The notes beneath the pieces were generated by a model. That model worked only from the letters and a program-made list of their open reading frames with translations. It did no database searches and was not told the DNA's origin. This document shows positions 1 through 64,000 of a stretch of DNA of 64,000 nucleotides, in pieces. A program made the translations under genes and the position numbers. The stretch is from Parageobacillus sp. KH3-4 (lineage in GTDB: Bacteria > Bacillota > Bacilli > Bacillales > Anoxybacillaceae). Where the stretch lies: positions 1,894,001 to 1,958,000 of the forward strand of contig NZ_AP025627.1 in assembly GCF_022846435.1 (NCBI RefSeq), given 5' to 3'. The number at the start of each line of letters is the position of its first letter. The stretch's first letter is position 1.

Positions 1-1
1 A

Positions 2-931
2 GATTTTCGGAAATTGGTTAAAAAGGCAAAACGAAATTCTGTTTTAAGGATTGTTATTATATCTCTAATTATAAGCATAATTGTCGTAACAGCTACTTAC
101 TTTATTGGTAACTCCATTATGATAAATAAGGTTAATGAAGAAGTGAGAAATGATGCAATATGGCACAATATCCACGGTGCCAATATAGAGGAACAAGGAA
201 CAAGTATTAATTATTCGTTGTTTTCAGCAATTTCAAAAACAGAGTTTGTCAAAAAAGTAAATGGCATTCCTGTACCCTGGGTGCCTGTAGAGAAAGTGTA
301 TTCCATCTTCGGCCAGTCAAAAATTATCATTTCAGAAGGTGCAAGTGGAACCGGAAATGTAGATCAAAAAAGAATTCCGATGTACTTTAATGGAGAAAGA
401 GTCATTGAATTTATTCATCCAAACGTCAACTCTTCTTTATTTGATGATAGAAGCATTGTTTCCAAAATGGACGATGATAAAGTAGTAGAATTAGCTCTTT
501 CCTTTGATAAAGGCTATAAAGTAACGGATGTCCAAAAAATATTCAATAAAAATATCTCTTGGTTTTGGGTTAATACTTATAGCGAATCAGACATAAAAAA
601 TTATAACAACTTCATTAAAGAAACAGGAAAAGATTTTACTATCATTGGTGATGATGCAATTGGTTTTCATTACATCAATCAACCAGAGAGCAAATGGGGA
701 GCAGAATACTTCATCCGTAACCTAAAGGAACTTAAACGGAACAGTTCTTATAAAGATGTAGCCGATAAAATCATTCAAAATATTACGCATAACAACAAAG
801 AGAAATTGTCAGCCGAAAACCTTGAAATTATAGGTGTAGTAATCACCGGAACTCCTAGCGAAATCAGAAAATTTAATAACGTGCCTTTTGTTCGAGCCGC
901 TTCCCTAGGAGTCACTGTTGATCGATATTAA
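2..931 (+). CDS. anti-sigma factor, C-terminal part (partial, cut by window edge)
   Basis: The frame is open to the window's left edge, so the true start lies outside. The TTG at 14 is probably internal. The visible part begins DFRKLVKKAKR, then one membrane helix (about residues 14-35), then a roughly 265-residue extracytoplasmic domain ending at a TAA. The juxtamembrane motif and the following domain match what I know of the Sigma_reg_N/Sigma_reg_C type anti-sigma factors of Bacillus (YhdL-like), which hold an ECF sigma factor at the membrane. The cognate sigma factor would normally lie just upstream, outside the window. Family assignment is from recognition only; the topology is seen directly. 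Confidence 0.7.
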   Translation, partial: DFRKLVKKAKRNSVLRIVIISLIISIIVVTATYFIGNSIMINKVNEEVRNDAIWHNIHGANIEEQGTSINYSLFSAISKTEFVKKVNGIPVPWVPVEKVYSIFGQSKIIISEGASGTGNVDQKRIPMYFNGERVIEFIHPNVNSSLFDDRSIVSKMDDDKVVELALSFDKGYKVTDVQKIFNKNISWFWVNTYSESDIKNYNNFIKETGKDFTIIGDDAIGFHYINQPESKWGAEYFIRNLKELKRNSSYKDVADKIIQNITHNNKEKLSAENLEIIGVVITGTPSEIRKFNNVPFVRAASLGVTVDRY

Positions 932-952
932 ATGAAATGAAGCGTGTTATCC

Positions 953-1251
953 ATGTCATTATTTGTTATGCTCCTCTTTCTCCTATTTCTTAATATTTTT
1001 CTGGTACTATACGCAGCCATTGGATAGCTTCTGACCTAATCGTCATGCTTTTGTGTTTCCCCACAGTAACGACCATAACCATTTATATTATTGGAACACA
1101 ATCAGGAGAGGGAATTGGAGCAGGAGTAGCCGGAGTTATCTTTGGTATATCAACCTTTATAAATGAGGGTATTTTTTTGATTAAGGGCCTTCTCACAAGA
1201 AAAAACAGTCAGCCCGTTAAAGCCATAACACAACAAGGAGGATTATTATGA
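953..1251 (+). pseudogene. small membrane protein, probably frameshifted
   Basis: Two hydrophobic reading frames join here. The first runs from the ATG at 953 for 24 codons and stops at the TAG at 1025-1027. The second frame carries two further membrane segments and ends in a TGA that overlaps the next gene's ATG (ATGA at 1248-1251). The in-frame ATG at 1045 of the second frame has no ribosome binding site, which favours one frameshifted gene of about 95 codons over an independent 68-residue protein. Translational coupling to the downstream gene seems retained. No family recognised. Confidence 0.35.
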
Positions 1252-1892
1252 ATAAAGAAATAAAAATTGCTATCGGTGTATTCGGCATATTCGCATTAGG
1301 TATCGGGCTTTTTGTTTTCTCGTTTTTACAAAGCATGAAGGCAGATGAAGATGAAGTCAAAAAGATAAAAACACAAGCACAGGAATATATAAAAAATACA
1401 TTTAAAGATAAAATTATTATTTATGGCACACTATTTGATAATATGGGTAACTTCTCAACATTTGATTATGCTGCTAAAGCAGAGAACGAAAAAGATCATA
1501 CACAGTTTTTAATCTATTACAACGAAGAAACAAAACAGATGGAAGACACCTATATTGCGGAGAAATGGGAAATGGAATTAGAAAACAATATACGTCCTTA
1601 TATTGAGCAAAAGCTTGGGACGTTGGACAAATTTTGGGTAGAATATGATGATAGAACCGGAATAACATATCACGTTAATCCAAATAAGCCAAGTAGTTAT
1701 AAAGAATACGATGCGACACCTATTATTCACATATCTGTACCTAGAAAGCCGGATAAAAAGGATGAAGAAATTTTAAACGAAATCGTATCATTTATTCAAA
1801 AAGATGCTGGATTAAAGCATGGAACGGTTTCCATGAGTTATATTAAAAATGGTGCACCATTAGACGATAAAGAGTGGTTCAAGACCTTTTAA
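1248..1892 (+). CDS. membrane-anchored hypothetical protein (214 aa)
   Basis: The start at 1248 is set by AAGGAGG seven bases upstream, and it overlaps the stop of the preceding small membrane ORF. One N-terminal membrane helix (about residues 5-28) is followed by a charged, soluble, lysine-rich domain, so the protein is likely anchored with its bulk outside the cytoplasm. It resembles the YfjL-like small Bacillus membrane proteins of unknown function in general layout, but I cannot assign a family firmly. It lies between the anti-sigma factor and a decayed transposase. Confidence 0.6.
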   Translation: MNKEIKIAIGVFGIFALGIGLFVFSFLQSMKADEDEVKKIKTQAQEYIKNTFKDKIIIYGTLFDNMGNFSTFDYAAKAENEKDHTQFLIYYNEETKQMEDTYIAEKWEMELENNIRPYIEQKLGTLDKFWVEYDDRTGITYHVNPNKPSSYKEYDATPIIHISVPRKPDKKDEEILNEIVSFIQKDAGLKHGTVSMSYIKNGAPLDDKEWFKTF

Positions 1893-1956
1893 TAAGTTCT
1901 AATGAGTAAACATTACAAAAAGGGCATGAAAAAAATTAAGCATACATCATGTTTAA

Positions 1957-3470
1957 ATGTACGCACAGCTTGCCGACTTTGTCGACAAGCTGTTTTATTA
2001 TGGAGACAGGAAAAAGCGAATGAGGGGAAGAACGATGCTTCGGCCACACCAAAAAGACGGGCGCTATACCGAAATGACGGTGAAACTCGATGATCTGGTT
2101 CCTGAAGATCACTTGGTAAGAAAACTAAATTCGTCCATTGATTTTTCTTTTATCTATGATGTGGTAAAAGATCTCTATTCTCCCAGCCATGGACGTCCGA
2201 GCATTGATCCAGTGATGTTGTTTAAAATATATTTGATTCGGTATGTATTTGGGATTCGCTCGATGCGCGAAACGGTCGAACAAATCCGAACCAACGTCGC
2301 CTACCGTTGGTTTTTGGGACTTAGCCTTCATGATCCTGTTCCTCATCATTCGACGCCAAGTAAAAACTATGCGCGCCGTTTCGCCGGAACGGATGTGTTC
2401 CATCAAATTTTTTCACGGATCTTAAAAGAAGCCTTTCAACACGGATTAGTAGATCAGAACATCGTATACGTGGACTCCACTCATGTTAAAGCGAGCGCCA
2501 ATAAAAAGAAGTTTATGATCGAAATGGCAGAAGTCGAAGCCAAGGCCTACCAACAAGAACTCGAAAAAGAAATCGAACGGGACCGGATCGCTCATGGGAA
2601 ATCACCGTTGCCGCCGGAGACGAAAAAAAACGAGAAGTAAAAGTAAGCAAAACAAATCCAGAGAGCGGACTATTTGTGAAAAATGAACGGGAGCGAATGT
2701 TTGCCCTATTTGTATCATATAGCTTGTGATCGCCATGGATGGATTTTACAGCCTTACGTGCTGGCAGCCAATATTCACGACAATCAAGCGTTTTTTGAGC
2801 TGTTCGAACGAGTAAAGCGGGAAATCCAACCATGTCCGGAAGCCGCGTGTGTCGATGCAGGATATAAAACTCCTGCCATTGCCAAGTATTTACTCGAGCA
2901 AGTAGTAAAGCAAATTTTGACTGTACGCTCGCCCGAAAACCAAAGATGGATTTTTTCGAAAATCGGATTTTGTGTATGACGAATATTTTTGTTGTTGTTT
3001 GTGTCCTAATAGTCAAGTTCTATCTTACTCTAACCACGAATCGGAAAAGATATCGGGAATACAAATCGGACCCGTCGGTGTTCCGAAGCTGTCCGTATCT
3101 TCCTCCGTGCACACAAAGTAAGAACCACACGAAAGTAGCCACTCGCCACGTATGTCAAGACTACTATGAAGAAGCAGAGCCATTTGCGGTATGTGTCGGA
3201 ATACCATGAACTCTATGCCCTTCGAAAAGAGACGGTTGAACGGGATTTCGCCGATATGAAAGAGAAACAAACATGGTCTGCGCTGGGCACAAAAAAATCA
3301 GGCACAGTCCGATGCTTGTTGGTGCTGCCATGAATTTGAGAAAACTGGTGAATTACCTATGGAAGCCGAAGCACCGTCCTTCCTTTTCACTCGTATTATT
3401 TCCTATTCTCCCTACTTTTATTGAAAACATATTCTATTTTGTCAACAGTCTGAAAAGAAGTGGAAAAACT
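1957..3470 (+). pseudogene. IS1182-family transposase, multiply frameshifted
   Basis: The first frame (ATG 1957, 227 codons) carries the N-terminal DUF772-type domain: RGRTMLRPHQKDGRY, then RPSIDPVMLFKIYLIRY and the first catalytic-region motif VYVDSTHVKA. It ends at a TAA at 2638. The downstream parts continue in other frames: DEKKREVKVSKTNPESG, CDRHGWILQPYVLAANIHDN, VDAGYKTP, SDFVYDEYFCC, and a final MNLRKLVNYLWKP. At least four frameshifts plus stops separate these blocks, so no functional transposase is made. Terminal inverted repeats could not be defined confidently; the right limit is approximate. Confidence 0.85.
1966..1992. repeat. hairpin at the start of the IS1182 remnant
   Basis: A 12-base stem (CAGCTTGCCGAC against GTCGACAAGCTG, one mismatch) with a TTT loop overlaps the first codons of the transposase remnant. 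Hairpins in this position are common in IS1182-type elements and may limit transposase translation; that role is inference. Confidence 0.5.
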
Positions 3471-3624
3471 TTTCCCACTCCTTTTGATCGTTATTGGGTT
3501 AAGGATGATTTCCGGACGACCAATACAATGCTATTGAGTAATATCATCAGCGGAACTACAATTACACATGCAATGTGAGGATAAATTAAATAGTCAAGTT
3601 TTACAACACGATCATATAATATAT

Positions 3625-3780
3625 TTAAAATCCGTTCCCCTGAAAATTGCTTCTCATTAACTCAATACCAATCACATAAAATACACCAATAATTATAACA
3701 ACAGTCAGTAAAGCATTTTTAAAATTCCCTTTTGGGCCTAATACCGCCAACACAAAAGATATGATAATTCCTAAAATCAT
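3625..3780 (-). CDS. 51-aa hydrophobic peptide
   Basis: From the ATG at 3780 the frame encodes MILGIIISFVLAVLG, a short linker (PKGNFKN), a second hydrophobic segment and the tail MRSNFQGNGF. It lies three bases after the stop of a 32-codon hydrophobic ORF, with AGGG five bases before the ATG. A longer in-frame ORF reaches 3933 but its N-terminal part looks like noise. Two membrane helices are predicted by eye. It may be a real small membrane protein or the decayed tail of a larger one; no family recognised. Confidence 0.35.
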   Translation of the reverse strand: MILGIIISFVLAVLGPKGNFKNALLTVVIIIGVFYVIGIELMRSNFQGNGF

Positions 3781-3782
3781 GA

Positions 3783-3881
3783 TTACCCTAAATATCGTTG
3801 TGAAACAACTAAAACTGAAAACATTGACATAAGGAAAAATAGTGATATTCCGATAGTTACGATTAAAGATAATTTGGGCAT
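3783..3881 (-). CDS. 32-aa hydrophobic peptide
   Basis: The ATG at 3881 is preceded by AAGGGG about 15 bases upstream and encodes MPKLSLIVTIGISLFF followed by more hydrophobic residues, ending SQRYLG. Its TAA lies three bases before the ATG of the 51-aa hydrophobic ORF, suggesting coupled translation. Either a tiny membrane-peptide pair or the two halves of a frameshifted small membrane protein. No homology known to me. Confidence 0.3.
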   Translation of the reverse strand: MPKLSLIVTIGISLFFLMSMFSVLVVSQRYLG

Positions 3882-4430
3882 AACGGTTTTCAAAAAATCC
3901 CCTTCCGTACAATATAATGTTTTTTTTGTGCAACTGAATTTCTTAATAAAAAGGAATGTTTAGAATTGCAATTTCCCATTTCTTCAGTTAATTTCCATTC
4001 ATTATGAATTATATGTTGGTGTATTGTATTTGTAAACATAATATCAAAAAATTTCTAAATAATATATTTGTACAATTACAAAAAATTTATTTAAGGTTCA
4101 GAGGAAGCAATCGTAAGACCGGTATTAAAGTTCAGCACGAATATGATCTCCTAAATAGACAAATAGATGCATACACTTAATTGCCAAACTGTACATTTTC
4201 TGATTGCCACTAACAGGTTCTGTATGCTTACACTCCTAGCCATAGTAAACGGTATTGATGGATTTAATTAATTTCATCATCTGTGGTGTAACAAAGCGAT
4301 ACATTGTTGGCTAACGGGAACAAAAACTAACATAAAAAATGGATGGAACTAGCTAAAACATGGAATATGATGAGGAAATGGATGAATTCATCTGTGCTGG
4401 GGGAAAGTGCAGTTGAAAACACTGAAATAT
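3882..4430. other. AT-rich intergenic stretch, no gene seen
   Basis: No supported gene. A CTAACGGG motif at about 4309-4316 on the plus strand resembles the core of the repeats at 9534, 10108 and 17128, but without enough flank to call a copy. Confidence 0.4.
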
Positions 4431-4795
4431 TTAGATGCGTTGGGGCATGTTCTGTTTCTTTTCGATTTTCAATACGTCCGCCGAAAAGTTATCAAACCAT
4501 ATTTTGTTTGATACTCCTCCGTCATACTCGAATAAAGTTTGAAGTCTATGAAGAAAGCTTTTTAAATTTGCTTTTAGCAATACGACGATAGGCCACATTA
4601 CTGTACGGGAAGGACAGAGATGGATATTTTTTTTCATAATATTCATTTAGCGGATGAGTTCATCTGTTCCAAAATCGACTTGTGCTTCGTTCTCGAGATG
4701 ATATAAATCAACATACGTTTCTTTCTCCTTGATCAATTGCTTTCTGCGTTCGGAAACATACTCCGTCACAGTACGAACCCGCCGGTGAAATCACA
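4431..4795 (-). pseudogene. IS21-family IstA transposase remnant
   Basis: Read on the minus strand, three short blocks in shifting frames match IstA order: LENEAQVDFGT (first catalytic aspartate region), then FPYSNVAYRRIAKSKFKKAF, then FEYDGGVSNKIWFDNFSADV (second catalytic region). In-frame stops and at least two frameshifts separate them, and the N- and C-terminal thirds are missing. Clearly inactive. No IstB partner is visible nearby. Confidence 0.75.
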
Positions 4796-5045
4796 TTCAT
4801 CACGCAAGCTCTAATATATCGGATCGCTGTTCAAATAATGTACGTAATGGAGTAAATAACTAATGGAGTTTCTAACGATTTCATTGCTGCATCATTCCAT
4901 CATTTTCAATCTAAAGGGGGAAAGCTATCGATTACGGAAAAGAGGTTCCAACAAGAAAAACAGAAGGATCAATGAGGTCCTTCTGGAGAATTTTAAACCG
5001 GCGATTTTTTGAAAAATAATCAGCCTTAACATGTAATTATGTTTG

Positions 5046-5330
5046 TTATAATTTCTCCGTTCGATGTGTTCCCTTTTTAGACTTAGCATCATTAATTAAT
5101 TCATCTAGTAACTTTTCCCGATTAAATCCCATAATTTTAGAAACGATAATACCATTTTCTTTTTTAATAGTAAAAGGTGTACCGTACCCACCCAAAGCTT
5201 TAAATTCCCGAAAGTATTCCTCATTTTCGTGAATATCCCTTTCTTCAAATTCAATTCCTTTTTCCGTTAGGAATTCTTTTTGTTTTTTGCAATAAATGCA
5301 GTTTTTTGTTGAATAAACGATAACTTCCAT
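5046..5330 (-). CDS. glutaredoxin-family thiol-disulfide protein
   Basis: A 94-residue protein starting MEVIVYSTKNCIYCKKQ, chosen because GGGGAAGGAG lies just before the ATG at 5330; a longer in-frame ORF has no supporting site. The CxxC redox motif (CIYC, residues 11-14) follows the first beta strand, and the cis-proline region appears as YGTPFTI. This is the compact thioredoxin fold of NrdH/glutaredoxin-like proteins that reduce protein disulfides in the cytoplasm. It lies 62 bases downstream of rsoA, possibly in the same transcript. Confidence 0.85.
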   Translation of the reverse strand: MEVIVYSTKNCIYCKKQKEFLTEKGIEFEERDIHENEEYFREFKALGGYGTPFTIKKENGIIVSKIMGFNREKLLDELINDAKSKKGTHRTEKL

Positions 5331-5392
5331 TACTACTCCTTCCCCTTTCAAGAACGTACATTTTATAAAGAAACATAATCTAAACAACCCTT

Positions 5393-5632
5393 TTAAGATA
5401 CATTGGTTCTACCTTTTATTTGGTCTTTTAATTCCCAAAAACCTGGTGTAGAATCGACATCGTATTCTCTAATATACTTAATCAACTTATATCTTAACTC
5501 TTGTGCAAGATCTTCTCTTTCTCCATATTTAGTAAGGGATAATGTTTTTTTTAATTTTGGCTCAAACAAATTCATGATTTCTTCTAACGCCTGATTATTG
5601 CTTTTAGATGCTTTTAATAATTCATATAACAT
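5393..5632 (-). CDS. rsoA: co-sigma factor RsoA-like
   Basis: A 79-residue protein from the ATG at 5632, preceded by AAAGGAG with 11 bases spacing. A GTG at 5644 is in frame and overlaps the yvrJ stop but would lie on the binding site itself. The sequence (MLYELLKASKSNN, NLFEPKLKKTL, YGEREDLAQELRYKLIKYI) is a sigma region-2-like helical segment. In B. subtilis, RsoA pairs with the split sigma factor SigO to form a working two-part sigma that controls acid-responsive genes such as oxdC. The gene order sigO-yvrJ-rsoA here supports the assignment. No oxdC is in the window. Confidence 0.75.
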   Translation of the reverse strand: MLYELLKASKSNNQALEEIMNLFEPKLKKTLSLTKYGEREDLAQELRYKLIKYIREYDVDSTPGFWELKDQIKGRTNVS

Positions 5633-5640
5633 AGCGGAGT

Positions 5641-5805
5641 TCACTCCTTTTTTGACTCTTTAATAACTTCACTTAACTGATTAATGACTATCTCTAATCT
5701 TTCCAGTTTCTTTTCAAAGCGTAAAAACAAGTAGATGGTAATCGCTATCGGAAATCCAAAGTTGCCTACAATTGTTATCCATTGAGGAACTTCGACTACA
5801 GTCAT
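5641..5805 (-). CDS. yvrJ: YvrJ-family small membrane protein
   Basis: A 54-residue protein (MTVVEVPQWITIVGNFGF...) with one membrane helix at about residues 10-29 and an amphipathic, charged C-terminal helix (FEKKLERLEIVINQL). Its ATG overlaps the sigO stop (ATGA) and its TGA overlaps the upstream GTG of rsoA, so the three are translationally coupled. YvrJ-type proteins accompany sigO/rsoA and also occur in phage-like settings, where they look like small holin-type proteins. Function unknown. Confidence 0.75.
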   Translation of the reverse strand: MTVVEVPQWITIVGNFGFPIAITIYLFLRFEKKLERLEIVINQLSEVIKESKKE

Positions 5806-6425
5806 TTTCTAGTTCCCTCCTCTTTTTCTTTGATAAATTTATAAATATTTTCTAATGCTTTTTTGTGCATCTTAGAAATTGCTTGTTGCGATTTGTTTAA
5901 TAATTTTCCAATTTCTGTGTCTGTAAGGCCTTTCACGTATGCCAAATTAATAACTTCTCTCTGTTTATCCGATAATGTTAGAATAGCCTCATAAAGAACA
6001 GGGTCTTCAATATAATCCGTTATATCATCACTTTTTATGATATGTTCTACTTGTATTTCCGTTTGAGAGTCAGCAATCATGTCTTTAAATGACGTATCTT
6101 CTTCATCCTTCATTGGCTTATCAAGTGTCAAAATATATCGATTCAACACTTTACGGTACTGTTTATCAAAATTGATTGCGTTAAAATATAAGGTTGAAGA
6201 GATAAACGATGTAAATCTTATACCTGAATAAAACTTTTTAAATTCGTTGTCTAATAACTCTTTATTTTCTTTTGTAGGATAACAAATAACTTCCAGAAGC
6301 AATTTCTCGTTCTTCTCATCATTTAGAAATGATTTGATTATCGTATTCTCTAAAAATGCCTTGTTCTCTTTCTTGAACTTTTCTACATCTTGAATACAAG
6401 CTTCGTCAAATCTGTCTAGATTCAT
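5802..6425 (-). CDS. sigO: split RNA polymerase sigma factor, SigO-like
   Basis: A 207-residue protein; the ATG at 6425 has GGGAG five bases upstream, while the longer in-frame extension lacks a site. The C-terminal third has a clear sigma region 4 helix-turn-helix (ILTLSDKQREVINLAYVKG, then TDTEIGKLLNKSQQAISKMH). The N-terminal half lacks a recognisable region 2, which fits the split arrangement in which RsoA supplies region 2. In B. subtilis this pair is activated by acid and secretion stress. Overlap with yvrJ shows co-translation. An alternative is a phage-type sigma-like activator. Confidence 0.7.
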   Translation of the reverse strand: MNLDRFDEACIQDVEKFKKENKAFLENTIIKSFLNDEKNEKLLLEVICYPTKENKELLDNEFKKFYSGIRFTSFISSTLYFNAINFDKQYRKVLNRYILTLDKPMKDEEDTSFKDMIADSQTEIQVEHIIKSDDITDYIEDPVLYEAILTLSDKQREVINLAYVKGLTDTEIGKLLNKSQQAISKMHKKALENIYKFIKEKEEGTRK

Positions 6426-6568
6426 AATCTCTCCCACCTTCCTGAATAGGAGAATGAACGTACGTTCTGTTTTTATGTTCAAAAAAATGACCAACTGAAA
6501 ACTTAGCCATGAAGGAAAATAATTTTTTTATTTTATTTAAATATTCAAAAATATTATACCATTTATTA

Positions 6569-6760
6569 TCATTTATTTGGATTAATTACACAAATCTCCA
6601 TAATTTTGTTAGAAATTCTAGCTGATTCTTTTACTAACTCCAAAAGGAACTCCCTTTCCTCTTCTGATGAATTTTCATCTAAGCATTTCGTAAAGAAGGC
6701 TTGAGTTTTTCTAGCTTCACAAAAACATTTGAGTAACATATCCCTTTTTAGTGTTTCCAT
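6569..6760 (-). CDS. 63-aa hypothetical protein
   Basis: The ATG at 6760 has GAGGGG nine bases upstream and lies inside the last codons of the decayed subtilase frame. The product is charged and helical (METLKRDMLLKCFCEARKT... ISNKIMEICVINPNK) with two cysteines close together (KCFCEA). It sits upstream of sigO on the same strand. No family recognised. Confidence 0.5.
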   Translation of the reverse strand: METLKRDMLLKCFCEARKTQAFFTKCLDENSSEEEREFLLELVKESARISNKIMEICVINPNK

Positions 6761-7720
6761 TTTTTATTCCCCTCTATTTCTGAGCATTGTTTTTTCTCCA
6801 AATTCAACCAATAAATTTCTTTATTGTGATTTATTTTAATAGGAGTTGTATGTTCCATGAACAATCGATAGGTTTCCATGTCATTTAGTTCCCTTCCGAA
6901 TAAATCTTCGTATTCCTTGATTAATAAAGCGATGGCTCCGGCTACATGAGGTGCATCCATTGAAATACCAGACAAGGTAGTATAATTGTTATTTAAAAAA
7001 GAAGAATAAATATTGATTCCTGGGGCATAAAAAGTTTCGATAGTATTAGAAAAGTCAGCAACCTCATTTAATTTACTGATTGCGCCAACTTCTATTACTT
7101 CTTTATAAGCCCCCGGATACCGATATTCATTTGTTTCTAATTTCCATCTCCATCATTACCCGATGCCGCTACGACCAAGATATTATGTGCGATGGCTCTC
7201 TTAACTGCTTCATATAGATCAGAGGTAGGTATTTTTGAACTTAAAGATAGTGAAATAATCTTTACCCTCTCACCAGTTGTACCTCTCCAATCAACAGCGT
7301 AGCGAATTGCGTCAACTAGTGAGCGTATTGAACCTCCTTCAAATTGATCTAGCACTTTTAAAATGAGTAACTTTACATTTGTAGCCACTCCCATTATCCC
7401 CTTACCGTTTCTAGAACCAGCTATTATTCCTGCAACATGGGTTCCATGTCCATTTGTGTCTTCGATAATACTGATATCACCCCCATGTTCTTATGTAAAA
7501 TTATATCCTCTTGTTATTCTATCTTTTAAATCAGGATGGTTTGTTTCACAACCAGTATCAAGTACGGCAATCACTACCCTTTTTCCTGTGTAACCGTGAT
7601 TCCATTTATATTGTGAACCGATATCTAAGATATTTGGGGGATATTTCTTCTGAAGGTATATTTTTTGAGGATGAAATAATTTTTTATGGATTGAACGGCA
7701 GAAGTTTTACTTCGTTTTCC
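6748..7720 (-). pseudogene. subtilisin-like S8 serine protease, disrupted
   Basis: All catalytic regions are present but split over frames: aspartate in VVIAVLDTG, histidine in NGHGTHVAGIIAG, the oxyanion asparagine region VVAASGNDGDG, and the serine in SGISMDAPHVAGA. A TAA interrupts the frame shortly after ITRGYNFT (about 7496), and a frameshift follows GNDGDGN at about 7140. The N-terminus has further shifts, and an AGGAGG near 7730 lacks an in-phase start codon. There is no signal peptide visible, so it was probably an intracellular or ISP-type subtilase. No active enzyme can be made. Confidence 0.85.
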
Positions 7721-7995
7721 CTATATCTAAAAACCTCCTATAGCTTTTTTTAGGATGACTCTCTTTATAAAGAAATTCGCAAAAAAATTTCCACAACCAT
7801 TTTTGCAAAATCAATAAATTTATTGTTAATAGCTAGAAACTTCATTTGTATTGCTACGCTATGTAGAACCAATTATCCAATATAGTTTAAGCCCATATAA
7901 TTGTGCAAAAAGGAAAATAGAAAAAGAGCCATGTTGCTTCCCATTTGGCAGAATAAACAGTGGATCAAAAACACCAAACAAGGAGAAACGCAACA
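7721..7995. other. intergenic, nothing recognised
   Basis: Short stretch between the dead subtilase and the IS256 remnant. No gene, repeat or RNA motif seen. Confidence 0.4.
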
Positions 7996-8425
7996 ATGGC
8001 CCAATATCACATTACCGTGAACTTTTGCATGGGTTATTAACCAGAGGTGAGGGATCAGCTAAGCTGCTGGAATAAGTCTTAAATCAAATTCTCGAAGCGC
8101 AAGTGGAAGAACAGCTGGGGGCTCGCCGTTATGAACGAACGGAAGAACGAAAAGAATATCGCAACAGTTCGTATCCACGCCAGCTGATGACCCGGGTGGA
8201 CGGTTGTTGATCTTGCGCGTTCCACGGACAAGAGATGGGGAGTTCTCCACTGAACTGTTTCAACGGAGCGAAGAGGCTTTAGTACTCGCACTAATGGAAA
8301 TGGTTATAAACGGAGTGTCTACCCGAAAAATCACCCAAATCACAGAAGAGTTGTGCGGCACTTCGTTTTCCAAATCCACGGTCTCCCTCACTGTGCAAAG
8401 GGCTCGAAAAAATACCACCTTTTAA
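7996..8425 (+). pseudogene. IS256-family (mutator-type) transposase, 5' fragment
   Basis: From the ATG at 7996 the sequence reads MAQYHITVNF, shifts frame to ELLHGLLTRGEGSAKLLE, meets a stop, then continues VLNQILEAQVEEQLGARRYERTEERKEYRN and RVPRTRDGEFSTELF, ending SKSTVS about one third of the way into a normal IS256 transposase. Frameshifts and stops are scattered throughout, and the catalytic core is absent. It was inserted next to, and probably truncated, the RHS/toxin remnant on the other strand. Confidence 0.8.
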
Positions 8426-8506
8426 CTAAAATAATGTTGTTTAAATCTTGATGGCTATTTAGCATAAAATTGTTAAATAAACATGTATACGGTTATATGT
8501 GATTTT

Positions 8507-9005
8507 CTAATTAGATAATATTCTTCCATTTCCGTCTAATGAAGCTCTTCGCTTTCCTTTCTTATCTTTTAGTTTCCATTTTCTACCTACATGACGAGCG
8601 GTATCTTTTTCAATTATCCAACCGGTTTTAGGCTCTTTATATGCTTGTTTTACCTTTTACTTTTTGCTTAAACTTTCCTAAATCAATACTTCCAAATTGA
8701 TTCGCCGCATTGTATGAATAGGAAGTTGTTGTACTGCTTCCATCTTTGGTGACAATTTTTCGTGCGGTTTCCAACTGAATCATATTCATAAGTAATGACT
8801 GTACCATCCAGCAACGTTTCACGAACTAATTGATTCAGCTCATCATATTGATACGAAATGGTACCATGATTGGTAACAATACTTTCTATATTGTTATTTT
8901 GATCGTAGTAATACGTATATGAATGGAACGCTGCACCATTTGCCAGTTTGTTAGTGAGAGTTTTTAAACGATTAGCCTGATCAAACTCTATATTAATGAG
9001 TGGAC
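8507..9005 (-). pseudogene. RHS/YD-repeat protein C-terminus with toxin-like tail, eroded
   Basis: On the minus strand, YD repeats read DQANRLKTLTNK, ISYQYDELNQLVRETL, ITYEYDSVGNRTK, then TTSYSYNAANQ. The last RHS segment passes, after a one-base shift near 8640, into KEPKTGWIIEKDTARHVGRK, WKLKDKKGKRRASLDGNGRI and a stop. The tail resembles the short HGG-WKL-KRIASLD C-terminal toxin domains of polymorphic toxins (Ntox21-like); that match is from memory. At least two frameshifts make it inactive. The N-terminal bulk of the RHS protein is absent, as is any obvious immunity gene. Confidence 0.7.
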
Positions 9006-9333
9006 ATTTTTAATTGCCATTGATACATTTCCTATTTGCCAAAAACATTCCAAACCTTAATTCAAAATTACTTTACATAACTGCCCATCATTTCAATAAG
9101 TCTCTTCCGCAATATGACTCTTTAATGGAGCAATATATCTGGAGTCTTGAAACAACATTTTTGTTACTCAACAATTCAGTAAACATACAAACAAAAAATG
9201 ATCAAAATTGCGCATAAAGCGGGGATAATTCTGTCATTTACATATTTCATCAAAAAATGGCAGAAATCTACCCACATAAATAAAGATGAGTTTTATGGAG
9301 AAACTCTATAGCTTTGGAAGTGCAAATATGTAG
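9006..9333. other. AT-rich intergenic stretch, no gene seen
   Basis: No reading frame with a ribosome binding site or family signature. It may hold further unrecognisable RHS debris. Confidence 0.35.
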
Positions 9334-9334
9334 C

Positions 9335-9358
9335 CCTTCTCATTTGAGAAGGTTTTTT
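9335..9358 (+). terminator. intrinsic terminator
   Basis: Stem CCTTCTC / GAGAAGG with loop ATTT followed by TTTTTT. Plus-strand orientation. No intact plus-strand gene precedes it, so it is probably a relic. Confidence 0.6.
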
Positions 9359-9496
9359 ATTATTTCCAGGAAGTGTTAAAATGACCGAGATTTTATAAAA
9401 CAATATTTTAGAAGAACACAAGCAACAGTGAACATGACTTTTTCTGAACCTGTATAGCTTAGTGAACTTTAATTTCATGTTGATTTTAGACCACAG

Positions 9497-9526
9497 AAAA
9501 AGACCGAAATCAATCGGTCTTTTTTT
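9497..9526. terminator. bidirectional intrinsic terminator
   Basis: AAAAAGACCGA pairs with TCGGTCTTTTTTT around a short loop; A-tract on one side and T-tract on the other. On the minus strand it would end transcription of the GNAT gene. Confidence 0.7.
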
Positions 9527-9533
9527 GTATGTC

Positions 9534-9566
9534 CTGTTCAACTATCGCCAACCGTTAGTTGAACAG
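9534..9566. repeat. palindromic CTAACGG repeat, copy 1
   Basis: An 11-base perfect stem (CTGTTCAACTA / TAGTTGAACAG) with loop TCGCCAACCGT, starting eight bases past the GNAT pseudogene stop. On the minus strand the core reads CTAACGGTTGGCGATAG and is shared with the copies at 10108 and 17128. Confidence 0.6.
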
Positions 9567-9573
9567 CTCATCA

Positions 9574-10050
9574 TTAAACTAACTTCTTCACAAATAAAAC
9601 TCTATCTTGATTTGGTCCATCATAATCAGCATATACAGAAACTCCGTCCATTTCTTTATCTCCGTTTTTCTCGATTTCAAATCCCATTTTTGTATGAAAT
9701 GCAATGGAAACTTTGTTCACTGGTGAAGTTACACAACGGACGATATTCCGGCCATTCTTTTTCACAATATGAAAAAATTCATTGTAAAGTCGTTTTCCAA
9801 TATCTTGTTTCCTATAATCTGGATGAACCCCAACAAAGTGTATATATGCTTCTTATGGATATGTTTGGGATAGAAAACCTATCAAAAATCCAACGATTTT
9901 TCCATCTTTTTCGGCAATGAAACTTGTATTTTTAAAATGTTCGAAGAATAATTTTGGCAACTTATCAGACATCTGTCTTCCGCCCCACCACTCATTGATT
10001 AGTGGAGATATTACATAGTAGTCTGACCCTTTCACTGAACGAATTTCCAT
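9574..10050 (-). pseudogene. GNAT N-acetyltransferase with one premature stop
   Basis: A single frame of about 158 codons from the ATG at 10050 (MEIRSVKGSDYYVISPLINEWW) to 9574, interrupted only by a TAA at 9853-9855 between FLSQTYP and [14 protein letters not shown]. The acetyl-CoA binding motif follows as [14 protein letters not shown], and the C-terminal strand reads [14 protein letters not shown]. Everything else is intact, so this is a recent nonsense mutation or a sequencing error. The parent family acetylates unknown small-molecule or protein amines. It is flanked on both sides by CTAACGG repeats. Confidence 0.8.
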
Positions 10051-10107
10051 CTTAATCCCCCTAATTGTAAAAGTACGACTATCATAAAGGCAAATTTAGT
10101 GTTATTC

Positions 10108-10190
10108 TTCAACTAATCCGCCCGTTAGCCGACCATGAAGCGAGCTTCACCATAAATGATGGAAGCTAATCTGTTCTTCCGTGCGAGCTG
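10108..10190. repeat. palindromic CTAACGG repeat, copy 2
   Basis: Lies directly 3' of the uridine-kinase-like gene. On the minus strand it reads GAAGCTCGCTTCATGG, then GGCTAACGGGCGGATTAG, then TTGAAG. It aligns over about 80 bases with copy 3 (17128-17205), including TCCATCATNNATGG and the GAAGCTCGCT block, and shares only the core with copy 1. Confidence 0.6.
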
Positions 10191-10197
10191 AATGAAC

Positions 10198-10798
10198 TTA
10201 TCTAGTCCCATCAACAACAAGGTCTGCTCTTTCGTGTGGTTTGTGTTTTTCAACATAAATATCTTCACAAATTATTTTCCCACATATCACGAGCTTTTTC
10301 TCCGTCTCTTTGCAAACCTCTCGCAAGCCGTATTTCTCTTGGACAATCAACCCAAATTGTGAAATCGTATTTTTCTGATAATTCTTTGCGAATGGAGTAC
10401 ACACCTTCTATTATCACAATGCCACCAACAGGAACCATACGCCATTCTGCTAAACTGTCAGTTTCCCAATCATATCGTTGATAATACCCCTCTTTATCTT
10501 GGCTAATGGGTTCAAGCACTTGATTTAATACACGTTTCCAATCAAAATCTGCACCGACAGGCTTTTTTGTTGGGTGCGTATTTATAATTTGAGCAGAAGG
10601 AAGATAAAAATCATCCATATGAACAATCGTTACATTAGAACATTCTTCTTTTAATTTATCAGATAATGTGCTTTTTCCTGAGCCCCCACAACCATCTATT
10701 CCGATTAGAAGCGTAGATTGTTTTCTGGGAATTTTGTCTATAGACCTTACCAATTGTTCGAAAGTTTTAAATTTACCTTTTTTTGTTATCAAATTCAC
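10198..10798 (-). pseudogene. uridine kinase-like P-loop kinase, frameshifted near the end
   Basis: The GTG at 10798 (RBS AGGTGG) is preferred over the TTG at 10816. The protein has a P-loop (GIDGCGGSGKSTLSDKL), the catalytic MDDFY motif, a Walker-B-like GGIVIIEGVY, and the lid region CPREIRLARGLQRDG. At about 10270 the frame shifts after DMWENN; the conserved end EDIYVEKHKPHERADLVVDG continues in the next frame to a TAA at 10198. The lost residues are only a few, so the shift could be an assembly error. This family phosphorylates uridine or related nucleosides; the exact substrate is unknown. Confidence 0.75.
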
Positions 10799-11098
10799 TA
10801 AATCACCACCTTTCAATCCGCTAAAATATTACGATATTCTATGTTTAAAGCAGGATTACTCGCGTAGCATTACATTAATGTTAATAAATTAGGTAGCAGC
10901 AGTAACAAGAACTAAACTTCCCGCAAAAATATTATTGCTTCATTATGTAACAAATAGCTCTGAACGGAAGTTTGGCAAAAAATTTTTCGTGTTTGAAGGG
11001 CTTCCTACACAAAATACCAATCAGATTTACATCTGGTGCCAGCTTCGGCGGTTGTTTTCGCCAAGCAGATCAAAACTTTTATAGTTGTCGTTCCCTAT
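10799..11098. other. intergenic, nothing recognised
   Basis: AT-rich, should contain the promoter of the kinase gene; no motif strong enough to call. Confidence 0.35.
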
Positions 11099-11983
11099 TT
11101 AAATGATAAGTAATGCATCCCTTTGAATCGTTACATTCACCGGAGTTTTCATGAGAATCTCGCCATCGCCTTGTACAATAACTGGAAATTCAGAGATAAC
11201 TTCTACTTGTTTTCCTTTGATCATGGTTACACCAGAATGAAAAAGATGTTTGCCTTTATACGCCTTCGGAAAAGTGCGCAACAAATCCCATTTTGTTATG
11301 CTGTGTACGATACAAATGTCGAAAAGTCCATCATTATAACAAGCATCCGGACATATTCTAATACCCCCACCATAATTTGGAATATTAGCAATAGCAATTA
11401 ACCATACATTAAAAAAAACTAGGTTCTCCCCATCAACCTTTAATTGAATGTTGACAGGGCGATATTTTAATAAAACATGCAAGAAACTAAGCCCATAGGA
11501 AAGAGCACCCAATCTAATGAAATTTAACCATTTTTTATATTTGGAATCATTATTTACCTCGGCCACTTTGCCATCAAAACCGATCCCCGCTACAGTGATG
11601 CAGTATTCTTCGCCAATTCTTCCAATATCGATTTTTCTTTGCTTTCCCATTAAAATACGTTCTAGTGCTTTTTTATAATCCATTGGTATATCAAGAGCTC
11701 TTGCAAAATCATTTCCCGATCCTGCAGGAATAACACCTAAAGGTATATTCGAACCGATTAACCCGTTAGCAACATCATGAACTGTACCATCTCCACCTAC
11801 AGCGACAACCGCATAACATTTTTCAGAAGACAGCTCCTTAGCGATTTCCACTGCATGTTTTGGACGTTCGGTAAAACGGACTTGATAATTTATCCGTTTC
11901 TCTTGAAGCAACTTCTCAACTTTTTTCCAAACTTTTAGTCCTTTTCCGTTTCCCGAGATTTTATTGACGATAAAATAATACAT
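11099..11983 (-). CDS. diacylglycerol kinase-family lipid kinase
   Basis: A 294-residue protein from the ATG at 11983 (RBS AAGGAAAG); the longer frame to 12031 lacks a site. The kinase motif GGDGTVHDVANGL is at about residues 60-72, followed by GVIPAGSGNDFARALDIP, both hallmarks of the DAGK_cat/YegS/BmrU family. The C-terminal beta sandwich domain carries GGGIRICPDACYNDG and ends in VQGDGEILMKTPV, the usual substrate/metal region. It probably phosphorylates a membrane lipid such as diacylglycerol. The neighbouring plsC on the same strand suggests phospholipid or glycolipid remodelling. Confidence 0.9.
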   Translation of the reverse strand: MYYFIVNKISGNGKGLKVWKKVEKLLQEKRINYQVRFTERPKHAVEIAKELSSEKCYAVVAVGGDGTVHDVANGLIGSNIPLGVIPAGSGNDFARALDIPMDYKKALERILMGKQRKIDIGRIGEEYCITVAGIGFDGKVAEVNNDSKYKKWLNFIRLGALSYGLSFLHVLLKYRPVNIQLKVDGENLVFFNVWLIAIANIPNYGGGIRICPDACYNDGLFDICIVHSITKWDLLRTFPKAYKGKHLFHSGVTMIKGKQVEVISEFPVIVQGDGEILMKTPVNVTIQRDALLII

Positions 11984-12260
11984 AAACAGATCTTTCCTTT
12001 TTATTAGAAATCGCAACAATTCGCAGGACATGCGAAAATCGGTTTATTGTGCCATTCCATAACTAGGATTGTTTTCATTAATTTTACCATTTCACCATCT
12101 ATTTTTTAATAGCAATTTTTCCCCTTTGATCAGGAAAATATGCAAAGTTATCTAACGCGGGACAAATATGAACGGGAATCACTGGAAAATACAAGGGATT
12201 GATGTTGCTTTTTCTTTGCCTAAATTTACTGCCATATCCTTAGAAAAATTTATTGTCAAC

Positions 12261-12845
12261 TTATGCATGTATTTCTCTAAGCTCTCTTGAGCGATTCATA
12301 ACAGCCTCTGCAAGTACAGTATAATTGGAACATTTAAGTTCATCTAAATACATTATTGGCCCAACCACAATTTTTACCGTCTTTCGAAGCCACTTTTTCG
12401 TATCCATATAAATAATCGCCACCGGAAGAACAGGTGCCCCTGTTTTTACCCCTAAAAAAGCCACCCCTTTTTTCGGTTTGACAATCTCCCCATTTTTACA
12501 TCTTTTACCTTCCGGGAAAATTCCAAGCACTCCCCCGTTTTCAATCACCTTTAAGGCACGGCGGACAGGGCGAATGACAATTCCACTTTGTCGGTCCACA
12601 GGAATAGCATGAAGTTTTTGAAAAAACCAATTGGCAATACGTCGCTGAAACAGTTCCTTCTTCGCTAAAAAATGAATTTTTCGGTTAAAGATACTGAAAA
12701 GAATAACAGGATCATAATTGCTTGTATGGTTTGCTGCTACAATGACTGGACCAGTTTTAGGGAAATTTTTGATGCCAATTACTTCAATTCGAAAAATGAA
12801 ACATAAGATTATTTTGGAAATCCATTTCATGCTTGTATAGAACAT
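12261..12845 (-). CDS. 1-acyl-glycerol-3-phosphate acyltransferase (PlsC family)
   Basis: 194 residues with one N-terminal membrane segment (about 5-22), the catalytic NHTSNYDP (HX4D) box at residue 37 onward, the FPEGKR substrate box, and PVLPVAIIYMDT. These are the canonical blocks of cytoplasmic-face lysophosphatidate acyltransferases. GGGTGAAGAAGC precedes the ATG. It lies upstream of the lipid kinase on the same strand, with a 277-base gap, and divergent to an alcohol dehydrogenase. This is likely an accessory copy and not the housekeeping plsC. Confidence 0.9.
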   Translation of the reverse strand: MFYTSMKWISKIILCFIFRIEVIGIKNFPKTGPVIVAANHTSNYDPVILFSIFNRKIHFLAKKELFQRRIANWFFQKLHAIPVDRQSGIVIRPVRRALKVIENGGVLGIFPEGKRCKNGEIVKPKKGVAFLGVKTGAPVLPVAIIYMDTKKWLRKTVKIVVGPIMYLDELKCSNYTVLAEAVMNRSRELREIHA

Positions 12846-12968
12846 GCTTCTTCACCCATTACCATAAGAAAAACGTTGTTTAAATTCGCTATTATGTATA
12901 ATTTGCTACTCCAAAGTACACATTATACTTACTAACCAAAATATTCTATACCAGGGGGTGATGTAACA

Positions 12969-14195
12969 ATGAATTCCATTCAATTTGAATACAGCGTGCC
13001 TCGGTATGCCTTAAGTAAAATAATGGGTAAAGTTTCAAAGTCTTTTTATTGGAACTCCAAATTATCCTGCGTTCGATTACGCCGTGTTGAAGTACCCAAA
13101 CTTCCAAACGATGAATGGGTAAAAGTAAAGGTAAAGTACGGAGGAATCTGTGGAAGTGACTTAAATCTCATCCTTTTAAAGGATAGTCCAGTCACTTCTC
13201 CGTTTGCGTCTTTTCCATTTACGATTGGACATGAAGTGGTAGGAACGATTGAAGAAGTTGGTTCAAAGGTGGAAAACATGAATGTCGGAGACCGTGTAGT
13301 CATTGACCCAATATTATCATGTATAACAAGAGGAATTGCAGACCCTTGTCCTAATTGCCGGCGCGGTGATTACAACCTTTGCCATTTTATGGTCGAGGGA
13401 GAAATTTCGCCGGGATTGTTAATAGGCACTTGCCGTGATACCGGCGGAAGCTGGGGATCTTATCTTGTTGCACATAAAAGCCAAGTATTAAAGCTTCCTG
13501 ATAATGTAAATGATTTAAACGGAGTGCTGGTAGAACCTTTTAGCTGTGCCCTGCATGCTGTTTTGCGAAATCCTCCGAAAAAGGGTGATACGGTACTTGT
13601 CATTGGAGCCGGTACAATAGGGATTTGCGTTGTCGCCGCGATTAGAGCGCTTGAATTTCCCTGCCGAATTGTGGTGTTGGCAAAACATGGCTTTCAAGCA
13701 CAGCTTGCTTCCCACTATGGTGCAGATGAAATTATTTATCTTACAAAAAATAAAAATTATATTTACGAAACGGCCAAATCTCTTCATGCAAGCGTGTTAG
13801 AGCCGTTCTTTGGCGATCCGGTTGTACAAGGCGGAGCCGATCTTATTTTTGAATGCGTCGGTAATAAGCAAAGCATAAACGATGCACTCCGTTTTGCTAG
13901 AAATGGAGGAAAAGTTGTTCTATTGGGATTGGCAGGGATCATGGACGGCGTCGACTGGACGGCCGTTTGGCTTAATGAGCTGGATATTAAAGGAAGCTTT
14001 GCATACAGTACGGAAGAATATAAAGGAAAGAAGATGCGGACGTTACAAATTGCCATTGAATTAATGAGCGATGAAAAGGTGGATTTATCTCCATTAGTAA
14101 CACATCGTTTTCCTTTGGAAAATTACCGTGATGCCTTGCAAACCGTTATTAACAAAGGAAAAGGTCCCATCATGAAAGTAGTATTCGAACCTTAA
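12969..14195 (+). CDS. zinc-dependent alcohol dehydrogenase (MDR family)
   Basis: 408 residues from the ATG at 12969 (RBS GGGGGTGATG). The N-terminal GroES-like domain carries the catalytic zinc site GGICGSDLN and GHEVVGTIEEVG, and a structural zinc lobe including CPNCRRGDYNLC. The Rossmann domain follows with VLVIGAGTIGICVV, and a hydrophobic C-terminal part reads PLVTHRFPLENY. About 40 residues longer than typical MDR enzymes, mostly through an N-terminal extension and an insert at the zinc lobe. Substrate unknown. Co-directional with a class II aldolase, suggesting a small oxidised-alcohol or sugar-phosphate branch. Confidence 0.88.
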   Translation: MNSIQFEYSVPRYALSKIMGKVSKSFYWNSKLSCVRLRRVEVPKLPNDEWVKVKVKYGGICGSDLNLILLKDSPVTSPFASFPFTIGHEVVGTIEEVGSKVENMNVGDRVVIDPILSCITRGIADPCPNCRRGDYNLCHFMVEGEISPGLLIGTCRDTGGSWGSYLVAHKSQVLKLPDNVNDLNGVLVEPFSCALHAVLRNPPKKGDTVLVIGAGTIGICVVAAIRALEFPCRIVVLAKHGFQAQLASHYGADEIIYLTKNKNYIYETAKSLHASVLEPFFGDPVVQGGADLIFECVGNKQSINDALRFARNGGKVVLLGLAGIMDGVDWTAVWLNELDIKGSFAYSTEEYKGKKMRTLQIAIELMSDEKVDLSPLVTHRFPLENYRDALQTVINKGKGPIMKVVFEP

Positions 14196-14236
14196 ATCCT
14201 TTTTTAATACAAAAACATAGTTCGGAGGGAAAGATC

Positions 14237-15328
14237 GTGAGAACTTTCACCATTAGCGGAAACAAGCAAACGCCTTTTTTAAGTTGGCTTGCAGAAGGAA
14301 TAAAAGAGGAATTTTTGTCAAAAGGTTATACGTTTTATTCCGCTCCTGAAGAAAATATTAAACTTGTGTTTCATTTTATTGATCCTGAAAAACCGCGTCC
14401 TTACCGGAGGCAGGCTCAAGCAACATTTGTCGTTTCCGTTATGGAAACATCGGAAAAATCGGAAAACATTCACAAATCGGCCTATCCATATTTAATCAGG
14501 TCTTTAGCCAATCATTTGATGTATATCTTACATAATGAGGATGGAACGACGGATATTTATTTTCTTACACCTGAACAAGGGTTTTACAAATTGACGTATC
14601 GAAAAGGAGAAGCAGAAACACTTTTCAAGCGTATTTATGAAAGATTAGAACCGCTTGCGGCTTCGCAGCTAGTGATTGACAATGATTTTTATGATGACCT
14701 TCCAGAAGAATTGTGGAACGGTGATGAGATTACGAAATCATTAAGCGAATCTGGAAAAAAGCTTGACCGTATGAATTTGCTCCCTGCTCCATTTCCTTTG
14801 GAAGAATATCTTACACCTCGCGATATGCGTCATCTAAAAAAGCTTTACGGAATAGGAGGACTAAGCTATGGAAACCTCAGTGCGAGACGGGACAGGGAAA
14901 GCTTTTGGATGAGTGCAAGCGGAATTAACAAAGCAAATATGAAAACGGTTGGCGAAGATTTCCTTTTAATAAAGGGGTATGATTCTGATAAAAATGCCAT
15001 AAAAGTAAGCGTTCCCCCAAATATAACACCAAAAAGGGCATCTGTTGACGCGATTGAACACTGGATGATTTACAAAGAACACCCGGAGGTAGGGGCGATT
15101 GTACATGTTCATGCTTGGATGGATGGCGTAAGAGCTACAGAGATTAATTATCCATGCGGAACGATTGAACTTGCAAAAACAGTAGCTGAACTTGTCAGAA
15201 ATTCGGAGGATCCTTCTAGAGCGATTATTGGGCTTAAAAACCATGGTTTAACGATCACCGGTACGGATTTAGACGACATTTTTGCACGTATCGAAGGCAA
15301 AATTATTCCCCAAGTACCAATGTCTTAA
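14237..15328 (+). CDS. class II aldolase/adducin-domain protein with N-terminal extension
   Basis: 363 residues from a GTG at 14237 (RBS GGAGGG). The class II aldolase fold occupies roughly residues 195-355: GGLSYGNLSAR, MSASGINKANM, the paired metal-binding HVHAW, and GLKNHGLTITG for the third histidine. The first 180 residues form a separate domain of unknown type, unlike fuculose aldolases or RhaD, which lack it. The active-site acidic residue is plausibly in SVDAIEHWMIYKEHPE. It follows the alcohol dehydrogenase by 41 bases, so the two are probably one transcript. Confidence 0.8.
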   Translation: MRTFTISGNKQTPFLSWLAEGIKEEFLSKGYTFYSAPEENIKLVFHFIDPEKPRPYRRQAQATFVVSVMETSEKSENIHKSAYPYLIRSLANHLMYILHNEDGTTDIYFLTPEQGFYKLTYRKGEAETLFKRIYERLEPLAASQLVIDNDFYDDLPEELWNGDEITKSLSESGKKLDRMNLLPAPFPLEEYLTPRDMRHLKKLYGIGGLSYGNLSARRDRESFWMSASGINKANMKTVGEDFLLIKGYDSDKNAIKVSVPPNITPKRASVDAIEHWMIYKEHPEVGAIVHVHAWMDGVRATEINYPCGTIELAKTVAELVRNSEDPSRAIIGLKNHGLTITGTDLDDIFARIEGKIIPQVPMS

Positions 15329-15385
15329 CCCATTCGTTTCTTAAGATGATGATAAGAGAAAAAACTGTAAACATCATCTGCAATT

Positions 15386-15413
15386 TTGCTGAAGAAATAA
15401 AGCCCGGTACTAT
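15386..15413 (+). promoter_or_regulatory. candidate sigma-A promoter for the DUF2238 gene
   Basis: TTGCTG (-35), 16-base spacer, TACTAT (-10), placed about 40 bases before a structured leader. By-eye match only. Confidence 0.4.
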
Positions 15414-15454
15414 ATGATGATACCGTCAAAAATTTGGTGTAACGATTAAGATAG

Positions 15455-15562
15455 ATAGGAGAATCTCTGAAATAAACGGAGATAGATCGGGGATTGGTCC
15501 TCCCTTGTCAGCAGATGGAATTGTTCAGTCTGATGATAAGGGAAGCAAAGTCCCCTTATTTT
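15455..15562 (+). promoter_or_regulatory. structured leader with mutually exclusive hairpins (candidate attenuator)
   Basis: Three stems can form in the leader of the DUF2238 gene: ATCTCTG/CGGAGAT (15463-15483); CCCTTGTCAGCAGA/TCTGATGATAAGGG (15502-15542, two mismatches); and TAAGGG/CCCTTA (15537-15558) followed by TTTTG. The last two share the TAAGGG arm and so exclude each other, a typical antiterminator/terminator layout. The T-tract is weak. Not matched to a known riboswitch class. Confidence 0.4.
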
Positions 15563-15685
15563 GTTTGCATTTTTTCGAATATGATAACCCATTCTTCGCA
15601 CAACAAGGAAGATATATGCACTGTATGAAACTTGTTTTTTGATGAAATACTGTAAATAAAGCACCTCCCTAAAGGAGTGAATAAC

Positions 15686-16327
15686 GTGAAAAACGATGGA
15701 AGCAGAAAAATTCATCTATTTTTACTATTGGTTATTGTTGCCGTTTTTATTTGGTCAGCGATCAAACCAGCCAGTTACCTGACATGGGCGTTGGAAGTTA
15801 GCCCTGCTGTTGTCGGTTTGATTATCGTCATCGCGGTATACAATAAATTTCGTTTCACTACTCTCTCTTATGTGATTATGACTATTCTCGCCATTATCAT
15901 GTTTGTCGGCGGCCATTATATTTATTCCAAAGTCCCTCTTTTCGATTGGATCAAAGACGCTTACGACTTAAAGCGAAACCATTACGACCGATTTGGGCAT
16001 TTGCTTAAAGGCTTGTTTGCGATTGTGCTGAGAGAAATTTTATTACGAAAAACTCCATTAACGAAAGGTCCTTGGTTATTTACCATTGTTATAAGTATGT
16101 CTCTGGCCATCTCTGCCTTGTACGAGATCATCGAATGGTTAGTTTCCAAAATAAGTAAGGGAGGAGAAGCGTCGAAAAACTTTTTAGGAATTCAAGGTGA
16201 TATTTGGGATACGCAATGGGATATGTTATGTAGCTTGATCGGTTCGATCGCTGCATTGCTTATCTTATCCAAACTGCATGACAAACTGTTAAAAAAAGAA
16301 GCAATAACCCCCAAAGCTCGACACTGA
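15686..16327 (+). CDS. DUF2238 integral membrane protein
   Basis: 213 residues from the GTG at 15686, chosen because AAAGGAG sits eight bases before it; the earlier GTG at 15677 overlaps that site. Six membrane segments are visible. Between segments three and four is the family-typical stretch NHYDRFGHLLKGLF, and the end contains GDIWDTQWDMLCSLIGS, both charged motifs buried in or near the membrane, as in the E. coli YjdF/DUF2238 family. Function is unknown. It has its own promoter and leader. Confidence 0.85.
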   Translation: MKNDGSRKIHLFLLLVIVAVFIWSAIKPASYLTWALEVSPAVVGLIIVIAVYNKFRFTTLSYVIMTILAIIMFVGGHYIYSKVPLFDWIKDAYDLKRNHYDRFGHLLKGLFAIVLREILLRKTPLTKGPWLFTIVISMSLAISALYEIIEWLVSKISKGGEASKNFLGIQGDIWDTQWDMLCSLIGSIAALLILSKLHDKLLKKEAITPKARH

Positions 16328-16340
16328 CTAGGCAAACAAC

Positions 16341-16381
16341 ACGTTCACCAGCACTTGCGGCACCAAGGGTGTTGGTGAACG
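16341..16381. terminator. long hairpin downstream of the DUF2238 gene
   Basis: CGTTCACCAGCAC pairs with GTGTTGGTGAACG around a central loop. No T-tract follows on either strand, so it may be an mRNA 3'-end stabiliser rather than a true intrinsic terminator. The stretch 16382-16643 beyond it holds no recognisable gene. Confidence 0.45.
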
Positions 16382-16643
16382 ATCGGGCATACTTTACACG
16401 TGTATTTAGGAGTTCACAGGAAAGTGGTTGTCAAGCCCTTGACGAAACAGAATGCTCCAGGACTTCAAACTGCCGAACTCCGGTTTTTTCATGTTCCAGA
16501 AAACAATAACAAAAAAGTTGTTGAAAATCGGCTGTGGAAACTATTACTGTATGTGTTATGTTGCAACCTTATTCATAACCTCCAGTTTTAGTTTTGCAAC
16601 GCCTTCATTAACATTAGAAAAAGTATTCTCGAACGATAAAAAC

Positions 16644-17090
16644 TTAACTCACATCTCTTCCCCATAAACTATTTAACAACAACATATAACACGTGAATAT
16701 TACAGAAACGATTATAAAAACCATCGGTATCCATTTGAATGTTTCCGCTTTTCTAAAAGATATAATAAAAATAATAGTCGCAAAAAATGTAACAATATAA
16801 AATACAGAGAATAAAGCATATCGAGTAAAAGGGCCTAAGAACAAACTAAGTACTGAAAATTGAACAAGAAAGGCTAAAATGGAGATAGAAACCCACTTGA
16901 GATTCCCCTTTATTTTCCCGATGCTTATGATGGATAAAATGGTTGAATATAAAATCAGTAACGTAAGAAGCCATTCATACAGGAAAAACAAAGATTCGTT
17001 ATAGACTGCAAATAAATAACCAACAACAGAAAGAGGTATGATCGTAAGTAGCAAAAGGATGTGTATTTTTATATATTTCACTTCTCCCAT
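16644..17090 (-). CDS. multi-pass membrane protein, unknown
   Basis: 148 residues from the ATG at 17090 with AAGGGGGAGAGAAG upstream. Five hydrophobic helices are visible with short loops (for example GKIKGNLK and SFRKAETFK). No catalytic motif. The next gene upstream on the same strand is the RelA-like/TGS protein, and a CTAACGG repeat lies between them. Confidence 0.65.
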   Translation of the reverse strand: MGEVKYIKIHILLLLTIIPLSVVGYLFAVYNESLFFLYEWLLTLLILYSTILSIISIGKIKGNLKWVSISILAFLVQFSVLSLFLGPFTRYALFSVFYIVTFFATIIFIISFRKAETFKWIPMVFIIVSVIFTCYMLLLNSLWGRDVS

Positions 17091-17127
17091 CTTCTCTCCC
17101 CCTTATAACATAACTATATTCACATTT

Positions 17128-17205
17128 CACTAACCGTACCGTTAGCAACTATGAGCGAGCTTCGCCATCGATGATGGAAACTAATTTATCTTCCATGGGA
17201 GTTGG
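17128..17205. repeat. palindromic CTAACGG repeat, copy 3
   Basis: Immediately 3' of the RelA-like gene. On the minus strand: GAAGCTCGCTCATAG, then TGCTAACGGTACGGTTAG. CTAAC and GTTAG form an inverted pair. Aligns over most of its length with copy 2 at 10108-10190. Confidence 0.6.
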
Positions 17206-17234
17206 ACAATGCTTCATAATTTTCTTTTATTGCT

Positions 17235-17975
17235 TTAGAAGTATAAGCATAATTTAGCCAATTGGAATCCCAGTGTTTCTTTATTTGCCGTAATTACTTC
17301 TATAACATCCATATCTTTTAATACTGTATTCATTGGTTTATACTTACCGTTCACTTTCGCAAAAGACATCCTTTTAGCTGAAGAAGGATTTACAATGAAA
17401 GCAAAATCAAGTACTGTTGATCCTTCTGGCAGTAAAAAAATATCCATCTTAGGTGTAAAAACAGCGATTTCTCTTTGAAATAATTCAAATGAAGCCAAAT
17501 CATAAAATTCAATTGGATTATTGGAGATTGACTTTACAGCATTGATTGAGTTTCTTAATAGCGCCGAACTTAAATTCCTTATTTCTTCTTGGGATAAATC
17601 ATCTCGCAATAAGTGAAATACCCCTTTTTCACTTGAAGCCCAATCAGCTTCTGTTTGTATAGTGACTTTAACCTCCATTCCATTAATGATTACCTTTGTT
17701 TGGAGGTATCTTGAGAAAATGCTTTTTTCGATTGCGATGTTATCTTCAAATTGCCCTTCAATCGGTTTAAATGAATTATGCAGGATTCCCAAAATAGAAT
17801 AACAGTGAATCGTTGAATCGGTAACAACTTTTACACCAAACAAATCAGATAGCGCATAGCCTTCTTGTAAAAGGGAATAAGCCGTATATAGAGGCATTCT
17901 ATCCCAATCGATTTTAGCCACAAACGAATAACCGTTATTTTCTAACTTCTCTTTGATTATATCAACCAACTGCAT
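17235..17975 (-). CDS. degenerate RelA synthetase-like domain plus TGS domain
   Basis: 246 residues. Residues about 42-120 follow the (p)ppGpp synthetase core (LSDLFGVKVV, HCYSILGILHNSFKPIEGQF, then EDNIA), and residues 170-231 are a TGS domain (VFTPKMDIFLLPEGSTVLDFAF, AKVNGKYKPMNTVLKDMDVIEVIT). The HD hydrolase domain, the C-terminal helical/ACT regions and the catalytic tyrosine block (normally GYQSLHT) are missing; that position reads SRYLQT. The EVQIRT glutamate motif reads KVTIQT. The ATG at 17975 abuts GGGAGGG, so a TTG at 17969 is the likelier start. Probably a non-catalytic alarmone- or ribosome-related paralogue. Confidence 0.7.
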   Translation of the reverse strand: MQLVDIIKEKLENNGYSFVAKIDWDRMPLYTAYSLLQEGYALSDLFGVKVVTDSTIHCYSILGILHNSFKPIEGQFEDNIAIEKSIFSRYLQTKVIINGMEVKVTIQTEADWASSEKGVFHLLRDDLSQEEIRNLSSALLRNSINAVKSISNNPIEFYDLASFELFQREIAVFTPKMDIFLLPEGSTVLDFAFIVNPSSAKRMSFAKVNGKYKPMNTVLKDMDVIEVITANKETLGFQLAKLCLYF

Positions 17976-18332
17976 CCCTCCCGGATTTTAAAGTAAATTA
18001 CAACAAATCATAACAACCGAAATATAAATTTTCAAACATAATTTATATTTTTGTAACAATCAGCCAATTATTATTCGAACAGAAAACCAACACCATTTTT
18101 TCACACAATCTTATCAAAGTTATGAAGATATAGATTCCTTAAAAACCAGAGTGGATAAAAATATTTGCTGGAAAGAAACGTTTACAAATATTTTGCAATA
18201 ATCATATAAAAAGGTACCGTCAAAAATCGGTTGATCCAATATCTATAAAAAAGAAAAAAACGGCGCTGATCCGAACAGTGCAGACCATTCGAATCAGCGC
18301 CGATACCAATTGTAATCTGATCGCGCCCCGCT
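17976..18332. other. intergenic between AT-rich and GC-rich blocks
   Basis: Holds the terminator at 18261-18302 and presumably the RelA-like gene's promoter. Composition changes sharply from AT-rich to GC-rich at about 18.26 kb. A short string CCGTCAAAAAT is shared with 15424. Confidence 0.4.
18261..18302 (-). terminator. intrinsic terminator of the sugar operon
   Basis: CGGCGCTGAT and ATCAGCGCCG form a perfect 10-base stem, followed on the minus strand by TTTTTTTCTTTTTT. It sits 31 bases beyond the phosphomannomutase stop. Confidence 0.9.
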
Positions 18333-19757
18333 TCACCACGCGATGTTTAAGTTAAGCGGCGGCTTGGAAAGCACGTCGGCCAACTGTTGTTTAATATCAG
18401 CCAATGCTTCCGGTGACGCGGCTTCAGCACGCAGTACCAGAATTGGCTGCGTATTCGACGGGCGCACCAATCCCCAGCCGTTTTTGAATTGAATGCGGGC
18501 GCCGTCCACATCGACGACTTCATGGCTGTCCGCAAACCGCTGTTTTACCGCAGCGATGGCTTCTGCCTTTTTCTCCTCCGGACAAGGCACGCGCGTCTCC
18601 GGAGTAGCATGATAACTTGGGACGTCGGCAAACAGTTGCGACAGTTTGCGGTCATCGTTGGATAGTATGCGCAACAGCCGTCCTGCCGCGTACAAGGCGT
18701 CATCATAACCGTAGAATTCGTCATTGAAGAACAGATGGCCAGACATCTCGCCGGCAAATGGAATTTCCGGACGGCTACGCAGCGTCGCTTTAATATGCGA
18801 ATGGCCAGTGCGATGGAAGAACGGTTTTCCGCCAAGCCGTTCAATTTCCTCCACCAACGCCTGCGAGCATTTGACCTCGACCGGTGCGTCAGCTCCCGGA
18901 TAGCGGCGGAGAATCTCGCGCCAGAATAAAATCATCAATTGGTCGCCCCAGCGGATGTTTCCTTCTTCATCAACGACTCCCAGCCGGTCTCCGTCGCCGT
19001 CGAACGCCAAACCGACATCCGCCTTTTCCCGTCGCACCGTATCAATCAAATCTTTCAAATTCTCCGGCACGACCGGATCTGGATGGTGATTAGGGAACGT
19101 CGGGTCGGATTCGCAATACAAAGGCACGACCTCGCATCCCCACGCCTCTAATGCTTTCGGAGCAATGATCGAAGCGGTTCCGTTACCGCAGTCGACCACT
19201 ACTTTAAGCTTGCGCGCCCCCAGCTTGATCTTGTTTTCCAGCATCTTCAAGTAGGCCGGCTTGATATCGAGCTCCTCCACATATCCTTCTTTCCACGAAT
19301 CGCTGCGGTTAACTCCTTGTGTTTGGAGACGTTCCATTATCCGCCGCAGTTCTTGGATGCGCTCGCCGTAAATGGTAGTCTTATTCATCGCAATCTTAAA
19401 TCCGTTTTCATCGCCAGGATTGTGGCTAGCGGTGACGATGATGCCGCACGGCACGTTAGTGTGCTCGAGGCTGTAATAAAACATCGGGGTCGTCACTAGA
19501 CCGATATCGATCACTCGGCACGATGCCTGGCTAAGCCCTGCAATCAGCGCACGATGCAATGTTGGGGAAGAGATGCGGTTGTCATGGCCGACCACTACCT
19601 TCTGCTCACCAGCTTGTTGGACCATCTCCGCAAACGCCAATCCTAGCAAGTAGGCAAAATTCTCGTCCAGATCCTCCCCAGCACGTCCGCGAATATCGTA
19701 CTCCTTAAACACGTGTGTTGGTAGAGCGGATTGTTGTTGTGCCATTGAAAAATTCAT
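18333..19757 (-). CDS. phosphomannomutase/phosphoglucomutase
   Basis: 474 residues. The start at 19757 has GGAGG upstream and overlaps the previous stop (ATGA); MAQQQ at 19745 is an alternative. Family blocks in order: FKEYDIRGRAGEDL, the phosphoserine loop TASHNPGDENGFK, the metal loop AFDGDGDRLGVVD, the sugar-binding GEMSGHLFF, and the phosphate-binding RPSNTQP. It interconverts hexose-6- and hexose-1-phosphate and would feed the nucleotidyltransferase encoded by the first gene of this operon. GC-rich codon use, unlike the genome around it. Confidence 0.9.
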   Translation of the reverse strand: MNFSMAQQQSALPTHVFKEYDIRGRAGEDLDENFAYLLGLAFAEMVQQAGEQKVVVGHDNRISSPTLHRALIAGLSQASCRVIDIGLVTTPMFYYSLEHTNVPCGIIVTASHNPGDENGFKIAMNKTTIYGERIQELRRIMERLQTQGVNRSDSWKEGYVEELDIKPAYLKMLENKIKLGARKLKVVVDCGNGTASIIAPKALEAWGCEVVPLYCESDPTFPNHHPDPVVPENLKDLIDTVRREKADVGLAFDGDGDRLGVVDEEGNIRWGDQLMILFWREILRRYPGADAPVEVKCSQALVEEIERLGGKPFFHRTGHSHIKATLRSRPEIPFAGEMSGHLFFNDEFYGYDDALYAAGRLLRILSNDDRKLSQLFADVPSYHATPETRVPCPEEKKAEAIAAVKQRFADSHEVVDVDGARIQFKNGWGLVRPSNTQPILVLRAEAASPEALADIKQQLADVLSKPPLNLNIAW

Positions 19758-20845
19758 CGTGAAACCACCTCCAATTGCAAGGATTGTGCCATGGCTTCTG
19801 TCAATAAGTAGGAAAGTGTCGACTCAGCACCCCTGTTCGGATTCGGACCATCCGAGTTAAGACCGTCACAGCAACTTCCGTCGCTCGGATCGGCAAGAGG
19901 AGTGCCGAGATCGTTATCGCCATAAAACCAATTGCGACAGCGACGAACGAGTTCACGGTACGTTTCGTCACCCAACACCCGATAAGCCTCGCGTGCAGCC
20001 AAAGCCAGCTTCATCACGTCGACAGGCTGCTGATCCCAATCAGCACGCCGGTCGATGCTGCACCAACCGCGATTGCCGACAGGACGGATGACACCGTTGC
20101 TCCCACTCATCTTTGCCGTCAGAAAGTCGAGGCTCTCTTTCGCTACTTTTAACGTTTCGTCACGTCTATGGTACCGATACGCTACAAACAGAGCCCAAGG
20201 CAGAAGCCCGTTGGCATAGGTGATTTGTGGTTCAAACCAACGCCAGTCATCCGTCCGATGTGCGCGGTAAGCGGCGAGCAAACGCTGCTCAAAGGCATCC
20301 GCCAAATTTGCAAGGTCGGACTCGGTTACGCCAGAAGGCAAAGCCAAACCGTTATTCCGCTTGGACAACATCAGGCAGCAAGCTGCAAGCCCCCAAGCTT
20401 GGCCGCGCAAAAACTGCATCTCGCCGCTGGCCGGAAGCGCTCGGCGAAAAATCTCGGCAACCACGCGGCGCCGGGCATCATCATCAAGGCTCACATACGC
20501 CGCTGCCGCCGCCCAGATGGATCGTCCCAAGCAATCATCAGAGTGCGCTTCCGCTTCCGGCGTCCGGTCAAAATGAAAGTTGTTTTGAAACGTTCCGTCT
20601 TCCCGCTGCGCCCAGAGCAGAAAGGCTAAATACCGGTCTAGCAGCCGGTATAGCCTCCGGCGCTCCCCCGACTCATCATCCTTCAACAAATCAAGCCACT
20701 CTACACACGCCCAGATGGCGCGCGCATTGTCATCGGTTGAGTATCCCTCGCGGCGGCGCGGAATGCGCCCGAGGCAATGCTCAAGCAACCCTGTATCGTC
20801 GGTCAAACGTTCCAAGTGGTCAAACTTAACGGCTGCCGGAGACAA
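19754..20845 (-). CDS. six-hairpin toroid (glycosidase-like) protein
   Basis: 363 residues from a TTG at 20845, with AGGAGAGGTG nine bases upstream and a 20-base overlap with the glycosyltransferase gene. The protein is rich in helical pairs with aromatic-acidic motifs (STDDNARAIWACVEWL, HSDDCLGRSIWAAAAAY, WFEPQITYANGLLPWALF, DWDQQPVDVMKLALAA), the look of an (alpha/alpha)6 barrel as in glycoside hydrolases or epimerases. Such domains occur fused to or beside GT4 enzymes. The exact reaction is unknown. Part of the four-gene sugar operon. Confidence 0.6.
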   Translation of the reverse strand: MSPAAVKFDHLERLTDDTGLLEHCLGRIPRRREGYSTDDNARAIWACVEWLDLLKDDESGERRRLYRLLDRYLAFLLWAQREDGTFQNNFHFDRTPEAEAHSDDCLGRSIWAAAAAYVSLDDDARRRVVAEIFRRALPASGEMQFLRGQAWGLAACCLMLSKRNNGLALPSGVTESDLANLADAFEQRLLAAYRAHRTDDWRWFEPQITYANGLLPWALFVAYRYHRRDETLKVAKESLDFLTAKMSGSNGVIRPVGNRGWCSIDRRADWDQQPVDVMKLALAAREAYRVLGDETYRELVRRCRNWFYGDNDLGTPLADPSDGSCCDGLNSDGPNPNRGAESTLSYLLTEAMAQSLQLEVVSR

Positions 20846-22043
20846 CGGATTTCACCTCTCCTTTCAATTGCGCGTCCGCTGTTTCCTCACCGCCTCTTTC
20901 TCCACAGATCTGTGCAAACAGTTGCACATATTGTGCACCAACACGCGGCCAATGCGTCGCTTCGCCAATTTTCCAAATCCGTTCCTCCCACTGCCGCAAA
21001 GCCGCTTCATCCGCCAACAGCCGCCGCAATTGCCGTTCCCATGCTTCGGTGTCGCCGTACGGCAATAACAATTCTTCGCAACCGCGCAACAAGTCGCGAG
21101 CATGCTCATATGGCGTTGTAAGGACCGGACGGCCCACGCCGACCGCATAAGCCAAAGTGCCGCTTGTAATTTGCTGCATTCCCGGATATGGGGTGACGTA
21201 AAGATCGCACGCTGTCAAATAGTCGACTAGTTCCTCCTCGCTGAAATAGCGATTAATCATTTGCACATTATTTTCCAATCCAAGACGGCGAACCATCTCC
21301 ATCAGTTCTTCGCGGTATGCTTCCCCTTCGCGTTTTTTCACTTCAGGGTGCGTCTGTCCGGCGATGACATACAGCGTCTCCGGCACTTCGCGGATGACTC
21401 CTGGCAAAGCGGCAAGCACCGATTCGATGCCTTTTCCGCGATTAAGCAATCCAAATGTGAACATCACTTTTCGTCCTGCAAAGCCAAGGCGGCGGCGGAG
21501 ACGGTTCCGTTCCTCGCGGCGCGGCACCGGCGCACCGTGCGGAATGTAGAAGATTTTGCTCTCCGACAAGTTAAACGCTCGGGTCAAATATGGAATCGCC
21601 TGACGGTTCATGACCACAATCGCGTCGCTCTCATCAGCGATTTGTTGCTGAATGCGTCGATAAGGCGGTTGAGGATCGGCAAAGATCGTGTGAAACGTCG
21701 TAACGAGCGGCTTCTTCAGCGCGCGAACGAAATCGAGTATGTATTCTCCCGCTTCGCCGCCGAAGATGCCAAACTCATGCTGCAAAACGACCACCGAAAC
21801 ATCACTGCGGTTGACCCTTTCCGCCATCCGCGCATAAGCGGCGCGGTCCTCTGCCGCCAGCGGCCAAAATTTCGGGTCATTCCGATAAACCGAATCGTCA
21901 TCATTCTCGTTATAAAGAACGATCACCGGATCAACATCGCGCCGTTTGCCGGCAATGCGCACGCTCTGCAGAAGATGTTCGGTGAACGTGGCAATGCCGC
22001 AGCGGCGCGGCGGATATGTGCTGACGTAAGCAATCCGCTTCAT
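20826..22043 (-). CDS. GT4-family glycosyltransferase
   Basis: 405 residues, GT-B fold. The N-terminal domain opens MKRIAYVSTYPPRRCGIATFTEHL, and continues with QHEFGIFGGEAGEYIL and TFHTIFADPQPPYR. The C-terminal nucleotide-sugar domain has FGLLNRGKGIESVL and the EX7E-type region, here read as YPGMQQITSGTLAYAVGVGRP. It likely uses GDP-mannose or another NDP-hexose made by its operon partners to build a glycolipid or glycan. ATGA overlap with the upstream gene. Confidence 0.85.
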   Translation of the reverse strand: MKRIAYVSTYPPRRCGIATFTEHLLQSVRIAGKRRDVDPVIVLYNENDDDSVYRNDPKFWPLAAEDRAAYARMAERVNRSDVSVVVLQHEFGIFGGEAGEYILDFVRALKKPLVTTFHTIFADPQPPYRRIQQQIADESDAIVVMNRQAIPYLTRAFNLSESKIFYIPHGAPVPRREERNRLRRRLGFAGRKVMFTFGLLNRGKGIESVLAALPGVIREVPETLYVIAGQTHPEVKKREGEAYREELMEMVRRLGLENNVQMINRYFSEEELVDYLTACDLYVTPYPGMQQITSGTLAYAVGVGRPVLTTPYEHARDLLRGCEELLLPYGDTEAWERQLRRLLADEAALRQWEERIWKIGEATHWPRVGAQYVQLFAQICGERGGEETADAQLKGEVKSVVSGSR

Positions 22044-23083
22044 GCCCGCATCACCTCTCCTGGTTGGTTAATAATTGAATTGTTGAAAACCTCGCCGGCC
22101 GGCGCCACAGTCCGGTAGCCGAAAATGCTGTTGCTGAGACGGCTGTTGTCGCGCACCACTGAGCGATCCCAAAGAATGGAGTTCGAACAATGCACGTGGG
22201 CACCGATATAACAGTTATCGCCAATCACAGCGTATGGACCGATCACTGTTTGATCGCCTATTTTCACATTATTGCCAATCAAAACCGGCGGTACCAAGAG
22301 GACACCAGCACCGAATTCGACGTCTTCCCCCGCCCAAACATCCGGCTGAATTTGACGTCCATGCATGAGCAGAGGAAACCGTCGGTTAAGCACATCCCAA
22401 TGGACTTGGCGATAACGAGCCGGAGTTCCCATGTCACGCCAATAGCCGCGGCTGACCATGCCGTATACGCCGGCACCTTCCTCAATCAAGCGCGGGAACG
22501 TTTCACGCTCAATGGAAACTTCGCGCTGCGCCGGAATATAACGCATCACTTCCGGTTCAAAAATATACAACCCTGCATTGATCCGGTTGGACGGCGCCTC
22601 TTCCCGGCGCGGCTTCTCAACAAACCGCAAAATCCGTCCGCTATCATCTTGTTCTACTACTCCGTATGAAGATGGGTCTTCTACTTCCGTCAGTGCGATG
22701 GTGGCAATTCCTCCGTGTTGTCGATGAAAATCAAGAAGAGGGACTAACTGTGGCAAGTGGACGATGTCGGCGTTGACGACCAAAAACCGTTCATCAAGAA
22801 ACCGTTCCGCGTTTTTGATGGCTCCAGCCGTACCCATTGGGAACGGTTCGAGAGAGTACTCAATCTTCACTCCCCAGCGGCGGCCGTCGCCAAAATGACG
22901 GCGAATCACATCCGGATAATGGTGTACAGCCATAATAAACTGATCAACGCCTTGTTCACGCAGATGAATGATGAGGTGTTCCAGCCATGGGCGATTTGCA
23001 ATGGGCGCCATCGGTTTCGGCAAGTTTTCCGTTAACGGGCGTAAACGTGTGCCTAAACCTCCAGCCAACAGCAATGCTTTCAT
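22040..23083 (-). CDS. NDP-sugar pyrophosphorylase (mannose-1-phosphate guanylyltransferase-like)
   Basis: 347 residues. The signature MKALLLAGGLGTRLRPLTE and KPMAPIANRPWLEHLI define the nucleotidyltransferase domain (1-235), with VNADIVHLPQL as the metal-binding loop and YWRDMGTPARY at its end. The C-terminal part is a left-handed beta-helix with hexapeptide turns (VLIGNNVKIGDQTVIGPYAVIG). This two-domain form fits bacterial GMPP- or GlmU-like uridylyl/guanylyltransferases; nucleotide choice cannot be told by eye. First gene of the operon. Confidence 0.88.
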   Translation of the reverse strand: MKALLLAGGLGTRLRPLTENLPKPMAPIANRPWLEHLIIHLREQGVDQFIMAVHHYPDVIRRHFGDGRRWGVKIEYSLEPFPMGTAGAIKNAERFLDERFLVVNADIVHLPQLVPLLDFHRQHGGIATIALTEVEDPSSYGVVEQDDSGRILRFVEKPRREEAPSNRINAGLYIFEPEVMRYIPAQREVSIERETFPRLIEEGAGVYGMVSRGYWRDMGTPARYRQVHWDVLNRRFPLLMHGRQIQPDVWAGEDVEFGAGVLLVPPVLIGNNVKIGDQTVIGPYAVIGDNCYIGAHVHCSNSILWDRSVVRDNSRLSNSIFGYRTVAPAGEVFNNSIINQPGEVMRA

Positions 23084-23460
23084 TTTGCCATCCCTCCATT
23101 AGTTTCGAATTTCATAAAATTTGTGAGCACTCTGTTAAAACTCAAACATCGAAACAGATGGAAGAATGAGAAAGTGGAAAAGTTGTTAGCACTCAATATA
23201 CCCGGTTGCTAATAATAAGTATACATAATATCCCCCGCAAATGGCAAGTAAAACGCTCTTACTATTGATATAATTGGTGCGACATGCTCTCCCTCTCTCC
23301 CATGTCCAGCTTACAAAATGATTCCTATCTGTAATGACACGCGTCACCCATTGCTAGACGGATGCAAAACGAAGGTGGCCAAAAGATGTCTCACGATATA
23401 ATTATAGGTATAATATATAACTGCCAACAATAACGCAAGATGGAGGAAGGTGAAGACGCC
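23084..23460. promoter_or_regulatory. divergent intergenic region of the sugar cluster
   Basis: AT-rich island between GC-rich divergent genes, so it must hold both promoters. TATAAT at 23409-23414 is a plausible -10 for the oxidoreductase, without a convincing -35. No operator seen. Confidence 0.4.
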
Positions 23461-24711
23461 ATGTCTTATCCGCTCTCATCATACCGTGTAGGCATTGCCG
23501 GCGCAGGCGCTTTTGCTGCATTCTTGGCCGGCGCACTCGCGACATTGCCTGAATTTCAATTGACGGCTGTTGCCGGCCGTACTGACGAAAAACGCCAGCG
23601 CGTGCTGGCCGCCTATCGCCAACGTCAACCCGATGTCGCTAGCCCGCGCGAGTACCGGGAAGCGACCGAGCTCATTCGCGATCCGGATATCGACGTGGTG
23701 GTTTTGTCGACGCCGCCCCATCTTCACGCTTCGCTCAGCAAACTGGCATTGATGCAAGGCAAACACGTACTTTTGGAAAAACCAGGGGCGCTGACTGCAG
23801 CGGCGCTGAAAGACAATGCCCATCTCGCCACAAAACAACGGCGTGCGTTCGCCGTCAACCTCGTCTTGCGCTACAACCCGCTGGTGGAAGCAGTCGAATG
23901 GATGATCCGCCACCGTCTGTTGGGGCGTGTGTACCATGCCAGCCTCCACAACGCCGCACATCGCGTCACATCGGGACATTGGTTCTGGAACCGAAACCAA
24001 AGCGGCGGCATCTTTATCGAACATGGAGTCCATTTCTTCGAAGTCGGCAGACACTGGTTTGGCGAGCCTGAAGATGCACGCGGTTTTGCCATAACCGAGG
24101 CAAGCGGCGAACAATCACGCGTGTGGGCGAGCGTCATTCACCGCGGTTGCACACGTCATGGTCATGTACGGGAAACACAATTGCCTACAAAAGAATCAGA
24201 GTCCAAATCCTTGGACGAGTACGTACCGGTTCAATATTACCATGGATTCACAATGGAGGAGGACGCTCCTGAGTCGACACAGTGGGAAGTCCACTGTGCT
24301 CAAGGGCGGATTATGCTCGAAGGTTGGATTCCTCAACGTCTGTACGTCGAGGGCGTGCTCGCAGAAGAACAGGCGAAGCAGATCGACGCCCTGCTTGATA
24401 CCGTGCCGACGCAACCAAGAGCGGACGCTTACGAACAAGTACGAGCATGGGCCACAGCGCGATTGTCTCCCAATGCGTACGCGCCTGAGCGCACATCCTC
24501 ATCTTTCGTTTCCCGCCTGCCGTATCGGCGGACGTTATCATTGTCTGATCGACAAGGATGGTACGAAGCGATGGCCCAAGCCCGCTTCTTGGATTTATGC
24601 CGGATGATCCAAGATCCAAACTGGAGCGGATTAGTGACGCTCGATGACGCTGTGGCTGACTTATCTCTAGCTGAATCTTGCACGGTTTCAGAAGTATGGC
24701 AGGAGGGCTAA
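23461..24711 (+). CDS. Gfo/Idh/MocA-family oxidoreductase
   Basis: 416 residues from the ATG at 23461, preceded by GGAGGAAGGTG; the in-frame ATG at 23440 overlies that site. The Rossmann motif GIAGAGAFAAFLAG, then STPPHLHASLSKLALMQGKHVLLEKPGALTA with the family's conserved EKP, and the catalytic-region SGGIFIEHGVHFFEV. It is expected to oxidise or reduce a sugar or cyclitol using NAD(P). It is divergent from the mannose-type operon and shares its high GC, so the two probably moved together. Confidence 0.85.
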   Translation: MSYPLSSYRVGIAGAGAFAAFLAGALATLPEFQLTAVAGRTDEKRQRVLAAYRQRQPDVASPREYREATELIRDPDIDVVVLSTPPHLHASLSKLALMQGKHVLLEKPGALTAAALKDNAHLATKQRRAFAVNLVLRYNPLVEAVEWMIRHRLLGRVYHASLHNAAHRVTSGHWFWNRNQSGGIFIEHGVHFFEVGRHWFGEPEDARGFAITEASGEQSRVWASVIHRGCTRHGHVRETQLPTKESESKSLDEYVPVQYYHGFTMEEDAPESTQWEVHCAQGRIMLEGWIPQRLYVEGVLAEEQAKQIDALLDTVPTQPRADAYEQVRAWATARLSPNAYAPERTSSSFVSRLPYRRTLSLSDRQGWYEAMAQARFLDLCRMIQDPNWSGLVTLDDAVADLSLAESCTVSEVWQEG

Positions 24712-24802
24712 TCGCAGTACTCTTCGCCGAACAATCTATGATTCTCTCTACCATTCTGCTTTGAGCATCATGCAAAAAATTGCTTGTCTGTCGCGCAAAA
24801 AG

Positions 24803-24835
24803 CCGCCAACCATCGGAAAAATGACTGGTTGGCGG
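24803..24835. terminator. terminator hairpin between convergent genes
   Basis: CCGCCAACC / GGTTGGCGG with a 15-base loop, followed by TTTCTC on the plus strand and by a CTTTTTG tract on the minus strand; likely bidirectional. The rest of 24712-24975 holds nothing recognised. Confidence 0.75.
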
Positions 24836-24975
24836 TTTCTCATTCTATCATTCTGGCGTTAGAAACCGAAACATCGCTACCGCCTAAAAGAATCTTTTTC
24901 TGTTGCGCGGCGGCGTGATAACCATAGAAGCTTTTTCTGCTTGCATACCAATTTTTTTTAGAAAAGCAAATATCG

Positions 24976-25932
24976 CTACTTTATCCATTTCACACTATCC
25001 TTCTTCTCTTCATTGACTAACAGTTGAAACACATCCGGCCTTGAGTAGTGGCCGACCACATCAAAATCAAATTGGCCGTAGGCGATCTCACGCAAATCCA
25101 AATCGGCGATAAGAACGTCTTCCTTACCATAGACAGGTTCCTTGATATAATTTCCTAATGGGCCGACGATCGCGCTGCCTCCAGCGCACATCTCATGAGG
25201 GGCTGACGCCAGTTCTTCATAGCAGGCTAAATCCGTAGGGTACATGTCCTTCGTGACATACTGATTGCAAGATAAAACAAAACATCTTCCTTCCGCCGCA
25301 ATATGGCGAATCGTAGACTGCCAGAGTTCTCTAGCATCTGCCGTCGGGGCGATATAAATTTGGACTCCTTTGGCGTACATCGCTACTCTCGCCAACGGCA
25401 TATAGTTTTCCCAACAAACGAGCGCCCCTATTCTTCCATATGGCGTATCGTAAACAGGCAAAGTGCTTCCGTCTCCCTCTCCCCAGATGATGCGTTCAGA
25501 AGCTGTAGGTTTTAGCTTTCGGTGTTTTCCAAGCAAAGTGCCGTCTGGCCCAAAAAATAAAACACTGCAATAAAGAGTGCCTCTACTAAACTCGTTATCT
25601 CTCTCAACAACACCAATAACGAGATAGACTCCTGCCTTACGGGCTGCTTCTCCTAACATTTCGGTCGTTTCACTTGGCACAGTTACGGAATTTTCCCAGT
25701 AGCGGAGCCAGTCTTTTCGCCCTTCTGGTGAACGGCTTCCAACCCTCGTTCCAAAAGTAAGCCCTCTTGGATACGCAGGAATAAAAGCTTCTGGAAATAC
25801 GACGATATTCGCGCCTTTTTCAGCAGCTTGTTTCGTTAACGAAATCGCCTTTTCCGTACTTGCTGTTCGATCCATAATCACGGAAGCAGCTTGCACGACA
25901 GCTACGCGCACATGAGATTGTTTGTTCGCCAT
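24976..25932 (-). CDS. nitrilase (carbon-nitrogen hydrolase family)
   Basis: 318 residues. The catalytic triad is visible: Glu48 in VVFPEAFIPAYPRG, Lys in KHRKLKPTASER (136-147), and Cys173 in LVCWENYMPLAR. The IWGEGDGSTL and CWENYMP signatures are those of true (aryl)aliphatic nitrilases, as opposed to amidases or ureidopropionases. It would convert a nitrile to a carboxylic acid and ammonia in the cytosol. It appears monocistronic, with no aldoxime dehydratase beside it. The ATG at 25932 has AGGAGAG upstream. Confidence 0.92.
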   Translation of the reverse strand: MANKQSHVRVAVVQAASVIMDRTASTEKAISLTKQAAEKGANIVVFPEAFIPAYPRGLTFGTRVGSRSPEGRKDWLRYWENSVTVPSETTEMLGEAARKAGVYLVIGVVERDNEFSRGTLYCSVLFFGPDGTLLGKHRKLKPTASERIIWGEGDGSTLPVYDTPYGRIGALVCWENYMPLARVAMYAKGVQIYIAPTADARELWQSTIRHIAAEGRCFVLSCNQYVTKDMYPTDLACYEELASAPHEMCAGGSAIVGPLGNYIKEPVYGKEDVLIADLDLREIAYGQFDFDVVGHYSRPDVFQLLVNEEKKDSVKWIK

Positions 25933-26082
25933 TTTAAACTCTCCTCTTTTTTATTGTTCTTTTCGTTAATTATTCTTCATTTCGAAAAATAATCCTTTAT
26001 CGTTTTGAAAGCGTTATTTTTACTTTTCTGAAAATTTTGTGGTAATATAACCATCTTTTTTTATTCAAAACAAGAAAAAAGA

Positions 26083-26115
26083 GGCACTAACTTTTGTCAT
26101 GAAACAGTTAGTGCC
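26083..26115 (-). terminator. intrinsic terminator of dabBA
   Basis: GGCACTAACT / AGTTAGTGCC perfect 10-base stem, followed on the minus strand by TCTTTTTTC, about 65 bases beyond the dabA stop. Confidence 0.9.
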
Positions 26116-26180
26116 TTCTATGACCGACGGCGGCAAAGCAATATTCTCCATACAATTAATGATGACATGCACGCGATCAA

Positions 26181-28814
26181 TTATGACCATTTTTCCCATT
26201 GCCCGTTGTCCGGGTCAATGGAAACTAAACGGAGCCATCCGTTTTGCACTTTTTGTCGGAAATGAGGATCGTCTTCGAGCAAGCGCTCGATATGTTGCCG
26301 CGGCGCTTCGATGATGACGAGCAAGCGAAGCGGCGAATGGAACATTTCATGGTCGGACGCCATTACCGATTGCCACGGAAGCCCGGCAAGCAAGTCGCTC
26401 GCGTTTCCTTGCATGACTCCGATTCCCGCAGTGACCGTTTGCGTTGTTTTGCTGCCGCTTCCGTAGTAATGCGGAGCGATAGTCGATGCGTAATATTGCA
26501 AGTTAATCCATTGCGCAACAGTCACCGGACCGGCAATAATGTTTGCCAGAGACTCCCCAGACGGATCCTCGCGCCAGTCATAGCTATGCAAAAATACTTT
26601 CCCTTCTAAATCGCAATGCTTCGTTAGCTGGCGGCGCCCGATAATAAACGCGCCATTCCCCGCAAGCCCCCATTCCGGACGGATTTCGCTCCAGTCTTCC
26701 GCACGGCGGCGCGCCTCGGCAAGCGGATCTTTCGTTTTGCGACCCAATCCCGGCAGTTTCGCCAACCGCTCGTTATTCGCGTCGCGGCTTACTTCTTCCA
26801 GCTTGCCTTGCAGTATCTCAAACGCTTTTTGCGCCGCTTCTGAAAGCGTCGGCACATAAAGCCAACGAAGTTCATCAACCGTTGTCATATGCTCGGCAGC
26901 AACAAAAACAGTGTCCTCGGGAATAACGATGCCTTTTTCTGCAAGACCTTCGCGAACTTCTTTCAAGTTGCAAAGGGCAGCGAACACCCGTGCGTTGAAC
27001 CCTCCCGCCGCTCCGCCGCACGCACCGCAATCAAGCGACGAAGCGTAAGGATTGTTCGCCGTTTCACTTTCATGGCCGCAGACAACGACAAGTGGCGCAA
27101 AGCGGCTTGTAAGCCCCATTCCTTTTAATAGGCGATAAACGTACCGTACTTTTTCCTCGGTAGAAAAGCCTACGGGAAGATCCGCTGCTTCCCAATAAGA
27201 TTCCCGATCCAGCGAAAGTTCTGTTTCCGGCTTTTTCGCCCAATTGCCTAGAAACTGGCGAAATGCGCGGCCTGCTCCGCCCGGCGCTATACTTCGAGCA
27301 AGTGTGTGCAAACCGAGCCACGGTCCGCTCATTTCTGGAAGCAACAAACTGGCAAACAAATGCTGTTTCATTTTTTTGAACATATAGCTAAGCGAAAGTA
27401 GCACGTTGCGGCGGCCGCGATATTCCTTGACAATTGCCGCTGATGCATATTCGCGAACTTCATGAAGCGGCTCTACGATGGCTGGACAAGAAGCGTGCGC
27501 ATAGTCGCTATCCAGTTCGCGCGTCTTGATGGGAAGGCCGAAGAACCCAGCGCACCCATATGTTTCAAACGGACCTGCTTGCTCCAAATGACGACGGAAA
27601 GGTTCAGAACGAACATCGATACAAAAGATAAGCTGGACGATTGCTTGTTTTTGCTCATTGTTTGGAGAATGAGACGCAATTTTCTCCTTTAGCTGCGCCT
27701 CTTGCGTATCTTCCCACGCTTCCAGCCAAAGTTTGCCGCGAACAATTTTATCAAAGCGATAAGCCAGAGATAACCGCGCTTGTTGCTCAGCCTGCGGCAA
27801 TCGCAGCCATTCTTCCGGCGTCATCCCTCCCCAGTGCATCCAAGCCGCGAGAAGCGGAAGAAGAAACGTTTCATCGTCCTCTTTTTGTCTTGCCAATGGC
27901 AAATACGGCGCGATCAACGCCCATTCCAGCGAAAGGCGAATGGCTAAATAATCAACAAGCAGCAAATGCGCTTGACCGAACTGCTGCGAACGCCATTGTA
28001 GCATTCCTGTCCATCCCGGCAAGGAAAGAAGATGCGCTTCCAAGTAGTCTTTCACCGCGTCATGCGGTATGCCGAGCATGGTTAACGCTTGCTGCAATGC
28101 ATCTTCAGCATCTTGCGGCAAATTTCTCAATCGTTCGCGTTGCTCTTTGCTCAACGATGGGTCGTTAGTCACCAGTTTCCGCCATGCGCAGTAAAACCCT
28201 TTTTCCCGATATGGCAGCGGCCATGAAGCTTGCGATTCATCTAAAAATAATTTGCACCATTTAATCATATGATGGTCAAGCATCCGCGCCCATTCCCCTT
28301 CTCCTTGTTCTTCAAGAAGAAGGCTTAGCGGCCGGATTGGCAAACGTTCGGCACCGTCGCACAAGCGCATTCCTTTCATTTTTGCTGCCAGTTTTTTTAA
28401 CTGCGGAGACGTTAACACCTTATTCGGAATTTCTTCATGCTGAAGCGCGGTTCGGCAAAAACGTTCCGCTTCCTCGCGCGGCAACGCCAGCAGCTGCTCA
28501 TCCAGCCAGCGCTGCAGCCGCATTTCCAAAAACTCCGGATCCAACTCCCCTTTCCGCTGAGCCGCTCGCAACATGGACATGCTTGGATAAATGTCAATAT
28601 CTTTCAATGACTTTAAACGGCGGGCCACTTGCTCAAACGGAAGATGTTCTAGCCCCATCCATGGATGGCGAGCGATAAACGTGGCAATCGGCCAAAGCGG
28701 AGCGATTGCTTTGCTGGCATTTTGGACAAGCTCGGCCACATTGATAGCCGCGGCATCTTCTGTCCGTTGCTTGCGCACATTCGGGCGTTCGAGCGATACG
28801 ATAGTCGTGTTCAT
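26181..28814 (-). CDS. dabA: inorganic carbon uptake subunit DabA (DUF2309/UPF0753)
   Basis: 877 residues. DabA is a zinc, beta-carbonic-anhydrase-like cytoplasmic subunit that, with the membrane subunit DabB, performs energy-coupled hydration of CO2 to bicarbonate. The zinc ligands known from the Halothiobacillus protein have clear equivalents: Cys398 and Asp400 in LIFCIDVRSEP, and His581 and Cys596 in VVVCGHESET and SSLDCGACGG, with the same spacings. The early motif ARHPWMGLEHLPF is also family-typical. The start overlaps the dabB stop (ATGA), so the pair is co-translated. Terminator follows. Confidence 0.95.
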   Translation of the reverse strand: MNTTIVSLERPNVRKQRTEDAAAINVAELVQNASKAIAPLWPIATFIARHPWMGLEHLPFEQVARRLKSLKDIDIYPSMSMLRAAQRKGELDPEFLEMRLQRWLDEQLLALPREEAERFCRTALQHEEIPNKVLTSPQLKKLAAKMKGMRLCDGAERLPIRPLSLLLEEQGEGEWARMLDHHMIKWCKLFLDESQASWPLPYREKGFYCAWRKLVTNDPSLSKEQRERLRNLPQDAEDALQQALTMLGIPHDAVKDYLEAHLLSLPGWTGMLQWRSQQFGQAHLLLVDYLAIRLSLEWALIAPYLPLARQKEDDETFLLPLLAAWMHWGGMTPEEWLRLPQAEQQARLSLAYRFDKIVRGKLWLEAWEDTQEAQLKEKIASHSPNNEQKQAIVQLIFCIDVRSEPFRRHLEQAGPFETYGCAGFFGLPIKTRELDSDYAHASCPAIVEPLHEVREYASAAIVKEYRGRRNVLLSLSYMFKKMKQHLFASLLLPEMSGPWLGLHTLARSIAPGGAGRAFRQFLGNWAKKPETELSLDRESYWEAADLPVGFSTEEKVRYVYRLLKGMGLTSRFAPLVVVCGHESETANNPYASSLDCGACGGAAGGFNARVFAALCNLKEVREGLAEKGIVIPEDTVFVAAEHMTTVDELRWLYVPTLSEAAQKAFEILQGKLEEVSRDANNERLAKLPGLGRKTKDPLAEARRRAEDWSEIRPEWGLAGNGAFIIGRRQLTKHCDLEGKVFLHSYDWREDPSGESLANIIAGPVTVAQWINLQYYASTIAPHYYGSGSKTTQTVTAGIGVMQGNASDLLAGLPWQSVMASDHEMFHSPLRLLVIIEAPRQHIERLLEDDPHFRQKVQNGWLRLVSIDPDNGQWEKWS

Positions 28815-30316
28815 CCATTAACGACCTCCTTCTGCAAATAATCGGCAAGATAACGCGGATGGCTTTCCATCGACGCTAAGCGTGGTTCGCCCATATGGAC
28901 GAGCCACATATACAATCGCGCAAACACATCTGATGAACGATGGGCGGAAAGCCATATGCTCGCCAATCCGCCGGCTGCTAGCATCAAGACGGCTATCGCC
29001 CCAGCGGCAACAGATGTACTCGAATTTAGTGGCACCGTTTTATGCAAAAGCATCGTGAGACTACTGTGCACCGTCCCAGAAATGAAAACCGCCCCTGCCA
29101 ATACGAATAAGACAATGATCCGTCCGTCCTTAAAAACGGCAAGCCGCCCCCACGCAAACGCCAGCGACCAGCCAAGAATAAGACTGCTCAACCATTTCGC
29201 ATTTTCTTCCGGCGACATAAGCAAAACAATTCCTCCTACGACAAAGCCGCCCACCGCTCCGGCAAATCGCCATGTTTGGGACAAGCTTTGCGATAGACGA
29301 AGCGTTTTATTCGGGCGCGGCACAACCGAACCGGATTGCAAAAACAACGTCGCTTTAAACAGACCGTGCAACACTAAATGAATCACTGCTGCAACATAAG
29401 CCCCTAACGCACATTGAATGAGCATCAATCCCATTTGCGCCATCGTGGAGGCAACTAATTGCCGTTTATAATCAACTTGCACGAAACTAATTCCTGTGCC
29501 GATCAGCACCGAAATCGCGGCGAGAACAATCAGCAACATTTGTGATACATCACCATTAAACAACGGAGCAAATCTCGTCAGTAAAAGACCGCCGGCATTG
29601 ACCAGTCCGGCATGCATGACCGCAGAAATCGGCGTCGGCGTCACCGCGGATTCCAACAGCCAGCGCTGAAACGGCCATTGTCCGGCCGGGATGATCGCTG
29701 CCAAAACAAGCAGAACATTCAGCCCCGTTTTTTCCCACCATTCGAGATGGCGAATGCTTTCTGGCGACAAAGCAAGCGACAGCCGCCAATGTCCCGTTGC
29801 GCTCCATAGCCCTAAACCAGCGGCAAACAAGGCAAGCCAGCTTAACGAAAACACGGCAGCCATGCGCACCGCCGTCGTTCGCGCCGGACGCCATTCTTTT
29901 TTTAACCGTGCCAGTTGTGTCAACCCCAATAACGGCAAACCCCAAAAGAGAATAAGCAAGCGAATATCGTTGCTCAGCCATGTCAGCGCCGCAGCGCTAA
30001 CGGTAAAAGTAAGCAGTGTAAAATACTTTCGATACGCGCGGTCGCCATGCAAATAACGAAGACAAAAGCGCTCAATCACCCAGCCGAGCGTCAAAATAAA
30101 CAATGCCATAAGCCAGCCGAGCATATCGGAACGCCATAATCCGGCTACAGCGTGATGATTAGCAAAAATCAGCCCCGCTAACGCCATGGCGATCGGCAAC
30201 ACCATCACACCTACGTGCACCCGCACATAGCATAGCGGCACACGCCGATCCAATAGCAATAAAGAACTGACGAGAACAATTCCAACCGTTGCAAATAACA
30301 AGATGAACCAAACCAA
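28811..30316 (-). CDS. dabB: DabB proton-conducting membrane subunit (NuoL/MrpA-like)
   Basis: About 501 residues. The TTG at 30316 has AGAGGGGGATT immediately before it; a longer in-frame ORF to 30412 has no binding site and runs through the leader terminator, so the TTG is preferred. About 14 membrane segments, with the antiporter-core motifs WPFQRWLLESAVTPTPISAVMHAGLVNAGG and the conserved histidines in LVLHGLFKATLFLQSG, as in NADH-quinone oxidoreductase subunit 5. No other complex I gene is nearby, and the partner is DabA, so proton-driven inorganic carbon uptake is the role. Confidence 0.9.
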   Translation of the reverse strand: MVWFILLFATVGIVLVSSLLLLDRRVPLCYVRVHVGVMVLPIAMALAGLIFANHHAVAGLWRSDMLGWLMALFILTLGWVIERFCLRYLHGDRAYRKYFTLLTFTVSAAALTWLSNDIRLLILFWGLPLLGLTQLARLKKEWRPARTTAVRMAAVFSLSWLALFAAGLGLWSATGHWRLSLALSPESIRHLEWWEKTGLNVLLVLAAIIPAGQWPFQRWLLESAVTPTPISAVMHAGLVNAGGLLLTRFAPLFNGDVSQMLLIVLAAISVLIGTGISFVQVDYKRQLVASTMAQMGLMLIQCALGAYVAAVIHLVLHGLFKATLFLQSGSVVPRPNKTLRLSQSLSQTWRFAGAVGGFVVGGIVLLMSPEENAKWLSSLILGWSLAFAWGRLAVFKDGRIIVLFVLAGAVFISGTVHSSLTMLLHKTVPLNSSTSVAAGAIAVLMLAAGGLASIWLSAHRSSDVFARLYMWLVHMGEPRLASMESHPRYLADYLQKEVVNG

Positions 30317-30346
30317 CGCGAATCCCCCTCTCTTTTTCGCAACAAA

Positions 30347-30432
30347 AAACCGGCTATGTCGTCCCCGTCCATCGTGTTTCCCTTTTTCATCAAAAGGGCG
30401 CACGAATGGCATCGAGTACGCATAGCCGGTTT
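30347..30432 (-). terminator. leader terminator/attenuator in front of dabB
   Basis: On the minus strand AAACCGGCTATG (30432-30421) pairs perfectly with CATAGCCGGTTT (30358-30347), followed by further T residues (TTTTTTGTT in all). The intervening 62 bases form an inner stem (TCGTG/CACGA and CCCTTTT/AAAAGGG). Its 5' arm overlaps the P1 3' strand (ACCGG, 30430-30426) of the adjacent RNA motif, so the two structures compete. It ends 30 bases before the dabB start codon. Confidence 0.7.
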
Positions 30433-30473
30433 ATCTTCAACGAGCCGATAAGGCTTTTTGAAGATCTACCAAA
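30426..30473 (-). promoter_or_regulatory. leader RNA motif, copy B
   Basis: P1 TTTGGT/ACCGG, joining AGA, P2 TCTTCAA/TTGAAGA, inner hairpin AGCC-TTATC-GGCT, joining TAA. The same architecture as copy A, with compensatory changes in the first two base pairs of P2. Overlaps the terminator's 5' arm. Confidence 0.6.
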
Positions 30474-30491
30474 TTGTACGTATTTCCGCTC

Positions 30492-30546
30492 TTCGGTTTA
30501 CTTTCAACCACTCCGCCGCAAACGGACTGTTTGAAAGTCTACCGAA
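30492..30546 (-). promoter_or_regulatory. leader RNA motif, copy A
   Basis: P1 TTCGGT/ACCGAA, joining AGA, P2 CTTTCAA/TTGAAAG, inner stem TCCG/CGGA, joining TAA before P1'. Joining bases (GGTAGA on the 5' side, TAAACCG on the 3' side) are identical to copy B, 18 bases downstream. Begins about 30 bases after the predicted transcription start. Confidence 0.6.
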
Positions 30547-30582
30547 TTACGAAAAATTCAAATTTTATTCGTATGCTATTTA

Positions 30583-30611
30583 ATTTAATATGGAAACGCA
30601 TGGTTTGTCAA
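30583..30611 (-). promoter_or_regulatory. sigma-A promoter of dabBA
   Basis: Minus strand TTGACA (30611-30606), 17-base spacer, TTAAAT (30588-30583). Consensus -35 and a 4/6 -10. The predicted start lies about 30 bases before leader motif A. Confidence 0.6.
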
Positions 30612-30804
30612 TCCCTTTTTACCATTTCTCCTATGCCTCCAAAGCAAAGACGGATGAACGCCAGCGCTGATTCATACCATCTGCCGCATAGCAGACGAAA
30701 AAAGTGGAATAGTATCATTGACATCAGCGGCGATTATCCATTTATCACCGCTGTTTCAATCGCCAGTGTGGCAAGCGTGGGAGCATTGCCATACGATACA
30801 AATT

Positions 30805-31232
30805 TTACTGGTGATGTGCGTAATTAAATAACACATACGCCGCAACGAGCGCTCGTTCCCATTCTTCGTAGCCTTTGTTCACGTGAAACGTGTAACTCCA
30901 GCGCAGCCGCCGCGAACGTTTTCCCTCCGCAATCACTTTTCCATCTAACCATACTTCTGTGCGAGAAACCATTTCCGGTGACTGAAAAAACAGCGTTTTT
31001 CCCTGTATCTCTACAATCATCCGCTCGCGCAGCTTCAGCTTGTTTTTCCATGAATAATCCGTACGCGCCACCGCAGCAACCATACCGTTTTGCACAATAT
31101 GCCATACATCGTTCACACAAAACAGCTTTTTTCGCTGTTCTATGATTTGTACCGAAGTTCCATCGGCAAATGCAAAAATGCCATTAGCGATACGTTGCCA
31201 TGGAAATGGAAAGAAACGCCAAAACTCCCCAT
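30805..31232 (-). pseudogene. tubby C-terminal-like protein, broken by a one-base shift
   Basis: The ATG at 31232 has AAGGGAGG upstream, but its frame stops after about 30 codons. Adding one G to the GGGG run at 31227-31230 restores a continuous protein: MGEFWRFFPFPWQRI, FAFADGTSVQIIEQRKK, VWHIVQNGMVAAVAR, then to FNYAHHQ at 30805, about 142 residues. Alternating beta strands fit the tubby C-terminal/LURP-one-like fold of Bacillus YxjI type, a tentative call. Homopolymer loss, either a true frameshift or a read error. Confidence 0.55.
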
Positions 31233-31245
31233 CTTTTTGCCTCCC

Positions 31246-31494
31246 TTAAACAAACGCTTTTTTTCCCGTCCAAAATCGTTCCGCCATATGCGTATGCCAA
31301 ACATCTTCGTCCCCCGCTTCTTCGTACCGGGCATCAAGCCAAGCCAGCCATCGTTCGATTCCCCAAATCAACAGGGCGCCGGCGAAAAAACAAGAGGCAA
31401 AGAGCAGCTGCTTCCACTCCAATTCTCCTAAAACGAAAAAACGCAAAGCAATCCCAATCGATGCGACGGCGAAAAACAACAACAATCGTTCCAA
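31246..31494 (-). CDS. small two-helix membrane protein
   Basis: 82 residues from a TTG at 31494 with GGAGGAGAG upstream. Two hydrophobic helices (LLLFFAVASIGIALRFFVLG and LLFASCFFAGALLIWGIE) and an acidic cytoplasmic tail (DARYEEAGDEDVWHTH). Its stop is 14 bases before the tubby-like start, so they form one unit. No family recognised. Confidence 0.6.
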   Translation of the reverse strand: MERLLLFFAVASIGIALRFFVLGELEWKQLLFASCFFAGALLIWGIERWLAWLDARYEEAGDEDVWHTHMAERFWTGKKAFV

Positions 31495-31604
31495 AATATT
31501 CTCTCCTCCAGAAATGTTGGCAGATGAAAGGCAAATAATTTTACAATTTATTTATTTTATTATTTAATAATTAATACAAAAAATGTTGTTAAAGGAGTGA
31601 GTTT

Positions 31605-32156
31605 ATGTCCATCTACAATTATGAAGTGAAAAAACCAAATGGAGAAACGGTTTCTTTATCTGATTACAAAGGAAAAGTGCTGCTCATTGTTAATACAGCA
31701 AGCCGCTGCGGATTTACACCACAATTTCAAGATTTGCAAAAATTATATGAGAAATATCACAAATATGGATTTGAAATTCTTGGCTTTCCATGCAATCAGT
31801 TTGGCGGGCAAGAACCGGGAAGCAGCCAAGATGCCGTTGCTTTCTGCCAACGAAATTACGGGGTAACCTTTCCAATTTTCGCTAAAATTGAAGTAAACGG
31901 CGATAACGCTCACCCATTATTTCAATATTTGAAAAAAGAAGCCCCATTCAAAGGGTTTGACGAAACAAGCGCAAACGGAAAAATCCTGAAATTGATGATT
32001 ATGGAAAAAAACCCGGAATGGCTGGTTGGGGACGAAATCAAATGGAACTTCACCAAATTTCTCATTAACCGTGAAGGCAAAGTGGTTCGCCGATACGAAC
32101 CAATTGAAGAGCCGATCGACTTTGAACAAGACGTCGCAACGCTTGTCAATGCATAA
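31605..32156 (+). CDS. bsaA: glutathione peroxidase family thiol peroxidase
   Basis: 183 residues, RBS AAAGGAGTG. The peroxidatic cysteine lies in NTASRCGFTPQF (cysteine, not selenocysteine). The resolving region GFPCNQFGGQEPGS carries the second cysteine and the catalytic glutamine, and KWNFTKFLINREG supplies the tryptophan-asparagine pair of the Gpx tetrad. Slightly longer than the 160-residue norm. In bacilli, which use bacillithiol, these enzymes probably take electrons from thioredoxin and remove organic peroxides. Confidence 0.93.
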   Translation: MSIYNYEVKKPNGETVSLSDYKGKVLLIVNTASRCGFTPQFQDLQKLYEKYHKYGFEILGFPCNQFGGQEPGSSQDAVAFCQRNYGVTFPIFAKIEVNGDNAHPLFQYLKKEAPFKGFDETSANGKILKLMIMEKNPEWLVGDEIKWNFTKFLINREGKVVRRYEPIEEPIDFEQDVATLVNA

Positions 32157-32496
32157 AAAAGTGCGGGCGCTTCCATCCGCCGAAAATAGCCCACTTTTAT
32201 GGGCGCAAACGGCGAATATCGCTGTGTCGGCGTGTTGACATACGTTCCTCCCGCCACGCCGACGACTATGGTGCAAAATTCCTGTTCCATCCAATGAACT
32301 TGGGATCAATGGAAAACAAAATCGTTGTTTGACGTTTTCCTTTTACACCATTCCGGGACTTCATCGTCCCAATCAGCGAGGCAAGACTTTTTATCCGCAA
32401 GAGACTTCTGGGTGTGTTTCGACAAAAAAGTCCGGCTCCCGTATTCACCGCATGTGTAGCGGCTGCTTGGTAACTTGCTACCAAAGATTTAGGACA
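32157..32496. other. intergenic stretch, possible mobile-element end
   Basis: No supported gene. It carries a small hairpin TTGGTAACTTGCTACCAA at about 32468-32485. Several frames are open on both strands by chance of composition. It could be the non-coding right end of an IS200/IS605-type element, but no tnpA or tnpB is present, and I cannot confirm it. Confidence 0.3.
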
Positions 32497-34173
32497 CTAA
32501 AATCTCCCCGACTTAAAAATCGAATACAGCAGCCATACAAACATCAGTGTCGCTACGCCAAAACCAATCTCGATCGCCGGGATTTTCCACAACAATGTTG
32601 ATTGCCTGCCCATGGAAGATCCGATAATAATCCCCACCATAATAATGCTGAAGGACAATAAAACGATGCTAAACGATAATCGATTGCTGATTTGATCTAA
32701 TTTTTTTAAAAAATGGTCCAGCTTAGGGACATCGATCTCAAGATGAAGCTTTCCTTGTTTGATTAAAGAAGTCAATTCTTTCATGTTCTTTGGAAAGTCA
32801 ATCAACATTTCTCCATAATCGGAAACGCGCTTCCATACCACTTCCGCTACGTTTTTAGGCTGCCATCGTTCCTTTAATAGCTGCCGCCCGAACGGTTCGG
32901 CAATATCGAGGATACGGAAACCAGGATCTAGTTTTTCCACCATCCCTTCCACCGTCAGCAACGTTTTTCCTAACAACGTTAAATCTCTAGGGAGGCGGAT
33001 GGAGTGGCGAAACGCTACGCGGAACAGGTCATTGACAGCCTCGCCAAGACTGATTTTGCTTAACGAGACATGGTAATATTTTTCTCTCAACTGTTCCACA
33101 TCATCACGCAACTGCATTAAATTCACATCATCCGGCACCAATCCCATTTGGCAGATCGACTTAATGACCCCATCTGTACTTTGGCGCATTAAAGCAATAA
33201 CCAATGAAGAAAAATGATATTTCATCTCAGGATTCAGCCGCCCTACCATTCCGAAATCGATAAACGCGATCGCCTCTCCAGGCAGCACCAACACATTCCC
33301 GGGATGGGGATCTCCATGGAAAAAACCTTCGATAAAAATTTGCCGGAAAATCGCCTTCGTTAAGCGATCCGCCAGATTTTTCAGATTATAACCGTTTTGC
33401 TTTAGCCGCTCTAATTCATTGAATTTGACGCCTTCCACGTATTCCATCGTTAATACCTTTTTGGTGGAATACTCCCAAAACACTTTAGGAATATAGATGT
33501 TCGGGTCATTTTTGAACTGATTGGAGATTTTCTCGGCGTTGCGCGCTTCAATCGTATAATCAAGTTCTGCTCGCAAGGAACGAGAAAATTCATCAACCAT
33601 ATCGCGAATTTGATACCGTGCGGCCCATTCAAGCCGGCGTTCAGCAAGAATAGCCAAATCCTGAAGAATTTCCAAATCTGTCTCAATGACGTTGGCGATG
33701 TTCGGACGTTGAACTTTGACAGCCACTTTTTCACCTGAATGCAAGATTGCCTGATGAACTTGCCCGATCGAAGCGGCGGCAAGTGGAACATCCGCAAACT
33801 GGCGAAAAATTTGATTTAAGTCAGCCCCTAATTCCTTTTGAACAATGTTGCGCACTTCTTCAAACGAAAAAGGCGAAACTTGATCTTGTAATTTTTCCAA
33901 TTCGCGGATAATCTCTTCCGGAAGCAAATCGGGGCGCGTACTTGCAATTTGCCCCAATTTCACGAAGGTTGGACCTAATTCCTGCAGAACAAGCCTAATT
34001 CGTTCACCAGTGGTTTTTCCATCCTTTTCTTTCGCGTCAAAAAACATCTTGTGCGGGAGGGAGAGGAACTGAGCAAATCCAATTTCTTCGACCACGATTC
34101 CAAATCCATGACGAATCAACGCGATGGCAATATCACGGTAACGGCTCATATGGCGTATCCTTTTCCCAACCAT
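32497..34173 (-). CDS. ABC1/UbiB-family atypical kinase
   Basis: 558 residues from the ATG at 34173 (RBS GGAGGGTGG). N-terminal motif LGPTFVKLGQIASTRPDLLP is the KxGQ signature of the ABC1 family; the A-rich nucleotide loop is AAASIGQVHQAIL in place of a P-loop. The metal/ATP residues are in FIEGFFHGDPHPGNVLV and AFIDFGMVGRL. Two membrane helices close the C-terminus (about 495-550). UbiB-type proteins support quinone biosynthesis or lipid handling through ATPase activity; in menaquinone-using bacilli the target is unclear. Confidence 0.92.
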   Translation of the reverse strand: MVGKRIRHMSRYRDIAIALIRHGFGIVVEEIGFAQFLSLPHKMFFDAKEKDGKTTGERIRLVLQELGPTFVKLGQIASTRPDLLPEEIIRELEKLQDQVSPFSFEEVRNIVQKELGADLNQIFRQFADVPLAAASIGQVHQAILHSGEKVAVKVQRPNIANVIETDLEILQDLAILAERRLEWAARYQIRDMVDEFSRSLRAELDYTIEARNAEKISNQFKNDPNIYIPKVFWEYSTKKVLTMEYVEGVKFNELERLKQNGYNLKNLADRLTKAIFRQIFIEGFFHGDPHPGNVLVLPGEAIAFIDFGMVGRLNPEMKYHFSSLVIALMRQSTDGVIKSICQMGLVPDDVNLMQLRDDVEQLREKYYHVSLSKISLGEAVNDLFRVAFRHSIRLPRDLTLLGKTLLTVEGMVEKLDPGFRILDIAEPFGRQLLKERWQPKNVAEVVWKRVSDYGEMLIDFPKNMKELTSLIKQGKLHLEIDVPKLDHFLKKLDQISNRLSFSIVLLSFSIIMVGIIIGSSMGRQSTLLWKIPAIEIGFGVATLMFVWLLYSIFKSGRF

Positions 34174-34223
34174 CCATCCACCCTCCTTTTGAGCAGCAAG
34201 AACTTTTGTTAGGCTTCCTTCAT

Positions 34224-34517
34224 TTATTCGCCGTCGCTTTTTTCCAAATTCTCCACTCGTTCTTCCAATTTTCGAATATCCTCTTTTGTTGCCAAATCCA
34301 ATTTATCCATCATTTGCTTAAGCTGTTCGCGCACAATGCGCTGCAACTCCGCTTTTCTTTCTTCCTTTTGCTGAATCCACTGATCCATAATATCCTTCGC
34401 CTCTTCCAAAGATAATTCTCCTTTTTTCACCAGCTCATCGACAAATTTTTCTACTTGTTCCTTGCCTGTTACAGCCAAGCCGAGACCAAACATCAACCAT
34501 TTTTTCATAAAAGCCAT
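34224..34517 (-). CDS. phasin-like coiled-coil protein
   Basis: 97 residues, RBS GAGGAGGAT. A short hydrophobic N-terminus (MKKWLMFGLGLAVTG) is followed by long amphipathic helices (VEKFVDELVKKGELSLEEAKDIMDQW, then a heptad-rich tail EERVENLEK). Similar small proteins annotated as phasin-family or PHA-granule-associated are common beside ubiB genes in Bacillaceae. It precedes ubiB by 50 bases and is probably cotranscribed. Confidence 0.7.
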   Translation of the reverse strand: MAFMKKWLMFGLGLAVTGKEQVEKFVDELVKKGELSLEEAKDIMDQWIQQKEERKAELQRIVREQLKQMMDKLDLATKEDIRKLEERVENLEKSDGE

Positions 34518-34926
34518 TTTTTCGATATCCTCCTCATATTATTTTATTTAAAGTTAATCCTATCATCTCATAAATCTGGCGCTTCTTGCAACAAACTGAA
34601 TGGCATTCATTTTTCAAGCGCTAATATAGACTAAGCGGCGTACGGGAACATTTCTGGCAATTTTGCTATTTACGCCATGCTGAATATAGCAGGATGGTTC
34701 CAGCAAACACGGTCATTCGCGCATCATTGGTTTGGGAACTTTGAATAAGGCTTTTATTCTCCTCACAATTTGCAAAAATAAACAATATGTACGCACAAAA
34801 AGCACTCGAACCTATACTTTCGGAATCTCATTGCTGAGACTGCTGTTGAAAAACTCGAGTACTTTTGCTTTTTACATTCTGCAACTGACATCACGGTGTT
34901 TAGAAGAACTTAAAGGATTTATTTGT
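34518..34926. other. intergenic between the ubiB unit and the hydrogenase locus
   Basis: No gene or clear terminator for hypF seen. It should hold the promoter of the phasin-ubiB unit. Confidence 0.4.
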
Positions 34927-37188
34927 CTAGTGCATAGAATTCGTCACCGCCACGAGCGCCGCCTGCCCAAGACTAATGCCGCCGTCGTTAGGCGGCACTC
35001 CTTCGCTGACCCATACGTGCATATCGCTTTCCAGAAACAACTCCTTCAAATCAGCTAACAAAAGCGAATTTTGAAATACCCCTCCGGATAACACAACCGT
35101 GTCAATCCCATAGGCCGCTCCTAAAGAACGAACACTTCTAAATACTCCCTCGGCGACGCTTCGATGAAACGCGCGTGCAATAACCGCCACATCTTTGCCG
35201 TTCAAACGATCCTCGATCATTTCTTTCAAAAGAGGGAGATAATCAAGCTCTTTTCCATCCCATGGAAAAGGGTATACCTTCTCTAACGGAGCTGTACGTG
35301 CTAAATGCTCCAGCCAAATGGCTGCCTGACCTTCAAACGAGATTGAGCCGGTGAATCCTAAAAGGGCAGCTGCTGCATCAAACAAACGCCCGACAGATGT
35401 CGTAGGAAAGGTGCGCAATTGTTTTTCTACCATCTTTACCGCCGTGAAAAAACGCTCAGGAAGCGAAAGCCGCTTTCCGATGTTGATGGCCAACTCCGGC
35501 TCATTCACAAAGAAACCAGCCAACGCTTGAATCGGCATGCGTGCTGCCGCGTCGCCGCCGGGAAGCATGGCATAACGAAGATGGCCCCGCCGTTCTAATC
35601 CTTTTCTGGCGCTTCCGACAAACAATTCGCCACCCCAGATCGCTCCATCGTCGCCAAAACCTGTCCCGTCAAAGGCTACTCCGATCACCCGTTTGTCCAA
35701 TGCATTTCGCTCCGCCAGCACGGACGCCACATGAGCTCGGTGGTGCTGAATGCCGATATGTTGATAAGCTTCTAGCCCCTGAGCAAAGGCGGTAGAACGA
35801 TAATCAGGATGAAGATCGTACGCTACGATCGTTTCCCCCAATGGAACATCATACATCGACAAAAGATCGTAGACCGTTTGCGCAAATGACATATATGCTT
35901 CGTATTTCATCAAATCTCCTAAATGCTGGCTAATGATCGCCTGTCCATTCACCACTAATGTGACAGTATTTTTTAAGTCGGATCCGACAGCAAGAATCGG
36001 CCGATCGCCGGGCAGTTGGGCAGCAGGAAGCGGCGCATACCCCCTCGCCCGCCGAAGTACGGTAGGGCCAAATGGGCTGACGCGAACAACGGAATCATCG
36101 ACGCGGCGGGCAATAGGCCGCTCTCCAATAAGCCACGCGTCCGCAATGCCTTCAAGCGCCTTGATCGCTTTGTCATCTTCATAGATGATGGGTTCACTGG
36201 AACGGTTAGCACTCGTCATCACAAGTACATGCGGCGCACCGAAGTGAAACAGCAAATGATGGAGAGGAGTGTATGGAAGCATTACCCCTAAATCGGAATT
36301 ATCGGGAGCTACTCCCGGCAGCAATCGGCGCGCCCTCGCCAACACGATTGGACAGGCGGAAGATGTAAGGAGCCCCTCTTCTTCCGCTGATATATCGATA
36401 AGGGTTTTTGCCGTCTCGATATCTTTCACCATCAAAGCAAACGGTTTTTCGCCGCGGCGTTTCCGCCTTCTAAGCTCCCATACCGCTTCTTCGTTTTCAG
36501 CATCGCACGCCAAATGATAGCCGCCAAGCCCTTTGATCGCTACAATGTGCCCGGTACGAAGGAGCTCTGCCGTTTTTTCAATCGCTTTTTCATCACGATA
36601 CATTCCCCCCTCCTGCCACCGCACATAATAATGAGGACCGCATTCGGGGCAAGCAGTCGGCTGCGCATGAAACCGGCGGTCCGCCGGGTCATGATATTCC
36701 GCCGAACAAGCCGGACACATAGGCCACGCGCGCATCGTCGTATAAGGACGGTCATACGGAAGACGTTCAATGACAGTATAGCGAGGGCCGCAATCTGTGC
36801 AATTGATGTACGGATAAAGATAGCGGCGGTTAACCGGATCGAACAGTTCGGACAAACATGCCGAACAGACCGCAAGATCAGCAGGAATATGCACCGTCGG
36901 CCGATCATGGCGCATGCTTGCCGAAATTTCAAAATCAGCTGCTCCTTGTATAGCCGCATCTTTGATTTCCAAATGGATTATTTTGGCTGAAGCAGGAGGA
37001 CGCTCCGTAATTTCTCGAACAAATTGTTGAATGGAGCCGGCATCCCCCTCCACATGAATCTCCACACCGCTTTCTCCATTGCGCACCCATCCGCTGAGTC
37101 CCCACCGCTTTGCTGTACGAAAGACAAAAGGACGAAAACCAACCCCCTGCACAACACCATAAATGCGAATACGCTGCGCTATTTTCAT
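34927..37188 (-). CDS. hypF: carbamoyltransferase HypF
   Basis: About 753 residues from the ATG at 37188 (RBS AGGTGG). HypF uses carbamoyl phosphate and ATP to make the thiocarboxamide on HypE that becomes the cyanide ligands of the NiFe active site. Domains in order: acylphosphatase (RIYGVVQGVGFRPFV), two zinc knuckles (CSACLSELFDP, INCTDCGPRYT, CPACSAEY, CPECGPHY), a Sua5/YrdC-like domain (GLGGYHLACDA), and a Kae1-like C-terminal domain (HHRAHVASVLAER, DGTGFGDDGAIWGGE). Last gene of the hydrogenase locus, separated by 345 bases. Confidence 0.95.
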   Translation of the reverse strand: MKIAQRIRIYGVVQGVGFRPFVFRTAKRWGLSGWVRNGESGVEIHVEGDAGSIQQFVREITERPPASAKIIHLEIKDAAIQGAADFEISASMRHDRPTVHIPADLAVCSACLSELFDPVNRRYLYPYINCTDCGPRYTVIERLPYDRPYTTMRAWPMCPACSAEYHDPADRRFHAQPTACPECGPHYYVRWQEGGMYRDEKAIEKTAELLRTGHIVAIKGLGGYHLACDAENEEAVWELRRRKRRGEKPFALMVKDIETAKTLIDISAEEEGLLTSSACPIVLARARRLLPGVAPDNSDLGVMLPYTPLHHLLFHFGAPHVLVMTSANRSSEPIIYEDDKAIKALEGIADAWLIGERPIARRVDDSVVRVSPFGPTVLRRARGYAPLPAAQLPGDRPILAVGSDLKNTVTLVVNGQAIISQHLGDLMKYEAYMSFAQTVYDLLSMYDVPLGETIVAYDLHPDYRSTAFAQGLEAYQHIGIQHHRAHVASVLAERNALDKRVIGVAFDGTGFGDDGAIWGGELFVGSARKGLERRGHLRYAMLPGGDAAARMPIQALAGFFVNEPELAINIGKRLSLPERFFTAVKMVEKQLRTFPTTSVGRLFDAAAALLGFTGSISFEGQAAIWLEHLARTAPLEKVYPFPWDGKELDYLPLLKEMIEDRLNGKDVAVIARAFHRSVAEGVFRSVRSLGAAYGIDTVVLSGGVFQNSLLLADLKELFLESDMHVWVSEGVPPNDGGISLGQAALVAVTNSMH

Positions 37189-37533
37189 GATAAACCACCT
37201 GCTTTCACTTCGTTTTGAAGCTGGAGTGGGCAATTCCTCCTAACTAACAAGCGAACGAATCTTTGCGAACCATCCTAACCTTGAATAAGAACGCCTTGTA
37301 CGTTGAACTTGATACGCCGGCGCACAGCCTCGTTCTCGCATTCGATTCACACAAGACACATGATGGTGGAAGATTTTACGCGACAGATCTTTTCCAGCTC
37401 CGCACCTTTCGATTCGCAGAGCAGCCCTGCACAAGGTTGTTCGTTTGTTTCGACAAAAGAAAAGGCGATTTATCTCCCGTTTTCTTTCACTAGGCCGCAC
37501 CTTGCCCAATTAGAAGTGGAGTCCTATCGCCTA
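37189..37533. other. intergenic gap inside the hyp cluster
   Basis: Several frames are open but none has a binding site or recognisable protein. It separates hypF from the rest and may contain its own promoter. Confidence 0.35.
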
Positions 37534-37788
37534 TTAAAATAAAGATTCGTCTTCGTTTGCGGACGGCAAAGCAACCATGCATCCGCGACCGGAAACCCCT
37601 ACTTGAATGACTCGCCCATTTTCCACTAAGACGGGAACAGTTCCTCCTCCCGTCAAAACGATAAGCTGCTTTAACGCCTCTTTGTCTTCTTCGACATCAT
37701 ACTCTACAAATTCTTTTCCGTCCCATAACAAACTTTCTCGCAATTCCCTCGTATAAGGACATCCTTTCGCACCATAAAGTTCTAGCAT
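37534..37788 (-). CDS. UXX-star glutaredoxin-like protein (cysteine form)
   Basis: 84 residues. The ATG at 37788 is chosen because GGAGG directly abuts the earlier ATG at 37800 and cannot serve it. The glutaredoxin-type motif is GAKGCPYTRELRESL; then EYDVEEDKEALKQL, the cis-proline TGGGTVPVLVENG and the end VGVSGRGCMVALP. This matches the UXX-star family, in which some members carry selenocysteine at the first position; here the codon is an ordinary cysteine. Members often sit in hydrogenase or metal-cofactor loci. Role in maturation is not known. Confidence 0.75.
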   Translation of the reverse strand: MLELYGAKGCPYTRELRESLLWDGKEFVEYDVEEDKEALKQLIVLTGGGTVPVLVENGRVIQVGVSGRGCMVALPSANEDESLF

Positions 37789-37841
37789 CCTTATTTTCAT
37801 CCTCCAAAGAGAGATTATTATATAAGAATTCTCATGATTGA

Positions 37842-38876
37842 CTAACAGATGCGTGGCAGCGGGTCGCCGATAAGCATATCAATCATTCGCGTTCCTCCAT
37901 ACCGGGAACGTGCTAAAACTACTTTCTTTGGTTCTGCTTGTATTTCACCAATACGCCGCGCATCCTCTCCGCCTGGCATGCTTCTAAGCGCTTTTAATGC
38001 GATATCGGCGTATTCCGGTGAAACGACGGCGAGAAACTGTCCTTCATTGGCAATATGAAGGGGATCCAATCCTAAAATTTCACAGGCACCGCGTACCACA
38101 GGACGTACTGGAATCTCCTCTTCATCGAGCATAACAGCCACCTGAGCGTCCCTCGCCAATTCGTTTAATGCCGTCGCTACACCTCCTCGGGTCGGGTCGC
38201 GCAACCATCGCAACCCCGGAGCCGCCGCCTCAATAAGCGCCGATACAAACGGCCAGAGCGGACGAGTATCGGAAGTAAGATCGGCTTCCAAATCCAATTC
38301 TCCTCTAGCCAAGAGAACGGTAATCCCATGGTCTCCAATCGGACCAGACAGAATGACTTGATCACCCGGTTGAACGTTTTTGGCCGAAAGAGAAACACGC
38401 GGATCTGTGATGCCGATACCGGCAGTAGTGATGAACAGGCCGTCCGCTTTTCCGTGCTCCACTACTTTCGTATCGCCCCCGACCACAGGCACTCCAGCGC
38501 GTTGAGCCGCCTTAGCTATAGCCGCCACTTCCCGTTCCAGCTCCGCCGTTGCCAACCCCGCTTCTAAAATAAGTGTAGTCACCAAAGCCAGCGGTCTGGC
38601 TCCTCCCATCGCCAAATCGTTTATCGTTCCATTGACGGCAAGTTCGCCGATAGACCCTCCTGGAAAGACTCGTGGATTGACAACAAAGCTATCTGCAGTA
38701 AACGCCAAGCGGCGCCCATCTGCGTCAATATACGCAGCGTCATTTAATTCTGCCGGCTTGTCCCCCATCATATAAGGAACTAATAGCCCTTCGATCAGTC
38801 TTCGGCTGGCTTTCCCACCGGCGCCATGAGCCAATTCAATGCAAGAATCAGTAAAATGCACTTTGGCAGTCTTCAT
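37842..38876 (-). CDS. hypE: hydrogenase maturation protein HypE
   Basis: 344 residues, RBS AAGGAAGG. HypE dehydrates the HypF-made thiocarboxamide to thiocyanate and passes cyanide to iron on HypC-HypD. Visible AIR-synthase-like blocks: ELAHGAGGKASRRLI, FTADSFVVNPRVFPGGSIGELAVNGTIND, VGGDTKVVEHG, and RDPTRGGVATALNELA. The catalytic C-terminal cysteine is the final residue (DPLPRIC), as in the PRIC tail of the family. Downstream of the nickel permease gene. Confidence 0.96.
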   Translation of the reverse strand: MKTAKVHFTDSCIELAHGAGGKASRRLIEGLLVPYMMGDKPAELNDAAYIDADGRRLAFTADSFVVNPRVFPGGSIGELAVNGTINDLAMGGARPLALVTTLILEAGLATAELEREVAAIAKAAQRAGVPVVGGDTKVVEHGKADGLFITTAGIGITDPRVSLSAKNVQPGDQVILSGPIGDHGITVLLARGELDLEADLTSDTRPLWPFVSALIEAAAPGLRWLRDPTRGGVATALNELARDAQVAVMLDEEEIPVRPVVRGACEILGLDPLHIANEGQFLAVVSPEYADIALKALRSMPGGEDARRIGEIQAEPKKVVLARSRYGGTRMIDMLIGDPLPRIC

Positions 38877-38908
38877 GTTCCTTCCTTCCTTTCTTCTTGA
38901 TGCAACGA

Positions 38909-39598
38909 TTATTTAAGAAATTCGGGAAAAATCTCCCAGATCATATAACTACCGAACAATAAGCTGATAACCCCTGCCGCCGCCCGAATTCGAAAACGTA
39001 TCGTGTTTCGCTTCGCTACCATCGTAAGAGCCGGCGCAGCGATGCATAATGTCATCGCAAACATCCCAAAGACTGTACCCAAACCGAAAATCAAAAGCCA
39101 AAAGATCGCCATTTCTAAGCTTGGTGAAGCTTGCATGGCGAGCACAGCGACGGCACCGCTTCCCGCAAGGCCATGCACGAGGCCGAACCCGAAAGTGATC
39201 CATTGCCGGCGCTCCAATTTCACCGTCGGATGGCGGTGTCCAGGACGATGAAAATGCGCGTGGATCGTTTCATCATGCGAATGAACGTCATAATGGACAC
39301 GCTCTTTGATCACTTTCCAAAGCGTAGTCACACCGAGCAAGATAAGAAGAATCCCTACCCCCGCATCAACAAGGCTCTCAAAAAACGGAGGGATTTCTAA
39401 ATGTAAGATTAATAGCGGAAGCCCGACAAAAGCGATCGGAATTAAGTGTCCTATCCCCCAAATAAAACCAAGCTGGGCGGCAGGCCAAAGTCTCCGTTCT
39501 TCGGAGACGAGAGTCGAAACAGCTACGACATGATCGGGGTCTAATGAATGACGGACCCCAAGAAAAAGAGCAACTCCAAGCAGGACAAGCCAATCCAT
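38909..39598 (-). CDS. nickel/cobalt permease-like (NiCoT/UreH family)
   Basis: About 229 residues from the ATG at 39598 (GGAG upstream, 19 bases after hypD's stop). The first helix carries RHSLDPDHVVAVSTL, the HX4DH-type metal signature of NiCoT/UreH transporters. A histidine-rich cytoplasmic loop follows (HSHDETIHAHFHRPGHRHP), then FGFGLVHGLAGSGAVAVL. Six membrane helices. Its place between hypD and hypE makes nickel supply for the hydrogenase the obvious role; UreH-type annotation reflects the urease paralogues. Confidence 0.85.
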   Translation of the reverse strand: MDWLVLLGVALFLGVRHSLDPDHVVAVSTLVSEERRLWPAAQLGFIWGIGHLIPIAFVGLPLLILHLEIPPFFESLVDAGVGILLILLGVTTLWKVIKERVHYDVHSHDETIHAHFHRPGHRHPTVKLERRQWITFGFGLVHGLAGSGAVAVLAMQASPSLEMAIFWLLIFGLGTVFGMFAMTLCIAAPALTMVAKRNTIRFRIRAAAGVISLLFGSYMIWEIFPEFLK

Positions 39599-39617
39599 AA
39601 AAATATCTCCTTCCCTT

Positions 39618-40739
39618 TTATTTCCCCACTGCATCTTGCAAATGAACGTAATGGTAATAGGCAGCGCATGCTCCTTCCGATGACACCATGAGAGCTCCTA
39701 CAGGATGTTCCGGAGTGCATTCTTTGCCAAACAGTTTGCATTGCTGTGGTTTTAACACGCCTTTTAATACTTCGCCACACTGCGCCATTTGCGGATCGTT
39801 CACGCGAGCTCCCTCGACTTGGAAACGAACTTCCGCATCCCACTTGGCGAATTCAGGGCGCAATTTTAGCGCAGACTGCGGAATAGTCCCAAGTCCCCTC
39901 CATTCGAAAAGAGGTCGAACTTCAAAAACTTCTTTCATGATGTCAAGCGCAGAAATATTTCCTTTATATGGAACGACACGACTATATTGATTTTCCACTT
40001 CAAACCGCCCTTCGCGCATTTGCTTCACAAGCATGAGGATCGATTGCAATAAATCCAGCGGTTCAAAACCGGAGATGACTATAGGTTTTCGGTATTTTTT
40101 CGCGATAAATTCATAAGGACGGGCGCCGATTACCGATGACACATGACCAGGTCCAATAAACCCGTCAATGCGCATATCCGGAGAATCCAAAATCGCCTGA
40201 ATCGCCGGTATAATCAGGACGTGATTGGAAAATACGGAAAAATTGGACACATCCAGTTCACGAGCGCGCATCAGCGTCAATGCCGTTGACGGAGCGGTCG
40301 TTTCAAAACCAATCGCAAACAGCACAACTTGCCGATCAGGATGATCCATCGCTATTTTTAAAGCATCTAAAGGAGAATAAACCATACGGATATCGGCCCC
40401 TCTAGCTTTTAGTTCGAGAGGCGTTCCATGTTTCCCGGGAACGCGCATCACATCACCGAAAGCGGTAAAAATCACGTTCGGCTGCTGGGCAATAGATAGC
40501 CCATCGTCCATGCGTCCCATTGGGAGAACACAAACAGGGCATCCCGGTCCATGAACAAGTTCAATATTTTCCGGCAACAGATTTTGCAATCCAAATCGAA
40601 AAATAGAAAAGGTATGTCCTCCGCAAACTTCCATAAAACGATAATGATAATTTGGATCAACGAGACGGCGGATTTCTTCCGATATCTTGCGGATTAATTC
40701 CGGGTCGCGAAACTCATCAACATATTTCATCGTCGCCAT
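39618..40739 (-). CDS. hypD: hydrogenase maturation protein HypD
   Basis: 373 residues, RBS GGGGGTG. HypD is a 4Fe-4S protein on which Fe(CN)2CO is assembled together with HypC. Family blocks: MEVCGGHTFSIFRFGL (catalytic cysteine), LVHGPGCPVCVLP, FAIGFETTAPSTALTL, GFIGPGHVSSVIG, and C-terminal cluster cysteines in MAQCGEVLKG and QQCKLFGKECTPEHPVGALMVSSEGACAAYY. Complete. Confidence 0.96.
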   Translation of the reverse strand: MATMKYVDEFRDPELIRKISEEIRRLVDPNYHYRFMEVCGGHTFSIFRFGLQNLLPENIELVHGPGCPVCVLPMGRMDDGLSIAQQPNVIFTAFGDVMRVPGKHGTPLELKARGADIRMVYSPLDALKIAMDHPDRQVVLFAIGFETTAPSTALTLMRARELDVSNFSVFSNHVLIIPAIQAILDSPDMRIDGFIGPGHVSSVIGARPYEFIAKKYRKPIVISGFEPLDLLQSILMLVKQMREGRFEVENQYSRVVPYKGNISALDIMKEVFEVRPLFEWRGLGTIPQSALKLRPEFAKWDAEVRFQVEGARVNDPQMAQCGEVLKGVLKPQQCKLFGKECTPEHPVGALMVSSEGACAAYYHYVHLQDAVGK

Positions 40740-40859
40740 TCAATTACACCCCCCATATTCGGATCATAGTGCCCCCTCTGCATGCATATCGGGTCATCAT
40801 TGACCAACAATCTTCCTTTTGTCTCATCAAGCCTGCAACGTGTGTGTTCATTCATATGT

Positions 40860-41141
40860 TCAAATTCTTTCTTTATCAAATTGGTAACCTTTCACTTCCT
40901 CTATCGCTTCGTCCGATTCATCTAACATGCTAAGCAATTTCAGTTGTTCACTCGCTTGTTCTTCACTGATTTTACTCATCGCAAATCCAACATGAATGAG
41001 CACCCAGTCTCCAAGAAAGAGGCGCTCATTTTTCAATAAATCAATGTTAATTTTGCGACGCACACCGCAAACATCCACCACAGCATAATGATGATCATCA
41101 TCAAACATTTCTACAATTTGCCCTGGAATAGCCAAACACAT
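40860..41141 (-). CDS. hypC: hydrogenase maturation chaperone HypC
   Basis: About 93 residues from the ATG at 41141, fixed by GGGAGGGACG and by the family's obligate N-terminal MCLAIPG. The second-position cysteine binds the Fe(CN)2CO unit. GDWVLIHVGFAMSKIS is the conserved helix/strand junction. HypC shuttles the iron unit from HypD to the large subunit. There is a 120-base gap to hypD, without a clear terminator. Confidence 0.95.
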   Translation of the reverse strand: MCLAIPGQIVEMFDDDHHYAVVDVCGVRRKINIDLLKNERLFLGDWVLIHVGFAMSKISEEQASEQLKLLSMLDESDEAIEEVKGYQFDKERI

Positions 41142-41306
41142 GGATGCGTCCCTCCCATTTTGTAATAAATTCGAAATTTCAGATGTTTCATTTTGCATAT
41201 AATTAAAATAAAAAGCAAGAGTTCATCCGAAAACGATGAAAATCTTCCTTGAAATCTTATAGATTGGCAGTTTCCTCAATTTCTTACTCTCTATGTTTAA
41301 TACCAT

Positions 41307-42407
41307 TTACACGAATTCAAGACGCCAAATGATGACACGGTTATTTCCTGAATCAGCGATGGCCAGCCGATGTTGATGACACCAAATCCCGTACGGCCAG
41401 CATAGTGAATCCCTTGTTACGGCTTGCCAGCGGTTTTCTCCCATTCCTTCGAAATCCGCCTGACCAATAACGTACGAAGCAGGATGATACGCGCCTTTTC
41501 GCGGCAACTCAGTAAAAAGAAGGATGCGGCTGTTGGCCGTATCTGCCACTGCAAGCAAATTGCCGCATAGTGCGATCCCGTAAGGAAACCGGAGTCGCCG
41601 AGGGCCTTGCGGGACATGGGGAAGTTCAAATGACTGAGTAAAATCTTGTTGACCGAGAACTAAATCAGCTGGCCGGTCTATCTCTGGAGACGGCGTATAA
41701 CCGAGGACGCGGTGATTGCCTGCATCCGCAACATATAACGTATTTCCATCGCCGGCAATGGCGTGAGGCCAGCGATATGTATCCATTCCTACGCCTTTTC
41801 CCCGATTTTCGCTGTTCACATAACCATTGGGTTGTCCAAGAATCAAATCGGGAACACGTCCATCTTCAGGTAAACCTTTCCATCCTAAAACTCTACGATT
41901 TCCCGTATCCGCTACGTAAAACCATCCATTCATATAAGCAAAACCATATGGCCAATAAAATCCGGTCGGACTGACTTTCCCTCCCCGATTAGGGGATGTT
42001 CCCGACAAATCGGCCTGTCCCAAGACATAATCGGGAGGCTGGTTATTTATTTTCGGCAATGTTTCCCAAATGAGCAGACGATGGTGCCACGCATCTGCGA
42101 CAAATAACATTCCTTCAATGACAGCAACGCCAGTTGGGAGATGAAACAGTTTTGGTCCCTCTGTTTCAAAATCATGCTGACCTAAAACGATGTCAGCCGG
42201 CGCATGATCGTTTTCCGGCCAGCCGTACCAAATGAGCACGCGATGGTTGCCGCTGTCGGCCACTATCACAACATGATCGTCTATATACACTCCCCTCGGT
42301 GCATAAAGATGAATCCGGTTTGGCTGGGCTGGAGGCAATGTAAGACCGCCGGGAGCCGGTCCCCCCAACCACCGCTCGGGATAAGCGTTCAGCCTAATCG
42401 TATCCAT
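41307..42407 (-). CDS. NHL-repeat beta-propeller protein of the hydrogenase locus
   Basis: 366 residues from the ATG at 42407 (GGAGG ten bases upstream), overlapping the preceding stop by 19 bases. At least five NHL-type blades with the pattern APRGVYIDDHVVIVADSGNHRVLIW, LFHLPTGVAVIEGMLFVADAWHHRLLIW and YWPYGFAYMNGWFYVADTGNRRVLGW, spaced by PDYVLGQADL segments. No signal peptide, so cytoplasmic. NHL proteins accompany group 2a hydrogenases, including the mycobacterial Huc cluster, and may be a docking scaffold. Function not established. Confidence 0.85.
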   Translation of the reverse strand: MDTIRLNAYPERWLGGPAPGGLTLPPAQPNRIHLYAPRGVYIDDHVVIVADSGNHRVLIWYGWPENDHAPADIVLGQHDFETEGPKLFHLPTGVAVIEGMLFVADAWHHRLLIWETLPKINNQPPDYVLGQADLSGTSPNRGGKVSPTGFYWPYGFAYMNGWFYVADTGNRRVLGWKGLPEDGRVPDLILGQPNGYVNSENRGKGVGMDTYRWPHAIAGDGNTLYVADAGNHRVLGYTPSPEIDRPADLVLGQQDFTQSFELPHVPQGPRRLRFPYGIALCGNLLAVADTANSRILLFTELPRKGAYHPASYVIGQADFEGMGENRWQAVTRDSLCWPYGIWCHQHRLAIADSGNNRVIIWRLEFV

Positions 42408-43240
42408 ATTTTCTGATCCTCCACCCGCACTGGAAATGGTTCTAGTTGCACGTGAGGGGCCGTCATGCATTCCCCGGTGGATAAATCAAAACGGAAGCCA
42501 TGCCATGGACAAGTAATAACCGATCCATCCACCAGTCTTCCGTCAAGAGGCATCCCCATATGAGGACACTGATTGCGAAATGCCATTACTTTTCCATCCA
42601 TGCGCACTAGCAAAACGTCATGTTCCTCATACGAAAAGCGAGCAGGGCGCCCTTCTTCCAATTCCGAGACGGATGGTCCTTGCACCCATCCATTTTGTTC
42701 TAAATTTCCAGTGTCACCCATAATATGCGATGGCAAGTAGCCGGAGACCGCTTCCTCTTCGACCATGACGACATTTTCAATTTCTGGAACGCGGGCTTTA
42801 ATCGCTTCCTCAACCCCGTTTTTTAGCGTCACAGCAGATAGCGAACAACCGGAACAGGCTCCTTGGAGGCGGACATAAACCGTCTTTCCTTCCACTTTAA
42901 CTAGTTCTACGCCACCGCCATGCGAACGCATATAAGGACGCACTTCTTCAAGCGCAGCAGTGACACGGGTAAACAAATCTTGTTTAATGATTCCGTGCAA
43001 CAAAAACATCGCATAAATAGAAGGGTCTTCTACCGCCTTTAGCAGCAATTCTTTTCCCTCCTCCGTTTCACGAAACGTACGGACGAGCTTTCTAAGAGCA
43101 TGTTCATGAAACGCTTCGATGGCTTTTTTTAATTCCATCGCCTTCATCCGAGCATCTTCTGGCAGTCCCTTAATCGAGTCCAACGCCCGGTCCACCCGTT
43201 CGGCCAAAGCTTGAAAGTCCTCTTCTTGCTGAACTTTCAT
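42389..43240 (-). CDS. NifU-C/Rieske fusion protein (candidate electron carrier)
   Basis: 283 residues, three parts. Residues 1-88 are helical and of unknown role. Residues 89-160 are a NifU C-terminal domain with Cys129 and Cys132 in LQGACSGCSLSAVTL. Residues 185-283 form a Rieske 2Fe-2S domain with Cys225-His227 (CPHMG) and Cys244-His247 (CPWHGF). Such fusions are found with group 2a hydrogenases and are candidates for passing electrons towards the quinone pool. Overlaps the NHL gene, and follows the 125-aa gene by two bases, so coupled. Cytoplasmic. Confidence 0.88.
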   Translation of the reverse strand: MKVQQEEDFQALAERVDRALDSIKGLPEDARMKAMELKKAIEAFHEHALRKLVRTFRETEEGKELLLKAVEDPSIYAMFLLHGIIKQDLFTRVTAALEEVRPYMRSHGGGVELVKVEGKTVYVRLQGACSGCSLSAVTLKNGVEEAIKARVPEIENVVMVEEEAVSGYLPSHIMGDTGNLEQNGWVQGPSVSELEEGRPARFSYEEHDVLLVRMDGKVMAFRNQCPHMGMPLDGRLVDGSVITCPWHGFRFDLSTGECMTAPHVQLEPFPVRVEDQKIWIRLG

Positions 43241-43242
43241 GA

Positions 43243-43620
43243 TTACTCACCTCCAAAAGCCAACGTTTGCTCAAGCGCTTCTTCAGTTTTCCGATGCAAT
43301 AAAGCGGCAAATGTTTGTTTGGCCATCTCCTGCAACATTTCTCCAACCGTCACACGTTCAGCAATGTTAGAAAGATCATGGACACGCTGATTAGCCAAAG
43401 CCTGCAAAATCAAGCAAGAACCCGCCGGATTATCAAGGAGAGCGTCGCGAAAGAAAGCGTCCACAAATTCGTTCAGCCATATTCCTTCTCCTTGAGGATT
43501 CGTGCGGAGCCGTTCTAGCGCTTTTTGCGCCCCTTCATTGCGCTGGATAATGCGTTCACTAAAACGGTCAACCGCCATAGCCAACAAAAGGTTAACGTAT
43601 TGTTGCTCATGGGGATTCAT
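43243..43620 (-). CDS. hydrogenase-locus protein, 125 aa, unknown
   Basis: Helical, acidic protein (MNPHEQQYVNLLLAMAVDRFSERIIQRN..., FVDAFFRDALLDNPAG) without cysteine pairs or membrane segments. RBS GGGAAGG-type before the ATG. Tight spacing to the Rieske fusion downstream and the TPR gene upstream marks it as an operon member. No domain recognised. Confidence 0.7.
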   Translation of the reverse strand: MNPHEQQYVNLLLAMAVDRFSERIIQRNEGAQKALERLRTNPQGEGIWLNEFVDAFFRDALLDNPAGSCLILQALANQRVHDLSNIAERVTVGEMLQEMAKQTFAALLHRKTEEALEQTLAFGGE

Positions 43621-43640
43621 GCTACCCTTCCTCTCTCATT

Positions 43641-44864
43641 TTACTGCTCCATTTTTTCATTGGATGCTGCTTGCTTCCGCTTACAGGCAATTTCTGTTAA
43701 TATGTCTTCGACGGCATTCGCTGCCTCATGTTCTCCATATGTACGAAACAATCGTCTCGCCTCTTCCAATCGAGGCAATGCTCGAGAAAACGCGCCTAGA
43801 TGTGCCAAAGCATTCCCTTGATTGGCTAAGACGCGGGCATATCCTAGCGGATCGTCTTTAGGACGGCGCACTTCAAGCACCTCTTCATAAAGAGCTACCG
43901 CTTCCCAAAGATTTTCTTCGGGATGAGATGTTTTCACATGCTGTAACGCATTAGCCAGATTGACCGTAGCGCTTGCCCAAAGTTCCGGGTGTGTATCTTT
44001 TTTAAAAATGCGCAAAGCTTCCCTCAATGACTGAATCGCTGTCGCCGTGCGCAAATAGGCACTGCGGTCTAAAGACGGCATGGCCAAATACGCCAATGCA
44101 AGATTCATATGAACAGTAGCATACTCTTCCGGATAAGTGTCTTTTCGATATACTTTCAGTGCTTCATGATAGCATCTGGCGGCTTCTAGAAGAGAACCTT
44201 TCCGTCCTTCGGCGCCTGTTTGATGCACTGTGCCCAATTGAAACCACAGCTCAGCCCTAGCTTCCTGAAAGGACGACATTTCTAAAAGAGCGATGGCTTT
44301 TTGGTATCCTTCTACCGTTTCCTTTCCGTGATCACCAAGCATTTGTTTTGTCGCCGCCCATTCCGCATAAAGCCGAGCGGAAAAAACAGGAGACACGTCC
44401 TCTGCTATAGTAGCGGCTGCGAAAAGAAACGAAAGCCCCGTCGGCCAATCTTTTCGTTGAAATGCATCGTACGCTTGAGTTGCCAGTAAAAACGCTCGTA
44501 TTTCTCCTGCAGTATCACCAAGCGGCGGGGGAGTTTCACATAATTTAAGGCGCCAAGCCACTGCATCCAAAAGAAGGGAGAGGTCCCCTGAGATCGCTTC
44601 TTTGGCCAAAGTATACGTATGTGCTTGCGGATCCAAGATAAAACGGTTGTAAGCAGCTTCCGGTCCTTCGGGCAATAATGCTAACACCTCGTCTTCGCTT
44701 TTTCCCTCAATCGCCGCAGCAAAAAAGCGCCAGCTCTCCGGCCAACTATCCGGGAAATGTCCGCGGAGAAGAAAGGATATGAATTGATCTGCTTCTGGAA
44801 CAGGTGGTAAAAGAAAAAAACCTGCCGCTCCAGGAAAAACACCTATTGGCTGTGGCTGCAGCAC
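43641..44864 (-). CDS. TPR-repeat protein of the hydrogenase locus
   Basis: 407 residues from a GTG at 44864 with AAGGGGAA upstream. At least five tetratricopeptide-like repeats lie between about residues 165 and 390 (SFQEARAELWFQLGTVHQTG, YPEEYATVHMNLALAYLAM, HPELWASATVNLANALQHV, DPLGYARVLANQGNALAHLG). The N-terminal 150 residues are unlike TPR. No signal peptide. Comparable tetratricopeptide proteins occur in group 2a clusters, where they may help assembly or membrane docking. Confidence 0.85.
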   Translation of the reverse strand: MLQPQPIGVFPGAAGFFLLPPVPEADQFISFLLRGHFPDSWPESWRFFAAAIEGKSEDEVLALLPEGPEAAYNRFILDPQAHTYTLAKEAISGDLSLLLDAVAWRLKLCETPPPLGDTAGEIRAFLLATQAYDAFQRKDWPTGLSFLFAAATIAEDVSPVFSARLYAEWAATKQMLGDHGKETVEGYQKAIALLEMSSFQEARAELWFQLGTVHQTGAEGRKGSLLEAARCYHEALKVYRKDTYPEEYATVHMNLALAYLAMPSLDRSAYLRTATAIQSLREALRIFKKDTHPELWASATVNLANALQHVKTSHPEENLWEAVALYEEVLEVRRPKDDPLGYARVLANQGNALAHLGAFSRALPRLEEARRLFRTYGEHEAANAVEDILTEIACKRKQAASNEKMEQ

Positions 44865-44963
44865 TGTTATTCCCCTTCCCTTACTAAATGTGGAAACGAA
44901 AACTGAACCTCTAAACGACTAAAGCCGGCAGGTTCTGCTACACCTGCAAGCAGGCACTCGCTC

Positions 44964-45092
44964 TTGTTCCGTTAAGGATCATGGGCAAACACCTCACTCG
45001 TGTTAGCGTCCTGTCGGCTCGGTGCAAAGCCCGTTTTCCGCTTTATCCTCATCACCCAAATCGCGGGATGAGCTTATATGCTTTTGCAATGA
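44964..45092. repeat. hydrogenase-operon intergenic repeat, copy 1
   Basis: Begins TTGTTCCGTTAAG on the plus strand and aligns with 47769-47880 over about 110 bases (shared blocks: CAAACACCTC, CTGTCG, CTTTAT, AAATCG). It lies between the 100-aa gene and the TPR gene, about 100 bases before the TPR start codon. Confidence 0.6.
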
Positions 45093-45395
45093 TTACCTCT
45101 CCGTCATCGTATCGGAACCAAAAAGTGGTATGCGAAGCGTTCCATATTGATCATCCCATATAGCATCGCGAATTCCCGGCATCACTCCTTCAGGCAAAAA
45201 TTCTTGGACAAATATGCTTCGATCTCCACGAGAATTGCGCAATTTTAACAATAATCCCCCCGCTCCCAAATGACTTACCGGCATCACCCACAGTTCTCCG
45301 CCACGTACTAAAGCGATGGCGGTTCCCGTAGGGAACCGCACCGCTTCTTCGGCGGGAATATGTAGATAGCCCGTTGACGTCAGTTCAAGCTTCAC
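45093..45395 (-). CDS. hydrogenase-locus protein, 100 aa, unknown
   Basis: Starts at 45395 with AAGCTTGAACTG reading MKLELTSTGYLHIPAEEAV, overlapping the protease stop by 11 bases. Beta-rich with glycine turns (RGGELWVMPVSHLGAGGLLLKLRN, DRSIFVQEFLPEG). No cysteines. It resembles small Huc-cluster accessory proteins in size and position only. Confidence 0.65.
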   Translation of the reverse strand: MKLELTSTGYLHIPAEEAVRFPTGTAIALVRGGELWVMPVSHLGAGGLLLKLRNSRGDRSIFVQEFLPEGVMPGIRDAIWDDQYGTLRIPLFGSDTMTER

Positions 45396-45852
45396 TTTTT
45401 TTCCCTCCTAAGCGTTGAAGCAACTCCTCCGCCAAACGATCTAAGGCGGCTTCCACCGTTGGAGACAATCCAAATCCGTACGACAAGTTTTCGGCTTCGA
45501 TCAGGAAAACGGTCACTTTCTTCGGAAAGCGGCTTTTTAGAAGCCAACGGCCTAAGGCAATCGCATGATCCCAGCGGAAATTGTGAAGATTGACATCTTT
45601 TAGGGGAGGAGTTTCCACCTCTTCACCCGGAATCTCAAAAATCGTGCCTGGCTCAGCTCCTGACTTACAGGCATCTACAAGAATCAGTTCATCAGCATCC
45701 CCGATTTGAAAAGCGACATCCATGCCAGCAGTTCCGCCATCCGCCAAGCGGACTCCTGGAGGAACCCCCTGTTCCCACAATTTGCGGATCAGCATAGGTC
45801 CCGCTCCATCATCGCTTCGAAGCAAATTGCCACATCCAATAATAACGGTCAT
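45385..45852 (-). CDS. hydrogenase maturation protease (HycI/HupD family)
   Basis: 155 residues. The family signature GCGNLLRSDDGAGPMLI holds the first nickel-sensing aspartate, ILVDACKSG the second, and NLHNFRWDHAIALG the histidine. The enzyme cuts the C-terminal tail of the large subunit after nickel insertion; the substrate is encoded directly upstream and has the expected tail. RBS GGAGGAATTC. Confidence 0.93.
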   Translation of the reverse strand: MTVIIGCGNLLRSDDGAGPMLIRKLWEQGVPPGVRLADGGTAGMDVAFQIGDADELILVDACKSGAEPGTIFEIPGEEVETPPLKDVNLHNFRWDHAIALGRWLLKSRFPKKVTVFLIEAENLSYGFGLSPTVEAALDRLAEELLQRLGGKKSEA

Positions 45853-46021
45853 ACGAATTCCTCCTTCTGCAAGCGTGCCAGTTCAAAGAGCCATCGTTTC
45901 CATTATCATTCTCTATTTCGCTGTTTTACTGGACGATTAGATTACAGTTGCATGTAAACGTCCGCTGATATGCTGGCACGGCAGAAAAACGCTTCATCTT
46001 AAACGTCGCATATTCGAGATA

Positions 46022-47656
46022 TCAGCACATTTTAATCACTTCATATTTGGCTAACTCTTTATGCGACTTGGCGTCATAAGCATGGACGGTGCAAACAAGG
46101 CACGAATCATAGCTTTGGGCAATATGAGCCAATTCAACCGGATCTTCCGGATTTTTAATAGGTACTCCGATCATCGCTGTTTCGATAGGTCCTCGCTGGC
46201 CATGACGATCTCGCGGTCCAATGTTCCATGCTGTCGGAGTGATGACTTGATAATTTTCAATTTTTCCATCTTTAATTTGAATCCAATCAGCCAAAGCGCC
46301 GCGCGCCGCTTCCGTCGCTCCGAATCCGCGCCCTTCAGGCAATTCTTTCGGCTTGATATAAAACTTCTCGTTTAAATCGATTTGCTTCAACCATTCCTTC
46401 ATGCGCAAATAATATTTCGCGGCTTCGTGAAGGCGAGCCAACACACGAACCATCACGCTTGGTCCGATTTCTTTAATCATATTCAAAAAGAGAGGATCAT
46501 AATCTTGCCACTCCTCAGCACCAGGACGACCAGCGATTACTTGGCGGGCCAACGGGCCTACCTCCAGCGGAGTTTCTCCAATGCCCGGAATATCATAACG
46601 CGGCGCTTTAGCAAACGTATATTTCCCTTCTTTTCGTCCTTCGATCGGATCCACCGGATCGGTTAATCCCTCAAACGGATGGTAAGAACCGCTGCCGCGA
46701 TAGAAAGAATGGGTGTGGTCCTCCCGTATCCGTGCTTGGTCAAAATCATGGAACTTTTCTCCATCAAATATTCCGGAACGGGAAATCAGCGCAGCGTTGC
46801 GTCCTGCAATCGTCGGATAGCGGTATCGCTGTGGATTGAAAAAGCTTCCAGCAGCTAAATAGCGGCCCGGACCCGCTCCGTATTTGTCCAATCCGATTTC
46901 CATGCTGTAGCGAATGAATAGGCCAAGATCGGAATCGCGGTGCTCCGGCTTCTCATCCAACCATGCAAGAACATCGTCCCAAGTCTTGTTTTCCAACCAG
47001 CGTTCAGCGGAACAACCAAGAAGAATTTTCTCCAACCAGTTTTCCCGATAATATTCCAGAATCGAGATAGAGCGAGTAATATCGGACAATGTCGGCGCGC
47101 TGACAACTCCCCCAGGAACCATGAAGCTAGAATGCGGCCATTGACCGCCAAAGATTGCGTAAATTTCCACTGGTTTAGCTGAAACAGTGACGCCAATCTC
47201 ATAATGTTCTCCCTCAAAAGGAGCCCAACGACGAACCACTTCATCATACAACTTAGAAGAGGCGTAATTTCGATGCGTTAACCCAATCGCAAACAAAGCA
47301 TAAAACCAACGAGGAATGCTTTGAATCGTTTCTGCCGCTTGAGCAATATTGCGGATGAGCGTCGCATTCGGCGGTACTTCCGTGCCCCAGGCAGTATCGA
47401 GCGCATAAACCGCTTTCGTGAGATGGCTTCCGCCGCAAATGCCGCAAATCCGAGGGGTAACAATCAAACCGGCTTGCGGATCTTTTCCTTTTAAAATCAT
47501 CTCGAAACCGCGAAACATCGTCGCTTCCGTCCAAGCGTCCACAACAACACCATCTTCAATGGCTACTTTTACGTCCAAATCTCCTTCTACACGCCCCAGA
47601 GAATGTACTTTAATTTCCATTTTGTTCGTTTTTACAATCGTCCCTTGCTTTTTCAT
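46022..47656 (-). CDS. [NiFe] hydrogenase large subunit, group 2a-like
   Basis: About 544 residues from the ATG at 47656; the frame is open to 47701, and the MEIKVHSLG methionine is another option. The L1 nickel site is TPRICGICGGSHLTKAV, the L2 site is DSCLVCTVH followed by a 19-residue tail for protease removal. The usual DPC of L2 is DSC here. RGFEMIL upstream of L1 is also typical. Absence of a Tat-bearing partner and the neighbours (NHL, TPR, Rieske-NifU) fit group 2a, cytoplasmic, H2-oxidising. Confidence 0.93.
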   Translation of the reverse strand: MKKQGTIVKTNKMEIKVHSLGRVEGDLDVKVAIEDGVVVDAWTEATMFRGFEMILKGKDPQAGLIVTPRICGICGGSHLTKAVYALDTAWGTEVPPNATLIRNIAQAAETIQSIPRWFYALFAIGLTHRNYASSKLYDEVVRRWAPFEGEHYEIGVTVSAKPVEIYAIFGGQWPHSSFMVPGGVVSAPTLSDITRSISILEYYRENWLEKILLGCSAERWLENKTWDDVLAWLDEKPEHRDSDLGLFIRYSMEIGLDKYGAGPGRYLAAGSFFNPQRYRYPTIAGRNAALISRSGIFDGEKFHDFDQARIREDHTHSFYRGSGSYHPFEGLTDPVDPIEGRKEGKYTFAKAPRYDIPGIGETPLEVGPLARQVIAGRPGAEEWQDYDPLFLNMIKEIGPSVMVRVLARLHEAAKYYLRMKEWLKQIDLNEKFYIKPKELPEGRGFGATEAARGALADWIQIKDGKIENYQVITPTAWNIGPRDRHGQRGPIETAMIGVPIKNPEDPVELAHIAQSYDSCLVCTVHAYDAKSHKELAKYEVIKMC

Positions 47657-47768
47657 TCTCTTTAAGCACCCCGCTTCTAAAAGACATATGAATCTTTGCA
47701 TATGAAAATCGGCAGTTTCTAACGTACAACATATTTTTTCTGTACACCTTTGCGTATACAGTTTACTT

Positions 47769-47880
47769 TTGTTCCGTTAAGTATCACCGACAAACACCTC
47801 GTTGGCGCTTCGATTCTGTCGACCCGGTTCCTACTTTATTCCAATAACGCAAATCGTGAACTTTCGCTTTTCATCACGGA
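47769..47880. repeat. hydrogenase-operon intergenic repeat, copy 2
   Basis: Second copy of the element at 44964. It sits between the small and large subunit genes, with its left edge 113 bases before the large-subunit ATG and its right edge touching the small-subunit stop. Confidence 0.6.
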
Positions 47881-48845
47881 ACAAACATATCCTCTTTCGC
47901 CCACTTCGGCGCCACTGCCCGCGCCAATGCCGCATTCACAGAGTAGCTGAACGGATCGCTTCCTTGCGGCACTTCTTTTGGAATCGATCCAAGAACTTTT
48001 TGCGTCTTAAACACCGTTCCCGGTGCCAGATCAAAGAATGGGAATTGAGGCTCCGTACAGCCAATGCAAGGCATTCCTGCCCGAGTTTTGGAAGATTGTC
48101 GGTTCCATAGAATGCGGTTGCATGGCGAATGAGTCATTGGGCCGCGACATCCTTGCTCATAAAATAGGCATCCTTTTCGCGTACCTTGTCCGAATTCTTC
48201 AACTGGTTCTTTCCACTCGAAATACTGCACACGCGTACAGCCTGTTTGGGTGAACGTTTTGAAGAACGTTTGTGGACGTTGGAGATCGTCTAAAACAACG
48301 TCTTCCACACGGCCAGTAGCGATCGCAACAAGAATTTGCGTCACCCAGTCAGGATGTGCCGGGCAACCAGGAATATTAATGACCGGCAATCCTGCTTTTG
48401 AACGGAATTGTGTTCCGAGAAATCCCCCGCGCTCTTCTTTCATGTATTGAAGCCCAATCGACTCAGACGGATTCGGTTTTGTCGCCGGAATTCCTCCCCA
48501 GCACGCGCAGTCACCGATTGCAACAACATATTGCGCTTTATGGGCGAAATCCCAAATCCAGTCTTTTTTCGGACGATCCATGAGCATATCATAATGCCCA
48601 GTTCCGTTAGGCCCTTGAATAATTGTCCCTTCTACCACCAAGATATCCAGCGGGATTTCGTCATTGAGAATTTGCTCATAAAGGCGGCGGACTTGCTCGC
48701 CAAACTCCATCGACAAAGAGTGGTGATATAAAATGTTAATGCCGAAATCGGTCACTAAATCAATGACCGTCGGCTCTTCCGCATTTAAAAACGATTGGGT
48801 GTTTCCATTGCACGCACCGCCGTGCATCCAAAGGAGATTTACCAC
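47874..48845 (-). CDS. [NiFe] hydrogenase small subunit, group 2a-like
   Basis: 323 residues from a GTG at 48845, fixed by GGAGGTG seven bases upstream; the TTG at 48860 overlaps that site. No Tat signal. The proximal-cluster motif is GGACNGNTQSF where most families have CTGC, so one cysteine (second of CxxC) is replaced by Asn15. The other ligands are in GDCACWGGIPA, NIPGCPAHPDW, KGCLFYEQGCRGP, HSPCNRILW and MPCIGCTEPQFPF. This substitution is known in Huc-type group 2a enzymes, which hold 3Fe-4S clusters and tolerate oxygen. Confidence 0.93.
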   Translation of the reverse strand: MVNLLWMHGGACNGNTQSFLNAEEPTVIDLVTDFGINILYHHSLSMEFGEQVRRLYEQILNDEIPLDILVVEGTIIQGPNGTGHYDMLMDRPKKDWIWDFAHKAQYVVAIGDCACWGGIPATKPNPSESIGLQYMKEERGGFLGTQFRSKAGLPVINIPGCPAHPDWVTQILVAIATGRVEDVVLDDLQRPQTFFKTFTQTGCTRVQYFEWKEPVEEFGQGTRKGCLFYEQGCRGPMTHSPCNRILWNRQSSKTRAGMPCIGCTEPQFPFFDLAPGTVFKTQKVLGSIPKEVPQGSDPFSYSVNAALARAVAPKWAKEDMFVP

Positions 48846-48979
48846 TTTCTTCACCTCCAAAAATATGAGCCTTTTAGACTAGATTGCGAATAAAACATAT
48901 TCAATTTTTTGCCTCTTCGTTAAGGCATACGCGCTTTCCATCTGGCTCAATAGCTTTAAACAACATTCATTTATTGAAT

Positions 48980-49672
48980 CTATACAGAGCTAGACATATG
49001 AAATGCTGATTTGTCCGCCTCTAAACGCGAGATCCATTCGTCGACCCCTTCTCCGGTACGAACAGAAACTTCGTGAATGCGAATGCCCGGCCGCACCTGA
49101 TTCAGCGCTTCATAAAAACGCTCACGTTGAAAACCTGCCGCTTCCGCTAAATCAATTTTTGTGATGACCGCTGCATCAGCGCTATTGACAATGGTTGGAT
49201 ATTTTACTGGTTTGTCCTCTCCTTCTGTTACGGAAAAGAGAACAACGCGCTGGTTTTCTCCTAAATCGTAACTTGCAGGACAGACGAGATTCCCGACATT
49301 TTCAATAAAAAGGAAATCAATTTTTTCTAAATCCCAATCTTGCAACGTTCGCGCAATCATTTCCGCTTCCAAATGACAAACGGTGCCGGTTGTAATTTGG
49401 CGTACTTTTGCCCCGCTTTGTCGCAAGCGATCCGCGTCGTTTTCCGTAGCTAAATCGCCAACTAAAGCAGCCACTCGATACCGTTTGCCAAGGCGGGTGA
49501 GCACTTCTGTAAGCAGCGTCGTTTTTCCCGCTCCAGGGCTGGAAACAAGATTGACGACATAAACGCCGGCTTTTTGAAATCGCTTTCTCAACTCCCTAGC
49601 AAGAAGATCATTTTTCTTTAAAATGTTCTGGCGAATTTCAACAATTCGAGGATTCAAGGTCAGCTCTTGCAT
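48980..49672 (-). CDS. hypB: hydrogenase nickel-insertion GTPase HypB
   Basis: About 230 residues from the ATG at 49672 (RBS GGTGGAG), overlapping the end of hypA by 35 bases. G1 P-loop NLVSSPGAGKTTLLTE, GDLATENDADRLR, the metal-switch TTGTVCHLEA, FIENVGNLVCPASYDLG, and NSADAAVITKIDLAE (G4 NKxD-type as TKID). The N-terminal histidine-rich nickel store of E. coli HypB is absent. Works with HypA. Confidence 0.95.
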   Translation of the reverse strand: MQELTLNPRIVEIRQNILKKNDLLARELRKRFQKAGVYVVNLVSSPGAGKTTLLTEVLTRLGKRYRVAALVGDLATENDADRLRQSGAKVRQITTGTVCHLEAEMIARTLQDWDLEKIDFLFIENVGNLVCPASYDLGENQRVVLFSVTEGEDKPVKYPTIVNSADAAVITKIDLAEAAGFQRERFYEALNQVRPGIRIHEVSVRTGEGVDEWISRLEADKSAFHMSSSV

Positions 49673-50021
49673 TTTCTTCTCCACCTTCCAAAGCGTACAA
49701 TTCCATCTCTCGTCCCGCAAGCACTTGTCCTGTTTTCGTCCCGCACACAGGACAACGCATAGGAAACGGTTCGGGCAAAATTCGTGTTTCTTGACAGCTT
49801 GGACAGAAAACCGTTACGGGAACATCTTCAATGATCAGTTTTGCTCCTTCTAAAGAAGTTCCTTGAACGACTACATCGAAGGAAAATTCTAGAGCTTCTT
49901 TTACAACCCCCGACAAAACGCCAAGCTTTAAATACAATGCTTTCACTTGCTTTATCCCCGAAAATTCCGCTGCTTCCACCGCTAATTCCGCCAAACTATG
50001 GGCAATAGATAACTCATGCAT
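49638..50021 (-). CDS. hypA: hydrogenase nickel-insertion protein HypA
   Basis: 127 residues from the ATG at 50021 (RBS GAAGGAGATC), fixed by the invariant MHELSIAHSL in which His2 binds nickel. The zinc domain has CPSCQETRI and MRCPVCGTKTG. The C-terminal tail is slightly extended (LEGGEENARADLESSNC). Overlaps both neighbours. Confidence 0.95.
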   Translation of the reverse strand: MHELSIAHSLAELAVEAAEFSGIKQVKALYLKLGVLSGVVKEALEFSFDVVVQGTSLEGAKLIIEDVPVTVFCPSCQETRILPEPFPMRCPVCGTKTGQVLAGREMELYALEGGEENARADLESSNC

Positions 50022-50541
50022 CGTTGATCTCCTTCGATAAGTGTCGCGCAAAGTTAAGGATAAAATTAAGCGCCGGTTGCACTTCGGGATCACTTAATGC
50101 CCGCATCAGACCAATGATCCCCACTCGTTTTGTCCCCGTTTCTGACGCTTCTTTAGAGGCTTGAAACAATGAACGTGACACTTTTCCAATTATTTGCACC
50201 GAACGCACATCCAAAACATCGGATTTGAACAGCTCTTGAACTTGCGGAGAATCAAAGAATTCTTGCATTCGATGCAACGCGGTTAAGGCATGCTCAAAAC
50301 GCGTGATATATTCTGGTCTGGATAAGTTTTGTCGCAAAAGAATAACAAGTTCGTTGATCGAATTAGCAAATTCTGGTCCGCGCCGAAGAAAATTTTCTAG
50401 CATATCTAGCAGAAACGTTACATTCTCCAGCTTATCGAGCAGGCGGATTAGTTGCCCCATCGTCCGAGGGTCTGAAAGCTTTTCAACCAACAAGTGATCA
50501 ACCGGCGCCTCCATGACCGCTCCTTTCCTGACCTCCCCCAT
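50014..50541 (-). CDS. DUF1641 protein, first gene of the hydrogenase operon
   Basis: 175 residues with AAAAGGAGGG upstream. Helical, soluble: DPRTMGQLIRLLDKLENVTFLLDMLENF, then a C-terminal block GLMRALSDPEVQPALNFILNFARHLSKE, the typical end of DUF1641 proteins. The same family sits beside formate dehydrogenases and other redox complexes in bacilli (YrhD), where it seems to serve the complex. Overlaps hypA. Confidence 0.85.
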   Translation of the reverse strand: MGEVRKGAVMEAPVDHLLVEKLSDPRTMGQLIRLLDKLENVTFLLDMLENFLRRGPEFANSINELVILLRQNLSRPEYITRFEHALTALHRMQEFFDSPQVQELFKSDVLDVRSVQIIGKVSRSLFQASKEASETGTKRVGIIGLMRALSDPEVQPALNFILNFARHLSKEINDA

Positions 50542-50894
50542 TACAATCCCTCCTTTTCGATCCCTAATAAAAAAAGGGAGCCGTTTTGGTAAAACATGCT
50601 TTTTTGTTTTTTAATTTGTTATCAATTGTTTCGAATAATAATTATAATAAAATAATTGGAAATTTTGAGATAATTATATCATGTCAAAATCCCATTTGTC
50701 TACCTAAACCAAAACTTTGACAGTCCATTGTCCTACATTGCACTTCTGTAACGCACTTGTCCCCGCCTTTGGCCTGGCGGGGACCTTCCACACGGCTAGC
50801 GAATTGGAATCTACACAAAGTAGCAGCAAACAATCGTTTCCAAATCATAGGCGGCAAAAATTTTTTCGCCGCCTTGCACATCTTAAAAAATGCA
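50542..50894. promoter_or_regulatory. upstream region of the hydrogenase operon
   Basis: Very AT-rich at 50600-50690 (expected promoter site, with TTGACA on the minus strand at about 50686 but no well-spaced -10). A palindrome GGCGGC...GCCGCC at 50850-50873, with A/T loop, lies beyond the beta-glucosidase stop and may mark its transcript end. Confidence 0.45.
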
Positions 50895-52328
<1,434 letters not shown>

Positions 52329-52408
52329 TCATTTATAATTTGCCATAACAGATCATTAATTTATTTTAAAATATTGCACTGTATTGGTTACAACGATATT
52401 TACCTGCC

Positions 52409-52906
52409 TCATAGGTTCTTAAATTCCGGCGTTTCCATCAGGCGCGCGAAAAATCGTTGTTTCGCTTCCCGATACGCTTCCATGCTTTTGCCTTCGTATG
52501 CCTTTTTCAATTCGTCGTATTCCGCCCTATACGCATCATTTGCAAGCAGCACCTCGCGAAATTTCCAGAAAACGTCGAGCTTGGAATCAATGACGGTTAG
52601 CTGGACACCTAGTGGCAGATCGAACGTATCATCTTGGAATGCCCGGAAATAGTCCGTTTGCACGCTTCCTTCGTTGATCGCATATAAGGTCGATAACTTC
52701 TCAACAGCAGCGTTAAACATTTCCGCAGGAACCCGCACTTGAATATCAAGGTCCCCTTTGGTGAGGCTATTGGGAATCGCCGTGCTTCCGACATGCTGCA
52801 CATCTGCTTCCGGCAGCAGGCGCAAAATTTTTTTCTTCTGTTCCAAAAACGTTTTTTCTGCTTGTTCGTGAAAGTGGTTTTGCTCTAAAAAATGCACGCG
52901 TTCCAT
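52409..52906 (-). CDS. GrpB-family nucleotidyltransferase-fold protein
   Basis: 165 residues. ADVQHVGSTAIPNSLTKGDLDIQVRV is the GrpB/UPF0157 hallmark (GS-x10-D-x-D), and QLTVIDSK, FWKFREVLLANDAYRAEYDELKK closes the domain. The fold is that of minimal nucleotidyltransferases, but the substrate is unknown. RBS GGAGGAAAC upstream. Followed by two acetyltransferase genes on the same strand. Confidence 0.88.
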   Translation of the reverse strand: MERVHFLEQNHFHEQAEKTFLEQKKKILRLLPEADVQHVGSTAIPNSLTKGDLDIQVRVPAEMFNAAVEKLSTLYAINEGSVQTDYFRAFQDDTFDLPLGVQLTVIDSKLDVFWKFREVLLANDAYRAEYDELKKAYEGKSMEAYREAKQRFFARLMETPEFKNL

Positions 52907-52921
52907 CTTGTTTCCTCCGAA

Positions 52922-53419
52922 TCACAACAATTTTGCCATGTAATATTCATCCACATATTTGCCGTTTATCAACAGAGAATGCCGTTTGATCCCTTCCTGT
53001 TCAAATCCCATTTTGCGATACAACGATACCGCCCGTTGATTATCGGCGACTACCGTTAGTTCCAAGCGATGGATGCCTTTCGTCCTCGCCCATCGTTCCA
53101 ATTCGGTAAATAGCAGCGTACCGACGCCTTTTCCTCTATGCGAAGCCAGCACGCCAATGACGATATATACCGTATGTTTATTTCTTCTGGCGCGTCCGCC
53201 CCTTGCGACTAAATATCCGACTAGCTTTCCTTCCGCCTCTGCCACCAATATCGTTGAGTTTTCCTCATTCTGCATTGCTTCGATTTGGCCTCGCTGCTGC
53301 TCGGGGTCGAGCGTTCGTTCCCCTGCCTCAAACAGCATAAACTCCGCTTCTTTTTCTACTTGCAAGATGAGATGCGCCAATGCTTCCGCGTCATCTACCG
53401 TCGCATGCTTTATTTTCAT
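52922..53419 (-). CDS. GNAT-family N-acetyltransferase
   Basis: 165 residues starting MKIKHATVDDAEALAHLILQ. The acetyl-CoA loop is VLASHRGKGVGTLLFTELE; NQRAVSLYRKMGFEQEGIK is the RimI-like end motif. The ATG overlaps the stop of the upstream GNAT frame. Probable protein or small-molecule amine acetylation; target unknown. Confidence 0.9.
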   Translation of the reverse strand: MKIKHATVDDAEALAHLILQVEKEAEFMLFEAGERTLDPEQQRGQIEAMQNEENSTILVAEAEGKLVGYLVARGGRARRNKHTVYIVIGVLASHRGKGVGTLLFTELERWARTKGIHRLELTVVADNQRAVSLYRKMGFEQEGIKRHSLLINGKYVDEYYMAKLL

Positions 53420-53879
53420 GCATTTTCTCCCCCCTCTAAATATTCCCTCGCTAAATCGCGGCTGAGATACCGCCCCATCGCCGTTTTTATCTTTTTAAAC
53501 CCTGCTTGTTGGTAAAACGGCTCGTTTCCCGTCGTCGCAATCAAATGAACACAAGAAACATGGCGGAGCTGGGCAAGCAAATCTTCGACGATTGCTTTCC
53601 CGATGCCGCGCTTTTGAAAATCGCGATGCACAACAACATCATAAATGGCGGCATTAAACACGCCATCGGAAAGCGCGCGGCCGAATCCAACGATGCGGCC
53701 GTCAAAAAAGCAAGCGCAATGATATTGCTTGCTTGAAATACCTGCTGGATGACTTCTTCTGTATGTTTTGTCCAGCCAACGGATTCGTACACATCTTTCA
53801 TTTCCCGCCAATTCGCTTTGGATAAATCTCTATCGATGTAAAAGTCCACTGCGATCCCCTCATTTTCTAAATCATCCAA
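53416..53879 (-). pseudogene. GNAT N-acetyltransferase with a homopolymer frameshift
   Basis: The N-terminal frame from 53879 (MDDLENEGIAVDFYIDRDLS... VFQASNIIALAF) must pass to another frame at the six-A run 53704-53709 (TTTTTT on the coding strand). One extra T gives AFFDGRIVGFGRALSDGVF, then VHRDFQKRGIGKAIVEDLL and YQQAGFKKIKTAM to the stop at 53416. Both halves are otherwise intact. A real frameshift, phase variation or read error cannot be told apart here. Confidence 0.8.
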
Positions 53880-54109
53880 TTACATTTTCTACTCAGCAAG
53901 CTTTTGGGCGATGCGTTTGCCATATCTGGTCCCCAAAACTATGTATGATATTTCCAAATAAATATTGCCATCGCGGGCTAATCACCTTCTTTCTTTCGAT
54001 ATGATCTATTCGGTAAGCATCTGATTGTTTCCTGCCAATATAGTTGCATATGCCATTTTTTCGCCGTATTATTGAATACAAACAAAATACATAGAAAGGG
54101 TGCACATAG

Positions 54110-54727
54110 ATGGCAAAACAACTGCCGCCAGGCCAATTTGAAACGGAAAAATGGCCGATTCTTCATGAGGGAGATGTATACCAGTTCGATGAACAAACAT
54201 GGGAGTTTCGGCTATTTGGGGATGTAAAAAAAGAAATCTCTCTCTCCTATTCGCAAGTAATGGAGCTGCCAAAAACGATATCGACGATCGATATGCATTG
54301 TGTGACGACATGGTCGAAGTTTGATACAACCTTTGAAGGAATCGCTTTTCGCGAATTTTTGCGTTTTGTCGAACTGGAGCCGGATGTAAAATACGTGAAA
54401 ATTTACGGCTACTTAAACGGGGACCGCTTCGGCTATTCGGCGAACTTGCCGCTCGAGGCGCTTATGGGGGATGACGCATTGTTTGTGTACCGCTGGAAAG
54501 ATAAACATCATGACTGGCAGGATATCTCCCCAAAACATGGCTACCCGCTTCGCTTTATTCCGCCTGCATCGTTTTATTTATGGAAAGGGGCGAAATGGGC
54601 GTCAGGCATCCGGTTTATGAAAAAAGACGAGCCTGGATATTGGGAACAGCGCGGTTATTCGATGACAGCCAATCCGTTTAAAGAAGAACGATTTGCTGAT
54701 CCAGCTGACACGTTTAAGTTATGGTGA
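54110..54727 (+). CDS. yuiH: sulfite oxidase-type molybdopterin-binding protein (YuiH-like)
   Basis: 205 residues, RBS AAAGGGTG. The molybdenum-ligating cysteine is in TIDMHCVTTWSKFDTTFEGI. The conserved glycine-proline region PKHGYPLRFIPPASFYLWKGAKWASGIRF and the end GYWEQRGYSMTANPF are family-typical. It lacks a Tat signal and the dimerisation domain of full sulfite oxidases, as in YuiH. Molybdopterin-dependent oxidoreductase, substrate unknown. Confidence 0.88.
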   Translation: MAKQLPPGQFETEKWPILHEGDVYQFDEQTWEFRLFGDVKKEISLSYSQVMELPKTISTIDMHCVTTWSKFDTTFEGIAFREFLRFVELEPDVKYVKIYGYLNGDRFGYSANLPLEALMGDDALFVYRWKDKHHDWQDISPKHGYPLRFIPPASFYLWKGAKWASGIRFMKKDEPGYWEQRGYSMTANPFKEERFADPADTFKLW

Positions 54728-54790
54728 CGGAGCTTTCCAAACGAAAAACGAGGGCCGCTTCGCTCAGGAAGGGTCCTCGTTTTATTATGA

Positions 54791-55372
54791 CTAAACATGG
54801 TTGACTGCTGTTTGTTTTTGCAGCCACTGGCTGAGTCGGGCAAACAGAAGCATAAAGACGACGGCAATCATGGCGCCTTTTACCGCATTAAACGGCAAGA
54901 TGGCAGAAACGACGAGCGCTTTTGTTTCCGGAGCGCTCATTGCCGGAGCGCCTAGAAAGACCGTATATGCCGGCAGAAACACATAGTAGTTCAATACGCT
55001 CATCACCAGCGCCATGATGGCGGTGCCAGCAGTCAATCCAAGCAGCATGCCTTTTTTCGATTTTGTTTTGCGGTACACATAATACGTCGGCAAAATAAAC
55101 GTAATCCCGGCCATGAAGTTGGCGATATGCCCGACCGGAACGCCGGTAGGGCTGCCGGCTATGAAATAATTCAGCACATTTTTTAGCAATTCCACGAACA
55201 CTCCCGCCAGCGGTCCGTATAAAAGCGCGGCGAACAATGCCGGAACGTCGCTGAAATCGATCAATAGAAAGTTTGGGAATGGCGGAAGCGGAAAGTTTAA
55301 CAACATCAGCAAATACGAGACGGCACTAAATACACCGATCAAGACAAACGCGCGAACATTCAGCTTTTTCAT
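54791..55372 (-). CDS. ribU: riboflavin ECF transporter S component RibU
   Basis: About 193 residues from the ATG at 55372 (GGAGGAGAAAGG). Six membrane helices; the riboflavin-binding region PPFPNFLLIDFSDVPALFAALLYGP is the RibU signature, and LLKNVLNYFIAGS follows. It binds riboflavin and works with a general EcfAA'T module encoded elsewhere. An FMN riboswitch with terminator lies upstream, so high FMN should turn it off. Confidence 0.93.
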   Translation of the reverse strand: MKKLNVRAFVLIGVFSAVSYLLMLLNFPLPPFPNFLLIDFSDVPALFAALLYGPLAGVFVELLKNVLNYFIAGSPTGVPVGHIANFMAGITFILPTYYVYRKTKSKKGMLLGLTAGTAIMALVMSVLNYYVFLPAYTVFLGAPAMSAPETKALVVSAILPFNAVKGAMIAVVFMLLFARLSQWLQKQTAVNHV

Positions 55373-55437
55373 TTCCTTTCTCCTCCCCTTCTCGTGATTC
55401 ATCCTCACAAGAAGAAGGCTGCCGCATGAGCACCAAA

Positions 55438-55467
55438 TAAAAAACCCTTAAGTTTCACACTTAAGGG
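55438..55467 (-). terminator. FMN riboswitch expression-platform terminator
   Basis: CCCTTAAGT / ACTTAAGGG perfect 9-base stem, loop TTCAC, followed on the minus strand by TTTTTTAT. Lies between the aptamer and ribU. Confidence 0.9.
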
Positions 55468-55540
55468 AGAAAAAGAAAGCTCAAAAAGCTCAAATAGACG
55501 TTCGAGCGCGCAGCATTCGAACGCCGGCAAACCTTCATCT

Positions 55541-55665
55541 TCTCCCATCCAGACTATACTGTCGGCTCCGGACTTGCACCGGATCGTGCCTAAACGGCTC
55601 GCGGGCTGAGAAGCGCATTGGCTTCATCACCGCCGGTCGGGAATTTCACCCTGCCCCGAAGATGA
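55541..55665 (-). ncRNA. FMN riboswitch (RFN element)
   Basis: On the minus strand: CTTCGGGGCAGGGTGAAATT, CCCGACCGGCGGTGATGAAG, later GGTGCAAGTCCGGAGCCGAC and AGTATAGTCTGGATGGGAGA. These are the invariant RFN blocks in order. Controls ribU by FMN-dependent termination. Confidence 0.97.
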
Positions 55666-55821
55666 ATCGTATATTTTTTATATGCGATTATACGTTTAGT
55701 ATACAATTTTTATATAAATTCTGTCTACCATTTTTTATGCAACAAAGTTTTTTATTTGCGCAACATTTTTATGATAAAATAAAAACGGAAAAAGATAGCA
55801 AATAGTAAGGAGAGTGGCTAG

Positions 55822-57054
55822 ATGAAACAGGAAATCATCGAACGCTTTACGAAATACGTTAAAGTCAACACGCAATCCGACCCAAACAGCAACACTTGCC
55901 CTTCCACTCCCGGGCAACTCGAGCTTGGAAAAATGTTGGTGAAAGAATTAAAAGCAATCGGCATGGAAGACGTGACAATGGATGAAAACGGATACGTAAT
56001 GGCAACATTGCCGGCGAATACGGATAAAGATGTGCCAACCATTGGCTTTTTAGCACATATGGACACGGCGACTGAATTTACGGGAGAAAACGTCAATCCG
56101 CAAATCGTCGAAAATTATGACGGTGGCGATATCGTCTTAAACGAATCGTTAAACATTGTCCTGTCGCCAAAAGATTTCCCGGAATTGGCCAACTATAAAG
56201 GCCATACGCTCATCACCACCGACGGTACGACGTTACTGGGAGCGGACAATAAAGCAGGAATCGCGGAAATTATGACGGCGATGGCTTATTTAATCCAGCA
56301 CCCGGAAATTAAACACGGCAAAGTGCGCGTTGCCTTTACGCCGGATGAAGAAATCGGCAGAGGTCCGCATAAATTTGACGTCGCTAAATTTGGCGCTAAA
56401 TTTGCCTACACGGTCGACGGCGGACCGCTCGGCGAATTAGAGTATGAAAGCTTTAACGCTGCGGAAGCAAAAATCACGATCAAAGGGAAAAACGTCCATC
56501 CGGGCACTGCCAAAGGAAAAATGATCAACTCGATGAAAATCGCGATGGAATTTCACGGACAGCTTCCTGCTAACGAGGCGCCTGAGCATACGGAAGGATA
56601 CGAAGGATTTTATCATTTGCTATCCTTCCAAGGAAATGTCGAAGAAACCATGCTTCATTACATAATCCGCGACTTTGACCGCCAACAATTTGAAGCGCGC
56701 AAAGCAAAAATGCAGGAAATCGCGGCAAAATTGCAAGAAAAGTACGGAAAAGAGCGAATCATGATCGAAATAAAAGACCAATATTATAACATGAAAGAAA
56801 AAATCGAACCTGTCCGTGAAGTCGTCGATATCGCCTATGAAGCGATGAAAAACTTAAATATTGAGCCGAAAATTTCGCCGATCCGCGGCGGCACCGACGG
56901 TTCGCAGCTATCTTATATGGGACTGCCGACGCCAAACATCTTCACCGGCGGCGAAAACTTCCACGGCCGCTATGAATACATTTCCGTCGACAACATGATC
57001 AAAGCAACGAACGTGATTATTGAAATTATTAAGCTGTTCGAGCAAAAAGCGTAA
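55822..57054 (+). CDS. pepT: peptidase T (tripeptidase)
   Basis: 410 residues, RBS AAGGAGAGTGG. M20 metallopeptidase: first zinc histidine and catalytic aspartate in [12 protein letters not shown], bridging aspartate in [15 protein letters not shown], catalytic base pair in [30 protein letters not shown], and the last ligand in [12 protein letters not shown]. Releases N-terminal residues from tripeptides in the cytosol. Monocistronic, with a terminator directly after. Confidence 0.96.
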
Positions 57055-57057
57055 CAT

Positions 57058-57100
57058 AAAAGCTGGTTCCAAGCCACTGTTTGGAACCAGCTTTGTTTTT
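57058..57100. terminator. bidirectional terminator between pepT and the 5'-nucleotidase
   Basis: AGCTGGTTCCAA / TTGGAACCAGCT perfect 12-base stem, loop GCCACTGT, with TTTGTTTTTT on the plus strand. Confidence 0.92.
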
Positions 57101-58719
57101 TAGCGCAGCTTTTGAATGCGCCCCTCGATGTTGGCATCAAATGGCTGCGGAAGCTGTTGAATATAAGCGACGAGCGCATCCAGATCGACCGGTCCTACTT
57201 CCCGGTTTTTTCCTTCTGTAAATACCGTGAAGTTATCCCCTCCATCAGCGAGAAAACTGTTTGCCGTAACGGTGTATTCCGCATTTGGATCGAGTTTCAT
57301 TCCGTTTGGCAAATAAATATCGACGACTTTGTCTCCTATCGGTTTGCTTGCGTCCCAAGTATACGTGAGGCCGGAAATTTGCAGCATGCGCGTTTGATTC
57401 GACTGCCATTGTTGATTTAATAGGTTGCGGATTTGTCCTCCCGTGAGCGTCATTTTTACTAATTGATTGCCAAATGGCTGCACGTTATACAGCTCTCCCC
57501 ATGTCACTTCCCCTTGTTCAATATCGGCGCGAATGCCTCCTGGGTTCATAAAGGCAAAGTCGGTTTTCATCGCCGTCCGCTGCGCATCGGCAATCAAGTT
57601 TCCTAAAGCCGATTCACCGCTTGCATTTTGCTCAGCGCTAATCGTCGTTTTTGCCGTGCCGATGGCTTGGTTAATAATCGGCGCTACCTTTTCTTCATAC
57701 TTGTCAATTAGTTTCGTAATCTCTGCATCAGGCTTAATACCATCTTGATAGGTAGTCACGATTTCTGCTTTTTTTGCGACAACGTCTTTCGTTCGCCGAT
57801 CAATTTTTAGATCGACATCAGAAAAAGCAGTTCCATAGGAATACGATTGAACAAGCAGTTTGCCATCCACTTCTGCATTTAAATATGCATGATTATGGCC
57901 GGCAAAAATCACATCGACTTCATCATCCACTTTTTTCGCGATTTCCACAATTTCTCCGCTCGCATTGGAACCATCTTTATTAGAAACCCCTGGATTATGA
58001 GCAAGGACGACGATGGCACGCACCCCTCGCCGTTTTAGCTGTTTTACCGCTTCGTTAATCGCTTCTGCTTCATCCGTAAACGAAACCCCAGCCACACCGC
58101 TTGGAGCGACAAGGCTTGGCGTGTCGGATAAAGTTACTCCGATAAAACCGATCGGCAGCCCTTTCACTTTTTTAATAACATAAGGCGGAAGAAGCGGTTT
58201 GCCTGTCTTTTTATCTATTACATTCGCGCTTACATATGGAAAGTCCGCGCCACGAAAATAGCCGGTTTTTGGATGTGTTCCGCCATAAATGAGGCGAAGC
58301 ATTTCGCCGACCCCTTCATCAAATTCGTGGTTTCCAGGCGTTCCGACATCAAAGCCTAGTTTATTTAAAAATTCGATCGTCGGCTCATCTTGCAGCAGCG
58401 CCGATACAGGCGAACTAGCCCCAACCGCATCCCCCGCGTGCACAAGAAGCGTATTTTTGTTTTCCGCTTCTCGCAGTTTCAAATACGCGGCCAAATAATC
58501 CGCGCGTCCAACCGCTTTTCCTCCAACGTTTCTTGTCACATCAAGCTGCCCATGAAAATCGTTAATGCCTAACAGCTGCACATCAATATATCGATGTTGA
58601 TGCGCATCCGTTTTTACTCCGTCAGCTTTTTCACCTGCAAAAACGTTTCCGGAAGCGAGCGTAGCCGATAACATCAATGCAGGAAAAGCCGCTTTTAGCC
58701 ATTTAGAGGAAAATCTCAT
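57100..58719 (-). CDS. secreted bifunctional metallophosphatase/5'-nucleotidase
   Basis: 539 residues with a signal peptide (basic MRFSSKWLK, hydrophobic AAFPALMLSATLAS, cleavage near VFAGEK). The N-terminal metallophosphoesterase domain shows INDFHGQLD, HAGDAVGASS, GTPGNHEFDEG, VLAHNPG and FAGHNHAYL. The C-terminal substrate domain has GNLIADAQ, FMNPGGIRADI and NSFLADGGDNF. It dephosphorylates extracellular nucleotides and related phosphoesters. No LPXTG anchor, so it is probably secreted free. RBS AAGGGGCG. Confidence 0.93.
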   Translation of the reverse strand: MRFSSKWLKAAFPALMLSATLASGNVFAGEKADGVKTDAHQHRYIDVQLLGINDFHGQLDVTRNVGGKAVGRADYLAAYLKLREAENKNTLLVHAGDAVGASSPVSALLQDEPTIEFLNKLGFDVGTPGNHEFDEGVGEMLRLIYGGTHPKTGYFRGADFPYVSANVIDKKTGKPLLPPYVIKKVKGLPIGFIGVTLSDTPSLVAPSGVAGVSFTDEAEAINEAVKQLKRRGVRAIVVLAHNPGVSNKDGSNASGEIVEIAKKVDDEVDVIFAGHNHAYLNAEVDGKLLVQSYSYGTAFSDVDLKIDRRTKDVVAKKAEIVTTYQDGIKPDAEITKLIDKYEEKVAPIINQAIGTAKTTISAEQNASGESALGNLIADAQRTAMKTDFAFMNPGGIRADIEQGEVTWGELYNVQPFGNQLVKMTLTGGQIRNLLNQQWQSNQTRMLQISGLTYTWDASKPIGDKVVDIYLPNGMKLDPNAEYTVTANSFLADGGDNFTVFTEGKNREVGPVDLDALVAYIQQLPQPFDANIEGRIQKLR

Positions 58720-59070
58720 TTCATTATCGCCCCTTTCCTTGTTTTTCCACTATCATCAAAAATAATAGCGACAAACTGCTTATTTTCTGCTAAACTATTG
58801 TAAATTTTTTTATAAATTTTTATAATGTCTTTCCAGTTTATATAACATTCATTCGGCCAAGTCCTAATGTTGCGTCAAATCCGACCCTAAATCCAGCGAA
58901 CTTAGGTCTCTGAAAAAACTGCTTTGCACGTTTACTTGTTACGCAAATTCCCGCACTTCATCCATTCATTGAATGATAAGCGGTTGCAACCTTCCATCAT
59001 CGCTCGTTTGATCCTAACAATGCATAACAAAAATCACGAATGTAAAAATAAAAAAAAGGAGGTGTCTCTG
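58720..59070. other. divergent intergenic region
   Basis: AT-rich at 58750-58850, expected to hold promoters for both divergent genes. An in-frame open extension of the dehydrogenase begins at 58924 but has no binding site and no family similarity. Confidence 0.4.
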
Positions 59071-60531
59071 ATGGAACGGTATGAAGAATTCAACAAAAGC
59101 TTCATCAACGGCGAATGGATCGATGGACTTAGCAAACGGACATATGATAACTTGAACCCATATGACAATTCCGTTATCGCAACCGTCCATCTCGCAACGA
59201 AAACGCAGCTTGCCGAAGCGTTTGATGTTGCCAAACAAGCACAAAAAGAATGGGCGAACACATCCCCTGAAGAGAAAAAGAAAGTGCTCCGCAAAGCGGC
59301 GGAATATTTACGTTCCAATCGGGATGCAATTATTGATATGATCGCCCGCGAAACAGGCGGGAGCATCATTAAGGGGAATGTGGAACTTGATTTATCGATC
59401 GGGCTTGTCGAAGAAGCGATCAACATGGTGGATGAATTGACAAAAGTGAGGGAAGTTCCGTCGGAAACAGAAGGGAAAATCAACCGGATTTATCGCCTGC
59501 CATTAGGGGTCATCACATCGATTTCTCCGTTTAACTTTCCAATGAATTTGTCGATGAGAACGATCGCCCCAGCAATTGCATTAGGAAATAGCGTCGTACA
59601 TAAGCCGGATATCCAAACATGCTTCACCGGCGGCTCGATTATCGCAAGAGCCTTTGAATACGCCGGATTGCCGAAAGGAGTTTTAAACGTCGTTCTCACC
59701 GATGTCGACGAAATCGGCGACGATATGTTAACGAATCCGAATTCACAGCTTATTAGTTTTACTGGTTCGACTGCTGTCGGCAAACATATCGGAGCGATTG
59801 CGGGCGGAATGCTAAAACGCGTCGCGCTCGAGCTTGGCGGTAACAACCCGTTTATCGTTCTTGCTGATGCCAATGTTGATCGTGCCGTTGACGCAGCAAT
59901 ATTCGGTAAATTTATCCATCAAGGGCAAATTTGTATGATTATTAACCGCATCATTGTCCATCAAAACCATTATGATGAGTTTGTCGAAAAATTCGTTGAA
60001 CGGGCAAAAGCGCTTCCGTATGGCGACCCGCGCGATCCGAAAACAATCATCGGCCCATTGATTAACGAAAAACAAATCGAAAAAGCATTGGCGATCATTG
60101 AAGAAGCGAAAAAAGAAGGAGCGAAAGCGGCGCTTGAAGGAAAACGGATCGGCAATATTTTAACGCCGACTGTATTTGTCGATGTCGATAATCGCAGCAA
60201 ACTCGCGCAAACCGAATTGTTCTCCCCGATCGCAACCATTATTAAAGCCAAATCCGATGATGAGGCGATCGCGATGGCGAACGATACTGAATACGGTTTA
60301 AGTTCAGCGATTTTCACCGAAGATTTAAGCGAAGGCAAACAACTCGCCTTGCAAGTGGAAAGCGGTATGACACATATTAACGATCAGACGGTCAATGACA
60401 GCCCAACCGTTCCGTTTGGCGGCACGAAAGCGAGCGGAATCGGGCGGTTTGGAAACCCGTGGATTGTCGAAGAATTTACGATGACAAAATGGGTATCGAT
60501 TCAAAAAAAGTACCGCCGCTATCCGTTTTAG
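59071..60531 (+). CDS. aldehyde dehydrogenase (NAD-dependent, benzaldehyde/vanillin-type)
   Basis: About 486 residues from the ATG at 59071, fixed by AAGGAGGTG. Blocks in order: PLGVITSISPFNFPMNLSMR, the NAD motif FTGSTAVGKHIG, catalytic glutamate in RVALELGGNNPFIVL, catalytic cysteine in HQGQICMIINR, and TELFSPIATII with the end PFGGTKASGIGRFG. The IxMIINR after the cysteine resembles the aromatic aldehyde group such as YfmT. Oxidises an aldehyde to its acid. Confidence 0.93.
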   Translation: MERYEEFNKSFINGEWIDGLSKRTYDNLNPYDNSVIATVHLATKTQLAEAFDVAKQAQKEWANTSPEEKKKVLRKAAEYLRSNRDAIIDMIARETGGSIIKGNVELDLSIGLVEEAINMVDELTKVREVPSETEGKINRIYRLPLGVITSISPFNFPMNLSMRTIAPAIALGNSVVHKPDIQTCFTGGSIIARAFEYAGLPKGVLNVVLTDVDEIGDDMLTNPNSQLISFTGSTAVGKHIGAIAGGMLKRVALELGGNNPFIVLADANVDRAVDAAIFGKFIHQGQICMIINRIIVHQNHYDEFVEKFVERAKALPYGDPRDPKTIIGPLINEKQIEKALAIIEEAKKEGAKAALEGKRIGNILTPTVFVDVDNRSKLAQTELFSPIATIIKAKSDDEAIAMANDTEYGLSSAIFTEDLSEGKQLALQVESGMTHINDQTVNDSPTVPFGGTKASGIGRFGNPWIVEEFTMTKWVSIQKKYRRYPF

Positions 60532-60661
60532 CAAGCAAAAAAAGGATGGCCGTAAAATCGAAAATACTTTTCAATCAGGCCTTTTTGCATTTTGTTTGCA
60601 CACCTAAAATGTACAAACGAAAAAGGATGACGCACACGTTTGCCGCTCCAAGCAATCGTGT

Positions 60662-61999
60662 TCAATACGCAAACAGCTTCTTATTTCTCCAGTTGCCAAA
60701 ACGGTAATACGAAAACGCGATTGCGCTGCTGATCGCAAAGCTAATCCCCATTCCAAGCGCGATGCCGTTTTCTCCAGCAAACTTAGAGCAAAGAAACGTC
60801 AGCGGATAGCGCAGCACCCAAAACGAAATAATGTTCAACACAAGCACTTGGTACATTGCTCCGGACGCCCGCACGATGCCGTTTAAAACAAAATTAATGC
60901 CTAAAAACGGATAAAACCAGCTGATAAGCCGCAAATATTCCGTGCCGAAACGGGCCGCATCCGACTCTTCAATGAAAAGGCGAACAGCCGGCGCGGCAAA
61001 CGCGTAAATCAAAATAATAATGAAACCCGTTACTGCCATATTATACAATACCCCGTACGTTGCAATCGAGGAAACCCGCTTCCAATTTCCCTTGCCAATG
61101 TTTTGCCCGGCCATGCTGTTGACAGCCGTTCCAAGCGCGTGCGCCGGCAGCATAATAATGCTGTCTAGCCGCTGAGCTGCGCTGAACCCGGCAACGACGC
61201 TTTCGCCAAAGGAATTGACAACGCTCATAATCGCAGCGATTCCCGCCGAGATGACAGACATTTGCAATCCTGACGGAATGCCTAGCCTCAAAATCAGCCC
61301 CGTTTCTTTTTTTGTCGGCAGCTTTGGAAGCGAAAATGGAACGAGGCCGCGGCGCAAAACAACATACATCCCGCATATAAATGACAATCCTTGCGACAAA
61401 ATCGTCGCATACGCGGCGCCGCTTACCCCCAAATCCAGCAACGAAATAAATATCGGGTCTAACACAGTGTTTAACACAACTGCCAGGATGACAAATGCCA
61501 GCGGTGTTTTGCTGTCTCCAAGCGACCGCAATACCGTTCCGATAAAGTTATAGCCAAACAAAAATACGATGCCAAGACAATTGATTTGCAAATATTCGCT
61601 TGCCTCGCCCATCATTTCTTTCGGCGTTCCGATCCAGCGTAAAATCGGCGCGGAGGCAAAAAACCCGAAAACCCCCATGATAACCGACAAGCTTGTTAGC
61701 AACACAATAAACGCATTGACATACCTCTTTAATCCTTCTTTGTCATTTTTTCCTTTTTGTTGCGATAAAATGGTCAAAGCAGCGTTATTCATGCCGATAA
61801 TAAACGATAAAATCGTATAAATGACCGTGCTTGCCACCGCGACCGCCGCAAGGGAATCCGCTCCGAGCAAATTGCCGACCCAAAAGCTGTCGATAAATTG
61901 ATAAGAAACTTGCAATAAATTCGTAAATATGATCGGAAACGAAAATACGATAAGCTGTTTGGCAATGCTGCCTTCGGTAAAATCGTATTGTCGCGCCAT
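60662..61999 (-). CDS. MATE-family efflux transporter
   Basis: About 445 residues from the ATG at 61999 (RBS AGGTGGTG), starting MARQYDFTEGSIAKQLIVFSFP. Twelve membrane helices in two repeats; the conserved PIIFTNLLQVSYQFIDSFWVG in helix 1 and GLGVSGAAYATILSQG in the middle are NorM/DinF-type marks. Proton- or sodium-driven export of cationic compounds is the family function. Convergent with the aldehyde dehydrogenase. Confidence 0.9.
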   Translation of the reverse strand: MARQYDFTEGSIAKQLIVFSFPIIFTNLLQVSYQFIDSFWVGNLLGADSLAAVAVASTVIYTILSFIIGMNNAALTILSQQKGKNDKEGLKRYVNAFIVLLTSLSVIMGVFGFFASAPILRWIGTPKEMMGEASEYLQINCLGIVFLFGYNFIGTVLRSLGDSKTPLAFVILAVVLNTVLDPIFISLLDLGVSGAAYATILSQGLSFICGMYVVLRRGLVPFSLPKLPTKKETGLILRLGIPSGLQMSVISAGIAAIMSVVNSFGESVVAGFSAAQRLDSIIMLPAHALGTAVNSMAGQNIGKGNWKRVSSIATYGVLYNMAVTGFIIILIYAFAAPAVRLFIEESDAARFGTEYLRLISWFYPFLGINFVLNGIVRASGAMYQVLVLNIISFWVLRYPLTFLCSKFAGENGIALGMGISFAISSAIAFSYYRFGNWRNKKLFAY

Positions 62000-62031
62000 T
62001 GTCACCACCTAAAGATCGCTTGTTGAAATGG

Positions 62032-62061
62032 GAATACCCCCTTGAAGTCAAGGGGGTATTC
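62032..62061. terminator. hairpin after the OsmC gene
   Basis: GAATACCCCCTT / AAGGGGGTATTC perfect 12-base stem, loop GAAGTC. It touches the OsmC stop codon and has no strong T-tract; terminator or 3'-end stabiliser. Confidence 0.6.
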
Positions 62062-62062
62062 A

Positions 62063-62503
62063 TTATGCTTTTGTCCACTTGGATTGCAGCGGAATGCCGG
62101 CGGCTTTCAATGTTGTATACACTGGGCAGCGCGAATCAGTAATGCGCTGTAATTCTTCGATCCGCTCCTGTGATTCATTCGTTCTTACTTTGGCGTAAAT
62201 CGTGACTTGTTGGAAATACGGTTTCACGTTTGGATCGCCCATCAACCCCCGTGTGTCTATCGTTCCTTGAATGTCAAATTCGATTCCCTGCAAGTCGAAA
62301 TTTAACTCTTTCGCCACCAAGTTGGCCACGACATTTTCGCAACCGGCAAGCGCGCTTAGCAACGTTGTCAACGGATCAGGGCCTGTATCTTGGCCGCCCA
62401 TCACCGGCGGTTCGTCGATCGTTATTGTATGTTGTCTAGAATGGACTACCGTTTGCATTCCTTTTGCGCTTCCTGTCACATGAAACGTCATTTCGTTTTT
62501 CAT
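62063..62503 (-). CDS. OsmC/Ohr-family protein 1
   Basis: 146 residues. QDTGPDPLTTLLSALAGCENVV contains the first active cysteine; the second is in ITDSRCPVYTTLKAAG, the classic OsmC pair. Probable organic-hydroperoxide thiol peroxidase. RBS GAGGAGGTATTTCG. In tandem with a second OsmC gene. Confidence 0.9.
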   Translation of the reverse strand: MKNEMTFHVTGSAKGMQTVVHSRQHTITIDEPPVMGGQDTGPDPLTTLLSALAGCENVVANLVAKELNFDLQGIEFDIQGTIDTRGLMGDPNVKPYFQQVTIYAKVRTNESQERIEELQRITDSRCPVYTTLKAAGIPLQSKWTKA

Positions 62504-62522
62504 CGAAATACCTCCTCGCTTT

Positions 62523-62948
62523 TTATAAATTTTCTTTGCCTTTCACCCCGTTAATCGAGTAGCTTGCTGTAATATTGGCATTTAGCGAATGAGATACAGA
62601 GCAGTACTTTTCTTTAGACAATTGAATAGCGCGAATCACTTTATCTTCCGGCAAATCCCCTTCGAACGCGTAATGAATATGGATATCGGTAAACCGCTTC
62701 GGATGATCGCTAGCGCGCGTTCCTTCCACTTCCATATAAAACGAACGAACTTCAAGTCGCATTTTTGTCAAAATCGATATAATGTCAATCCCCGTACATC
62801 CGGCAAGCCCATGCAAAAGCAATTCCATCGGCCTTGCCCCGGAATCTTGCCCCCCTGCTTCTTTGGAGGCATCAATTGGAATTTGCACGCCTGACGCGCT
62901 TATTCCCGTAAACGACATTTGTCCGTTCCATGTTACTTTTGCTTTCAT
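62523..62948 (-). CDS. OsmC/Ohr-family protein 2
   Basis: 141 residues; ARPMELLLHGLAGCTGIDII holds the first cysteine and LSKEKYCSVSHSLNAN the second. About 25 percent like its neighbour by eye, so an old duplication. RBS GAAAGGAAATG-type. The pair is likely cotranscribed. Confidence 0.9.
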   Translation of the reverse strand: MKAKVTWNGQMSFTGISASGVQIPIDASKEAGGQDSGARPMELLLHGLAGCTGIDIISILTKMRLEVRSFYMEVEGTRASDHPKRFTDIHIHYAFEGDLPEDKVIRAIQLSKEKYCSVSHSLNANITASYSINGVKGKENL

Positions 62949-63148
62949 TTCCTTTCTTCCTCCTCTTTCTGCTCAGGCGATAAAAAAATAACATAAGATA
63001 TTATCAAGTTTACTTTGTAAAAAGAATAAATGCAAAAAAAATACTTTTCCGCCGCTATGTTTTAGTTTCCTATCTACCGTTTTTTTTCATGCATGATAAA
63101 ATAAAAACATGCATTGAATTTAATAAAGTAAAGGGTGTTAGGAGATTG

Positions 63149-63742
63149 ATGGAAAAAGCGCTTATTTTAATCGCAGCTTACCTTCTTGGTTCGATTCCGT
63201 TCGCGCTCCTTGTCGGGAAAATAGGATATGGAATCGATATCCGCGAGCATGGAAGCGGCAATTTAGGCGGGACAAACACGTTTCGCGTGCTCGGAGTAAA
63301 AGCAGGGCTTATGGTCACATGCGGAGATATGTTGAAAGGAACATTGGCGGCAAGCTTGCCCGTGTTGTTCTCCGTTCACGTGCACCCGCTGTTAGCAGGA
63401 GTGTGCGCGGTCCTTGGACATATTTACCCGGTCTTTGCGAAATTTCGCGGCGGAAAAGCCGTCGCAACATCGGCAGGGGTGATGCTGTTTTATTCGCCGT
63501 TTTTATTCGTTTCCCTTCTCGTCGTTTTTTTCATTGTTTTATATATTTCTAAATATGTCTCACTCTCTTCGATGTCTGCCGGCGCGTACGCGGTGGTTTA
63601 TACAATCTTCTTTACTGATGACATTCCGCTAATGATCGCAGTATTACTATTGGCGGCGTTCATTTTTTACCGCCACCGCGCGAACATAAAACGCATCATC
63701 AACAAAACGGAGCCAAAAGTCAAATGGCTGGGCGGAAAATAG
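63149..63742 (+). CDS. plsY: acyl-phosphate:glycerol-3-phosphate acyltransferase PlsY
   Basis: 197 residues from the ATG at 63149 (RBS AGGAG). Family blocks: [14 protein letters not shown], the glycerol-phosphate loop [51 protein letters not shown], and the final helix [11 protein letters not shown]. Five membrane helices. First step of phospholipid synthesis. The [11 protein letters not shown] variant suggests a paralogue and not the main copy; the genome copy number cannot be judged here. Confidence 0.93.
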
Positions 63743-63835
63743 GACTAATCTCATCTGTTGAAACATCGTTTATCGTGCGTGCGATCAAGGCATCATAATA
63801 ACAGGCTATCAATCGATCGGAAAGGAGTTAGATCA

Positions 63836-64000
63836 TTGAAATTACCAAGCGAATTCATTGCAAAAATGGAGAGGCTTTTGCAAGACGAAGCTTCTCGTTT
63901 TTTTTCGACATATCATGAAGAAAAAGCAAACGGATTGCGGTTCAATCCGTTGAAAATCGACCGAGAAACGTTTTTAACGCTCGTCCCGTTTGCGCTTTCC
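63836..64000 (+). CDS. RsmF/NOL1-type rRNA cytosine-C5 methyltransferase, 5' end only
   Basis: TTG start at 63836 with AAAGGAG upstream. The 55 visible codons read MKLPSEFIAKMERLLQDE, FFSTYHEEKANGLRFNPLK, DRETFLTLVPFALS, matching the start of RsmF-like (Nol1/Nop2/Sun) methyltransferases. The catalytic part lies beyond the window. Confidence 0.8.
   Translation, partial: MKLPSEFIAKMERLLQDEASRFFSTYHEEKANGLRFNPLKIDRETFLTLVPFALS

Follow-up and report, generated by a model that had tools for sequence, protein, structure and literature searches.

A putative antiterminator RNA in the leaders of inorganic-carbon transporter genes of Bacilli and its association with the MpsC protein family (PF10057)

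We have identified a small structured RNA, designated E1, that is present in two copies in the leader of the dabB and dabA genes in a window of 64,000 nucleotides (the whole stretch of Parageobacillus sp. KH3-4 DNA that was analysed), and that also precedes genes for inorganic-carbon transporters in other Bacilli. To judge from its position, E1 is a regulator of inorganic-carbon uptake; comparison of homologous leaders strongly supports the view that it would act by antitermination, and it is new to the collections searched. We lean towards the view that E1 and a second leader RNA, E2, are antiterminators of systems that are off by default, that they would be stabilised by a trans-acting factor, for which the MpsC protein is the likeliest candidate, and that they would respond to inorganic carbon.

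The leader lies on the minus strand, as do all features of the window given here. The genes that it would control are dabB (28811-30316; ndhF/mpsA-like, Pfam PF00361, E 1.2e-43), whose product is described by NCBIfam NF006373 as 'NADH dehydrogenase subunit 5' and which we call DabB because its neighbor is dabA, and dabA itself (26181-28814; PF10070 DabA, E 1.3e-271). A carbon-nitrogen hydrolase gene (PF00795) is found downstream of dabA, at 24976-25932. The start of dabB is probably the TTG codon at 30316, behind a Shine-Dalgarno-like stretch GAGAGGGGG (30324-30332). The frame is also open upstream of this likely start, through the 3' arm of the terminator, up to an ATG at 30412 (28811-30412), and this upstream-most ATG falls within the terminator loop.

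An earlier note, made from the letters of the window, had described in this leader two copies of one motif with compensatory changes in helix P2 between them, and a 12-base terminator that shares a strand with the second copy. Both copies, the P2 changes and the terminator were found as claimed. Copy A (30492-30546) is of the antiterminator type and comprises P1 (TTCGGT/ACCGAA), a loop AG/AA, P2 and an inner hairpin; in its own genome it is matched by the covariance model R1, whose training set includes it, with 62.2 bits (E 8.4e-12), and by the model R2 with E 3.6e-9, and its predicted fold agrees with the drawn structure. Copy B (30427-30471), likewise a member of the R1 training set, is matched by R1 with 61.1 bits (E 1.7e-11) and by R2 with E 2.0e-12, and its 3' strand AAACC(GG) shares bases with the 5' arm of the intrinsic terminator (30344-30432). 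The latter consists of a 12-bp outer stem, AAACCGGCTATG/CATAGCCGGTTT, with the 5' arm at 30432-30421 and the 3' arm from 30358, a structured loop and a U run that extends to 30344. It is present in the minimum-energy fold of the window leader and is missing from a consensus scan because its loop exceeds the 3-8 bases that the scan allows. The folding energy of the 234-nt leader is -98.6 kcal/mol, compared with -56.7 +/- 4.5 in shuffled sequences (z = -9.24), and the two hairpins taken alone give z = -7.69 against their shuffles. The upstream promoter claimed in the same note does exist as a putative site, TTGACA-18 nt-TAAATT, at 30582-30611 (consensus scan, 10/12 matches), but the epithet 'good' did not hold, since the scan finds one promoter-like site here and a mean of 1.6 in shuffles, which makes the signal weak when taken alone.

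The core of E1 is an 8-bp helix between two internal loops, NAG/AAA and AA/NG, closed by GG/CC. The bases of the joining segments GGTAGA and TAAACC, as originally described, are there, and with more sequences they resolve into the GG/CC of P1, the three-by-three loop NAG/AAA and an A-T pair, which we assigned to P2 because it covaries (A-U, C-G, U-A). Two alignments were examined: A2, with 37 distinct copies from the family, aligned by MAFFT, and A5, with 108 matches (105 distinct), which was fitted to the model and thereby favors the drawn structure; alignment A2 gives the same picture. In A2, two-sided changes occur at eight of 18 pairs, with 11-60, 12-59, 23-48 and 25-46 the most frequent. 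In A5, 85.0% of the paired cells can pair (72.8% in shuffles), two-sided changes are seen in 15 of the 18 pairs (11.6 in shuffles; one shuffle in 500 was as high), and the covariation score of 0.377 is not reached by any of 500 shuffles (mean 0.153). The claim of a new structured RNA with real covariation was thus borne out by 105 distinct copies, and a chance hairpin is ruled out by the same covariation. The 13 pairs of P2 and the inner stem are 94% paired; P1 keeps an invariant GG/CC and otherwise pairs poorly, at 62% of cells over the whole helix. The outer loop reads NAG on the 5' side in 98 of 105 copies and AAA on the 3' side in 95, and the inner loop AA on the 5' side in 78 and NG on the 3' side in 101. 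These counts place opposed G and A at both ends of the 8-bp helix in reversed orientation, from which we infer a two-fold-like (pseudo-symmetric) pair of loops. Matches of R1 on the antisense strand proved to be shadows of the symmetry of the hairpin; they are gone from A5 under a stricter cut-off, which also lost the loci L183 and L199.

Within the family (Anoxybacillaceae), dabA is present in 23 of 41 genomes, and two E1 copies were found in all 23 dabA leaders by a relaxed search and inspection of three deviating copies, so that the motif is conserved upstream of dabBA in the relatives. Neither lack of conservation nor membership in a described RNA family, both named in the earlier note as grounds for refutation, was encountered. 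The tandem arrangement holds for these 23 genomes, whereas elsewhere there is mostly one E1, or E2 followed by E1. Exact matches of the joining bases are limited to six genomes from three genera of the family. R1 matched 23/23 genomes with dabA and 0/18 without it, an exact agreement that is partly by design, since R1 was trained on the dabB copies of the family; R2 finds a variant E1 before sbtA in family members that lack dabA. In the order, R1 matches 63 of 299 genomes (43 of 117 genera) and R2 matches 83 of 299 (52 genera), hence E1 is absent from most of them; searches over more than 40 genomes used stricter filters, by which weak matches are lost. In the class, R2 matches 35 of 299 genomes, of which 25 belong outside the order, and in the 20 loci from 20 of those 25 genomes E1 is followed without exception by dabB (14) or sbtA (6). 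E1 also precedes a dabB homolog in Bacillus spizizenii and B. mojavensis.

All 64 loci matched by R1 outside the family were examined, and 60 were accepted. The next gene is dabB in 21, sbtA in 31 and neither in 12, and thus dabB or sbtA follows E1 in 52 of the 60 accepted loci of the sister families. The identity of SbtA is supported by PF05982 in the three proteins scanned, and three of the 31 sbtA matches (L132, L133, L136) are only ~30% identical to the query. Eight of the 12 remaining loci do contain E1 and a terminator. In L110, L120, L127 and L141 the next long frame is icd, the gene for isocitrate dehydrogenase; in L121 and L130, a DUF6671-like gene comes first, then a short frame and icd; in L124, as well as in L283 of genome G058, E2 and E1 precede a DUF6671 gene and a frame which we take to be ilvD-like; in L100 there is no gene in reach. 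Pfam was run on one icd (L127) and one DUF6671 (L124), and the others were named by likeness. The copies before icd suggest that the regulon extends to a CO2-releasing or CO2-fixing step. The other four matches, L151-L154, were judged false by eye, as they lie inside genes or lack a matching terminator. The presence of this RNA before sbtA as well, a gene for an unrelated inorganic-carbon transporter, ties it to inorganic carbon more strongly than the earlier note had grounds to claim.

The position of E1 relative to the terminator strongly supports antitermination. Of 83 sites compared, comprising the 60 accepted extra-family loci and one site from each family leader, 79 have a terminator stem whose first bases are precisely the AAA of the E1 strand AAACC, and the same register recurs at shifted positions in at most 17/83. 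This control is telling only for the register; with 'any stem of 8 bp' as the criterion it has little force (up to 81/83 when shifted). Because the AAACC strand is common to both, E1 and the terminator are mutually exclusive, as had been claimed for copy B. The mean energy is -15.6 kcal/mol for the isolated E1 and -33.0 for the terminator, and in 77/79 sites the lowest-energy fold assigns four or all five AAACC bases to the terminator; these folds are thermodynamic and leave co-transcriptional kinetics aside. Since the terminator wins the lowest-energy fold, the default should be termination (off), and something would have to stabilise E1, the closing stem of which has only two (nearly) invariant G-C pairs, to permit read-through. 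It is true that terminators are common and that the promoter signal is weak, and one might therefore see here an ordinary terminator with chance hairpins and no regulation at all; this explanation is scarcely credible, since it is already contradicted by the comparative data, namely the 105 distinct covarying copies, the fixed terminator register and the constant gene context in many families.

Comparison with all Rfam families revealed no known relative of the leader. At the gathering score, a scan of the window and 16 loci yielded nothing but a tRNA in L092 and, away from the leader, an ordinary FMN riboswitch in the window (55533-55667, 121.3 bits). A permissive scan of 451 leader bases and 15 loci returned only weak, chance-level matches far below the gathering scores, those on E1 or the terminator being to microRNA-type hairpin models (14.5 of 230 bits for copy A, 32.4 of 100 for L124). 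A Phe_leader match in L168 was rejected, as its 41.2 bits are below the required 55 and it lies on the strand opposite to mpsC. A PreQ1-like match in L200 (2061-2107, plus strand; 31.4 of 39 bits) is also below gathering. In the open-licence literature searched we found no description of an E1-type RNA or of a riboswitch for bicarbonate or CO2. A related entry is a 157-nt segment before ndhF (= dabB) of B. subtilis, which was listed as an entropy-ranked RNA switch candidate (ranks 77 and 48 in two separate lists; PMC4448311); in the parts of that report seen it is a ranked window only, with no motif, covariation, terminator register or link to MpsC given.

Many E1 elements start at the mpsC stop codon; mpsC encodes a PF10057 protein. 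Among the 60 accepted extra-family loci, mpsC is found just upstream of E1 on the same strand in 33, comprising 28 of the 31 sbtA loci and five of the 21 dabB loci. Retrieval was also carried out from the protein side, using the best 80 of 373 mpsC loci. In these 80, R1 found E1 in 37 (E <= 0.02), including four family members from its training, and R2 in 44, some of them from its own training set. The 44 loci with E1 carry sbtA (35), dab genes (7) or neither in reach (2), and the 36 without E1 carry sbtA (7), dab genes (17) or neither (12). In 39 of the 44 pairs E1 starts between -10 and +18 nt from the mpsC stop, and in the other five at 85 to 168 nt; this table includes L208 (E 0.062) and omits L236, where E1 is 1.2 kb away. 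When the genomes of the 17 dab loci and of L236 were searched as a whole, E1 was found in 16 of the 18, before dabB in 15 and before sbtA in one; it was not found in Staphylococcus arlettae or Alicyclobacillus ferrooxydans (one genome each). In the window genome, the mpsC gene of the E1-linked, so-called W-type (L155; G000:C1:1516045-1516404; PF10057 128.9 bits, cut-off 23) lies ~408 kb from the dabBA leader. A terminator-like leader precedes it, a terminator-like stretch lies downstream, and no sbtA was seen beside it.

The mpsC gene itself is frequently preceded by the second RNA, E2, with the arrangement ACCGA-NNG-AU ... GCUUU-AG-CA ... UG-AA-AAAGC ... AU-AAA-UCGGU, in which UCGGU also opens a terminator arm. 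E1 and E2 have loops of the NAG/AAA type in common. The inner hairpin was recovered by RNAalifold without guidance, the outer stem was not; the pairs of this outer stem hardly vary, so that its support is conservation and not covariation; the structure as drawn scores 0.263 as a whole, compared with 0.190 in shuffles (0/500 reach it). The E2 model, R3, identified 64 places in 58 of 299 genomes and none in the window genome. Of these, 43 are before mpsC (one of them broken), 18 directly before E1 and three before neither, and there are 39 E2-mpsC-E1 cassettes. E2 has no Rfam match at the gathering score in the loci scanned, and is best read as a new RNA that would serve as an antiterminator with its own terminator.

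PF10057 occurs in 213 of 299 genomes of the order, paralogs included. A profile of the W-type (A3) separates 96 genomes, with at least 149 bits, from the next ones, with at most 102. W-type MpsC and E1 (R2) are both present in 81 of the 299 genomes; E1 alone is found in two, MpsC alone in 15 and neither in 201 (Fisher p = 1e-54, a value that ignores shared ancestry). Inspected by eye, the two exceptions with E1 alone are an apparent chance match inside a reading frame (G245, E 0.002) and a decaying locus with broken mpsC and broken sbtA (G093, E 0.0014); G211, where E2 is followed by an mpsC stub, lacks W-type MpsC and has no E1 match. The earlier note had proposed a riboswitch, which as stated is not supported, given that MpsC accompanies E1 in 81 of 83 genomes and that mpsC often abuts it. 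An explanation of E1 (and E2) as riboswitches that bind bicarbonate, a CO2-derived carbamate or a metabolite of carbon status, with MpsC as just a functional neighbor, would account for regulated genes that have a substrate and not a fold in common, and for the conserved loops and the overlap of antiterminator and terminator; small riboswitches of two short hairpins do exist, e.g. guanidine-II. A conserved structure that is exclusive with the expression platform, typical of riboswitches, is indeed present in E1, and protein-bound antiterminators share this feature. We nevertheless regard the riboswitch explanation as unlikely, in view of the near-complete co-occurrence with W-type MpsC, the abutting genes, a loop type shared by two RNAs that are otherwise dissimilar, and the few strictly conserved bases outside the helices. 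The co-occurrence, the adjacency, the recurring loop and the two-fold character of the loops favor a bound protein over a small ligand, without amounting to proof.

In 15 genomes with W-type MpsC, E1 was not found; sbtA is present in the fetched flank of 14 of them (all but G218), which tells against a strict pairing of MpsC with E1. By eye, four of the 14 (G127, G206, G231, G081) possess a divergent GGGAG...AGACC leader and the other ten do not; in G070 no E1 was found between mpsC and sbtA, and G241, G264, G306 and G326 have more distant MpsC and sbtA, with E1 not found. In five loci of one genus (L329, L333, L336, L361, L363) a leader and terminator of another kind (...CAGAGGCCAACG... or similar) lie between mpsC and sbtA; this leader is possibly a further divergent E1. 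MpsC might accordingly be seen as a partner of the transporter proteins, a role comparable to that of cyanobacterial SbtB, encoded beside SbtA, with E1 and E2 read by another, unlinked RNA-binding protein. This would agree with the persistence of mpsC beside sbtA where E1 was not found, and with the location of dabBA upstream of mpsC in 16 of the 17 dab loci without E1 among the best 80 of 373 mpsC loci (17 when L236 is counted). We find it quite improbable, because E2 precedes mpsC itself in 43 of its 64 places, MpsC and E1 co-occur even when mpsC is far off, as in the window genome, and an unsystematic look at the loci viewed brought up no other constantly linked gene. Twenty strong PF10057 matches unlinked to E1 (16 from genomes without E1, four second copies in genomes with it) were also inspected: 17 are other paralogs with no sbtA, dabA or dabB within ~1.5 kb, and three are W-type beside sbtA. 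The paralogs in L330-L332, L334, L335, L337, L338 and L340-L348 are GVLTVEEKHL-like, ~36-43% identical to the W-type and without sbtA, dabA or dabB nearby, and L339 is of yet another type. A recognition code between MpsC subgroup and loop base (A in 26/26 versus mostly other bases) was considered and is not put forward, since the window genome does not follow it.

AlphaFold2 models the MpsC of the window genome with confidence (pLDDT 90.9), and no clear relative was found in the PDB by sequence or by fold. The best Foldseek match has E 0.018 (TRAPPC3), with several ribosomal-protein chains among the weak ones, and the best VIA match has Z 7.6 (FtsK motor), in the range where a common arrangement alone may explain the score. 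No recognised RNA-binding domain was found by sequence, fold or Pfam; in particular, Pfam searches with the proteins of L155 and L041 gave no CAT_RBD, PRD or ANTAR family at E <= 1, the former having one sub-threshold chance match (12.3 of 23.6 bits). The proposed system nonetheless resembles that of RAT hairpins, which are bound by the antiterminators BglG, LicT and SacY: there, too, a hairpin with internal loops overlaps the 5' arm of a terminator, the default is off, and the hairpin and the transporter gene are often directly preceded by the regulator gene. The overlap is seen in E1 (in register in 79/83 sites), and the upstream regulator gene in the 39 of 44 close mpsC-E1 pairs, though not in the window, where mpsC is not adjacent. 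E1 differs in sequence, in its candidate regulator, a PF10057 protein without CAT RNA-binding or PRD domain, and in its targets, which are inorganic-carbon transporters and not sugar PTS genes. A search with the RAT consensus GGATTGTTACTG (<=3 mismatches) gave 51 matches in the window versus 49.3 expected, and none in 30344-30546. E1 would thus work like a RAT-type antiterminator, and by the tests made it is not a member of that family. Antitermination by ANTAR proteins is similar in mechanism and, at some loci, in having a pair of consecutive hairpins close to a terminator, but ANTAR targets carry their conserved bases in apical hexaloops, whereas those of E1 occupy the internal loops that flank a helix, and no ANTAR domain was found in MpsC. 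With the ion and small-ligand riboswitches of Rfam 15, E1 shares the leader position and an aptamer-like hairpin exclusive with a terminator; it differs from them in having no gathering-score match and in its linkage to a protein gene.

According to the mechanism that we favor, E1 would hold AAACC in its hairpin and so block the terminator, and RNA polymerase would read into dabBA or sbtA. A trans-acting factor would bind the 8-bp helix with its two G.A-type loops, and the likeliest factor is W-type MpsC (PF10057, ~120 aa), which would act in trans in the window genome because of the distance of its gene; through E2, mpsC itself would come under the control of its product. Low inorganic carbon (CO2/HCO3-) is the most probable signal, with uptake when carbon is scarce; MpsC as the factor and inorganic carbon as the signal are what we infer. 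Whether MpsC is the first of a new dimeric class of RNA-binding proteins, at the center of a CO2/bicarbonate-responsive antitermination regulon of Bacilli in which it reads the G.A loop pairs of E1 and E2 and autoregulates, we regard as evenly balanced.

Some published observations bear on this proposal. The sections of PMC6689103 consulted report that in S. aureus deletion of mpsC causes no growth defect, a point against the proposal that is tempered by the lack of an E1 match in S. arlettae, the one Staphylococcus genome searched, that a weak terminator separates mpsAB from mpsC, and that mpsA is 1.7- to 2.5-fold lower at 5% CO2 in three strains (significantly in one), an effect for which section 10 names no regulator. 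In B. subtilis, according to the relevant part of PMC7857571, ndhF-ybcC (dabBA) is up sevenfold in the absence of c-di-AMP, which makes another signal possible.

The control of CO2/bicarbonate sensing and uptake in Gram-positive heterotrophs is, to our knowledge, poorly known. E1 provides a concrete cis-element before two uptake systems and a candidate regulator in a protein family of unknown function, and its presence in two species closely related to B. subtilis, B. spizizenii and B. mojavensis, offers a route into a model organism. A new class of RNA-binding proteins and a bicarbonate riboswitch would each be new within the literature searched, and recognition of E1 and E2 by MpsC, if true, would explain the PF10057 family.
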